Below, one piece after another: positions 1-36,001 of a stretch of DNA of 36,001 nt (position 1 is its first letter; every line of letters begins with the position of its first letter). Both the position numbers and the translations under genes were made by a program. Below the pieces are notes generated by a model. That model was not told the origin of the DNA and did no database searches. It saw only the letters and a list, made by a program, of their open reading frames with translations. Source of the stretch: an uncultured Bacteroidota bacterium (GTDB lineage: Bacteria > Bacteroidota > Bacteroidia > Bacteroidales > 4484-276); the NCBI GenBank assembly GCA_903944895.1, contig CAJATL010000062.1, positions 1-36,001 on the forward strand, given 5' to 3'.

Positions 1-336
1 AACATCAACATAACCGGCGGCAAGCGCAGCCTCTTCACTGGTGTGAATATCCGTGACAACGGGAATGTTAAACATTTCTCCAACTTTCCGGAGGATTTTT
101 AAAGCCTTTTCATCACCAATTCCTGTAAAAGAATCGAGTTTCGACCGGTTGGCCTTGCGGTAGGAAGCCTTGAAAATAAACGGAATTCCAAGCTTTTCGG
201 TAATTTTTAAAATTTGTTCGGCGATCTCAAAAGGCATTTTTTCGTTTTCGACCACGCAAGGACCAGCCAGCAGGAAAAACATGTCCGTTTCGAGCTGATG
301 AAGTTTAGGAATATTTTGAAGAATTGTATTTTTCAT
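1..336 (-). CDS. kdsA: 3-deoxy-8-phosphooctulonate synthase KdsA, N-terminal part (runs off window)
   Basis: Translating the minus strand from the ATG at 336-334 gives 112 residues that stay open to the window edge. KdsA condenses arabinose-5-phosphate with phosphoenolpyruvate to make KDO-8-phosphate, the cytoplasmic precursor of the lipopolysaccharide inner core. The family signatures are visible: LLAGPCVVE near residues 22-30, FKASYRKANRSK near 55-66, followed by DSFTGIGDEKAL and then PVVTDIHT near 92-99. The rest of the barrel lies outside the window. A Bacteroidota-type -7 box sits 67 bases upstream. The gene is on the same strand as the ftsE-like gene but separated from it by about 150 bases, so it may have its own promoter. 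Identification rests on recognised motifs and is firm. Confidence 0.93.
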   Translation of the reverse strand, partial: MKNTILQNIPKLHQLETDMFFLLAGPCVVENEKMPFEIAEQILKITEKLGIPFIFKASYRKANRSKLDSFTGIGDEKALKILRKVGEMFNIPVVTDIHTSEEAALAAGYVDV

Positions 337-402
337 CTTAATAATTTTAAAATTAACGATTTCAAAGCCCACTAAAAATCAGGAATAATACCGGAATTCT
401 TT

Positions 403-410
403 CAAAGATA
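403..410 (-). promoter_or_regulatory. Candidate Bacteroidota -7 box for kdsA
   Basis: The minus strand reads TATCTTTG, a match to the Bacteroidota primary-sigma consensus TAnnTTTG, 67 bases before the kdsA ATG. I do not see a convincing TTTG -33 element at the usual 19-21 base distance, so this is a half-supported promoter. Confidence 0.38.
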
Positions 411-488
411 AAACGACCCGGCAAATCTAAATCCTTTTTACAAAAAGGCCTTGCGCCTTACGACTTATGCCTTGTGTCTAAAAAATCT

Positions 489-1157
489 TCACCGCATCAC
501 TTTCCCGCGATCCAATCTAACCACCCTACCCGGGAATTTTTCGATCAAAAAATGGTTGTGGGTGGCGATAATGACGGAGGTTCCGGCTTTACAGATGTCG
601 TACAATAATTTAACGATTTCGGAGGAAGTATCCGGATCGAGATTGCCGGTAGGTTCATCGGCGAGGATGATTTCGGGATCGTTGATGAGCGCCCTCGCAA
701 TACAAACACGCTGTTGTTCGCCGCCCGATAACTCGTGTGGCATTTTGAAACCTTTCGTTCCCATCCCAACTTTGGTGAGTACCTCATTGGTCCGGTCAGT
801 GATTTTATCGGGTGCTTTCCATCCCGTAGCTTTCATAATAAATTCGAGATTCTGATTAACCGTGCGATCGGTGAGCAACTGGAAATCCTGGAAGACTATT
901 CCCAGTTTCCGGCGCAGGAAAGGAATCTGGTTGGGTTTGATTTCGGTAAGCACAAAATCGCTGATTCGTGCTTTGCCATCTTCCACGGGCAATTCGGCGT
1001 ACAATGTTTTTAACAGGCTGGTTTTGCCACTACCGGTTTTTCCGATCAGGTAAACAAATTCACCGGGATAAACTGCAAAGTCTAATTCGGAAAGGATGAG
1101 AATATTTTTGCGGTAAACGCTCACCCGCTCGAGGAGTATTTTCGGAGTTTCGTTCAT
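489..1157 (-). CDS. ftsE: FtsE-like ABC transporter ATP-binding protein
   Basis: A 222-residue ABC ATPase of the FtsE/LolD/MacB size class. The Walker A motif GKTGSGKTS is at residues 39-47, the Q-loop FQDFQLL at 89-95, the signature LSGGEQQR at 143-150, and Walker B with its glutamate ILADE at about 164-168. It ends in the H-loop ATHNHFL. FtsE couples ATP hydrolysis to the membrane protein FtsX to control cell-wall hydrolases at division; LolD-type relatives drive lipoprotein release. No permease gene (ftsX) is next to it in the window. It begins 3 bases after the stop of the LPP20-type lipoprotein gene, so it is almost certainly the last gene of a three-gene operon with two lipoproteins. 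FtsE is the preferred name on similarity to Bacteroidota FtsE; LolD cannot be excluded. Confidence 0.8.
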   Translation of the reverse strand: MNETPKILLERVSVYRKNILILSELDFAVYPGEFVYLIGKTGSGKTSLLKTLYAELPVEDGKARISDFVLTEIKPNQIPFLRRKLGIVFQDFQLLTDRTVNQNLEFIMKATGWKAPDKITDRTNEVLTKVGMGTKGFKMPHELSGGEQQRVCIARALINDPEIILADEPTGNLDPDTSSEIVKLLYDICKAGTSVIIATHNHFLIEKFPGRVVRLDRGKVMR

Positions 1158-1160
1158 TTC

Positions 1161-2537
1161 CTAATCGTTAAAAAGCTGTTTGTACATGGCGGGCAGCACC
1201 GAAATCCTGAGTTTACTGTTCAAAGCCTTGTAAGCGTCGAGGCCGGCTTCATCGTAAGTATTACCCAGTCCACTGATGTCGGTAATTTGCTGACTAAAAA
1301 CGATCTGACCGCTACTATCCTTTACCGAAAAAGATGCGGTGAGCACCGACGAAAATTTGGCATTTCGCTGTGAACCCTGGCTGGTGTTGGCGATGACCGA
1401 AACCAGGTAATCTGTTTTAGATGAAACATTCGCAACCGAAAATCCATCAGTTGTGAGCGCTGTTACCAGGCTGGGCTGCGTTTGTGGTGCAGCAACCGGC
1501 GCGTTCAGATTTTTTTCATCAGCTTCAATGTAAAAAATAGTTGGTGAGATGAAAACCGGCAGAATGTACTCGGGAGCCTTGAAATTGGCAAGCAGTTTTC
1601 GCACAAAAATATCCGAAGTATTTTCTTTGACCATCTTCTCAAAATTTACCACCGAAGAAATGTATTCATCTTTTCGCTTCGATTTGATTTGTCCGGTGGC
1701 AAGCCTGATGTTGCCCGAGGCATCCGAAATCAGTTCATCCTTTTTGCCAGGAAAGTAGGAATAACTCACCACGGCAGGAATGGCCGAAAGCGATTTCCCG
1801 CTTTCGTTTCTGATGGAAAGGTTCAGGATTTCGCCGGCAGCTTTCTGGCCGCTTTTCATAATTAACGATTCAACCGGGTAAACAATTCTGATATTTTGAA
1901 GACAGGAGGTTAAATCGGCGAAAAGCCTCGTTGCATAAGGTTGTTCCACACCATCGATATTTGCTTTTAGATCTTCACCCAAAAAATCCTTGATCTTTTC
2001 GGTGGCTTTGATGTAAAATTTAATGGCTTCTGAGGTGTTACCGGCACGGTTAAATGTTCCGGCTTCGTTGAAATCGCCCAGCGATTTTTCGAGTGCCGAC
2101 TGGATACGTTCATTTTTTATTCTTTCGTATTCTGATTTCGAAATGCGGTAATAAACCCAGTAACGCTCAGCATTTTCCCAGCTTCCGACAACTTCGTAAC
2201 CTTCGAGATAACTTTGGGTCGAAAGCTTGATGTTATCTTTGAAATACTCGCTCAGTTTATTGTCAAATTCGTACTGGCTGAAAACGGAAGACGACGAAAT
2301 GTTTACCGAAATGTTGCCGGCCATATCCGAAAGTGCGCTTTGTTTGGCTTTTTCGCGGAAATCCATTTGGGCGGTTTTCACTGCCGAGCCAACGCCATGG
2401 TAAAATGAAGGGTTGTTTGGACTCTGTTTTACCCATTCCGGGGCACCGGCCATCAGGTCGTCGTACGAAGTTTTTTTTGAGGTCGAGCACGACAGCAAAA
2501 CCAGGACTAGGAGTGGCAGATAAAAAATTCGTTTCAT
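1161..2537 (-). CDS. LPP20-type lipoprotein
   Basis: 458 residues. The N-terminus is a lipoprotein signal (KR, hydrophobic run, lipobox LLSC with the lipidated Cys at 17), so the protein should be anchored in a membrane of the cell envelope. Residues about 33-140 resemble the LPP20/FlgP family: a PEWVKQSP start, then FYHGVGSA, then a helix in which lysine- and alanine-rich residues lead to a VNISSSS strand. The remainder is a beta-rich region I cannot assign. Its ATG overlaps the TGA of the preceding TPR lipoprotein gene by 4 bases (ATGA), which indicates translational coupling, and it is followed 3 bases later by ftsE. LPP20 proteins have been linked to outer-membrane and motility-associated structures in other phyla; its role here is not known. 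The domain call is moderately sure. Confidence 0.75.
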   Translation of the reverse strand: MKRIFYLPLLVLVLLSCSTSKKTSYDDLMAGAPEWVKQSPNNPSFYHGVGSAVKTAQMDFREKAKQSALSDMAGNISVNISSSSVFSQYEFDNKLSEYFKDNIKLSTQSYLEGYEVVGSWENAERYWVYYRISKSEYERIKNERIQSALEKSLGDFNEAGTFNRAGNTSEAIKFYIKATEKIKDFLGEDLKANIDGVEQPYATRLFADLTSCLQNIRIVYPVESLIMKSGQKAAGEILNLSIRNESGKSLSAIPAVVSYSYFPGKKDELISDASGNIRLATGQIKSKRKDEYISSVVNFEKMVKENTSDIFVRKLLANFKAPEYILPVFISPTIFYIEADEKNLNAPVAAPQTQPSLVTALTTDGFSVANVSSKTDYLVSVIANTSQGSQRNAKFSSVLTASFSVKDSSGQIVFSQQITDISGLGNTYDEAGLDAYKALNSKLRISVLPAMYKQLFND

Positions 2538-4162
2538 TTTTCAGGATTAAAATTATTGATGTTTCCGGCAATTTTTTGGGAGGCAGTTTCAAAAACAGTG
2601 TTTGTCATGCTGGCTGCCGATTTGATATTTTTTGGCGCTTTTAGCAGCGATTGAAGCGATTGGAAATTCCGGTCGTCAACCATGAAAATGCCATTCGAAT
2701 TTACCGCCGGATACAAAATAGTTGAATTTCCGTTGTAAGAAGCATATTTCGTTTCATCCGACAACTGTTCAGTAAAGTAATCGGTGAGCAGGATTTCGCC
2801 GGTTTGGGTGGAGATAAGTTTGTAATTCATGGTCATGCTAACAAGATTTTCCTGCGACACTTCTTCGTATTTCACCTGCCGGTCAGAAACCGAAACCTGG
2901 CCCGTGCTGGTTTTGGTGGTGGTTCTTTCGAACCCGGTTTTCTCAACTTTCTTCTGTTTGCCTTCGTTCTGGGTAAACTCACTCAAATTACAAAACAAAA
3001 CTGCTTTGAGGCCATGCTTGCTGGCAAGTTGCTGAAGTTGCGAGCGGTTGAGGTTTCCGGCATTATTTAAAAGCGACTGTGAAATCGAATTATCAAGAGC
3101 AGCCAGGTCGTAAACCTTTAAAAACAAATTGTTTTGTTTAATCATCCGGTTGATGAGCATCGATTGAAATTCGCCGGCTGTTGCTGATTTTCCTTTGGGC
3201 GCTAAAGTCCCCACAGCCACCGGGTATTGAGCACATTTCAGCGAGGTTTCCCTGAGTTTAACAGCATCTTTATAATTCCCGGCATCATTCACAACATCAT
3301 TAAAAGCAAAATAGGCTGTCCGGCATTTGCCGTCGGTGAGCAAGGAGTTTCCTTGCCTGTAAACCGGCTCGTTGCGGGCTTCGGCAAAGAGTACTTTTAC
3401 ATCTTCAAAACCCGGGTCGGCGCGGTAAACTTCGCCAAGGGCGGTGGCAGCTTCGGTAAAATTTTCGTTCATCAAAAACAGCGAGCCTTGTTTGTACCGC
3501 TCGTTGAGGGCTTGCTGCATCTGATCTTTTACGTTTTTAAAATTGGGATCTTCGATAAAAATAAAATGCCATTTTTGGTAAGCCTCCATGTATTTTCCTT
3601 CGCCGTAAAGCCTCGACGCATCCTGGTAAACAGGCTCAAATTTAGCCTGGTTGAGGTAATTTTTCGTATCTCTGAAATCAGGATCAATCCGATAAATTTC
3701 TTCAAAAATCTCCTTTGCATCCGTGTAATTTTGCTCCATCAAAGTCTTTTGACCAACCTCGTATCTTTCGGCAAGAAAATTCTCTTTAGCTTCTTCAAAA
3801 TACCTGGTCGATGAAGGATCAATTTTCAGATTAACGCCAACGCGGGCCAGTTTATCAACGTAAGCAGTGGCAGCTACATAATCGTAAACCGTAGTTTTAT
3901 AATCACCCTGATGATAAGATTGGGAAATTTCTTCGGATAATTCCTCGAGGTAGAGTTGCCCGCAGCGTTTAAGATCGATTTTTATTTCAGCTTTTTTCGG
4001 GTTAAGCTGCAAAGCCTGAAAATACATGTCGGCTGCATCTTTAAACATCCCGGCCGCTTCAAATTCGGTAGCTTTTTTCATGGTCTTTTTCACCTGGCAG
4101 GCAGGCAAAAAAACAATAATCAGAACCAGAAAAACCAATGTTTTGTACAAATAATGCTTCAT
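2534..4162 (-). CDS. TPR-repeat lipoprotein
   Basis: I take the start at 4162 rather than the longer open frame to 4291 because the shorter form (542 residues) opens with a clean lipoprotein signal: MKHYLYKT, a hydrophobic run, and the lipobox LPAC with Cys at 22. Residues about 30-310 are helical repeats of the tetratricopeptide type; several units follow a pattern of YEVGQ or YKQGS, a helix ending in ALGEVYR or IFEEIYR, then DPDF or DPGF, and a closing helix ending in NEPVY or FEPVY. TPR domains usually hold partner proteins. The C-terminal 230 residues are unlike TPR and include the segment YPVAVGTLAPKG and a basic stretch; they might be a CsgG/LpoB-like fold, but that is a guess. It is the first gene of the operon with the LPP20-type lipoprotein and ftsE. 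Confidence 0.75.
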   Translation of the reverse strand: MKHYLYKTLVFLVLIIVFLPACQVKKTMKKATEFEAAGMFKDAADMYFQALQLNPKKAEIKIDLKRCGQLYLEELSEEISQSYHQGDYKTTVYDYVAATAYVDKLARVGVNLKIDPSSTRYFEEAKENFLAERYEVGQKTLMEQNYTDAKEIFEEIYRIDPDFRDTKNYLNQAKFEPVYQDASRLYGEGKYMEAYQKWHFIFIEDPNFKNVKDQMQQALNERYKQGSLFLMNENFTEAATALGEVYRADPGFEDVKVLFAEARNEPVYRQGNSLLTDGKCRTAYFAFNDVVNDAGNYKDAVKLRETSLKCAQYPVAVGTLAPKGKSATAGEFQSMLINRMIKQNNLFLKVYDLAALDNSISQSLLNNAGNLNRSQLQQLASKHGLKAVLFCNLSEFTQNEGKQKKVEKTGFERTTTKTSTGQVSVSDRQVKYEEVSQENLVSMTMNYKLISTQTGEILLTDYFTEQLSDETKYASYNGNSTILYPAVNSNGIFMVDDRNFQSLQSLLKAPKNIKSAASMTNTVFETASQKIAGNINNFNPEK

Positions 4163-4582
4163 ATTCTTTGGAAATTCGATGGCTGTAAAAATACTAAAAT
4201 TTTCAGGTTGGATTATTGATTTTTTGAAGCCTTTCATCCTTGCAGCAGCCAGTTTCCCCACTGATAATGTTTGTTTTTTTTGGTTAGACAAAATTTGGTT
4301 TACCGATGTAATGAAGATATTAGTTTTTAGAAACGGTGAAATTGCTCACTCCATTGAGCAATAAAATGAAAAATTGCTCACTCCACTGAGCAATAAAATG
4401 AAAAATTGCTCACTCCACTGAGCAAAAAACACGAAAATTGCTCACTCCATCGAGCAAAATCTTTGAATAAAATCCTGAATTTATTTATGTGATGAATCTG
4501 GATAAGCCATTATACCAAGGTTTTGGCGTTATTTTAGCTCAGGCTGAAGCGGGAGAATTATCAGCAAAAAATGAAGAATAAA
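4163..4582. other. Intergenic region upstream of the TPR lipoprotein operon
   Basis: A 420-base stretch with no gene I can support. It holds the four-copy hairpin array listed separately. The rest is AT-rich with no clear TAnnTTTG box facing the operon. Confidence 0.6.
4342..4457. repeat. Four-copy 20-bp hairpin array with exact 32-bp period
   Basis: Copies lie at 4342-4361, 4374-4393, 4406-4425 and 4438-4457. In the first three, TTGCTCA and TGAGCAA form perfect 7-bp arms around a 6-base loop (CTCCAT or CTCCAC). The fourth has loop ACTCCATC with 6-bp arms. The 12-base spacers are nearly identical (TAAAATGAAAAA in the first two, AAAACACGAAAA in the last). Because the spacers are not unique, this is not a CRISPR array. 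It lies about 180 bases upstream of the TPR lipoprotein start. Confidence 0.9.
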
Positions 4583-5950
4583 TCAAATCTCCGCATTCAG
4601 TTTGATAATCTTAAGCCGTGGCGAGGTTTTAATATAGCTCCGGATAATCGAATGAACATCCTTACACTCTGGAAATGGTTTTACCGCCGAGCAAAGATAT
4701 TCCGCCGCATCGTAGCCGTTAATTTCCTTGCTGGCAAAGCCAAAGCCGATGTAGCGGCCATGTTCAACTTTTACTACAGTACATTCGTCGTCGGTGCGGC
4801 CTTTATCAACCAGCAAAAAGCTGTCGTGGCTGTACTGATAATGTGAGATGATTTTTCCGGCACGGTGGTTGTAATCTTCGGGGCTTTCCTCGCAAATACA
4901 GGCGCCGTAACACTCCTTTATTTTGTATTGAAAACAGGAACTTTTAGTCTCGTAAAGTCCGCAGAGTTTCTGGCAAAGATGGTTTTCTTCGATGATTTCG
5001 TAAAGGAATTTTTTAGCAGCCATCCCCGAAGCAAAGGTCGTAAGCGGTGCTTCCTCCTCATTTTCGTCAAGGCGCGAAACATGAAGTCGGATATACCCAT
5101 TTTCGTCGGTATGATGAAAAAGGCCGAAATTATACATCGTACGTCGCTGAGCGCGGTTGTAAACGGGTTTGTGTTTTTTTATCTCGTTCGATTCGAGTAA
5201 AAGCGCCACAAGTTCGCTTCCGGTGATCTCAAAATCGATTTCGACAACACTGTTTTTCATTTCAAGGGCGCGTTTGGTGGTGCTGTTGGTGAGGTGCGAC
5301 ATCACCCGCGACTTGATGTTCCTGCTTTTCCCGACGTAGATAATTTCGTGTTTTTCGTTTAGGAAATAATACACCCCGGTTTCTTCGGGCAGGTTTTTGA
5401 CAAATTCAGGTTTCAGGCTGCTGTTGAATCCCTGGGTGGAGATTCCTGCAGGGTTAGGCTCGATGGAAAGCAACATCCCGAAAAGTGTTGCCGTGGCCTT
5501 TGCGTCGCCCATGGCGCGGTGACGGTGCGGGTTTTCGATGTTGAGGTCGGTGCAAAGATTACCCAGGCTGTACGACCGCTTCATAGGGATAAGTTTGCGG
5601 CTCAACTTAACTGTGCAAAGCTTTTCACGCACAAAATCGTAACCCAGATTTTTAAATTCCTGCCGGATAAAATTATAATCGAAACTAACATTGTGAGCCA
5701 CAAAAATCTGGTCTTCGGTCATTTCGACAATTTTCTTTGCAACTTCATAAAACTTCGGGGCATCGTCAACCATGCGGTTTGTAATGCCGGTGAGTTGCTG
5801 AATAAAATAAGGTATTTTTTGCTCTGGATTAATGAGCGTACTAAACTCATCAACAACCTGCCGGCCGTCGTGTATCAAAATGGCAATCTCTGTAATTTTA
5901 CCATTCAGATAGCTTGTCCCCGTAGTCTCGATATCAATTATTGCGTACAT
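4583..5950 (-). CDS. DnaQ-like exonuclease / GIY-YIG endonuclease fusion
   Basis: 455 residues in two nuclease parts. Residues 1-165 are a DEDDh 3'-5' exonuclease like the DNA polymerase III epsilon chain: D6 and E8 in IDIETTG, D91 in HNVSFDYNF, and H144 and D149 in HRAMGDAKAT. Residues 188-270 are a GIY-YIG domain as in UvrC and Cho: GVYYF at 192-196, IIYVGKS at 203-209, R211-type arginine after it, and SNEIKKHKPVYN further on. The C-terminal part carries the cysteine pattern LCQKLCGL then CFQYKIKECYGAC seen in Cho-like proteins. The family is known as exonuclease domain proteins with a UvrC-like half and is thought to act in repair, cutting 3' of lesions. It stands alone; the neighbouring S24 regulator and dinB make a repair neighbourhood plausible. 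Confidence 0.88.
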   Translation of the reverse strand: MYAIIDIETTGTSYLNGKITEIAILIHDGRQVVDEFSTLINPEQKIPYFIQQLTGITNRMVDDAPKFYEVAKKIVEMTEDQIFVAHNVSFDYNFIRQEFKNLGYDFVREKLCTVKLSRKLIPMKRSYSLGNLCTDLNIENPHRHRAMGDAKATATLFGMLLSIEPNPAGISTQGFNSSLKPEFVKNLPEETGVYYFLNEKHEIIYVGKSRNIKSRVMSHLTNSTTKRALEMKNSVVEIDFEITGSELVALLLESNEIKKHKPVYNRAQRRTMYNFGLFHHTDENGYIRLHVSRLDENEEEAPLTTFASGMAAKKFLYEIIEENHLCQKLCGLYETKSSCFQYKIKECYGACICEESPEDYNHRAGKIISHYQYSHDSFLLVDKGRTDDECTVVKVEHGRYIGFGFASKEINGYDAAEYLCSAVKPFPECKDVHSIIRSYIKTSPRLKIIKLNAEI

Positions 5951-5981
5951 TTTTTCCCACTTATATTATTCTATCCACTCC

Positions 5982-6051
5982 CTACACTCTAAGTACTTTA
6001 GGCACTCTAAGTACTCTAAGTACTCCTAACTCCTAACTCCTAACTCCCAAC
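5982..6051. repeat. Simple-repeat tract ending inside the S24 regulator gene
   Basis: Overlapping short tandem words: CACTCTAAGTACT-like units followed by CTAACTC units repeated about four times. The tract overlaps the last codons and the stop of the minus-strand regulator gene. Confidence 0.85.
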
Positions 6052-6839
6052 TTTTCCTTAATCAATTTAACTTCTTCGCTGATTTCACGGATACTTTCCA
6101 TGATTTCGTTTTCGGCAGGCCGTGTTTCGGGCATTTCCGAACTGATAAAATGAATAAATTTCCATACTTCCCTGATATCGTTCACATGAATGCTGAAAGG
6201 CAGATAGTTTGGATTTAGAGAGTGAAGTCTGAGTTGCCCCTCTTCGGCGATGCGGTTTTCGGCAACTTTAAACAAAATCCCTTCGTTGAGGGTGAGTATG
6301 ATGTAGGCCTGCCTGTCGCGGATGAAATTCCAGTTCTGGACATATTCTCCGGTGACATAAGCCCCGTTTGGGATGGGCAGCATCGAGTCGCCGTTGATCT
6401 GAAAAGTACGGTACTTTTTCTCGCGCGACAGGAATGGCAGATTGAAAGTAGGCAGGATTCGGATATATTCAGGGTCGGCAAAACCGTTGGTGTAACCGGC
6501 TTTGGCCTTTTCGGCAACCAGCTCGATGTTTTCCTCGTTCTCCGAATCCACGGTAGTAGCCAGCACGCGCAGGTTGCTGCCTTTGATAAATACGTCGTAA
6601 CCTTTTTCGAGCTGCGAAAGCTGACTTTCGGCCAGTTTGGTCAGATCAACACGGATTAAAGTGTCGATGGCCACACCATAATAATTGGAAAAGCCAATCA
6701 AGGTTTCCATGCCAGGCTGGGCGATCAGGTTTTCATAATTATTAAACGTCGAGCGCGGTATGCCCAGCGACACAGCCACATCATCCTGGGTGCGGCCTTT
6801 ACGTTTCCGTAAAAATTTTATGTTTGAGTTAAAGTACAT
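6033..6839 (-). CDS. HTH-S24 LexA/CI-like autoprotease repressor
   Basis: 268 residues. The N-terminal 65 residues are a Cro/CI-type helix-turn-helix (RTQDDVAVSLGIPRSTFNNYE). Residues about 105-240 are an S24 peptidase-like domain: a cleavage-type Ala114-Gly115 in KAKAGY, nucleophile Ser152 in INGDSMLP, and general-base Lys191 in GILFKVA. The spacing from Gly115 to Ser152 (37) and Ser152 to Lys191 (39) is close to that of LexA, so autocleavage should be possible. The C-terminal 30 residues are a charged helix that could be a short coiled coil. It is divergent from dinB across 521 bases, which suggests a damage-inducible regulator of dinB and itself, but I see no palindromic operator that proves it. 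The last residues GVRS are coded by the adjacent simple-repeat tract, so the natural C-terminus may have been altered. Confidence 0.88.
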   Translation of the reverse strand: MYFNSNIKFLRKRKGRTQDDVAVSLGIPRSTFNNYENLIAQPGMETLIGFSNYYGVAIDTLIRVDLTKLAESQLSQLEKGYDVFIKGSNLRVLATTVDSENEENIELVAEKAKAGYTNGFADPEYIRILPTFNLPFLSREKKYRTFQINGDSMLPIPNGAYVTGEYVQNWNFIRDRQAYIILTLNEGILFKVAENRIAEEGQLRLHSLNPNYLPFSIHVNDIREVWKFIHFISSEMPETRPAENEIMESIREISEEVKLIKEKLGVRS

Positions 6840-7360
6840 GGTGAAAAAGTTTTTTTTTAGTTTCTCATTTTCAATTTACATCGTTTCATTTCGCAGAGCG
6901 CAGAGCGCATGGAGCAGAGCGAAATACACAGACAGGTTTAATCCATTCCTCATTCTTCATCAAATTATTTATCAACAATTCTTTGTTCAGAACATCAGCA
7001 TGATTATATTGTAGTCGTTAATAAGATTAAATATTAGTCAAAGGTAATATGAATTTTTGAAAAAGCAAGAAAAAAGTCAGGAAAAATGAGACAATTCGAC
7101 AATTCGACAATTGGAAAGATGGAAAAATGGAATGTTGAGGCGTTAGACGAAATCCCGCTATGGCGGGAGAAAAATGGAAGAGTGGAATGATGGAAGAATT
7201 CGACCCCCGATAGCTATCGGGGCGGCAATGGAAGAATGGAAGACTTCAGACTGCCCACTGCCAACTGGCGACTGGCGACTGCCAACGTTGGACTTACGCC
7301 TTACGCCTTACGACTGCCAACTGCCCACTTCCGTCTTCCGGCTATAAACTGAGAAAAAAA
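6840..7360. other. Intergenic region between the S24 regulator and dinB, filled with simple repeats and hairpins
   Basis: 521 bases with no supported gene. It holds runs of GGAAAGATGG-like and GACAATTC words (about 7089-7200), a hairpin TCCCGC/GCGGGA with loop TATG at 7153-7168, the perfect 18-bp palindrome at 7205-7222, and a tract of CTGCCAACTG, GGCGACTG and TTACGCC words (about 7249-7340). Any dinB promoter is hidden among these; I find no TAnnTTTG box in the last 60 bases. Confidence 0.7.
7205..7222. repeat. Perfect 18-bp palindrome (CCCGATAGCTATCGGG type)
   Basis: CCCCGATAGCTATCGGGG reads the same on both strands. The same 16-base centre recurs at 27114-27129 and in imperfect form near 30275 and 31700, so it is a dispersed element of this genome rather than a local operator. 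Confidence 0.9.
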
Positions 7361-8590
7361 ATGCAAACCGATAACCGCACAATCGTACATCTGGACCTCG
7401 ACACATTTTTTGTATCGGTGGAACGGCTGATGAACAGCAGCCTGGTGGGCAAGCCTGTAATTATTGGCGGCACCTCCGACCGTGGCGTGGTGGCCAGTTG
7501 CAGCTACGAAGCCCGCCAGTTTGGGGTGAGTTCGGCCATGCCCATGAAAATGGCGCTCAACCTTTGCAACGACGCCATCATCATCCGCGGCGACATGGAG
7601 CAATACTCCAAATATTCGCGCATGGTAACCGACATCATCGCCGAGCAGGCGCCCGTTTACGAAAAAGCCTCCATTGACGAGCATTACCTCGACATCACCG
7701 GCATGGACCGTTTTTTTGGTTCGCTCAAATGGACACACGAACTGCGGCAGCGCATCATCAGCCAAACGGGGCTACCCATTTCGCTGGGACTTTCGGTAAA
7801 CAAAACGGTTTCGAAAATTGCCACAGGCGAGGCCAAGCCCAACGGCGAAATTCAGGTCGAAAAGCAGCGGGTAATGCCTTTCCTCGGGCCGCTTTCGATC
7901 CGTAAAATTCCCATGATCGGCACAAAAACCTTCCAGTTGCTGCGTTCGATGGGCGTGGTGAACATCCATACTTTGAGCATGATCCCGCCCGAAATGATGG
8001 AAAAACTGATGGGCAAAAACGGTCTCGACATCTGGAAAAAAGCCAACGGCATCGACCATACACCGGTTGTGCCTTATTCCGAACAAAAATCCATCAGCAC
8101 CGAAACCACCTTCGAACAGGACACCATCGAAGTGGTGCGCATGCGCGAAATCCTCAGCTCGATGGTCGAAAAAATTGCCTTTCAGATGCGTAAAAAAGGA
8201 AAACTCACGGGCTGTGTCACGGTTAAAATCCGCTACTCCAACTTCGACACACACACCCTGCAAAAAACCATTCCTTATACCTCTTTCGACCATGTGCTTA
8301 CCAAAATTGCGCTGGAACTGTTCGACAAACTTTACCAGCGTCGTATGCTGATCCGCTTGATTGGCGTGCGTTTCAGTCATTTGGTAAGCGGTATGCAGCA
8401 ACTCAATCTTTTCGACGATACCCCCGAAATGATCAACCTGTACCAAGCCATGGATCGCATCCGCCTGCGTTTTGGAGCAAAAGCCATCCGCCACGCTGTG
8501 TCGCTGATGCCCGGAGATGCAGGAGGAAAGGCTGCCGCCAATAAACAAAAACTGCTCTACCGCGAGTTGAGGGACATTGATGAGTTGTAG
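7361..8590 (+). CDS. dinB: DNA polymerase IV (Y-family translesion polymerase)
   Basis: 409 residues, a usual length for DinB. Metal-binding residues are visible: D12 in HLDLDTF, and D106 and E107 in SIDEHYLD. The steric-gate position is F17. A helix-hairpin-helix thumb follows (IRKIPMIGTKTFQLLRSMGVVNIHTL), then the little-finger domain (KSISTETTFEQDT, VTVKIRYSNFDTHTLQKTI). It copies past damaged DNA with low fidelity. The C-terminus, after NLFDD, has a Bacteroidota-type tail rather than a clean beta-clamp motif; NLFDD (residues about 350-354) resembles the QLxLF clamp-binding motif (QQLNLFDD). It is divergent from the LexA-like S24 regulator, a likely controller. Codon use is GC-rich compared with its neighbours. 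Confidence 0.96.
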   Translation: MQTDNRTIVHLDLDTFFVSVERLMNSSLVGKPVIIGGTSDRGVVASCSYEARQFGVSSAMPMKMALNLCNDAIIIRGDMEQYSKYSRMVTDIIAEQAPVYEKASIDEHYLDITGMDRFFGSLKWTHELRQRIISQTGLPISLGLSVNKTVSKIATGEAKPNGEIQVEKQRVMPFLGPLSIRKIPMIGTKTFQLLRSMGVVNIHTLSMIPPEMMEKLMGKNGLDIWKKANGIDHTPVVPYSEQKSISTETTFEQDTIEVVRMREILSSMVEKIAFQMRKKGKLTGCVTVKIRYSNFDTHTLQKTIPYTSFDHVLTKIALELFDKLYQRRMLIRLIGVRFSHLVSGMQQLNLFDDTPEMINLYQAMDRIRLRFGAKAIRHAVSLMPGDAGGKAAANKQKLLYRELRDIDEL

Positions 8591-8665
8591 GGTGGATTTT
8601 TTATTTTTTGCTGTAGCCGGAACTGCAATATTATCTTTGAAACCTATCAATTTTAACCACTTCAA

Positions 8666-8818
8666 ATGTTCGGACAAACCTATAAAAATATCGACAACAT
8701 CCTCCATAAGGAGGCCGATTGGGGGTTTAACGAAAACTCAAAAACTAATTACTATCCAATATTCTCTGAAAAATTTTGCGATAAATCAAAAAACACATCG
8801 ATAACACGCACCTCCTGA
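8666..8818 (+). pseudogene. Remnant of a type I restriction-modification methylase (HsdM) N-terminus
   Basis: A 50-codon frame starts MFGQTYKNIDNILHKEAD, which closely resembles the first residues of type I N-6 adenine methylase subunits in Bacteroidota (a pattern of MF.QTFKNIDDIL.K.A). After about residue 20 the similarity stops and the frame continues with an unrelated lysine- and asparagine-rich sequence to a TGA. No methyltransferase motif (such as NPPF) follows, and no HsdS or HsdR gene is nearby. I read it as the 5' end of a lost R-M locus joined to unrelated DNA. The match is from memory of the family and is short, so confidence is moderate. Confidence 0.5.
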
Positions 8819-8825
8819 GGCTATC

Positions 8826-9974
8826 TTATTCCGTCACACCAAACTTATAAACCGTTTGTGTTTTGTATTTTTCACCTGGTCTTAGAATTGTCGTAGGGAA
8901 GTTTTCATGATTTGGCGAATCGGGAAAATGCTGGGTTTCGAGGCAAAAGCCAAAATGCTTTTTGTAAGGTTTGCCACCTTTCCCAATGTTCGATCCATCC
9001 AGGAAATTGCCGCTATAAAACTGAATCCCCGGCTGATCGGTGTAAACTTCCATACTTCGGCCGGTTTCCGGTTCTATCACTTTTGCAACAAGCCGGATGT
9101 TTCCATCAGTATTATTCAAAACATAATTATGGTCGTAGCCTCCTTCAACCTGTGCTATCCTTGCACCTATGGCTGCCGGTGTCCTGAAATCCATCGCCGA
9201 ACCTTCGACTTCTTTAAGTTCACCCGTTGGAATCAGGTCAGCGTCAACCGGCGTAAATCGGTCGGCAAAGATTTGCATCCGGTGGTCGAGAATATCGCCA
9301 TTTCCGTGCCCTTTCAGGTTAAAGTAGCTGTGGTGCGTAAGATTGAGCACGGTGGGCTTGTCGGTTTCGGCCTCGTAATCTATTTTCAGCTCGTTTTCGT
9401 TGGTAAGCGTGTATGTTATCTTTATGTTTAGATTTCCGGGATAACCTTCTTCATTATCCGGGCTAAGATAAGTGAGAATAACTCCGGCAGCTTCGGGTTT
9501 AATGAAATCTTCGGCATCCCACACAATCTTGTCAAATCCTTTGATACCACCGTGCAAATGATTAGGCCCGTTATTTTTGGCTAAATTGAAGGTTTTTCCA
9601 TCAATCGAAAACTGCCCATTTGCAATCCGGTTGCCGTATCTGCCCACAATGGCTCCAAAATACGGGGTATCCTTTATATAATCCTGCAGCGAATCGTAAC
9701 CAAGGACGACATCTTCGATTGTTCCCTTTTTATCGGGAACCATCAGGTGCGTAACAAGCCCCCCGTAATTGAGGATTTTTACTTCGACGCCGTTTTTATT
9801 GGTCAGGGTAAATTCAAAGACCTGTTTGTCGTCAACATTTCCAAATACAGTTTTCTTCATATTCATTTCATATTTTAATGGTTGTTTTTTCTTTGGGCTA
9901 TGGTTCCCGGTGCAGCCCATCAGGATGATCCCAAAAGCTGCAAGCGTAAGTAAGTAAGGAAATACTTTTTTCAT
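8826..9974 (-). CDS. galM: Lipoprotein galactose mutarotase (aldose 1-epimerase)
   Basis: I place the start at 9974, not at the longer frame to 10046, because this form (382 residues) opens with KKVFPYLL, a hydrophobic run and the lipobox ILMGC, giving an envelope-anchored enzyme. Mutarotase interconverts the alpha and beta forms of galactose and related sugars. Family landmarks: NYGGLVTHL and VVLGYDSLQDY near the start, GAIVGRYGNRIANG, NHLHGG, the catalytic-base region with two histidines LTHHSYFNLKG, and the C-terminal ETQHFPDSPNH that contains the catalytic Glu. A lipidated, exported form is common in Bacteroidota, where sugars are processed at the cell surface or in the periplasm. It stands alone, with no other galactose gene adjacent. 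Confidence 0.92.
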   Translation of the reverse strand: MKKVFPYLLTLAAFGIILMGCTGNHSPKKKQPLKYEMNMKKTVFGNVDDKQVFEFTLTNKNGVEVKILNYGGLVTHLMVPDKKGTIEDVVLGYDSLQDYIKDTPYFGAIVGRYGNRIANGQFSIDGKTFNLAKNNGPNHLHGGIKGFDKIVWDAEDFIKPEAAGVILTYLSPDNEEGYPGNLNIKITYTLTNENELKIDYEAETDKPTVLNLTHHSYFNLKGHGNGDILDHRMQIFADRFTPVDADLIPTGELKEVEGSAMDFRTPAAIGARIAQVEGGYDHNYVLNNTDGNIRLVAKVIEPETGRSMEVYTDQPGIQFYSGNFLDGSNIGKGGKPYKKHFGFCLETQHFPDSPNHENFPTTILRPGEKYKTQTVYKFGVTE

Positions 9975-10149
9975 TGCGCGTTTTAATATGTATTTGCAGG
10001 CAATATTAATATTTTTTCTGAAGCTGAAACATTCAAAAACACACAACCCTTTACCAACCCTGATTTGAAAAAGTCAGGCAAATCCCCGAAAAGAATTTAG
10101 CTTCGAAAATTTCAGGATTATTTGACACTTTTTAGGCTTTTACTATTGA

Positions 10150-10190
10150 AATTATTTGAGTTTTGAGTTTTGAATTTTGAGATTTGTTTT
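10150..10190. repeat. TTTTGAG simple-repeat tract
   Basis: A short run of TTTTGAGT/TTTTGAAT words between galM and the next minus-strand gene. It is probably non-functional intergenic repeat DNA of the same kind as the other tracts in the window. Confidence 0.6.
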
Positions 10191-10200
10191 TTACTTCAGG

Positions 10201-10590
10201 TTAGGTTGTAATTACCTCAAGATGTGCCCATTTCAGTTTGTTACGGAAGCTGGGATCGTTGTGAATAAATGCCTCCGGGTTAAAAAAGGCTTCAAATTCA
10301 AATCCTTCCAGCGATTCACAATTTGTGGGCAGGTTGTAAAACAGCCATGGGCCTTGTTCGATCGTGGTGCAGATTTTAAACAGATTGTACTCCAGGTATC
10401 CGCATGAATCGCTTGTTATTTCCCGTGTCAATGAGGTTTCGAAATGAAAATCATCTTCGTAACCGGATAATTTTATCGACGTGGTGTCTTTGATGTCGAT
10501 ACGCTCAGCAATTGCTTCAGCGATGCCACGGGCAATTTGCGCATCGTCGGCATGAATGATTAACCTTAAACTGACTTTTATTTTTAACAT
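10201..10590 (-). CDS. Conserved-looking hypothetical protein, about 129 residues
   Basis: I choose the ATG at 10590 because a Bacteroidota -7 box lies about 50 bases before it; the frame is open to 10653, but that would put the start over the promoter. The protein has no signal peptide, so it should be cytoplasmic. It starts MLKIKVSLRLIIHADDAQIARGIAEAIAERI, which looks like a mixed alpha-beta fold, and continues with EDDFHFETSLTREITSDSCGYLEYNLFKI and a tryptophan-containing end. I do not recognise a family. It is transcribed in the same direction as galM but separated from it by about 225 bases including repeats, so it is probably monocistronic. Confidence 0.6.
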   Translation of the reverse strand: MLKIKVSLRLIIHADDAQIARGIAEAIAERIDIKDTTSIKLSGYEDDFHFETSLTREITSDSCGYLEYNLFKICTTIEQGPWLFYNLPTNCESLEGFEFEAFFNPEAFIHNDPSFRNKLKWAHLEVITT

Positions 10591-10640
10591 AAACAGATGA
10601 ATTTCTAATTTGAAATTGATGACACAACCATCGAAGCGTG

Positions 10641-10648
10641 CAAAAATA
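10641..10648 (-). promoter_or_regulatory. Candidate Bacteroidota -7 box for the 129-residue gene
   Basis: The minus strand reads TATTTTTG followed by CACGC, a strong TAnnTTTG match 50 bases before the ATG at 10590. A TTG appears at roughly 24 bases upstream, slightly too far for a textbook -33 box. Confidence 0.5.
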
Positions 10649-10875
10649 CGCATTCACAAAAAATGTTGAGCACAATGAAAACCATTTTTCGCCGCTGTGT
10701 TTTGCTGTGAATTCGAAAATCCGGATTTCTGATGGCGGCTTAAACCGCGGAATTATTGCGTTTTGGTGATGCTTTGCAAAATAAAAGATTTCATTTTCCG
10801 TAATTTAACAGGCATTCAGCCAATAAATGAAATGTTTAAGGATGTTTAATGTTTATCACGAAAATCAATAAAACT

Positions 10876-11766
10876 ATGCGAAATACGGTTTTTCTTCTGA
10901 TTTCGGTTTTTCTGATTACCTCCTGCCACCAATCAGCATCAGATCAAACGTACGATGTGGGTGCTGATAAAACTGAAATGGCGCCGATGACCCGCCAATC
11001 CACCGAACCCCCACCTCCACCTCCTGCGGAGACTGATATTAAAAATGAGACAGGCCGTAAAATGATCATCAAAGATGGGGAGATGGGATTGAAAGTTGAT
11101 GATCTTGAGAAGGCAAGAAACAACATAAATACCCTGGTTGCCTGCCACAATGGTTACTTTGCAAATGAGGGTTTAATCAATTCTGACTATGAATCGGCCT
11201 ACCGTTTAAAAATCAGGCTTCCTTCGGATAATTTTGAAAAATTCATTGCCGATGTTGAATCCGGCGAAGGGGAGGTGACTTTTAAAAATATCCAGGCCAG
11301 GGATGTTACCGCAGAATTTATTGATCTGGAGACGCGGCTTTCGAGCAAACGGGAATATCTGAAAAAGTATAACGACCTCCTGAAGCAGGCGAAATCGGTC
11401 AATGATATTCTCGAAATCGAAGAAAAAGCAAGGGTTATCCAGGAAGAAATCGAAAGCAGCGAAGGAAGGCTCCGGTACCTGGGCGATCAGGTTACGATGA
11501 GCACATTGGATTTGACTATATCCAAAGAAAAGGTTTTTACATACCATCCGGCAAAAAGAGAGAATTTTGTTGAGCGGCTCAAACAATCGCTCTCATCAGG
11601 CTGGCTCGGTTTTGTTGACTTCGTGATATTTCTGATAAAACTCTGGCCATTTTGGATAATTATGGCGATTGTTGTGTGGTTTTTTAGAAAAATCAGACAG
11701 AGGATAAAAAGCAAAAAAGATCGGGATTTAGCTGCGCTGAACGAAAATCAAATCAAAAAAAACTAA
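10876..11766 (+). CDS. DUF4349 domain lipoprotein
   Basis: The chosen start at 10876 (296 residues) gives a lipoprotein signal with lipobox LITSC; the longer frame from 10849 would add nine residues before it. After a proline-rich linker (PPPPPP near residue 45) comes the DUF4349 domain: IKDGEMGLKVDDLEKARNNI, GYFANEG, YRLKIRLPSDNFEKFI, a long charged coiled-coil of about 60 residues (DLETRLSSKREYLKKYNDLLKQAKSVNDIL and on), then YLGDQVTMSTLDLTISK. A single membrane span near residues 250-275 precedes a basic cytoplasmic tail, so the protein may be held by both lipid and helix. Function of DUF4349 is unknown. The next gene begins 9 bases after its stop, making a two-gene operon likely. Confidence 0.88.
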   Translation: MRNTVFLLISVFLITSCHQSASDQTYDVGADKTEMAPMTRQSTEPPPPPPAETDIKNETGRKMIIKDGEMGLKVDDLEKARNNINTLVACHNGYFANEGLINSDYESAYRLKIRLPSDNFEKFIADVESGEGEVTFKNIQARDVTAEFIDLETRLSSKREYLKKYNDLLKQAKSVNDILEIEEKARVIQEEIESSEGRLRYLGDQVTMSTLDLTISKEKVFTYHPAKRENFVERLKQSLSSGWLGFVDFVIFLIKLWPFWIIMAIVVWFFRKIRQRIKSKKDRDLAALNENQIKKN

Positions 11767-11775
11767 AGGAAATTT

Positions 11776-12150
11776 ATGAAGACATTTAAAAGGATATTGC
11801 TGGCTTTACTGGTTGTGCTGTTGCTTTTTGTAGCATTTTCGTATTGGGGAGTTTACGAAAGCGGCGTGATGGCCGGCAAAGTATTACGAATTACCCAAAA
11901 AGGAGTTGTTTTCAAAACCTATGAAGGTAAACTCGATCTCGAGACTTTTGGCGCGCTGAAAGGAACCAGCCCGATTGCTTCTACGTTCGATTTCTCTGTC
12001 GAGAGTAAGGAAAAAGAAGTTGTCAAACAACTGGAAAGTGTCTCATTGAGCGGTGAGCGGGTTAACCTTCATTTCAAAAAGCGCTACATGAAATTCCCCT
12101 GGCGTGGCGATACCAAGTATTTTATTACTGAGGTTGAGCGGGCGAAATGA
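11776..12150 (+). CDS. Small membrane-anchored protein, function unknown
   Basis: 124 residues. It starts with KTFKRI and one hydrophobic helix (about residues 7-24), followed by a soluble part YESGVMAGKVLRITQKGVVFKTYEGKLDLETFGAL and later VNLHFKKRYMKFPWRGDTKYFITEVE. The pattern GKV..ITQKG.VFKTYEG is typical of a small Bacteroidota family that databases sometimes label 6-phosphogluconate dehydrogenase; nothing in this sequence supports an enzyme, and the label should be distrusted. It follows the DUF4349 lipoprotein by 9 bases and is probably co-transcribed with it. Confidence 0.7.
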   Translation: MKTFKRILLALLVVLLLFVAFSYWGVYESGVMAGKVLRITQKGVVFKTYEGKLDLETFGALKGTSPIASTFDFSVESKEKEVVKQLESVSLSGERVNLHFKKRYMKFPWRGDTKYFITEVERAK

Positions 12151-12230
12151 AAGTCAGGAGTAGGCAGTCTCCAGTTGCCAGTCTCACCTTTCATGATTTT
12201 GGTTGACAGATTGCATTCGCCAGAAGGTAG
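12151..12230. repeat. Short simple-repeat tract (AGTAGGCAGT / CCAGTTGCCAGT words)
   Basis: The stretch 12155-12187 carries AGGAGTAGGCAGT and CCAGTTGCCAGT words that recur at 7250-7340 and 35830-35875. It marks the boundary between the GC-moderate DUF4349 operon and the AT-rich gene that follows. Confidence 0.6.
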
Positions 12231-12269
12231 TTGCAGTTAATTATGGTACATATCAATAAATACAACATA

Positions 12270-13400
12270 ATGCAGATATATAAAAAGATTATACTCACAT
12301 TACTAATACTACTTGTTTCAAGTCTTCATGCGCAAGAAATTGAAAAGAATTACCGAAAACTTAGAAAAGTTTCCGAATACTACTTGTTGTTAACTAATGA
12401 CACTATTACACCATATTACATATCGGCTAATCCAATAACAAACATAGAATATCTTACTTACCTGTGTTGGATAGCGGATGTTTACCGGCATCATCCGGAA
12501 ATATTATTGAATGCATTTCCAAATTTGAATAAAAATCAAACCGACTCATTATTAAAAAAAGGTTTTACACCTATTCAGATTAGAACATTAGTTGAAAGCA
12601 ACTATTTTGTTGAAAATTATATTTTTAGTCATAAATATTTGGACTATCCAGTATTGGGTTTGACTTGGGGGCAATCAATGAATTTTCTCAATTGGCTATC
12701 AGATAGGTATAATGAGTATCTTTTAATTGATAGAGGAATTCAAGAGCTTAACTTTTATCAGTATTGCGAATACAGTTTTAATACAGAAGCCTATCTAATG
12801 GGTCAGTACGAAGGAATGATAAATCGACCTATCTGGGATCCAGAAACTAATCAAATCAGAAGCGCAAAATGGAATGACAGAATACTGATACCATCTTTTA
12901 GGCTACCCAGTAAAAATGAAATTCATAACATAAAACAAAGCATAAACAGTTCATTAAAAGAGTATGAACCAAATGCGTTTTTGAGATATTGGACCAAATA
13001 TTACCTGGAGATAAATAAGCACCAAACAATATTGAGAATTGAGGAAAACAATTTTTTGTCATTTTCTTACAACGAAAACGTAATTATGCGTCCTGAATAT
13101 CAGGAAACTTTTGGCACAATATCTGAAATTGCTCTTGATCAATTGCTTTACAAAAAGGAAAATTCGATTCTTAAGATTTTTTCTGATTTGGGCCAAAATG
13201 TTGTCGAAATAGACAGTTTTGATACTACTATTTTAAAAGACTCATTAGGTCACATGCCTTTTATAATCATTGCAGAAGATGAAAATTTGAATCCAATTTA
13301 TATCGAAAGAGCTGATTATTCAAAAGAGAATTCTAATTGCATGAAACAAGAGAAAAAATACTCGATGTTTAGATATGCATTAAGTGGAATCAAAAAATAA
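12270..13400 (+). CDS. FGE-sulfatase (SUMF1/GldJ-like) domain secreted protein
   Basis: I start at 12270 because the 376-residue form opens with MQIYKKIILTLLILL and a signal-peptidase site after LHAQ. Fragments of the formylglycine-generating-enzyme fold are visible: a PITNIEYLTYLCW strand near residues 55-67 (the family's PVTNAEY), YPVLGLTWGQSMNFLNWLS near 126-144 (PVVGVSWEQA..FC.WL), and SFRLPSKNEI near 209-218 (FRLPTEAEW). The catalytic cysteines of true FGE enzymes are not obvious, so it may be a structural or gliding/T9SS-type relative (GldJ, GldK) or an orphan. It is clearly more AT-rich than its neighbours and flanked by repeat words on both sides, which suggests acquisition by transfer. 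Confidence 0.6.
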   Translation: MQIYKKIILTLLILLVSSLHAQEIEKNYRKLRKVSEYYLLLTNDTITPYYISANPITNIEYLTYLCWIADVYRHHPEILLNAFPNLNKNQTDSLLKKGFTPIQIRTLVESNYFVENYIFSHKYLDYPVLGLTWGQSMNFLNWLSDRYNEYLLIDRGIQELNFYQYCEYSFNTEAYLMGQYEGMINRPIWDPETNQIRSAKWNDRILIPSFRLPSKNEIHNIKQSINSSLKEYEPNAFLRYWTKYYLEINKHQTILRIEENNFLSFSYNENVIMRPEYQETFGTISEIALDQLLYKKENSILKIFSDLGQNVVEIDSFDTTILKDSLGHMPFIIIAEDENLNPIYIERADYSKENSNCMKQEKKYSMFRYALSGIKK

Positions 13401-13515
13401 GAATTACTTGCTAAAAGTTTTCGGATTAAACCTGACAACGTCCGCAGGACCAGTCAGCGTTTAAAAAGTTATGATAAAAAAAACCAAACCTTGTTTTTAG
13501 ATTAGTGTTTCACTT

Positions 13516-14526
13516 TTATTGTTCCTCAATCAACCCTTCCAAGCCTTTGCTCATCCAGGTTTTCAGGCTGCCATCTGAACCGGAATAAATAAAATAAGCT
13601 TCAAGTTCCGGGTGTGTTTCGATAAAAGCCCTGGCTTTATCGATGCCCATGACCATAAATGCTGTGGCGTAACCATCGGCAGTGGAAGCACTTTCGGCAA
13701 CAACGGTAGCGCTTAGCAAGGTGTGATTTACAGGATAGCCGGTTTTTGGGTCAATCGTGTGCGAATATCTCACACCATCAACTTCATAAAATTTACGATA
13801 ATTTCCGGAGGTAGCCACTGCACAATCGTTGATGCTGATAGTTGCTTTAAGTTGTCTTTCGGAATCAACCTCTTTGCTGGGTTTTTCGATTCCAACCACC
13901 CATGATTTGCCATCGGGCTTTTGCCCTCTTCCCAAAACCTCACCACCAACATCAACAAGGTAATTCCTGATTCCTTTGGTTTCGAGAAATTCACCAGTCA
14001 AATCAACAGAGTAGCCCTGGGCAATGGCGTTGAAGTCGAACATCATATTTGGGTTGGATTTGATGATTCGTCCATTTTCGATATTTATACCTTTAAAATT
14101 AACCAACGGCAGTAAGCTATCAACAATGTGCTGGTCAACTTTTATAGGCTCTTTGAACCAAAACCCCCACACTTTTACCAACGGCCCAACAGTAATATCA
14201 AAAGCGCCGCCGGTTGCTTCGGAAATGGTGCGCGATTGTTGGAATAATTCGATGAGGTGCTGATCAGGCATTACCTCAGGATCGTTATTATTAATGCGCG
14301 AAAGCAAAGAGTTTTCGACCCACAGCGAAGCACTCTGGTCGAAATCGTTTAACAGGGAGTCGATCTGATCCTGGTTAACCAACGTATCGGCAGCAAAATA
14401 GGTTATCGCATAATACGTGCCCTGAGCCTCGCCCTGAAACTGGATTTTTTGGAGTTCAGCCTCTTTGTTGCAGGCATTAAAAATGATCAACGAAGCAGCC
14501 AAAAATAATAAAGTCTTGTTTTTCAT
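13516..14526 (-). CDS. apbE: FAD:protein FMN transferase (ApbE)
   Basis: 336 residues with a lipoprotein signal (LFLAASLIIFNAC, Cys 19). ApbE attaches FMN through a phosphoester bond to threonine of target proteins such as NqrB/NqrC or RnfD/RnfG. Landmarks are GTYYAITYF near 36-44, TVGPLVKVWGFW, FNAIAQGYSVD, LVDVGGEVLGRG, and the C-terminal TSGNYRKFYEVDGVRYSHTIDPKTGYPV. It faces away from the nuo operon and sits about 0.7 kb before it; complex I has no known covalent FMN of this type, so the link to nuo is probably positional only. Targets are not in this window. A -7 box lies about 27 bases upstream. Confidence 0.95.
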   Translation of the reverse strand: MKNKTLLFLAASLIIFNACNKEAELQKIQFQGEAQGTYYAITYFAADTLVNQDQIDSLLNDFDQSASLWVENSLLSRINNNDPEVMPDQHLIELFQQSRTISEATGGAFDITVGPLVKVWGFWFKEPIKVDQHIVDSLLPLVNFKGINIENGRIIKSNPNMMFDFNAIAQGYSVDLTGEFLETKGIRNYLVDVGGEVLGRGQKPDGKSWVVGIEKPSKEVDSERQLKATISINDCAVATSGNYRKFYEVDGVRYSHTIDPKTGYPVNHTLLSATVVAESASTADGYATAFMVMGIDKARAFIETHPELEAYFIYSGSDGSLKTWMSKGLEGLIEEQ

Positions 14527-14552
14527 GTGGTCTATGAATAAATTTTAGATCG

Positions 14553-14560
14553 CAAAAGTA
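14553..14560 (-). promoter_or_regulatory. Candidate Bacteroidota -7 box for apbE
   Basis: The minus strand reads TACTTTTG, matching TAnnTTTG, 27 bases before the apbE ATG. No good -33 box is visible at the expected distance. Confidence 0.42.
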
Positions 14561-14742
14561 AATTATTCTTTGCCAACTGTAAATTTGCTGTTTCGTTTAG
14601 AGCGAAATTCGCCCAAGCTGGATTTCCCCAAAAACTGACAATTGAAAATTATGCAGGACCACCATCCCGGAAAAGGCGCTGACGTCCAGAGCCGTCAGGT
14701 TAAGAAATGATAACAATGTTTGGTGTTGAAAAAAATCCATAG

Positions 14743-14762
14743 CCCAGGGCTTCAGCCCTGGG
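14743..14762. repeat. Hairpin CCCAGGGC-TTCA-GCCCTGGG
   Basis: Perfect 8-bp arms around a 4-base TTCA loop. There is no T-run after it, so it is not a typical intrinsic terminator. Confidence 0.85.
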
Positions 14763-14836
14763 GAAATTGAGACGGGTAGCCTTTTATGCCAGGTCGTTTA
14801 GGACCTTCATCTCGAAAGGATCGCAAGATGGACAAA

Positions 14837-14852
14837 AAGGCGTAAACGCCTT
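14837..14852. repeat. Hairpin AAGGCGT-AA-ACGCCTT
   Basis: Perfect 7-bp arms with a 2-base centre, 74 bases after the previous hairpin. Confidence 0.8.
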
Positions 14853-14881
14853 AGCTTCTCTGCATTGGAGATTCCTAAAAT

Positions 14882-14901
14882 CCCAAACCTGAAGGTTTGG
14901 G
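14882..14901. repeat. Hairpin CCCAAACC-TGAA-GGTTTGGG
   Basis: Perfect 8-bp arms around a TGAA loop. The loop is the reverse complement of the TTCA loop in the hairpin at 14743-14762, while the arms differ completely. Confidence 0.85.
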
Positions 14902-15232
14902 CTCTGGAAAATCTGAATTCTGGGCTTAACAAGCGGCTATGGGCTGGTGTCCCTGCTACAATAATTGCTGATTTACCATTATAAGTGCATCATTTTCTGA
15001 AGCAAATTCCTGTTTCTTCCTCCTGGAAAGCTCTGAAATTACCAGAAATTAATAAATCCTGTTTCTTTACTATTTAATTACCTGCCAAAATGTTCCAATT
15101 CCCTTCGCTGTAAAGTAATTGCGATACGAACTGTTTTTCAGGAACATACGTCGTTACCTATTTTGAATCGTTTCAAACTGCATTATATCTATCAAAAAAC
15201 ATATCATTTTTTTTGTATGTATCATTAAAAAA

Positions 15233-15619
15233 ATGAATTTTGCGCAGTTTTTAAAAACAGACAAACTAATGAGTGCTGATTCGTTAATATTATTCTTTAT
15301 CGTAGCCACAGTGCTGGTAGGAGGTGCTATTCTCTTCTCCACCTTCATGGCGCCCACATCTTCAAATCCTGCAAAATTTGAACCTTACGAATGTGGAATC
15401 CCTACAAAAGGTACAACATGGTTGCAGTTTAACGTAGGTTACTATCTTTTTGCAATCCTCTTTCTGGTTTTTGATGTGGAAACCGTTTTTGTGTTTCCCT
15501 GGGCTGTTGTAATGAAAGAGTTGGGAATGGTTGCTTTTGTTGAAATTGTGATCTTCTTTTTTGTACTTGTTTTGGGTTTGGCTTACGCATGGAAGAAAAA
15601 AGCTTTGGTATGGGAATAA
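15233..15619 (+). CDS. nuoA: NADH-quinone oxidoreductase subunit A
   Basis: 128 residues with three membrane helices. The family core is plain: [10 protein letters not shown], then [29 protein letters not shown], with the conserved Glu/Asp residues of the second helix. NuoA sits at the junction of the membrane arm and the quinone site of complex I. The start could be here or at the in-frame ATG at 15269, which would remove a 12-residue polar leader. It is the first of eleven nuo genes and overlaps nuoB by about 10 bases. Confidence 0.95.
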
Positions 15620-16176
15620 AAATTAAATCCATGAAAAATGAGGATTTCAACGACAATGAAGGTCTTGAAATCCTGAAAGAATCAAAAGGCAACATTTTAC
15701 TAACCACCATAGATGATGTATTGAACTGGGGCCGGTCGAACTCGATCTGGCCTTTGACCTTTGCAACCAGTTGTTGTGGTATCGAAATGATGGCAGCAGG
15801 TGCAGCAAGACACGACTTTGCCCGTTTTGGCATCGAAGTGTACCGCGCTACGCCTCGTCAGGCCGATGTGATTGTTGTTGCGGGAACCATCGTTCATAAA
15901 ATGGCTCCTGTTTTAAAACGTCTCTACGACCAGATGGCAGAGCCAAAATATGTGATTGCGATGGGTTCTTGCGCCATTTCCGGAGGCCCGTTTTACTATA
16001 ATTCCTATTCGGTAATTCGTGGAGTTGATCAGGTGATCCCGGTTGACGTTTATGTTCCCGGTTGCCCGCCCCGTCCTGAAGCATTGCTTTATGGCGTAAT
16101 GCAGCTCCAACGAAAAATTAAAGCCGAATCATCACTTGGCAGAACTTTTAACAGCAAGGAAAAATCCAATGAATAA
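15610..16176 (+). CDS. nuoB: NADH-quinone oxidoreductase subunit B
   Basis: I pick the ATG at 15610 (188 residues), since [13 protein letters not shown] matches the usual Bacteroidota opening; the frame is open upstream to 15589 within nuoA. NuoB carries the N2 iron-sulfur cluster next to the quinone site. Its four cysteine ligands are C55 and C56 in [10 protein letters not shown]121 in [10 protein letters not shown] and C152 in VPGCPPRPE. Start overlaps the end of nuoA by 10 bases and its end overlaps nuoC by 8, a sign of translational coupling. Confidence 0.96.
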
Positions 16177-16624
16177 CGAGCAATTAACCGCCAAAATATT
16201 GAGTTTTGAGCCTTCGGCAGAAGTTAAAGAAGGCCACCAATATCTCACCGCCACTGTTGCTTCAGATAAAGTGCACGCTTTGGCTAAAAACCTTCGCGGA
16301 TCGAAAGACACCAACTTCGATTATCTCTTTTGCCTTACAGGCATGGATTACGGCGACTCATTGGGCGTGATTTATCATCTCGAATCGACAAATCTGAAAC
16401 ATCAGCTTGTGATAAAAACCGTTTGTCCCGACAAGGAAAAACCGGTTTTGGACACCCTTTGCGATATCTGGAGAACTACCGAGTTCCTCGAACGCGAAGT
16501 TTTTGATTTGTTTGGGATAAATTTCAACAACCATCCTGATATGCGGCGGATTTTCCTCGAAGAAGACTGGGTTGGCCATCCGCTGCGCAAAGATTATTCT
16601 GATAACAACATCATAGTTAAGTAA
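16169..16624 (+). CDS. nuoC: NADH-quinone oxidoreductase subunit C
   Basis: 151 residues from the ATG at 16169, which lies inside the last codons of nuoB; the longer frame from 16136 would overlap nuoB by 41 bases without gain. The 30-kDa-subunit signature is clear: [24 protein letters not shown]-like residues followed by [13 protein letters not shown]. NuoC forms the connecting arm with NuoD and NuoB. In many Bacteroidota NuoC and NuoD are fused; here they are separate genes with a 3-base gap. Confidence 0.95.
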
Positions 16625-16627
16625 GTC

Positions 16628-17743
16628 ATGGCAGAGATCATTCAAGATATTCAGGAGCAGGAGTACATCATCAACATGGGGCCACAGCATCCCTCGACAC
16701 ACGGCGTGTTGCGGCTGGTGCTTTCGCTCAGAGGTGAAACCGTTCTGAGCGTTCAGCCTCATTGCGGCTATATCCACCGCGGCATCGAAAAAATGTGCGA
16801 ACGCCTCACTTATCAGCAGATTATTCATCTTACCGACCGGCTCGATTACCTTTCGGCACACATCAACAACCACGCGGTATGCATGGCTGTTGAAACAGCT
16901 TTGGGCATTGAGATTCCGGAACGCGTAAAATATATTCGTACCATCATGGACGAATTGGCGCGTATTGCATCTCACCAGCTTTGGTGGTGTTCGTTTGGGA
17001 TGGATCTGGGCGCACTTACTGCATTTTTCTATGGCCTGCGTGACCGCGAACCAATTCTCGACATCTTTGAAGAAAGTACCGGTGGACGCCTCATCCAGAG
17101 TTATTACACCCCCGGCGGACTGATGAAGGACATTCATCCTGATTTCCAAAAAAGAGTTAAGGATTACATCATCTATTTCCGTAAGAAAATCGGCGAATAC
17201 GACCAGTTGCTTAGCGGCAACGTTATTATGAACCAGCGCACCCAGGGAATTGGAAAGCTCACTAAGGAAGAAGCAATTTCTTTTGGTGTAACAGGTCCTT
17301 CAGGACGCGGTTCAGGTTTTGAATGTGATGTTCGCAAACATCGTCCTTACGGGATGTATGGAAAAGTGGAGTTTAAAGAAATTCTTCGTAGCGAAGGCGA
17401 CGCTTTTGCCCGCTACATGGTGCGCATGGACGAAATGCGGGAATCGCTCAATATTATCGAACAACTGATTGATAATATTCCTGCCGGTGATTTTACGGTT
17501 AAGATGAAACCTGTGATTAAACTTCCGGAAGGCGAGTATTACCAACGTGTGGAGGCTGCCCGTGGCGAATTTGGCGTTTTCATCTCCAGTAAAGGCGAAA
17601 AATATCCTTACCGGATAAAATTGCGCTCACCAAATTTCAGCAACCTCTCGGCACTTCATACTATGGCAAACGGTCAAAAAATTGCCGACTTAGTGGCCAT
17701 CGGAGCATCGCTGGACTATGTAATCCCCGACATCGACCGATAA
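16628..17743 (+). CDS. nuoD: NADH-quinone oxidoreductase subunit D
   Basis: 371 residues, related to the large subunit of NiFe hydrogenases without the metal ligands. It builds the quinone cavity with NuoB and NuoH. Signatures: INMGPQHPSTHGVLRL near residues 15-30 with the quinone-binding His, VQPHCGYIHRGIEKMCE, RLDYLSAHINNHAV, and the C-terminal RSPNFSNLSAL and IGASLDYVIPDIDR. The family often runs to about 400 residues, so this is a compact form. Confidence 0.96.
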   Translation: MAEIIQDIQEQEYIINMGPQHPSTHGVLRLVLSLRGETVLSVQPHCGYIHRGIEKMCERLTYQQIIHLTDRLDYLSAHINNHAVCMAVETALGIEIPERVKYIRTIMDELARIASHQLWWCSFGMDLGALTAFFYGLRDREPILDIFEESTGGRLIQSYYTPGGLMKDIHPDFQKRVKDYIIYFRKKIGEYDQLLSGNVIMNQRTQGIGKLTKEEAISFGVTGPSGRGSGFECDVRKHRPYGMYGKVEFKEILRSEGDAFARYMVRMDEMRESLNIIEQLIDNIPAGDFTVKMKPVIKLPEGEYYQRVEAARGEFGVFISSKGEKYPYRIKLRSPNFSNLSALHTMANGQKIADLVAIGASLDYVIPDIDR

Positions 17744-17787
17744 TAAACATAAATCCATCATCAAGTAAAATAATAATACCGAAATAA

Positions 17788-18876
17788 ATGGAATTCAATA
17801 TTTACGATTTCACATCATTTACCAAATGGATCGACGAATCGCTCAATGCAGCGATGAGTCCTTTTTGGGTGATGATCACTGAAATGGCGATAATTGGCGT
17901 TGCCATCCTGGCATTTTATGCATTGGTTGGCTTGTTTCTGGTTTATGCCGAGCGCAAAGTGTGCGCTTTCATGCAAAACCGCGTTGGACCAAACAGGGTA
18001 GGCCCATTTGGCATTTTCCAAACCATTGCCGACCTCCTCAAATTATTGATGAAAGAGCTTGTTTACATCAAAAATGCCGACAAGTTGCTTTTTAACATTG
18101 CGCCGTTCATCGTTATTACAGCCTCATTTCTGGCTATAGCAGCCATCCCTTTTGCCCGTGGATTACACGCCATCGATTTCAACATCGGGATATTTTATGT
18201 GGTGGCAGTTTCGTCGCTGGGCGTTATCGGGATTTTGTTGGCAGGATGGTCGAGTAACAGCAAATATTCGCTGATCGGTGCCATGCGCAGTGGCGCTCAG
18301 ATTGTAAGTTACGAACTTTCGGTGGGTTTATCGCTGATCACCATGGTTGTCCTTGCCGGCAGCATGCAGCTTTCGACCATTGTCGAGGCTCAGGCCAACG
18401 GATGGTTTATCTTTACAGGACATGTTCCTGCAGTTATTGCTTTTGTGATATTTCTTATCGCCAGCACCGCCGAAACCAACCGTGGTCCTTTCGACCTTGC
18501 CGAAGCTGAATCGGAACTTACAGCAGGTTTTCATACCGAATATTCAGGAATCCGTTTTGCATTCTTCTTCTTAGCCGAATACATGAACATGTTTATTGTG
18601 GCTTCGATTGCAGCAACTGTTTTCTGGGGTGGGTGGATGCCATTTCATGTTCCGGGTTGGGAAGGCTTTAACACGGTGATGGATTACATCCCGCCATTTA
18701 TCTGGTACATCGGCAAAACTGCCGTTATCATCTTTATTTTGATGTTGTTCAAATGGACATTTCCGCGCTTGCGTATTGACCAGTTGCTCACCCTCGAATG
18801 GAAATATTTGTTACCTATTAACCTTTTTAATGTTGTCCTGATGGCTTTTATCGTCCTCATGGGCTGGCATTGGTAA
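17788..18876 (+). CDS. nuoH: NADH-quinone oxidoreductase subunit H
   Basis: 362 residues with about eight or nine membrane helices. It links the quinone chamber to the ion-pumping arm. Conserved loops are present: [20 protein letters not shown] near residues 55-74, and [30 protein letters not shown] in the middle, which carries the acidic residues of the proton channel. It starts 44 bases after nuoD. Confidence 0.96.
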
Positions 18877-18903
18877 AAACTGAAGAATAAAATTTATTCG
18901 ATA

Positions 18904-19392
18904 ATGAGAGGATTAATCAATTATTTTTCCGGCATGTTCAACGGTATCATATCGTTGTTGAAGGGCATGGGCGTAACCGGAAAATATTTTTTCACCAGCC
19001 CCGTAACCATCGTCACCCAGCAATACCCCGAAAACCGGAAGACGCTTGAGATGTTCGATGCTTTTAAGGGCGAAGTTACCATGCCTCACGACGAAAATAA
19101 CGAACATAAATGCACCGCTTGCAGCATTTGTCAGATAAATTGTCCAAACGGATCTATCGAAATTGTTTCGCGTGATGTTGTGAATGATGAAGGTAAAAAG
19201 CGAAAAGAACTCGACAAACATCTTTACAACATAGGCATGTGCAGTTTCTGCGGGCTTTGTATCAAAACCTGTCCATCGAATGCGCTTGCATGGGGACAGG
19301 AATTTGAACACTCCATGTTCACACGCGACAAGTTCGTAAAGACACTTAATAATGAAGGTTCCAAACTAATGCAAAAGAAAGGAGTCGAATAA
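18904..19392 (+). CDS. nuoI: NADH-quinone oxidoreductase subunit I
   Basis: 162 residues holding two [4Fe-4S] clusters (N6a, N6b). The ligands are C70, C73, C76 and C80 in CTACSICQINCP, and C113, C116, C119 and C123 in CSFCGLCIKTCP. In the absence of NuoEFG in this operon, NuoI is the likely docking point for a ferredoxin-like donor; that is an inference from other 11-subunit complexes. The stop shares its last base with the nuoJ start codon. Confidence 0.95.
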   Translation: MRGLINYFSGMFNGIISLLKGMGVTGKYFFTSPVTIVTQQYPENRKTLEMFDAFKGEVTMPHDENNEHKCTACSICQINCPNGSIEIVSRDVVNDEGKKRKELDKHLYNIGMCSFCGLCIKTCPSNALAWGQEFEHSMFTRDKFVKTLNNEGSKLMQKKGVE

Positions 19393-19910
19393 TGGAAGCC
19401 ATCCTGGGAAATCAAGTCATGTTTATCCTTTTTTCGGCAATGATTGTCATGTTTTCGATATTAACAGTTACCAGCCGAAGAATACTCAGGGCAGCCACAT
19501 TTCTGCTGTTTGTTTTGCTTTCGACAGCCGGACTGTATTTTATGCTTAATTATCAATTCCTCGCAGCCGTTCAAATTACACTATATGCCGGCGGTATTGT
19601 GGTTTTAATCATCTTTTCGATTTTACTCACCAGCCACATCGATCATAAATTTGATAGGGTGCCTGCGCAAAAGTTGATTATGGGTGTAATTGCTGCCGGT
19701 AGCGGGATTGCGCTTAGTCTGACCACTTTGCTCACCTACAATTTTGTTCCCGCAAATCAGGAACCCATCAGCGTTGACATGAACACCATTGGAAAATCGC
19801 TGCTTAATTACGGCGATCACGGCTTTGTTCTGCCTTTTGAGGTAATCAGTGTTTTGTTGTTAGCTGCCATCGTTGCAGCGGTTGTTATTGCTAAACGTAA
19901 AAAAATATAA
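19392..19910 (+). CDS. nuoJ: NADH-quinone oxidoreductase subunit J
   Basis: 172 residues, five predicted membrane helices. The family marker is LNYQFLAAVQITLYAGGIVVLIIFSILLT around residues 51-78, with a kinked helix thought to gate the channel. It begins on the last base of the nuoI stop (TAATG) and ends 3 bases before nuoK. Confidence 0.94.
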   Translation: MEAILGNQVMFILFSAMIVMFSILTVTSRRILRAATFLLFVLLSTAGLYFMLNYQFLAAVQITLYAGGIVVLIIFSILLTSHIDHKFDRVPAQKLIMGVIAAGSGIALSLTTLLTYNFVPANQEPISVDMNTIGKSLLNYGDHGFVLPFEVISVLLLAAIVAAVVIAKRKKI

Positions 19911-19913
19911 GCC

Positions 19914-20234
19914 ATGTTATTTACAGGAATTCCACTAGAATTTTTTCTCGTTACCAGTACGCTCATGTTTTTTATCGGTATTTACGGATTTATTACCCGC
20001 GAGAACATCATTACCATTTTGATGTCGATTGAGCTGATTTTGAATTCGGTAAATATTAACTTTTTGGCCTTTAACAGGTATTTGTATCCCGGACAGCTTG
20101 AGGGCCATTTTTTCAGCCTTTTTGTAATCGCTGTTGCAGCAGCCGAAGCTGCCGTTGCTATCGCCATCATCATCAATATTTACCGAAGGTTCAAGTCCAT
20201 CGAAGTTGATAATGTTGATGAAATGAAAAATTAA
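19914..20234 (+). CDS. nuoK: NADH-quinone oxidoreductase subunit K
   Basis: 106 residues with three membrane helices. The two key glutamates of the family are E40 in LMSIELILNSVNINF and E78 in VAAAEAAVAIAI, both required for ion translocation in other bacteria. It is followed by nuoL after 35 bases. Confidence 0.95.
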   Translation: MLFTGIPLEFFLVTSTLMFFIGIYGFITRENIITILMSIELILNSVNINFLAFNRYLYPGQLEGHFFSLFVIAVAAAEAAVAIAIIINIYRRFKSIEVDNVDEMKN

Positions 20235-20269
20235 TTAAGCTAAGTGTTTAAAGTAAAAGTCTTTTAGAA

Positions 20270-22192
20270 ATGACTAATTTCAGCTATACCGTTTTTATTG
20301 TCCTGATACCATTTATCACCTTTTTGGTGCTTGGATTATTCGGGAATAAGATTAAAGCAAAAATGTCGGGCCTGATCGGGACAACATCAATGTTTGTTTC
20401 GTTCATGCTATCACTCCTGACGACCTATCAGTATTTTTTCCTGTCTGCGAAGGTTGAAGGTGCTTATCAGAAAATTTTGGCTTTAAATTTCGTTTGGTTG
20501 CGTTTTACCGAAAACCTGCACGTTGATCTGGGCGTAATGCTCGACCCGATTTCGGTGATGATGTTGGTTGTTGTGACCACCGTTTCGTTTTTGGTGCACG
20601 TTTACAGCATCGGTTACATGCATGGAGAACGCGGTTTTGAGCGGTTTTTTGCATTTCTGTCGCTCTTTTCCTTTGCAATGCTCGGGCTTGTTGTGGCAAC
20701 CAATATTTTCCAGATGTACATTTTCTGGGAACTTGTGGGCGTTTCATCATTTTTGCTCATCGGTTTTTATTATGAGAAACCTTCGGCAATCCTGGCTTCC
20801 AAAAAAGCATTTATCGTCACCCGTTTTGCCGACCTTGGTTTTTTGATTGGAATTCTGTTACTCTCTTTTAATACAAAGACTTTTGATTTTATTCAGCTTA
20901 CCGATCCAAACGGACCGGCAATGCTTACTGGTGCCGGAGCAGGTTTTATGGGCTTGTCGGTGCTCACCTGGTCGTTGATTCTGATATTTATTGGCGGTGC
21001 CGGAAAATCGGCCATGTTTCCGCTTCACATCTGGCTTCCTGACGCGATGGAAGGCCCAACGCCGGTTTCAGCGCTGATTCATGCTGCTACCATGGTTGTA
21101 GCCGGCGTTTATCTTGTAGCCAGGCTTTTTCCTGTTTTCGCATTAGCAGCTCCCGAAGGATTACACGTGGTTGCTTATGTTGGCGGATTTTCGTCACTTT
21201 TTGCAGCTATCATTGCCTGTACCCAATACGACATCAAACGTGTACTTGCATTTTCGACCATGTCGCAAATCGGATACATGATGCTTGGTGTTGGCGTTTC
21301 GGGTTATGGTGAAGACGGGCTTGGTTTCATGGCTTCGATGTTCCATCTTTCGACACACGCCATGTTTAAAGCCCTGTTATTCCTTGGCGCCGGAGCAATT
21401 ATTCATGCTGTTCACAGTAATTATATGTACGAAATGGGTGGCTTGCGCAAATATTTGCCCATCACCCACATTACTTTCCTGATCGCCGTTTTAACCATTT
21501 CAGGAATTCCTCCTTTTTCAGGTTTCTGGAGTAAAGATGAAATCCTTGCTGCAACCCACGAATTCAGTCCGGTACTGTTTTACAACGCTGTTTTTGTTGC
21601 TGGTCTCACTGCTTTTTATATGTCGCGGCTTTACTATAATATTTTCTGGGGCAACGATAACAGGGTTTATCATCACAAGCCTCACGAAGCGCCTTTCACC
21701 ATGACGATTCCGCTCATGATACTTGCTTTTGCTTCGATTTTTGCCGGGTTTATTCCGTTTCATTCGTTTGTTACTACCGATGGATTGCCATTGGAAACTC
21801 ACCTCGATTGGGCAATTGCAATTCCTTCGGTGCTTGTAGCCCTTATCGGGATTGGCATTGCAACGGTTCTTTATAAAAAGGAAAGCGAATTGCCTGTAAA
21901 AATTTCGAAGGCTTTTGGTGCTTTTTACCAGGGCGCTTTCCATAAATTTTACATCGACGAAGTTTACTTTTTTGTTACCAAGAAAATCATATTTAACTAT
22001 ATATCACGCCCCGTTGCCTGGTTCGACCGTCATATCGTTGATGGCTTTATGAACCTGCTGGCCTGGATTACCAACTTTGTTGCCAACAGTATTAAAGGTT
22101 TCCAGAGTGGAAAAGTGCAGCAATACGGTTTTGTTTTTGTGATGGGAGCAATAGTTCTGGTTATCGTATTTGCATACTTAACCGAATTCTAA
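20270..22192 (+). CDS. nuoL: NADH-quinone oxidoreductase subunit L
   Basis: 640 residues, an antiporter-like pump subunit with about 14-16 helices and the long C-terminal lateral helix. Visible landmarks: YIFWELVGVSSFLLIGFYYEKPSA with the channel Glu, GGAGKSAMFPLHIWLPDAMEGPTPVSALIHAATMV with the channel Lys, and STMSQIGYMMLGVG. It is the distal pump unit of the membrane arm. Confidence 0.96.
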   Translation: MTNFSYTVFIVLIPFITFLVLGLFGNKIKAKMSGLIGTTSMFVSFMLSLLTTYQYFFLSAKVEGAYQKILALNFVWLRFTENLHVDLGVMLDPISVMMLVVVTTVSFLVHVYSIGYMHGERGFERFFAFLSLFSFAMLGLVVATNIFQMYIFWELVGVSSFLLIGFYYEKPSAILASKKAFIVTRFADLGFLIGILLLSFNTKTFDFIQLTDPNGPAMLTGAGAGFMGLSVLTWSLILIFIGGAGKSAMFPLHIWLPDAMEGPTPVSALIHAATMVVAGVYLVARLFPVFALAAPEGLHVVAYVGGFSSLFAAIIACTQYDIKRVLAFSTMSQIGYMMLGVGVSGYGEDGLGFMASMFHLSTHAMFKALLFLGAGAIIHAVHSNYMYEMGGLRKYLPITHITFLIAVLTISGIPPFSGFWSKDEILAATHEFSPVLFYNAVFVAGLTAFYMSRLYYNIFWGNDNRVYHHKPHEAPFTMTIPLMILAFASIFAGFIPFHSFVTTDGLPLETHLDWAIAIPSVLVALIGIGIATVLYKKESELPVKISKAFGAFYQGAFHKFYIDEVYFFVTKKIIFNYISRPVAWFDRHIVDGFMNLLAWITNFVANSIKGFQSGKVQQYGFVFVMGAIVLVIVFAYLTEF

Positions 22193-22227
22193 AATTTACT
22201 GAATAACGAATCTATAGAATAAGAAAA

Positions 22228-23724
22228 ATGAACCTGAATCTTTTTGTAATCGTTCCAATCCTCACTGTCATCGCCATATTGATGGCAAAGGATAATAAAC
22301 AAACCCGACTGTTTGCAGCCATTGGCTCAAGCATCCAGGTTTTGCAGGCTATTGCGCTGGTTTATTTGTTTTATGCCGAACGCGGCAACGGAAACACCGC
22401 CCAGATGATTTTTATGCAGGATTATAGCTGGTTTTCGATTCCCAATATTCACTATATCATCGGGGTGGATGGCATTTCGGTAGCCATGATTTGTTTAACA
22501 GCCATTGTTGTTTTTGCCGGGATTTTTGCATCGTGGGAAGTCACAACTTTACACCGGGAGTTTTTCATTTCGCTTATTTTGCTGTCATCCGGGGTTTATG
22601 GATTTTTTATCTCAGTTGATCTTTTTACCATGTTCCTGTATTACGAAGTTGCCGTAATCCCGATGTATTTGCTCATCGGAATCTGGGGAAGCGGCCCGAA
22701 GGAATATTCGGCCATGAAGCTTACGCTGATGCTGATGGGTGGTTCGGCCTTTCTGCTCGTGGGATTGCTCGGTATTTACTTTAACTCGGCACATGATGGC
22801 GGGGCATTGACTTTTAACATTATCGAAATCGCAAAAGCACATATTCCTGTCGAAGCACAGCGTTTCTTTTTCCCATTGACCTTTGTTGGTTTTGGCGTTT
22901 TAGGAGCTTTGTTCCCGTTTCATACCTGGTCGCCCGACGGTCACGCTTCGGCGCCAACGGCTGTTTCGATGCTTCACGCCGGTGTTTTAATGAAACTTGG
23001 AGGCTACGGTGCTTTCAGGGTGGCGATGTATCTGATGCCGGAAGCTGCTCAGGAACAAGCCTGGATTTTTATTATTCTTACAAGTATCAGCGTGGTTTAC
23101 GGAGCCTTTGGCGCCATCTTCCAGACCGACCTGAAATATATTAACGCGTATTCTTCGGTGAGCCATTGCGGGCTGGTGCTTTTTGCCATCCTGATGATGA
23201 ACACTACCGCTTTGAATGGCGCAGTGCTCCAGATGATTTCTCACGGTTTGATGACAGCCCTTTTCTTTGCCCTGATCGGGATGATTTACGGACGTACACA
23301 CACCCGTATCATCAGCGAAATGGGTGGACTGATGAAAGTGATTCCTTTCCTTTCGGTGATTTATGTGATTGCCGGTCTGGCTTCACTCGGACTTCCGGGA
23401 TTGAGCGGTTTCGTTGCTGAAATGACCATTTTCTTTGGCGCCTTCCAGCACGTTGACACTTTCCACAGGGTTGTTACTATTGTTGCAGCATCATCCATCG
23501 TGATTACCGCCGTGTATATTTTGCGAGTAATCGGAGTTTTGTTGCTGGGGCCGGTTAAGAATAAACACTTTTTCGAATTTAAGGATGCAACCTGGTTCGA
23601 GAGAGTTTCGACAATTACGCTGGTTTCAGCAGTTGCAGCTATTGGTATGGCGCCTTTCTGGCTTTCGGAATTAATCACCGGAAGTTTGAAGCCGTTTGTT
23701 GATAAATTGCTTGCAGCTTTATAA
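22228..23724 (+). CDS. nuoM: NADH-quinone oxidoreductase subunit M
   Basis: 498 residues, 14 predicted helices, antiporter-like. It contains FLYYEVAVIPMYLLIG with the conserved Glu and ALFPFHTWSPDGHASAPTAVSMLHAGVLMKLGGYG as the central signature, then YSSVSHCGLVLF. It starts 35 bases after nuoL and is followed by nuoN after 39 bases. Confidence 0.96.
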   Translation: MNLNLFVIVPILTVIAILMAKDNKQTRLFAAIGSSIQVLQAIALVYLFYAERGNGNTAQMIFMQDYSWFSIPNIHYIIGVDGISVAMICLTAIVVFAGIFASWEVTTLHREFFISLILLSSGVYGFFISVDLFTMFLYYEVAVIPMYLLIGIWGSGPKEYSAMKLTLMLMGGSAFLLVGLLGIYFNSAHDGGALTFNIIEIAKAHIPVEAQRFFFPLTFVGFGVLGALFPFHTWSPDGHASAPTAVSMLHAGVLMKLGGYGAFRVAMYLMPEAAQEQAWIFIILTSISVVYGAFGAIFQTDLKYINAYSSVSHCGLVLFAILMMNTTALNGAVLQMISHGLMTALFFALIGMIYGRTHTRIISEMGGLMKVIPFLSVIYVIAGLASLGLPGLSGFVAEMTIFFGAFQHVDTFHRVVTIVAASSIVITAVYILRVIGVLLLGPVKNKHFFEFKDATWFERVSTITLVSAVAAIGMAPFWLSELITGSLKPFVDKLLAAL

Positions 23725-23763
23725 ATAGGTTATTAAAGGATGTTTTTATAAGATATTAAAGAA

Positions 23764-25188
23764 ATGAACTTAACGAATATTTTGTTGATGCGGCACGAAT
23801 TGGTGCTTATTGCTCTGCTCGCGCTGATCCTGGTTGCCGAACTGGTGTTGGATGAAAAAGGAAGCAGCCGGAAGATCAGGATTTTGGCCATCAGTTTGTT
23901 TTTTATAAACACGATTATCGGTTTTCTGCCCGCCGAAACCGGCCAGATATTTGGCGGAATGTACCGCGTAAGCGAGTTACAACTGCTTATCAAAAACATT
24001 TTAAATATCGGTGTACTCATCGTTTTCATTCAGTCGGATGGCTGGCTCAGAACCGAAGAAAATGCCTTTAAAACTGCCGAATATTTCGTTTTGATCATCG
24101 CAACCCTTATCGGGATGGATTTCATGATTTCATCGGGTGATTTCCTCATGTTTTATATTGGCCTCGAGTTGGCAACAATCCCGGCCGCAGCCCTGGCCGC
24201 CTACGATGTGTATAAAAACAAATCTGCCGAAGCAGGTATCAAACTCATTTTATCCTCAGCTTTATCGTCTGGAATTTTACTATGGGGTATTTCGATGATT
24301 TACGGCACCACCGGCTCGATCTATTTTGATGTTGTGGCCGCCAATTTCGAAGCCTCAAGCCTGGCAGTACTTGCCTTTATATTTTTCTTTGCAGGGATGG
24401 CATTTAAAATTTCCCTTGTTCCTTTCCATCTCTGGACTGCCGACGTTTATGAAGGCGCACCCGTTAACGTGACTTCTTATTTATCGGTAATTTCAAAAGG
24501 CGCTTCTGTTGCCGTTTTAACCATTGTTTTATTCAACGTTTTCCCGATGATTATCGAGCTATGGCAAAATGTAATTTACGTGATTGCCGTGCTTACCATG
24601 ACCATTGGAAACCTCTTTGCCATCCGGCAGAAAAACATCAAACGTTTCCTGGCTTTCAGCTCTATTTCGCAGGCCGGATTTATCCTTCTTGGGATGATTG
24701 GTGGCAACCAGTTTGGAATGGCTTCGATTGTTTATTACATCATGGTTTATATCTTTTCTAACCTTGGCGCCTTTGGCGTTGTTGCCGCAGTTAGCAATTT
24801 TTCGAATAAGGAGAATATCGAAGACTACAACGGTTTTTACAAAACCAATCCCGGCCTCAGTCTGATCATGATGCTCAGTATGTTTTCGCTGGCAGGTATC
24901 CCGCCGGTGGCTGGTTTCTTTGGAAAGTTCTTCCTCTTTACGGCAGCCGCCGAAAAAGGTTTTTATATCCTCGTTTTGATTGCCGTAATCAACACCATCA
25001 TCTCCCTGTATTATTATCTGCTCATTGTAAAGGCCATGTTTATCGTGAAATCGGATGTTGCCATCCCTACCTTTAAAAATGACCTGATTACAAAAATCGG
25101 CCTTGCCATTTGTGTTGCCGGCATGTTAATCATGGGTTTTGTAGGCTACATTCTCGAGTACATCAACAGCCTTTCGTTTGGGGTTTAG
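23764..25188 (+). CDS. nuoN: NADH-quinone oxidoreductase subunit N
   Basis: 474 residues, antiporter-like, last gene of the operon. Signatures: FYIGLELATIPAAALAAY with the channel Glu, SLVPFHLWTADVYEGAPVNVTSYLSVISKGASVAV, and FSSISQAGFILLGMI. No nuoE, nuoF or nuoG gene lies before nuoA or after nuoN in the window: DNA downstream is simple repeats and an IS110 element. I see no intrinsic terminator directly after the stop. Confidence 0.95.
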   Translation: MNLTNILLMRHELVLIALLALILVAELVLDEKGSSRKIRILAISLFFINTIIGFLPAETGQIFGGMYRVSELQLLIKNILNIGVLIVFIQSDGWLRTEENAFKTAEYFVLIIATLIGMDFMISSGDFLMFYIGLELATIPAAALAAYDVYKNKSAEAGIKLILSSALSSGILLWGISMIYGTTGSIYFDVVAANFEASSLAVLAFIFFFAGMAFKISLVPFHLWTADVYEGAPVNVTSYLSVISKGASVAVLTIVLFNVFPMIIELWQNVIYVIAVLTMTIGNLFAIRQKNIKRFLAFSSISQAGFILLGMIGGNQFGMASIVYYIMVYIFSNLGAFGVVAAVSNFSNKENIEDYNGFYKTNPGLSLIMMLSMFSLAGIPPVAGFFGKFFLFTAAAEKGFYILVLIAVINTIISLYYYLLIVKAMFIVKSDVAIPTFKNDLITKIGLAICVAGMLIMGFVGYILEYINSLSFGV

Positions 25189-25202
25189 AAGGTTTATTCC
25201 GG

Positions 25203-25247
25203 GCAATTCATTCTACATTCTACATTCTGCATTCTGCATTCTGCATT
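25203..25247. repeat. Tandem ATTCTGCATT / ATTCTACATT simple repeat
   Basis: Five head-to-tail copies of a 7-base word (CATTCTA, then CATTCTG) end at 25247, directly before the left inverted-repeat half at 25248-25265. The word ATTCTACATT appears again at 27053-27062, directly after the right half. Confidence 0.85.
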
Positions 25248-25291
25248 CAATGTCGTTTAGCCAACGTAACCAAGCTTAAAGTATTATACTA

Positions 25292-25299
25292 TAACTTTG
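25292..25299 (+). promoter_or_regulatory. Bacteroidota -7 box for the IS110 leader RNA
   Basis: TAACTTTG matches TAnnTTTG and precedes the first stem of the leader by a few bases. In IS110 elements the promoter is often completed at the junction of right and left ends in the circular form, so a missing -33 box on this side is expected. Confidence 0.5.
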
Positions 25300-25302
25300 T
25301 CA

Positions 25303-25478
25303 ACGCTCGGGGCGTAGTCCGCTATTAACATGGTGCTTTTAAGTCCGCCGTTTAGCATGGATGCAGGATGTCTTGTAGGTATTATTGGTGAAAGGCAGTT
25401 TGTCTCTGTTCCTTATCCCGCATGTGAGTATGTACAGCTACCAAACATTCTGTCGAAGAGCTTAATTTTAAAAAAAAT
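25303..25478 (+). ncRNA. Candidate bridge (seek) RNA of the IS110 element
   Basis: A roughly 175-base leader lies between a TAACTTTG promoter box and the transposase ATG at 25482. It begins with a small hairpin ACGC/GCGT around TCGGG (25303-25315). Further on, ATGCAGGAT (25361-25369) can pair with ATCCCGCAT (25415-25423) with one mismatch, closing a 45-base internal loop of the size that carries target- or donor-binding guides. Length, place upstream of the gene, 5' stem and internal loop fit the bridge RNAs described for IS110-group recombinases. The 3' end and guide sequences cannot be fixed without the element's ends. Confidence 0.5.
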
Positions 25479-25481
25479 GGT

Positions 25482-26837
25482 ATGAAAACGAAAAAAGGAA
25501 TCAAACCGTCCAACACTATGATTTCTGTGCCTGTTGTTAATCCTCATGCAGCTGGGATAGACCTGGGCAGTAAAAGTCATTTTGTTTGTGTAGCACAAGA
25601 CAATGTAAAGGAATTTGGTGTCTTTACTACTGATTTACATGTTATTGCTCATCATTTACAAGACCATCAAGTACTAACTGTTGCAATTGAATCCACTGGA
25701 TTTTACTGGCGCCCTTTGTATTTAATGCTTTTAGACTATGGTTTTGAAGTAACTTTGGTTAATGCCCGTCATTTGAAAAATGTAAAAGGGCATAAAACCG
25801 ATGTAGTGGACAGCAAATGGTTACAATTTCTACAAAGTATTGGCCTGCTTTCAAACAGTTTTCAGCCTGATGCTTTTACACATGAATTGAGGGTACTTAC
25901 CCGCCATCGCAAAAGCTTGATAGAAGATGCAAGTCGTTTTATCGCAAAGATGAATAAAATATTGGTATTAATGAACATCCAATTGCATGTTGTTTTGCGA
26001 GATATTACCGGGCAGTCTGGCTTAAAGGTCATAGAAGCCATATTGAAAGGGGAAAGAGATGCAAAAAAGTTAACAGCGTTGGTTAGTGTCAGGGTTAAAG
26101 CAACAAGAGAAAACATAGAAAAAGCTTTAACCGGAGACTTTAGAAAAGAATATCTTTTTGAACTTAGCCAGTGCTATCAACTCTACATGGTTTATTGGCA
26201 AAAAATAGAGGAAACAGATATTCAAATCGAAGAACTTCTAAAACTTAGTGTTGGCCAAACACCGGTTAACAATAAATACAAGTCTCCCAAAAACAAGCAA
26301 TATCAGAAAAACGACCCTAATTTCAATGTTGGTCGTTATGCATACCAAATGAGTGGTGGTGTTGAATTACTTGCCATAAATGGTGTTGGCTCTGCAACTA
26401 TCTTAACGTTAATTTCAGAAACCGGGCTTGATCTGTCTATGTTCAAAACAGCCAAGCATTTTGCATCTTGGCTTGGCTTTGCCCCAAACCGAAAAATTAC
26501 CGGTGGGAAAGTGATTTCTTCTCATACCCGTAAAAAAACAAATCCATTAGCCAAAGTTATTCGTGACGCAGCAAATGCAGCAGGAAATAGCAAAAGTCGA
26601 TTAGGCGATTTTTTTCGACATCTGGCATTTCGAAAAGGCAGAATGGTTGCCATTGGAGCCACTTCAAGAAAAATAGCTGTGATAATCTATAAAATGCTCA
26701 TGGAAGGCAATGAATTTAGCTATGAGTATGATGAGCAAGAAACCCAACATGTAAGAAACAACAAAATTAAAAACATTGTCAAAACGTTGAAAAAGTACAG
26801 TATTTCAAAGAACGAATTGGAATTAGCGTTGGGTTAA
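25482..26837 (+). CDS. IS110-family transposase (DEDD recombinase)
   Basis: 451 residues, intact. The N-terminal RuvC-like domain shows the DEDD set: D27 in AGIDLGSKSHF, E70 in VAIESTGFYW, and D107 and D110 in GHKTDVVDSKW. The C-terminal Transposase_20 domain has the helix-hairpin-helix LLAINGVGSATILTLISETG, then FASWLGFAPNRKITGGKV and ending in a conserved ATSRKIAVIIYKML. A middle helical segment (about residues 130-250) is a coiled-coil connector. IS110 enzymes move circular DNA with an RNA guide and need no terminal repeats. A non-coding leader upstream fits the IS110 (not IS1111) arrangement. It sits just after nuoN without disrupting it. Confidence 0.93.
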   Translation: MKTKKGIKPSNTMISVPVVNPHAAGIDLGSKSHFVCVAQDNVKEFGVFTTDLHVIAHHLQDHQVLTVAIESTGFYWRPLYLMLLDYGFEVTLVNARHLKNVKGHKTDVVDSKWLQFLQSIGLLSNSFQPDAFTHELRVLTRHRKSLIEDASRFIAKMNKILVLMNIQLHVVLRDITGQSGLKVIEAILKGERDAKKLTALVSVRVKATRENIEKALTGDFRKEYLFELSQCYQLYMVYWQKIEETDIQIEELLKLSVGQTPVNNKYKSPKNKQYQKNDPNFNVGRYAYQMSGGVELLAINGVGSATILTLISETGLDLSMFKTAKHFASWLGFAPNRKITGGKVISSHTRKKTNPLAKVIRDAANAAGNSKSRLGDFFRHLAFRKGRMVAIGATSRKIAVIIYKMLMEGNEFSYEYDEQETQHVRNNKIKNIVKTLKKYSISKNELELALG

Positions 26838-27085
26838 ACAGGTACTAATTCCATAAGTATTAAGCTGCATTTCAACTGGAAAAACTCCAGTAAGAAATGT
26901 ATTGTCGCAACTCATAAGACCTGGTTATATGTGAGTTAAGGATTTGAACGCTGATAACGCTGATGCAAGCAGCGCTGATTTTCGCGGATTTCTTGTATCA
27001 TAAACTGTTTTGATCCGCGTTCCATTTTATATTTGTTAACTAAACGACGTTGATTCTACATTGGTCATTCTACAACACCCCGGCT
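26838..27085. other. 3' flank of the IS110 with a hairpin and widespread intergenic words
   Basis: A hairpin ACTGGA/TCCAGT (26875-26891) lies 38 bases after the transposase stop. From about 26943 come the words ACGCTGAT repeated, then CGCGGATT and GATCCGCG, an intergenic pattern common in this phylum. The right end of the IS110 is probably between these two, but I cannot place it. Confidence 0.5.
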
Positions 27086-27202
27086 AAGCGGCATTTGTAA
27101 TGCCGCTTTGAATCCCGATAGCTATCGGGATTGAATTTGTAATTCGAAACCAACCATTAAGTTTCGTCAGTCAAGATTTATTTGGACAATTGCAAATTGT
27201 CC
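27086..27202. repeat. Modular hairpin repeat, copy 1
   Basis: Order: hairpin H1 (arms AAGCGGC/GCCGCTT, centre ATTTGTAAT at 27093-27101), the 18-bp palindrome TCCCGATAGCTATCGGGA (27113-27130), hairpin H2 (arms TTGA/TCGA, centre ATTTGTAAT at 27135-27143), a 39-base linker containing GTTTCGTCAGTCAAGATT, and hairpin H3 (arms GGACA/TGTCC, centre ATTGCAAAT at 27189-27197). This is the cleanest copy. Confidence 0.9.
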
Positions 27203-27209
27203 CCAGGCT

Positions 27210-27372
27210 AAGCGGCATTTGTAATGCCGCTTTGATTCCCGATCAAGATAGCTAACTAGGGATTGGGATTAAATTTGTAATTCGACAAAATACATTATGT
27301 TTCGTCAGTCAAGATTTATTTGGACAATTGCAAATTGTCCGGTGTTGTGAGCGGCATTGCAAATGCCGCTCA
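27210..27372. repeat. Modular hairpin repeat, copy 2
   Basis: Same order as copy 1, seven bases later: H1 27210-27232, a decayed palindrome with a short insertion, H2 centre at 27273-27281 with poor arms, the linker, H3 27322-27340, and in addition H4 with 8-bp arms TGAGCGGC/GCCGCTCA around ATTGCAAAT (27348-27372). Confidence 0.9.
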
Positions 27373-27399
27373 GCATGAGACGCTGTCAGGTGCCCGGCT

Positions 27400-27446
27400 A
27401 AGCGGCATTTGTAATGCCGCTTTGAGCTTTCTTTAATTTGTAATTC
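27400..27446. repeat. Modular hairpin repeat, copy 3 (partial: H1 and H2 only)
   Basis: H1 27400-27422 is identical to copies 1 and 2. The H2 centre ATTTGTAAT (27436-27444) is present but its arms are weak. Palindrome, linker and H3 are absent. Confidence 0.85.
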
Positions 27447-27540
27447 AATAAAAATGGTTTGTGTGATAAGAATTTTCGATGTTCATTTCAACCAATTTTG
27501 GCTGAATGAATTGTCCATCGGAAACCATTTCCTAAAACAG

Positions 27541-27627
27541 TAACTCCACTTGAGTAAATGATAACTATCGTTTGAGTAAATGGTAACTACCACTTGGGTA
27601 AATGGTAACTACCACTTGAGTAAATGG
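27541..27627. repeat. Tandem array of four 21-22 bp units
   Basis: Units start at 27541, 27562, 27584 and 27606 and follow the pattern TAACTACCACTTGAGTAAATGG, with changes mainly in the first half; only the first is 21 bases. As RNA from the minus strand a unit can pair CCAUUU with AAGUGG using one G-U pair. Confidence 0.88.
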
Positions 27628-27638
27628 TTTCATAAGCT

Positions 27639-27734
27639 AAGCGGCATTTGCAATGCCGCTTTGAACATTGTTGAATTTGTAATTCAACAACTTGTCCGGT
27701 GTCGCGAGCGGTCAGCCAGTTGGTGGACCGCTCA
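27639..27734. repeat. Modular hairpin repeat, copy 4 (linker deleted)
   Basis: H1 27639-27661 has centre ATTTGCAAT. H2 has perfect 7-bp arms TTGTTGA/TCAACAA around ATTTGTAAT (27668-27690). The linker and left half of H3 are deleted. H4 keeps arms GAGCGGTC/GACCGCTC (27706-27733) but its centre is replaced by AGCCAGTTGGTG. Confidence 0.85.
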
Positions 27735-27772
27735 GCGTGATGGTATTAAAATTCTCTCCTGTCACATTCAAA

Positions 27773-27834
27773 AATGTCTCAAGTGATAAAAAAAATGTCT
27801 CAAGTGACATTTGAGAATGTCACAGGTGACATTT
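27773..27834. repeat. Array of AATGTC...GACATT mini-hairpins
   Basis: AAATGTC/GACATTT around TCAAGT (27793-27812) and AATGTCA/TGACATT around CAGG (27816-27833), preceded by a half copy AATGTCTCAAGTGA at 27773. The words recur at 30511-30580. Confidence 0.85.
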
Positions 27835-27908
27835 TGACCAATGATTACTAAATTCTCAGGAAATTAAGCTGGCATCTGATATTCCGGCATTTTTTAAAAT
27901 CCTCAGCT

Positions 27909-28048
27909 AAGCGGCCCGCCAACTGGCGGACCGCTTTTAACAATGTTGAATTTGCAATTCGATACAATAGATTATGTTTCGTCAGTAAAGTATTATTCGC
28001 ACCATTACAAATTGTTTAATATTCCAGGCTGCATTGCAAATGCCGCTC
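27909..28048. repeat. Modular hairpin repeat, copy 5 (centre exchanged in H1)
   Basis: H1 keeps arms AAGCGG/CCGCTT (27909-27936) but the centre is the palindromic CCCGCCAACTGGCGGA. H2 centre is ATTTGCAAT (27950-27958). The linker is diverged, H3 is decayed (ATTACAAAT at 28004-28012), and H4 centre ATTGCAAAT is at 28033-28041 with one damaged arm. Confidence 0.82.
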
Positions 28049-28069
28049 AGCATGGGCAAATAACCAGTT

Positions 28070-30139
28070 TTATTGCTTTACAAACTTTGAGGTAACTGAT
28101 CCATGTTCATTCGCCAGTTTAATGATATAAACACCGGATTTGAGATTTCTAATGTCGATGGTTGATGTCGTATTAACGGTTTCGGTCTTGTAAACCAGGG
28201 TACCGAAAAGGTGATAAACCGCTATCATGCTATCATGTTCTGATTGAACCGTAATAAAGTCGGTTGCGGGATTTGGAAATACGGAAAACGACTGAATATC
28301 GTGATCAGACACTGAGTTTATTGATGAAGTTAAGCCGTACCCAAAAGGGAATAAAGGATTATACGGATTGTCGCCAAGATTGATTGGCTCCTGAGAAATA
28401 GTGGATGGCCAGGTATGCGACAGTTTTCCGGTGAACCTATAATCGCCAAACAAAACATCGGTGATGCCTAAGGCTTCGGTTCCTGGTAACCAACAGGCAA
28501 CAAAAGCATCTGCATCAGCAATAACATCGGTTACTAACATCGGACGTCCACTAATTAGTAATACTACATAAGGAATATTTAATTCTTTGACCTTTTGAAT
28601 GATATTTAGTTCGGCAGTAGTCAACTGAGGATTGGGTGAATCACCCTGTCCTTCGGCATAAGGTGTTTCACCGACAACCACAATAGCAAAATTTACTGAG
28701 GCAGTGGTTGTACCATTAGCGGAATAAATCACATTTGCCGATCCACGGGCACTTTTAACAGCATTAAGTATGGTTGTGCCTGTTGTAATCTGGCCAGTAC
28801 TGCCCTGCCATGAAATTGTCCATCCTCCGCATTGTGAACCGATTTCGTTTGCTTTTGTACCAGCTACCAGAATTTTGCCGCTTGTTTTTGAAAGAGGAAG
28901 CAAATCACCTTCGTTTTTTAAAAGCACAATCGATTTTCTAACTGCTTCACGGGCTATATTCCGGTGGTTTTCGTTTCCAAGGCTGTCAGCCATTGCCATG
29001 GATGCAAATCGTCTTTCAAAAAGGTGCATCCTGAATTTTACAGCGAGGATTCTTTTGACGGCATCATCAATCCGGCTCATGGGAACCATACCTGCATTTA
29101 CCAGTTCTTTAAGATTTGTTATGAATTCGATTGGTCTGGTAGGTTCCATAAACATATCAATGCCGGCATTTACCGAAATTTTGATCGCAGTCTTAAAATC
29201 ATCCGAAAGGTATTTAACTCCTTCCCAATCAGAAACCACAAAACCATCAAAACCAAGTTCACCTTTTAATAAGTCGGTAATCAGGTAAGCATGACCATGA
29301 CATAAGGCCCCATTCCAACTGTTAAAGGAAACCATGACTGATCCGACACCGGAATTAATAGCTGCAATATATCCGGGTAAATGAATTCGCCGCAAATCAG
29401 TTTCAGTAAGTATCGTATTGCCGGCATTGGTACCATATTCGGTACCACCATCGCCAATAAAATGTTTGGCGCAGGCCAAAATACGGTAAGGTGAGCCTGT
29501 TGAATCTCCCTGATAACCAGTTACAGCGGCTCTTGCCATCACCTGCTGTAATTCCGGAGTTTCTCCAAAACCCTCGTAAGTTCTTCCCCAACGGATATCT
29601 CTGGGAACAGCGATGCACGGACTAAAAGTCCAGTTCAAACCAACCGCTGCAACTTCTATGGCGGTTGCCTGGGCACACTGTTTTACTAAAACTGTATCTC
29701 TGGTGCATCCCAAACCAATATTGTGTGGAAAAATGGTTGCACCAAAAACGTTATTATTTCCATGAACGGCGTCAATTCCATAAATGATCGGGATTTTCAG
29801 CCGTGTTGTATTGGCTGAATTTTGCATTCCATTATACATATTTACCCAGCTTGTTGCAGAATTATTCCCGGGAACGCTCCCTCCACCACTCAGGATTGAT
29901 CCCAGGTAATAGTCCTTGATTACTGCATTGACATTTTCAAAATTTCGCTCTGTCTGTACCATCTGCCCGATTTTTTCATCCAGATTCATTCTTCCGATCA
30001 AATCATTAACCCTTTCGTTAACGGAGGCTGTACTATCCAGGTAAATCTGTGAATATCCGCCTAACGGACTGATCGTTAATACTACAAAGTAAAACAGAAC
30101 TTGTACAGATCCGAAAACATAAGGTTTTCTATTTTTCAT
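28070..30139 (-). CDS. Secreted GH3 glycoside hydrolase with T9SS sorting domain
   Basis: 689 residues. A signal peptide occupies about residues 1-30. The GH3 N-terminal barrel runs from about 35 to 370: GRMNLDEKIGQMVQ, the substrate motif KHFIGDGG (225-232), and nucleophile D304 in GFVVSDWEGV. The GH3 C-terminal sandwich covers about 395-600 (SIVLLKNEGDLLPL, IVVVGETPYAEGQGD). A type A T9SS sorting domain ends the protein (SVFPNPATDF, then LKSGVYIIKLANEHGSVTSKFVKQ). GH3 members are mostly beta-glucosidases or xylosidases; the exact sugar is unknown. It should be exported by Sec and attached or released by the type IX system. No polysaccharide-utilisation genes (SusC/SusD) adjoin it; it stands alone between modular repeats. 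Confidence 0.94.
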   Translation of the reverse strand: MKNRKPYVFGSVQVLFYFVVLTISPLGGYSQIYLDSTASVNERVNDLIGRMNLDEKIGQMVQTERNFENVNAVIKDYYLGSILSGGGSVPGNNSATSWVNMYNGMQNSANTTRLKIPIIYGIDAVHGNNNVFGATIFPHNIGLGCTRDTVLVKQCAQATAIEVAAVGLNWTFSPCIAVPRDIRWGRTYEGFGETPELQQVMARAAVTGYQGDSTGSPYRILACAKHFIGDGGTEYGTNAGNTILTETDLRRIHLPGYIAAINSGVGSVMVSFNSWNGALCHGHAYLITDLLKGELGFDGFVVSDWEGVKYLSDDFKTAIKISVNAGIDMFMEPTRPIEFITNLKELVNAGMVPMSRIDDAVKRILAVKFRMHLFERRFASMAMADSLGNENHRNIAREAVRKSIVLLKNEGDLLPLSKTSGKILVAGTKANEIGSQCGGWTISWQGSTGQITTGTTILNAVKSARGSANVIYSANGTTTASVNFAIVVVGETPYAEGQGDSPNPQLTTAELNIIQKVKELNIPYVVLLISGRPMLVTDVIADADAFVACWLPGTEALGITDVLFGDYRFTGKLSHTWPSTISQEPINLGDNPYNPLFPFGYGLTSSINSVSDHDIQSFSVFPNPATDFITVQSEHDSMIAVYHLFGTLVYKTETVNTTSTIDIRNLKSGVYIIKLANEHGSVTSKFVKQ

Positions 30140-30216
30140 AAAACTTTGAATTAGAATTTCCTACAAAGTAACAATATTTTTAATCGCGATAAATATCTAT
30201 TTGTAATCCCAGGAAT

Positions 30217-30368
30217 AGCGGCCCCGGGCCCGCTAACTGGCGGACCGCTCTGATTCCCGATTCCGACCCGGATAGCTATCGGGATCGGAATCGGGATTGA
30301 ATTTGTATTTCGACACAATACATTATTTTTATTCAGTTAACTATTATTTGGACAAATGCAAATTGTCC
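30217..30368. repeat. Modular hairpin repeat, copy 6, with a 42-bp palindrome
   Basis: H1 has the exchanged centre (AGCGG arms around CCGCTAACTGGCGGA-like sequence). The CCCGATAGCTATCGGG part is extended to a 42-bp imperfect palindrome at 30255-30296 (19 of 21 pairs). H2 is ATTTGTATT, the linker is diverged, and H3 (30350-30368) keeps arms GGACA/TGTCC around AATGCAAAT. Confidence 0.82.
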
Positions 30369-30510
30369 AATGTTAATAGTAATCCGGCGGCGTTCGACGG
30401 AGCTCATGCCGAGGTCTGGCGGGCCACTCAACGGGGGTATCCAAAAATCACACTATCGACGGAATAAACACTCTCGATGCCTGAAGAATTTTGCCTGTGC
30501 TTTCTTTACA

Positions 30511-30580
30511 GCAAGTGAATAAAAAATGCATCAAGTGACATTTCCAAATACCTCAGGTGACATTTTATTTTTCACTTGAG
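30511..30580. repeat. Second array of CAAGTGACATT words
   Basis: GCAAGTGAATAAAA, ATGCATCAAGTGACATTT, ATACCTCAGGTGACATTTT and a final inverted TTCACTTGAG lie about 20-22 bases apart, matching the array at 27773-27834. Confidence 0.8.
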
Positions 30581-30623
30581 ATAATTTCTGGAAGCTTTGA
30601 TACTAATTCGCTGGAATATCCTA

Positions 30624-31571
30624 TTAATTTTTCTGAATCAAATTCACGATTACTTTAACCAGCATTTCTTTGTCGATAGGGTTGCTCTCGGCCAGCATCA
30701 GGGTTAAAGCTACAAGCGTGTTGTTATCAATGATTTTGGTGCCGTAATCGTTGAATAAAATTTTGTTTTTATGCAGGAAATAAATAAACAAAGCTGCGGC
30801 AATGCGTTTGTTCCCGTCAACAAACGAATGGTTTTTGGTGGTGAAATATAAAAGATTGGCAGCCTTAATTTCCGGTGAAGGATACAATTCGACACCATCA
30901 AAGGTTTGATAAATCGCAGCTACTGAGCTTTCAAGAGATTTGTCTTTTTCCTTACCAAACAAATCGCTCCCACCAAACTTCTGCTTCATCGAAACCACTA
31001 ATTGACGTACTTCTTCGACGGTAATTTGCTCCGATTTGCCTGCAGATGTCGGTATTTCGAGTTGCTGATGGTCGTATTTATCAAGTATTTCGAGCGCATA
31101 ATTATAGTCGGTAATGACGTTGAGCAACCCAACCGCCTCTTCTTTTTCGAGTGCTTTGCCTTCGGTTATCCTGCCAATGAATTTAACAATGTTAGCCAGT
31201 TCCAATTGGGCATTTTTACTATTAACCGATTCGAGTAATTTTTCCTTTAAAACTCTGGTAGCCCAAATACGGAACTGGGTGCCACGTAACGATTTTACCC
31301 TGTAGCCAACAGAAATAATTACATCGAGGTTAAATAGTTTAGTTAAATAGTTTTTTCCATCAGATGCAGTTGTCAAGGATTCCTTGACAACTGAATTCTG
31401 CGATAATTCTTTCTCTCTGAAAATGTTATTGATGTGTAAACTAATATTCTGTTTTGTCTGATTAAACAGCAGAGCCATTTGCTGTTGAGTAAGCCAAACT
31501 GTGTCTTTTTCGAACTCAACTTCTATTACAATTTTATTGTCCGGTGCAATGTATTTTACAATTTCATTCAT
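30624..31571 (-). CDS. RhuM-type protein with C-terminal Fic/Doc domain
   Basis: 315 residues in two parts. Residues 1-170 match the RhuM virulence-protein family: VWLTQQQMALLFNQTKQNISLHINNIF near 25-51 (a DNA-binding-like helical start) and NLDVIISVGYRVKSLRGTQFRIWAT at 81-105. Residues about 180-315 are a Fic/Doc fold with the active motif HSFVDGNKR (H248, F250, D252, K255, R256). Doc-type enzymes transfer phosphate or AMP onto targets such as EF-Tu; the NKR ending (rather than NGR) points to the Doc side, where phosphorylation is possible. No antitoxin gene is adjacent, so the RhuM half may restrain or target the Fic half. It lies between repeat copies 6 and 7 in the accessory zone. The domain calls are firm; the activity is an inference. 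Confidence 0.9.
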   Translation of the reverse strand: MNEIVKYIAPDNKIVIEVEFEKDTVWLTQQQMALLFNQTKQNISLHINNIFREKELSQNSVVKESLTTASDGKNYLTKLFNLDVIISVGYRVKSLRGTQFRIWATRVLKEKLLESVNSKNAQLELANIVKFIGRITEGKALEKEEAVGLLNVITDYNYALEILDKYDHQQLEIPTSAGKSEQITVEEVRQLVVSMKQKFGGSDLFGKEKDKSLESSVAAIYQTFDGVELYPSPEIKAANLLYFTTKNHSFVDGNKRIAAALFIYFLHKNKILFNDYGTKIIDNNTLVALTLMLAESNPIDKEMLVKVIVNLIQKN

Positions 31572-31588
31572 TTTGCAAAATTTGTAGG

Positions 31589-31596
31589 CAAAAATA
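31589..31596 (-). promoter_or_regulatory. Candidate Bacteroidota -7 box for the RhuM-Fic gene
   Basis: The minus strand reads TATTTTTG 18 bases before the ATG, with TTGG about 20 bases further upstream as a weak -33 candidate. The 5' leader would be only about 10 bases. Confidence 0.38.
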
Positions 31597-31650
31597 GTCT
31601 TTTAAACCTTTGGTAACCAATAGCGAAGAAACCATTGCCGGAATCGCGCT

Positions 31651-31832
31651 GGCTAATTGGCCAACCCACTGGCTGACTGCTTTAATTCCCGATTCCGTTC
31701 CCGATAGCTGTCCGGATCGGAACCGGGATTGAATTTGCATTTCGACACGAAACATTAAGTTTCGTCAGTCAAGATTTATTTGGACAATTGCAAATTGCCC
31801 GGTATTGTGAGCAGCATTGCAAATGCTGCTCA
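31651..31832. repeat. Modular hairpin repeat, copy 7
   Basis: A decayed H1 with CCAACCCACTGGCTGA-like centre, a decayed 42-base palindrome at 31687-31728, H2, the linker with GTTTCGTCAGTCAAGATT, H3 at 31782-31800 (arms GGACA/TGCCC, one mismatch), and H4 at 31808-31832 with perfect 8-bp arms TGAGCAGC/GCTGCTCA. H4 differs from copy 2 by one paired G-C to A-T change. Confidence 0.88.
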
Positions 31833-31855
31833 GCGTTTATTAATCATCCCGACTA

Positions 31856-31953
31856 AGCGGCATAACAAATGCCGCTCTGTTTATTGTGGAATTTGTAATT
31901 CAACACCATACATTTAGTTTCGTCAGTCAAGATTTATTTGGACAATTACAAAT
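31856..31953. repeat. Modular hairpin repeat, copy 8
   Basis: H1 keeps arms AGCGGC/GCCGCT around ATAACAAAT (31856-31876), the opposite orientation of the centre from copies 1-4. H2 centre ATTTGTAAT at 31891-31899 has one arm mismatch. The linker is intact. H3 has lost its right arm after ATTACAAAT (31945-31953). Confidence 0.85.
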
Positions 31954-32025
31954 CCCCCTCAGCTTGCGAACCTTCATGATTTCCACTGAAGTTCCGGGTT
32001 AATCATCCCATTCCTTCAAATAAAC

Positions 32026-32033
32026 TATTTTTG
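32026..32033 (+). promoter_or_regulatory. Candidate Bacteroidota -7 box for the T9SS protein gene
   Basis: TATTTTTG followed by CAGC is a strong TAnnTTTG match. It would give a leader of about 150 bases to the chosen start at 32192, or about 32 bases to the first in-frame ATG at 32072. Confidence 0.5.
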
Positions 32034-32191
32034 CAGCAAAAGTACCGATTTGCAAATCAACACCTTTCTTTTTGGCCATTGCTACAGATTTGATTTACTG
32101 GAATTACAAAATGCAACAGAAGAAAATAACCTTTACGGAAAATGATCAGGTTCAGCCCAAAATGTTCTTTGCAACGATATTTGGGATGAAT

Positions 32192-34732
32192 ATGAAAAGG
32201 TTTGCCTTTTCTGTAATGGTCATGTTGTTTTTTTTATCTGTTCCAAAAGGGAGTTTTACCCAGGTAACCAGAGATACCGGCGAAGTTTTTATCGAAATTT
32301 CAAACATCATCTCAGCAATGCCGGGCAACAGCGGTAACAATTATTCCGCACCAGCTCTACCTGAACTTACAACCTGGGGACATTCATTAAGCTTTGTTTT
32401 AGACGGAAATTATGAGCAGGCCGATGATTCACTGGCAAAAATAGGATATGACGTTGTTCAGTTTCTGGATACTTCCGGAGCCGTAAATACAACCTATTTT
32501 ATGATGAAAAGCAATGGCATCAACTTTTGGGGAACCTATGTTTACAACCCCAATTACTGCAGGGCTTTGGTGATCCAATCGCCTCATGCTAAAAACGAAA
32601 TTAATACAGGCAAACAAGGGATACATATTTTCGAAAAAACACAGGCGATGTTCTTTAGTATGTGCGGAACGAGCAGATGCAATAATTTGGCCTATTCGGG
32701 TTGCAGCGGCGTAACCGCAGTATGTTCGGATATTCCGGAAAATTACAGGATTTCAGATCCTCCTCACAACATTTCCACAATTTTTCAGAGCACCACAGAT
32801 ACATTATTTAACCGGTTTCCAACCAGTATTTTTATTCAATTGCACGGCTTTACAAAGTTGGCAACCGATCCTTATGCCATCGTCAGTAACGGGACACAGC
32901 TAACCCCAGAACCGGATTACATCGTTCCTTTGGTTACCAATTTGTTTAGCGAAGACACAACGCTTACCTTTAAAATTGCCCATGTTGACCTGAATTGGGG
33001 CAGGTTAAGGGCTTTCGATAATACGCAGGGCAGGCTTATTAATTCCAGTCCGGATGCGTGTGGTTCAAATGCGGCAACTACCAATGGAAGGTTCATTCAT
33101 ATCGAGCAGGAAAGAACAAAACTCAGGGAAAATCAGGCGGCATGGGATAAAATGGCCAACGCGGTTAACAATACTTTTACCAGCTACCCGATTGTTTGGG
33201 AAGGTACAACAAGTTCAGACTGGAATACTGCGTCCAACTGGAGAAATGGAAGCGTTCCGGCTGCAACCGATAATATTTCCGTTGCCAGGGGTAGAAATGT
33301 TTTGGTTATCAACGAATCGCCCGAAGCACCGGCAGCATGTATGCATCTGGAAATCCAAAGCGGAGCCACGGTAACGATAAATGCAGGAATGGCATTGACT
33401 GTTAATGGCGACCTCAAAAATTCGGGAAACCTTACATTGCTGTCAATTCCGGATGCTTCGGCATCTTTAATTGTTTATGGAACCGTAAGTGGCAATGCAA
33501 ATGTAGGGCGCTACATTGCCGGGTACAGCGATGCACTTCATGGCTGGCATCTGTTATCTTCTCCGGTGGCTTCACAGGAAATCAGTTCATTTCATACGGC
33601 AGGTTCAGGAAACGATTTTCTAAAATGGGATGAAGCCAATATTAAATGGGTAAACAGGACAGCTCCGGATGGTGGAATAAACGGCGATTTTGAAACTGAA
33701 TTTTCACCAGGAACTGGTTATATGATTGCCAACACCGGTAACAGTACACAAATCTTTTCGGGAGTTCCGAATAATTCGGATATCAGTTTTTCGGGACTTA
33801 GTTTTACGGGAGCTTCAACACATTCAGGCTGGCATTTGCTGGGTAATCCTTTTCCCAGTGCTTTAATCTGGAACAAAACAGCATGGAATTTGTCCAACGT
33901 TGATGCAACAGCCAAATTATGGCAGGAAAGCACCGCCAGTTACCTCGATATTGAGCCCGTAACCGGGATAATTCCTGCGATGCAGGGATTTTTCGTACAT
34001 GTTAACCAATCAATGGGCACGTTAACGATTGATGCCAGCGACCGCACGCACAACCCACAGAACTGGTATAAAAATACCGGTGAAAATGAATTGAAATTAA
34101 CGGTTTACGATACCGAAGGCGGTACTTCGCAGGAAAGCATCATAAAGGTAGTTGAGGGATCAACAGTTGGTTTTGATGATGCCTTTGATTCGTGGTTTAT
34201 GGCTGGTCACGCTCCGTTGTTTTATTCAAAGGTTCCGGAAGGATTTCTTTCGACCAACGCTTTGCCGGAACTGACACAGGAAACAACCATACCGTTGTCT
34301 TTTAACAAAAATACTTCTTCCTCTTTTTACATCGAGGTAAAAGGTGTCAACACACTTATTCCTCAAAAGGCTGTTTATTTAACAGATATCAAAACCAGGC
34401 AAACACAATTGCTTAACGATTATCCGGTGTATTGGTTTGCCGCTGAGGAAGACGATATTACCGAAAGATTTGTTATTCACTTTAAGTCTTCCAATAATGA
34501 ATTTGCACACCAGGTAAATATTTTTGAAGCAAGAAATGGCATCGAAATACGAAGCAGCAAGCCAATTACAGGAAAAACCGATATTTTTGATGTTTCGGGG
34601 CGGTTAATCAAAAGCCAGCTCATCGCAAATTCGATCAATGTTTCGGTGGATTTATCCGGTTTCAGAGGTTTCGCAGTAGTTTCGGTAATTACATCAGATG
34701 AGGTTTTTACTAAAAAAGTAGTTGTCTGGTAA
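32192..34732 (+). CDS. Large T9SS-secreted protein of unknown function
   Basis: I choose the ATG at 32192 (846 residues) because it opens a proper signal peptide (KRFAFSVMVMLFFLSVPKGSFTQ); the longer frame from 32072 adds 40 residues without signal character. Residues about 30-360 form a compact domain with three histidine motifs, SPHAKNEINTG (H132), DPPHNISTIFQ (H192) and FIQLHGF (H218), and four cysteines at 158, 163, 171 and 178 that may form disulfides. The pattern suggests a metal-dependent hydrolase, but I do not recognise a family. After WEGTTSSDWNTASNW (about 380) come beta-rich segments typical of cell-surface proteins. The last 70 residues are a type A T9SS sorting domain (IFDVSGRLIKSQ, then LSGFRGFAVVSV and a basic end). 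It is probably surface-exposed or released. Confidence 0.75.
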   Translation: MKRFAFSVMVMLFFLSVPKGSFTQVTRDTGEVFIEISNIISAMPGNSGNNYSAPALPELTTWGHSLSFVLDGNYEQADDSLAKIGYDVVQFLDTSGAVNTTYFMMKSNGINFWGTYVYNPNYCRALVIQSPHAKNEINTGKQGIHIFEKTQAMFFSMCGTSRCNNLAYSGCSGVTAVCSDIPENYRISDPPHNISTIFQSTTDTLFNRFPTSIFIQLHGFTKLATDPYAIVSNGTQLTPEPDYIVPLVTNLFSEDTTLTFKIAHVDLNWGRLRAFDNTQGRLINSSPDACGSNAATTNGRFIHIEQERTKLRENQAAWDKMANAVNNTFTSYPIVWEGTTSSDWNTASNWRNGSVPAATDNISVARGRNVLVINESPEAPAACMHLEIQSGATVTINAGMALTVNGDLKNSGNLTLLSIPDASASLIVYGTVSGNANVGRYIAGYSDALHGWHLLSSPVASQEISSFHTAGSGNDFLKWDEANIKWVNRTAPDGGINGDFETEFSPGTGYMIANTGNSTQIFSGVPNNSDISFSGLSFTGASTHSGWHLLGNPFPSALIWNKTAWNLSNVDATAKLWQESTASYLDIEPVTGIIPAMQGFFVHVNQSMGTLTIDASDRTHNPQNWYKNTGENELKLTVYDTEGGTSQESIIKVVEGSTVGFDDAFDSWFMAGHAPLFYSKVPEGFLSTNALPELTQETTIPLSFNKNTSSSFYIEVKGVNTLIPQKAVYLTDIKTRQTQLLNDYPVYWFAAEEDDITERFVIHFKSSNNEFAHQVNIFEARNGIEIRSSKPITGKTDIFDVSGRLIKSQLIANSINVSVDLSGFRGFAVVSVITSDEVFTKKVVVW

Positions 34733-34821
34733 CCTAAGCCTGGCTTTATTTCCGTTTGGGAAAAACTATTTGATTCCCACGATTTCTCAACTCATCGGTC
34801 ATTCTTTATTTCCCAAAACAC

Positions 34822-34956
34822 ATGAAATTTCCTGAGTTAAAACAATTTCAGCCCAAGCAGATCAATCTTTTTGCCAATGGTAATTTCTTTCATTTCCTGT
34901 TCCAGCTGCCCTTAAAAGGCAACGCAAACTACACGGGTACACAATCCCAAAACTAA
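34822..34956 (+). CDS. Short open frame of 44 codons, doubtful
   Basis: Starts MKFPELKQFQPKQINLFANG and ends SQSQN-like before TAA. Composition is plausible for protein, but there is no promoter box and no family I know. It could be a fragment of a lost gene or chance. Confidence 0.18.
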   Translation: MKFPELKQFQPKQINLFANGNFFHFLFQLPLKGNANYTGTQSQN

Positions 34957-35062
34957 ATCTTCAGACGGATGCAGGTAAGATGATTTTTGCAGGAATTTGA
35001 TAGCAGCAGATGTGATAAGATTCCTAAAAATCAGACTAATATTCAGTTAACCAGCAAATGAT

Positions 35063-35070
35063 TATTTTTG
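35063..35070 (+). promoter_or_regulatory. Candidate Bacteroidota -7 box for cysH
   Basis: TATTTTTG followed by CCACC lies 22 bases before the cysH ATG and matches the TAnnTTTG consensus. The -33 region is not distinct. Confidence 0.5.
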
Positions 35071-35092
35071 CCACCGACTTTAAAAAATAAGC

Positions 35093-35809
35093 ATGAAAAT
35101 TCAATTAATGGAACAGGTTGATTTATTAAATCAGCGCTTTGGCTTTTCAGATACGACCGAAGTTTTGGAATATTTCCTTACTCATTTTAAGGGTAAGGTT
35201 GCTTTCGCATCCAGCCTTGGTGCGGAAGACCAGGTAATTACCGAGATCATGGCCTCCATTGATCCTGCCTCCAGGATTTTTACACTCGACACGGGCAGGA
35301 TGTTCCCGGAATCGTATGATGTGATCGAGAGAACCATTGCCCGATATAAAATAAAGATCGGAATCTTTTTCCCCGATAGGGCTGCTGTTGAGAAGATGGT
35401 AAATATGGAAGGGATCAACCTGTTTTATGATAGTATCGAAAACCGGAAGTTGTGTTGTCATATCCGTAAAATCGACCCATTAAACCGCGCCCTCGAAGGT
35501 CTCGACGTTTGGATCAGTGGTTTGCGCAGGTCGCAGTCGGTTACCCGCACGGAAATTAAACTGGTGGAGTGGGACGAAAATCACAAAATGATCAAAGTCA
35601 ATCCACTGATAAACTGGACTGAAGAGCAGGTCTGGGATTATATCAAACTGAAGAATATTCCATACAACCGTTTACACGATCAGGGTTTTCCGAGTATCGG
35701 CTGCCAGCCATGCACAAGGGCTGTTCAGCCAGGCGAAGATGTGCGCGCAGGCCGCTGGTGGTGGGAAAATGAGTTGCAAAAAGAATGTGGATTGCACGTA
35801 AGGGAATAG
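35093..35809 (+). CDS. cysH: Adenylyl-sulfate (APS) reductase, assimilatory
   Basis: 238 residues. The enzyme reduces activated sulfate to sulfite with thioredoxin in the cytoplasm, a step of cysteine synthesis. The nucleotide-binding start is FASSLGAEDQV (38-48), then TLDTGRMFPE (64-73). Cysteines C121 and C122 in KLCCHIRK, and C204 and C207 in SIGCQPCTRAV, are the [4Fe-4S] ligands that mark the APS (EC 1.8.4.10) type rather than the PAPS type. Catalytic Cys232 is in ECGLH at the C-terminus. ISGLRRSQSVTR carries the arginine signature. No other sulfate-assimilation gene is in the window upstream; partners may lie downstream, beyond its edge. Confidence 0.95.
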   Translation: MKIQLMEQVDLLNQRFGFSDTTEVLEYFLTHFKGKVAFASSLGAEDQVITEIMASIDPASRIFTLDTGRMFPESYDVIERTIARYKIKIGIFFPDRAAVEKMVNMEGINLFYDSIENRKLCCHIRKIDPLNRALEGLDVWISGLRRSQSVTRTEIKLVEWDENHKMIKVNPLINWTEEQVWDYIKLKNIPYNRLHDQGFPSIGCQPCTRAVQPGEDVRAGRWWWENELQKECGLHVRE

Positions 35810-35880
35810 GCATAAGGCGTAAGGCATCAGGCGTAAGGAGGAAGTAGGAAGTAGGCAGTAGCCAGTTGCCAGTCGGCAGA
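35810..35880. repeat. Simple-repeat tract (GGCGTAAGGC / GGAAGTAGG / CCAGTTGCCAGT words)
   Basis: The same vocabulary as at 450-475, 7249-7340 and 12155-12187, here directly after the cysH stop. Confidence 0.85.
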
Positions 35881-35904
35881 CCCCCACAAAAGATTTTGCG
35901 CAAT

Positions 35905-36001
35905 ATGAAACTAACGATGGGATGCGTTACCATGGTACGTTCTTTTGAAAGTAAGTCAATATTAACTGTGAGCAACAAGCTCGATCGGCAGAGTGACTCT
36001 G
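35905..36001 (+). CDS. Possible gene start running off the window
   Basis: An ATG at 35905 opens a frame of 32 codons (MKLTMGCVTMVRSFESKSIL and on) that is still open at the edge. There is no promoter box or family match, so it may be chance. Confidence 0.15.
   Translation, partial: MKLTMGCVTMVRSFESKSILTVSNKLDRQSDS

Follow-up and report, generated by a model that had tools for sequence, protein, structure and literature searches.

Organization of the hairpin units

The window, that is, the whole 36,001-nucleotide stretch of DNA analysed here, carries eight units of triloop hairpins with the common tip ATT-TGY-AAT, spread over three intergenic gaps. The four hairpin positions of a unit are termed H1 to H4, and the units and their neighbouring genes are as follows.

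25482-26837, + strand: IS110-family transposase
27083-27202, + strand: unit 1; H1 with its GCT foot 27083-27108, separate palindrome 27113-27130, H2 at about 27135, linker with GTTTCGTCAGTCAAGATT, H3 27184-27202; no H4
27207-27374, + strand: unit 2, complete; H1 27207-27232, degenerate palindrome, H2 at about 27273, linker, H3 27322-27340, H4 27348-27374 with mirror foot AGC
27397-27447, + strand: unit 3; just H1 27397-27422 plus, at about 27436, an H2 with weak pairing
27636-27736, + strand: unit 4; H1 27636-27661, H2 27668-27690 (centre-to-centre distance 29 nt), swapped-tip outer hairpin 27705-27736; neither linker nor H3
27906-28051, + strand: unit 5; swapped-tip outer hairpin 27906-27937, H2 at about 27950, linker, decayed H3 at about 28004, partly decayed H4 at about 28033
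28070-30139, - strand: GH3 enzyme with Por secretion tail
30217-30368, + strand: unit 6; swapped-tip outer hairpin 30217-30249, long palindrome 30255-30296, H2 at about 30301 (tip mutated), linker, H3 30350-30368
30624-31571, - strand: RhuM-Fic protein
31652-31834, + strand: unit 7; swapped-tip outer hairpin 31652-31682, palindrome, H2 at about 31733 (tip mutated), linker, H3 31782-31800, H4 31808-31834 with the compensated arm change GAGCAGC/GCTGCTC
31852-31953, + strand: unit 8; H1 31852-31877 (tip mutated), H2 at about 31891, linker, truncated H3; H4 lost

A scan of the whole window found 20 ATTTGYAAT/ATTRCAAAT sites, 18 of which lie in units between 27093 and 31945. The other two, at 9618 and 30199, show no arm pairing at all, which restricts the feature to the region to which the initial annotation had confined it; the annotation's eight units stand. 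Intact copies indeed pair perfectly over 5-8 bp past ATT/AAT, but decayed copies, for example at 28004 and 31945, are incompletely paired. Arm sequence is set by position within the unit. H1 and H4 are mirror images, AAGCGGC and TGAGCGGC being one outer type read from either end, and there are therefore three arm types rather than the four unrelated ones first described. All four hairpin positions are kept in units 2, 5 and 7, with H1 altered in two of these, and a GC-rich tip of the CCGCCAACTGGCGG type sits inside the outer arms at 27705, 27906, 30217 and 31652, its exact CCGCCAACTGGCGG form being found at 27916. The proposal of a constant centre with arms varying as pairs is thus overstated for this genome: arm sequence follows from position, with occasional paired changes, and in some copies the centre differs although the arms are retained. 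The units fold strongly (z -8.3 and, for unit 2, -6.8, with DNA parameters). In a genome of the same genus (G003), a unit at the unit-8 position still has an end resembling H4, its tip changed.

One unit of this kind matched 70 places in the genome, some overlapping on opposite strands, and many contigs carry copies, which may be single, two-hairpin ends or full units. ATTTGYAAT occurs 624 times against 188 for the reversed pattern, an excess over chance. Arms were checked for the first 97 of 100 listed matches, which lie in 40 stretches (231 kb) and were taken in contig order regardless of their arms. At least four perfect arm pairs were present in 16 of the 97 and weaker or no arms in 81, indicating that the 9-mer by itself is not the feature; in the same sample, 16 of the 19 ATT-NNN-AAT sites whose arms form at least four pairs have a TGY/RCA loop. 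The palindrome, which had been placed in the fixed order of the units, was rejected as a unit component: CCCGATAGCTATCGGG recurs as a separate repeat with 108 exact genomic copies (control, 0) and is missing from some units.

A RAYT gene between the same hairpins

Contig C82 of the same genome encodes, at 5004-5573, an intact 189-aa REP-associated tyrosine transposase (RAYT) that lies between H1-H2 and H3-H4. The window units resemble this C82 element with a short linker substituted for the gene, and in both the hairpin centres within one end are 29 nt apart. The protein passes the NCBIfam RAYT model NF047646 (98.7 bits, cut-off 80) and fails the IS200/IS605 model NF033573 (22.6 bits, cut-off 55). 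Its predicted structure has an extra helix at 100-114 and finds its best fold match in 4er8, which contains the E. coli RAYT and a REP hairpin. The HUH motif reads NHLH and the Y motif YIHNNP, 85 residues apart from the N of NHLH to the Y. The Y motif is followed by a conserved SS (S164-S165) that is invariant across 25 aligned sequences. WT stands in place of WQ; a motif search of this position in 70 homologues gave 34 WQ, 23 WT and 13 with neither.

Of six Y1 genes in the genome, this is the one framed by window-type hairpins. Other sources of the units were considered and rejected. The neighbouring IS110 element does not account for the many copies on other contigs or for the RAYT between the C82 copies. 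At the five other Y1 loci, own-tip sites have at most one arm pair, and eight other Y1/RAYT-like loci together yielded one rule match (see below), bearing another tip; other hairpins of at least 10 bp occur at three of these eight.

A hairpin rule at RAYT loci

We collected 70 distinct RAYT loci, nearly all from the same order, as a non-random sample of 30 program-supplied and 40 hand-picked loci. Their flanks contain 169 triloop hairpins of at least 7 bp, compared with 7.8 in dinucleotide shuffles that omit loci with flanks of 50 nt or less and so slightly lower the control. This count and that of end orientation cover 71 loci, including L096, a repeat of L062 that was later dropped, and L146, which overlaps L004, was left out of the foot-base, full-rule and stem-pairing counts; an earlier table of 110 rows includes both L146 and L004. 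A common rule emerged, comprising a G[CT]T foot on the 5' side, a stem of 10 bp and a TNY triloop. It is followed at 49 of the 70 loci, on both gene sides at 29, and no rule hairpin was found within 500 nt at the remaining 21. Among 120 distinct hairpins, 56 have G[CT]T exactly 10 nt ahead of the loop, as against 15 at the next best offset and 1 on the mirror side. Outside C82, the full rule picks out 121 hairpins at 48 of 69 loci versus 0.65 in shuffles that preserve letter content only. Stem positions 6-10 are 58-93% paired, compared with 23-40% when partners are dealt out among 49 loci, and at positions 11-14 pairing about equals that of the partner shuffle. The ends face each other, with TNY loops upstream (55 vs 26) and the letter pattern RNA in downstream loops (52 vs 19).

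Within one RAYT, the 3-4 pairs nearest the loop are common to all hairpins, and the outer pairs vary while covarying. Across lineages, the idea of a constant centre with paired arm changes thus holds in a stronger form. The tip follows the RAYT tree (tip labels for 46 of the 70 loci), an agreement that shows joint descent, not recognition. In the sample from the window's own genome, 15 of 16 rule matches carry the own tip, control loops giving 4-7 matches against these 16, and the foot of the own outer hairpins is GCT in 47 of 52 with the middle base counted. One rule match in the window, at 8584, falls outside the units.

Distribution among other genomes

Leaving out the own genome, a RAYT was present in 15 of the 24 genomes that match the C82 unit and in 79 of 392 overall (p 3e-6). 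Unit and palindrome matches were sorted by hand from the query range, the straddling matches in G106 and G259 being counted as palindrome. At E 1e-20, no RAYT was found in 9 of the 24, and same-genus G003 (84% complete) has units and no RAYT at E 1e-10. In the two cases examined, the own genome and G011, each RAYT has its own repeat family; the G011 unit gave 50 matches in G011 and 1 in nine other genomes. We also compared two segments of 10.7 kb, one from the window and one from C82, plus selected stretches, with seven genomes of the family and found no clean empty site. This search recovered one unit common to the window genome and G003, and one site at which G003 diverges on the unit side with the far flank unmatched. 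The gene adjoining the C82 RAYT lacks rule hairpins in G011 (3.5 kb examined) and in G004, where the contig ends about 0.3 kb beyond the gene.

Proposed mechanism and alternative explanations

Taken together, these data make it highly probable that the units belong to non-autonomous REP/REPIN-like elements and owe their spread to the RAYT encoded on C82. The hairpins of the window find their explanation in the position of that RAYT between the same hairpins, and the reading builds on the anatomy of the units, this arrangement, the genome-wide copies and the rule at 49 of 70 loci. Each end pairs two hairpins: the outer has the foot GCT, a stem of 10-11 bp and a TGY triloop, and the inner is shorter. 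The two ends oppose each other as H1-H2 and H3-H4 around the gene on C82 or a short linker in the window. The RAYT would bind the hairpins as single strands and may read foot and tip rather than the letters of the outer arm, leaving the outer stem free to change as long as it stays paired. Cutting and rejoining beside the foot could then spread gene-less units in trans. Among the initial suggestions was a RAYT-like or IS200-like process that targets or copies hairpins, and it gains support from the hairpins that flank the RAYT gene in this genome; for the protein then envisaged to bind the tip in stem form, the RAYT is a likely candidate.

It is unlikely that the C82 element and the units instead move as intact cassettes, in the manner of an IS200/IS605-type insertion sequence with gene-less derivatives (a MITE, a 'TIRtron' or a palindrome-associated element) and not as REPs of a resident, domesticated RAYT. 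The gene is framed by the ends that gene-less units also carry, the RAYT position is unshared between the genomes inspected, and its neighbour gene in G011 has no rule hairpin nearby, all of which would fit such cassettes. However, the genome holds a single close RAYT copy, the protein scores below the IS200/IS605 cut-off, and the ends face each other, whereas end hairpins of IS200/IS605 elements lie on the same strand.

The intergenic position of the units, their strong folding and a stem covariation that is also compatible with RNA could be reconciled with structured RNAs, transcription terminators or attenuators kept for an RNA function. The structured RNA put forward initially nevertheless went unsupported and seems very improbable, as 26800-32200 has no Rfam match up to E 1, single, two-hairpin and full-unit copies are scattered across many contigs, and orientation and tip of the hairpins track the transposase gene. 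Least probable of all are binding sites for a nucleoid or regulatory host protein with a secondary RAYT association; REPs elsewhere are described in PMC6006769 as binding host proteins, but here tips differ between lineages along the RAYT tree and hairpins flank the RAYT at 49 of 70 loci.

Beyond this genome, we put forward more tentatively, at somewhat short of an even chance, that a large Bacteroidota RAYT clade reads a modular target, in which a G[CT]T foot stands 10 bp from TNY, the 3-4 closing pairs are read in sequence, the outer pairs are checked for pairing only and the tips are lineage-specific. With a separate tip in every RAYT lineage, enzyme and tip could perhaps be matched anew. 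The rule itself accounts for a type of intergenic repeat found in many metagenome genomes of Bacteroidota.

Comparison with known systems

According to PMC6006769 and PMC8266576, RAYTs have been reported in roughly one bacterial species in four, and the published recognition work we could draw on covers two RAYT groups. The matching RAYT group is the Bacteroidetes subclass 2.6 (Bertels group 5), whose hairpins PMC6006769, in the portion available, describes only as 'atypical secondary structures' found by eye. The C82 system shares with it NH[LIV]H (here NHLH), YIH[QN]NP (here YIHNNP), the SS extension after the Y motif, the Bacteroidetes host (its order judged from T9SS genes and from named loci with the same hairpin) and atypical hairpins; in addition, its gene is flanked by hairpins without GT[AG]G that have further copies in the genome, and the median HUH-Y distance given there is 82, compared with 85 here. 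It differs in having WT instead of the WQ motif. The main text of PMC6006769 gives no rule for this subclass, whereas G[CT]T, 10 bp, TNY, a lineage tip and a four-hairpin unit are seen here; a foot, stem and triloop rule for this RAYT group was likewise absent from the literature searched.

As a RAYT/REPtron, the C82 element has a Y1 HUH transposase of the RAYT family and inverted flanking hairpins that recur without the gene (70 genome matches), but G[CT]T replaces the canonical REP foot GTAG or GTGG, and the IS200/IS605 TnpA_IS200 threshold is not reached. REPINs, in the part of PMC3116915 available, also spread as inverted pairs of hairpins; here H1-H2 faces H3-H4, a doubled arrangement in which each end has two hairpins with different arms, 29 nt apart. 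TIRtrons likewise have a RAYT-like gene (TIRYT) with inverted repeats on either side, some of them self-complementary, and copies that lack the gene, but the available portion of PMC3733652 describes no common foot, stem and loop rule for them, and their shared motif GGGGWSAS is absent from our ends. The CGTC-tagged REPs of the same source also occur in Bacteroidetes and the linker here includes CGTC; we rejected this assignment because CGTC lies 15 nt before H3 and is not a hairpin foot, the loops have 3 nt and not 4-5, and a transposase is present.

The E. coli, Stenotrophomonas and Marinomonas systems, as far as the available part of PMC8266576 describes them, resemble ours in that a single-strand hairpin carries a 5' foot, each repeat family has one RAYT, pairs are inverted, copies without the gene occur and, in RAYT group 3, loop positions are critical. 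They differ in the foot (GTAG rather than G[CT]T), which is heavily read there, whereas here a fixed tip is most prominent, and in the bulge required in the E. coli stem. With the rule, Bacteroidetes RAYT hairpins can be found automatically, making a census, enzyme co-evolution and in vitro recognition testable. If the modular reading is correct, it would represent modular single-strand hairpin targeting, unlike the foot-plus-bulge recognition by the E. coli enzyme.

Units in the window and their hairpins

Eight related units were found in three intergenic gaps of the window, which we list with the neighbouring features (forward-strand coordinates):

27083-28051, 30217-30368 and 31652-31953: intergenic gaps holding the units
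27114-27129 and 7206-7221: palindrome CCCGATAGCTATCGGG
27546-27628: tandem repeat of CCACTTGAGTAAATGGTAACTA (22 nt), between units 3 and 4
27747-27835 and 30521-30566: inverted spacer repeat of the GTCACTTGAGACATTT type, adjoining units
30624-31571: RhuM-Fic gene, neighbouring units

The gaps are bordered by the genes of an IS110 transposase, a GH3 enzyme, the RhuM-Fic protein and a long protein whose match to a T9SS tail falls below the cut-off. The initial annotation had placed hairpins with the centre ATTTGYAAT (ATTRCAAAT on the other strand) in this region, and the centre is indeed concentrated there, as 18 of its 20 occurrences in the window lie inside units. A full unit runs from a GCT foot through hairpins H1 and H2, a linker, and hairpins H3 and H4 to the mirror foot AGC. 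The outer hairpins H1 and H4 are one type viewed from opposite ends; therefore, in place of the four unrelated arm types claimed previously, there are one outer type and two inner types. As single-stranded DNA, the unit is predicted to fold far better than shuffled sequence (z -8.3 for the unit on contig C82, -6.8 for that of the window), either with the hairpins separate or with H1 paired to H4.

The palindrome CCCGATAGCTATCGGG, previously taken as a fixed part of the unit, does lie between H1 and H2 in some units, but it is a widespread repeat in its own right, present in 108 exact copies across the source genome (GCA_903944895.1), on C82 and many other contigs, compared with 0 for the reversed control. 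Among genomes of the order matching only the palindrome part of the unit query, 6 of 21 carried a REP-associated tyrosine transposase (RAYT), about as elsewhere (p 0.40).

Across the source genome, ATTTGYAAT occurs at 624 sites compared with 188 for the pattern reversed. At least four perfect arm pairs flanked 16 of 97 such sites sampled blind to the arms. When the loop was left free (ATT-NNN-AAT), 19 sites had arms of this quality, and 16 of them carried a TGY or RCA loop. The idea that the centre is constant while the arms vary as pairs was borne out in part. Paired changes were observed in H4 at window position 31816 (GAGCGGC/GCCGCTC to GAGCAGC/GCTGCTC), in H2 on contig C17 (GTTGA/TCAAC to GGTGA/TCACC) and in H1 on contig C48 (GCGGC/GCCGC to GCGGA/TCCGC). 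However, some copies (27705-27736, 27906-27937, 30217-30249 and 31652-31682) keep their AGCGG/CCGCT arms and have an altered, GC-rich CCGCCAACTGGCGG-type tip, the tip being the loop with its closing pairs. Counted by itself, the exact tip CCGCCARYTGGCGG occurs 58 times in the source genome compared with 0 for the control; therefore, the tip of one repeat seems to have been replaced or entered by another.

A RAYT gene framed by the same hairpins

One unit, searched against the source genome (7.17 Mb in 424 contigs, 96% complete), matched 70 places. Six Y1 transposase genes were identified in this genome, and the one with the weakest match, on C82, lies between unit copies. The C82 layout is H1-H2, an intact gene of 189 amino acids and H3-H4, and it shares its foot and its 29-nt spacing with the units of the window. 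The protein scores above the NCBIfam cut-off for RAYTs and below that for IS200/IS605, and the first structural match to its AlphaFold2 model (mean pLDDT 90) is 4er8, the E. coli RAYT with a bound REP hairpin. The RAYT-like hairpin process suggested initially thus has a counterpart in the same genome. Window 27747-27835 is similar to the spacer upstream of the C82 gene and, judged from sequence, the window units look like the C82 element with the linker substituting for the gene.

In the same-genus genome G003, a unit lies upstream of a T9SS-type gene at the position of unit 8, so this insertion predates the split of the two genomes. The G003 copy keeps an end that resembles H4 but is altered at its tip; this end is lost in the window copy. 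Around the units, we also observed that the RhuM-Fic gene of G003 (C343, C79) lacks ~380 bases of its middle relative to window 30620-31639, that a GTCACTTGAGACATTT-type repeat lies upstream of the C82 RAYT (about 5690-5760 of locus L037), and that a KilA-N gene neighbours the unit on C82 (L037 9875-10699); the proximity to RhuM-Fic and KilA-N genes may be chance or preference. The source genome has further RAYT- or Y1-like genes, on C343 (L039), C75 (L041) and C290 (L035), with long hairpins of their own nearby (AGGGTTCCGAACCCT, AAACCTACCAGGT and CTGATCCCCGAAT); it therefore seems host to several RAYT/Y1-hairpin systems.

When 52 outer hairpins of the source genome, picked by their arms, were aligned, conservation began at the GCT foot (50, 47 and 51 of 52). 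Upstream, position -14 held no information, A or C stood at -15 in 43, C stood at -18, -17 and -16 in 38, 35 and 30, and flanks beyond -19 were unrelated. This C-rich block recurs in weaker form elsewhere, with C at -17 in 57 of 121 cases at other loci, and may either reflect a preference for certain targets or belong to the element itself.

A foot-stem-loop rule at RAYT loci

Of 393 genomes from the order (source genome included), 80 had RAYT homologues at E 1e-20, as did 3 of 12 family genomes at E 1e-10. We sampled 71 RAYT loci (70 distinct), comprising the best search matches and 40 chosen down the list, with 500 nt on each side. In the flanks, 169 hairpins had a triloop and a stem of 7 bp or more, whereas dinucleotide shuffles averaged 7.8; the numbers were 42 versus 6.9 for four-base loops and 8-13 versus 5.0-6.2 for loops of five to eight bases. 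The triloop was TNY or its complement RNA in 152 of the 169, with TNY the commoner form upstream (55 to 26) and RNA the commoner form downstream of the gene (52 to 19; Fisher p 4e-7). Of 120 distinct hairpins read in the TNY orientation, 56, representing 31 of 46 loci, had G[CT]T exactly 10 nt 5' of the loop, compared with 15 at the next best offset and 1 on the 3' side at 10 nt. The complete rule, which combines the foot, a stem with at least 9 of its 10 positions paired (G-T counted as a pair) and a TNY loop, was found in 121 hairpins at 48 of 69 loci (C82 excluded) versus 0.65 in letter shuffles. Rule hairpins flanked the gene on both sides in the expected orientation at 29 of 70 loci and were absent within 500 nt of it at 21.

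In 26 loci whose hairpins had two or more distinct arms, within-locus identity from the loop outwards was 0.85, 0.96, 0.85, 0.80, 0.53, 0.36 and 0.24, compared with 0.51, 0.50, 0.49, 0.38, 0.27, 0.28 and 0.32 between loci; therefore, about four tip pairs go with the RAYT and the outer pairs do not. The outer stem is nevertheless paired. With the five loop-side pairs, foot and loop type required and one hairpin taken from each of 49 loci, Watson-Crick pairing at stem positions 6-10 was 93, 58, 74, 88 and 84%, versus 40, 23, 27, 40 and 32% when partners were dealt among loci, whereas positions 11-14 (30, 23, 17 and 18%) were near the shuffle (30, 19, 17 and 24%). G-T pairs occupied position 7 in 34 and position 8 in 36 of 126 hairpins. 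Tip type, labelled at 46 loci, tracks the RAYT tree: it changes 20 times, whereas 500 shuffles averaged 27.1 changes and never gave fewer than 23. This agreement reflects joint descent and by itself is no proof of recognition.

Specificity and distribution

A source-genome sample contained 16 rule sites, 15 with the ATT tip of its own RAYT, compared with 2-4 matches for three control feet and 4-7 for three control loops. Seven rule sites lie in the window, six inside units and one, with a different tip, at 8584. The relative G011 has a RAYT 59% identical to that of C82 and a unit with other tips, which gave 50 matches in G011 versus one in nine other genomes searched. Among order genomes matching hairpin parts of the C82 unit, 15 of 24 carried a RAYT versus 79 of 392 (source genome excluded; p 3e-6), while the remaining 9 had none at E 1e-20.

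A scan of named genomes with the outer hairpin matched at least 109 stretches. Among the 80 matches listed, 77 titles were Bacteroidota and three were not (Chloroflexi, Desulfobacteraceae, Elusimicrobia), reflecting binning error or transfer. A RAYT 55-74% identical was present in 5 of these 80 loci, between same-tip hairpins in four and cut by the locus edge in the fifth. Within these loci, hairpin spacing was exactly 29 nt in 51 of the 69 neighbouring pairs less than 60 nt apart.

Discussion

The window hairpins are real and occur more often than by chance, and they are explained as hairpin elements linked to a RAYT. In the most likely mechanism, drawn by analogy from the enzymes of E. coli and Stenotrophomonas as described in the accessible part of PMC8266576, the hairpin would be bound in single-stranded form by the RAYT, which would read its foot and tip and cut and join beside the foot. 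That the tip is constant and lies a fixed 10 bp from the foot suggests that the RAYT measures from tip to foot, with the outer stem needed as a paired spacer. Units without the gene would then spread in trans.

The accessible parts of PMC12306157 and PMC11194056 hold nothing bearing on the foot-stem-loop rule, and we found no further accounts of the hairpins of this RAYT group in the open-access literature searched, in which the recognition anatomy of this clade appears to be undescribed. The kind of element itself is already known. TIRtrons and CGTC repeats are described in the available portion of PMC3733652. According to the available text of PMC6006769, whose Table S1 may list such hairpins, genes of subclass 2.6, mostly from Bacteroidetes, have atypical structures on their flanks that were recognised by eye, lack GT[AG]G and have copies elsewhere.
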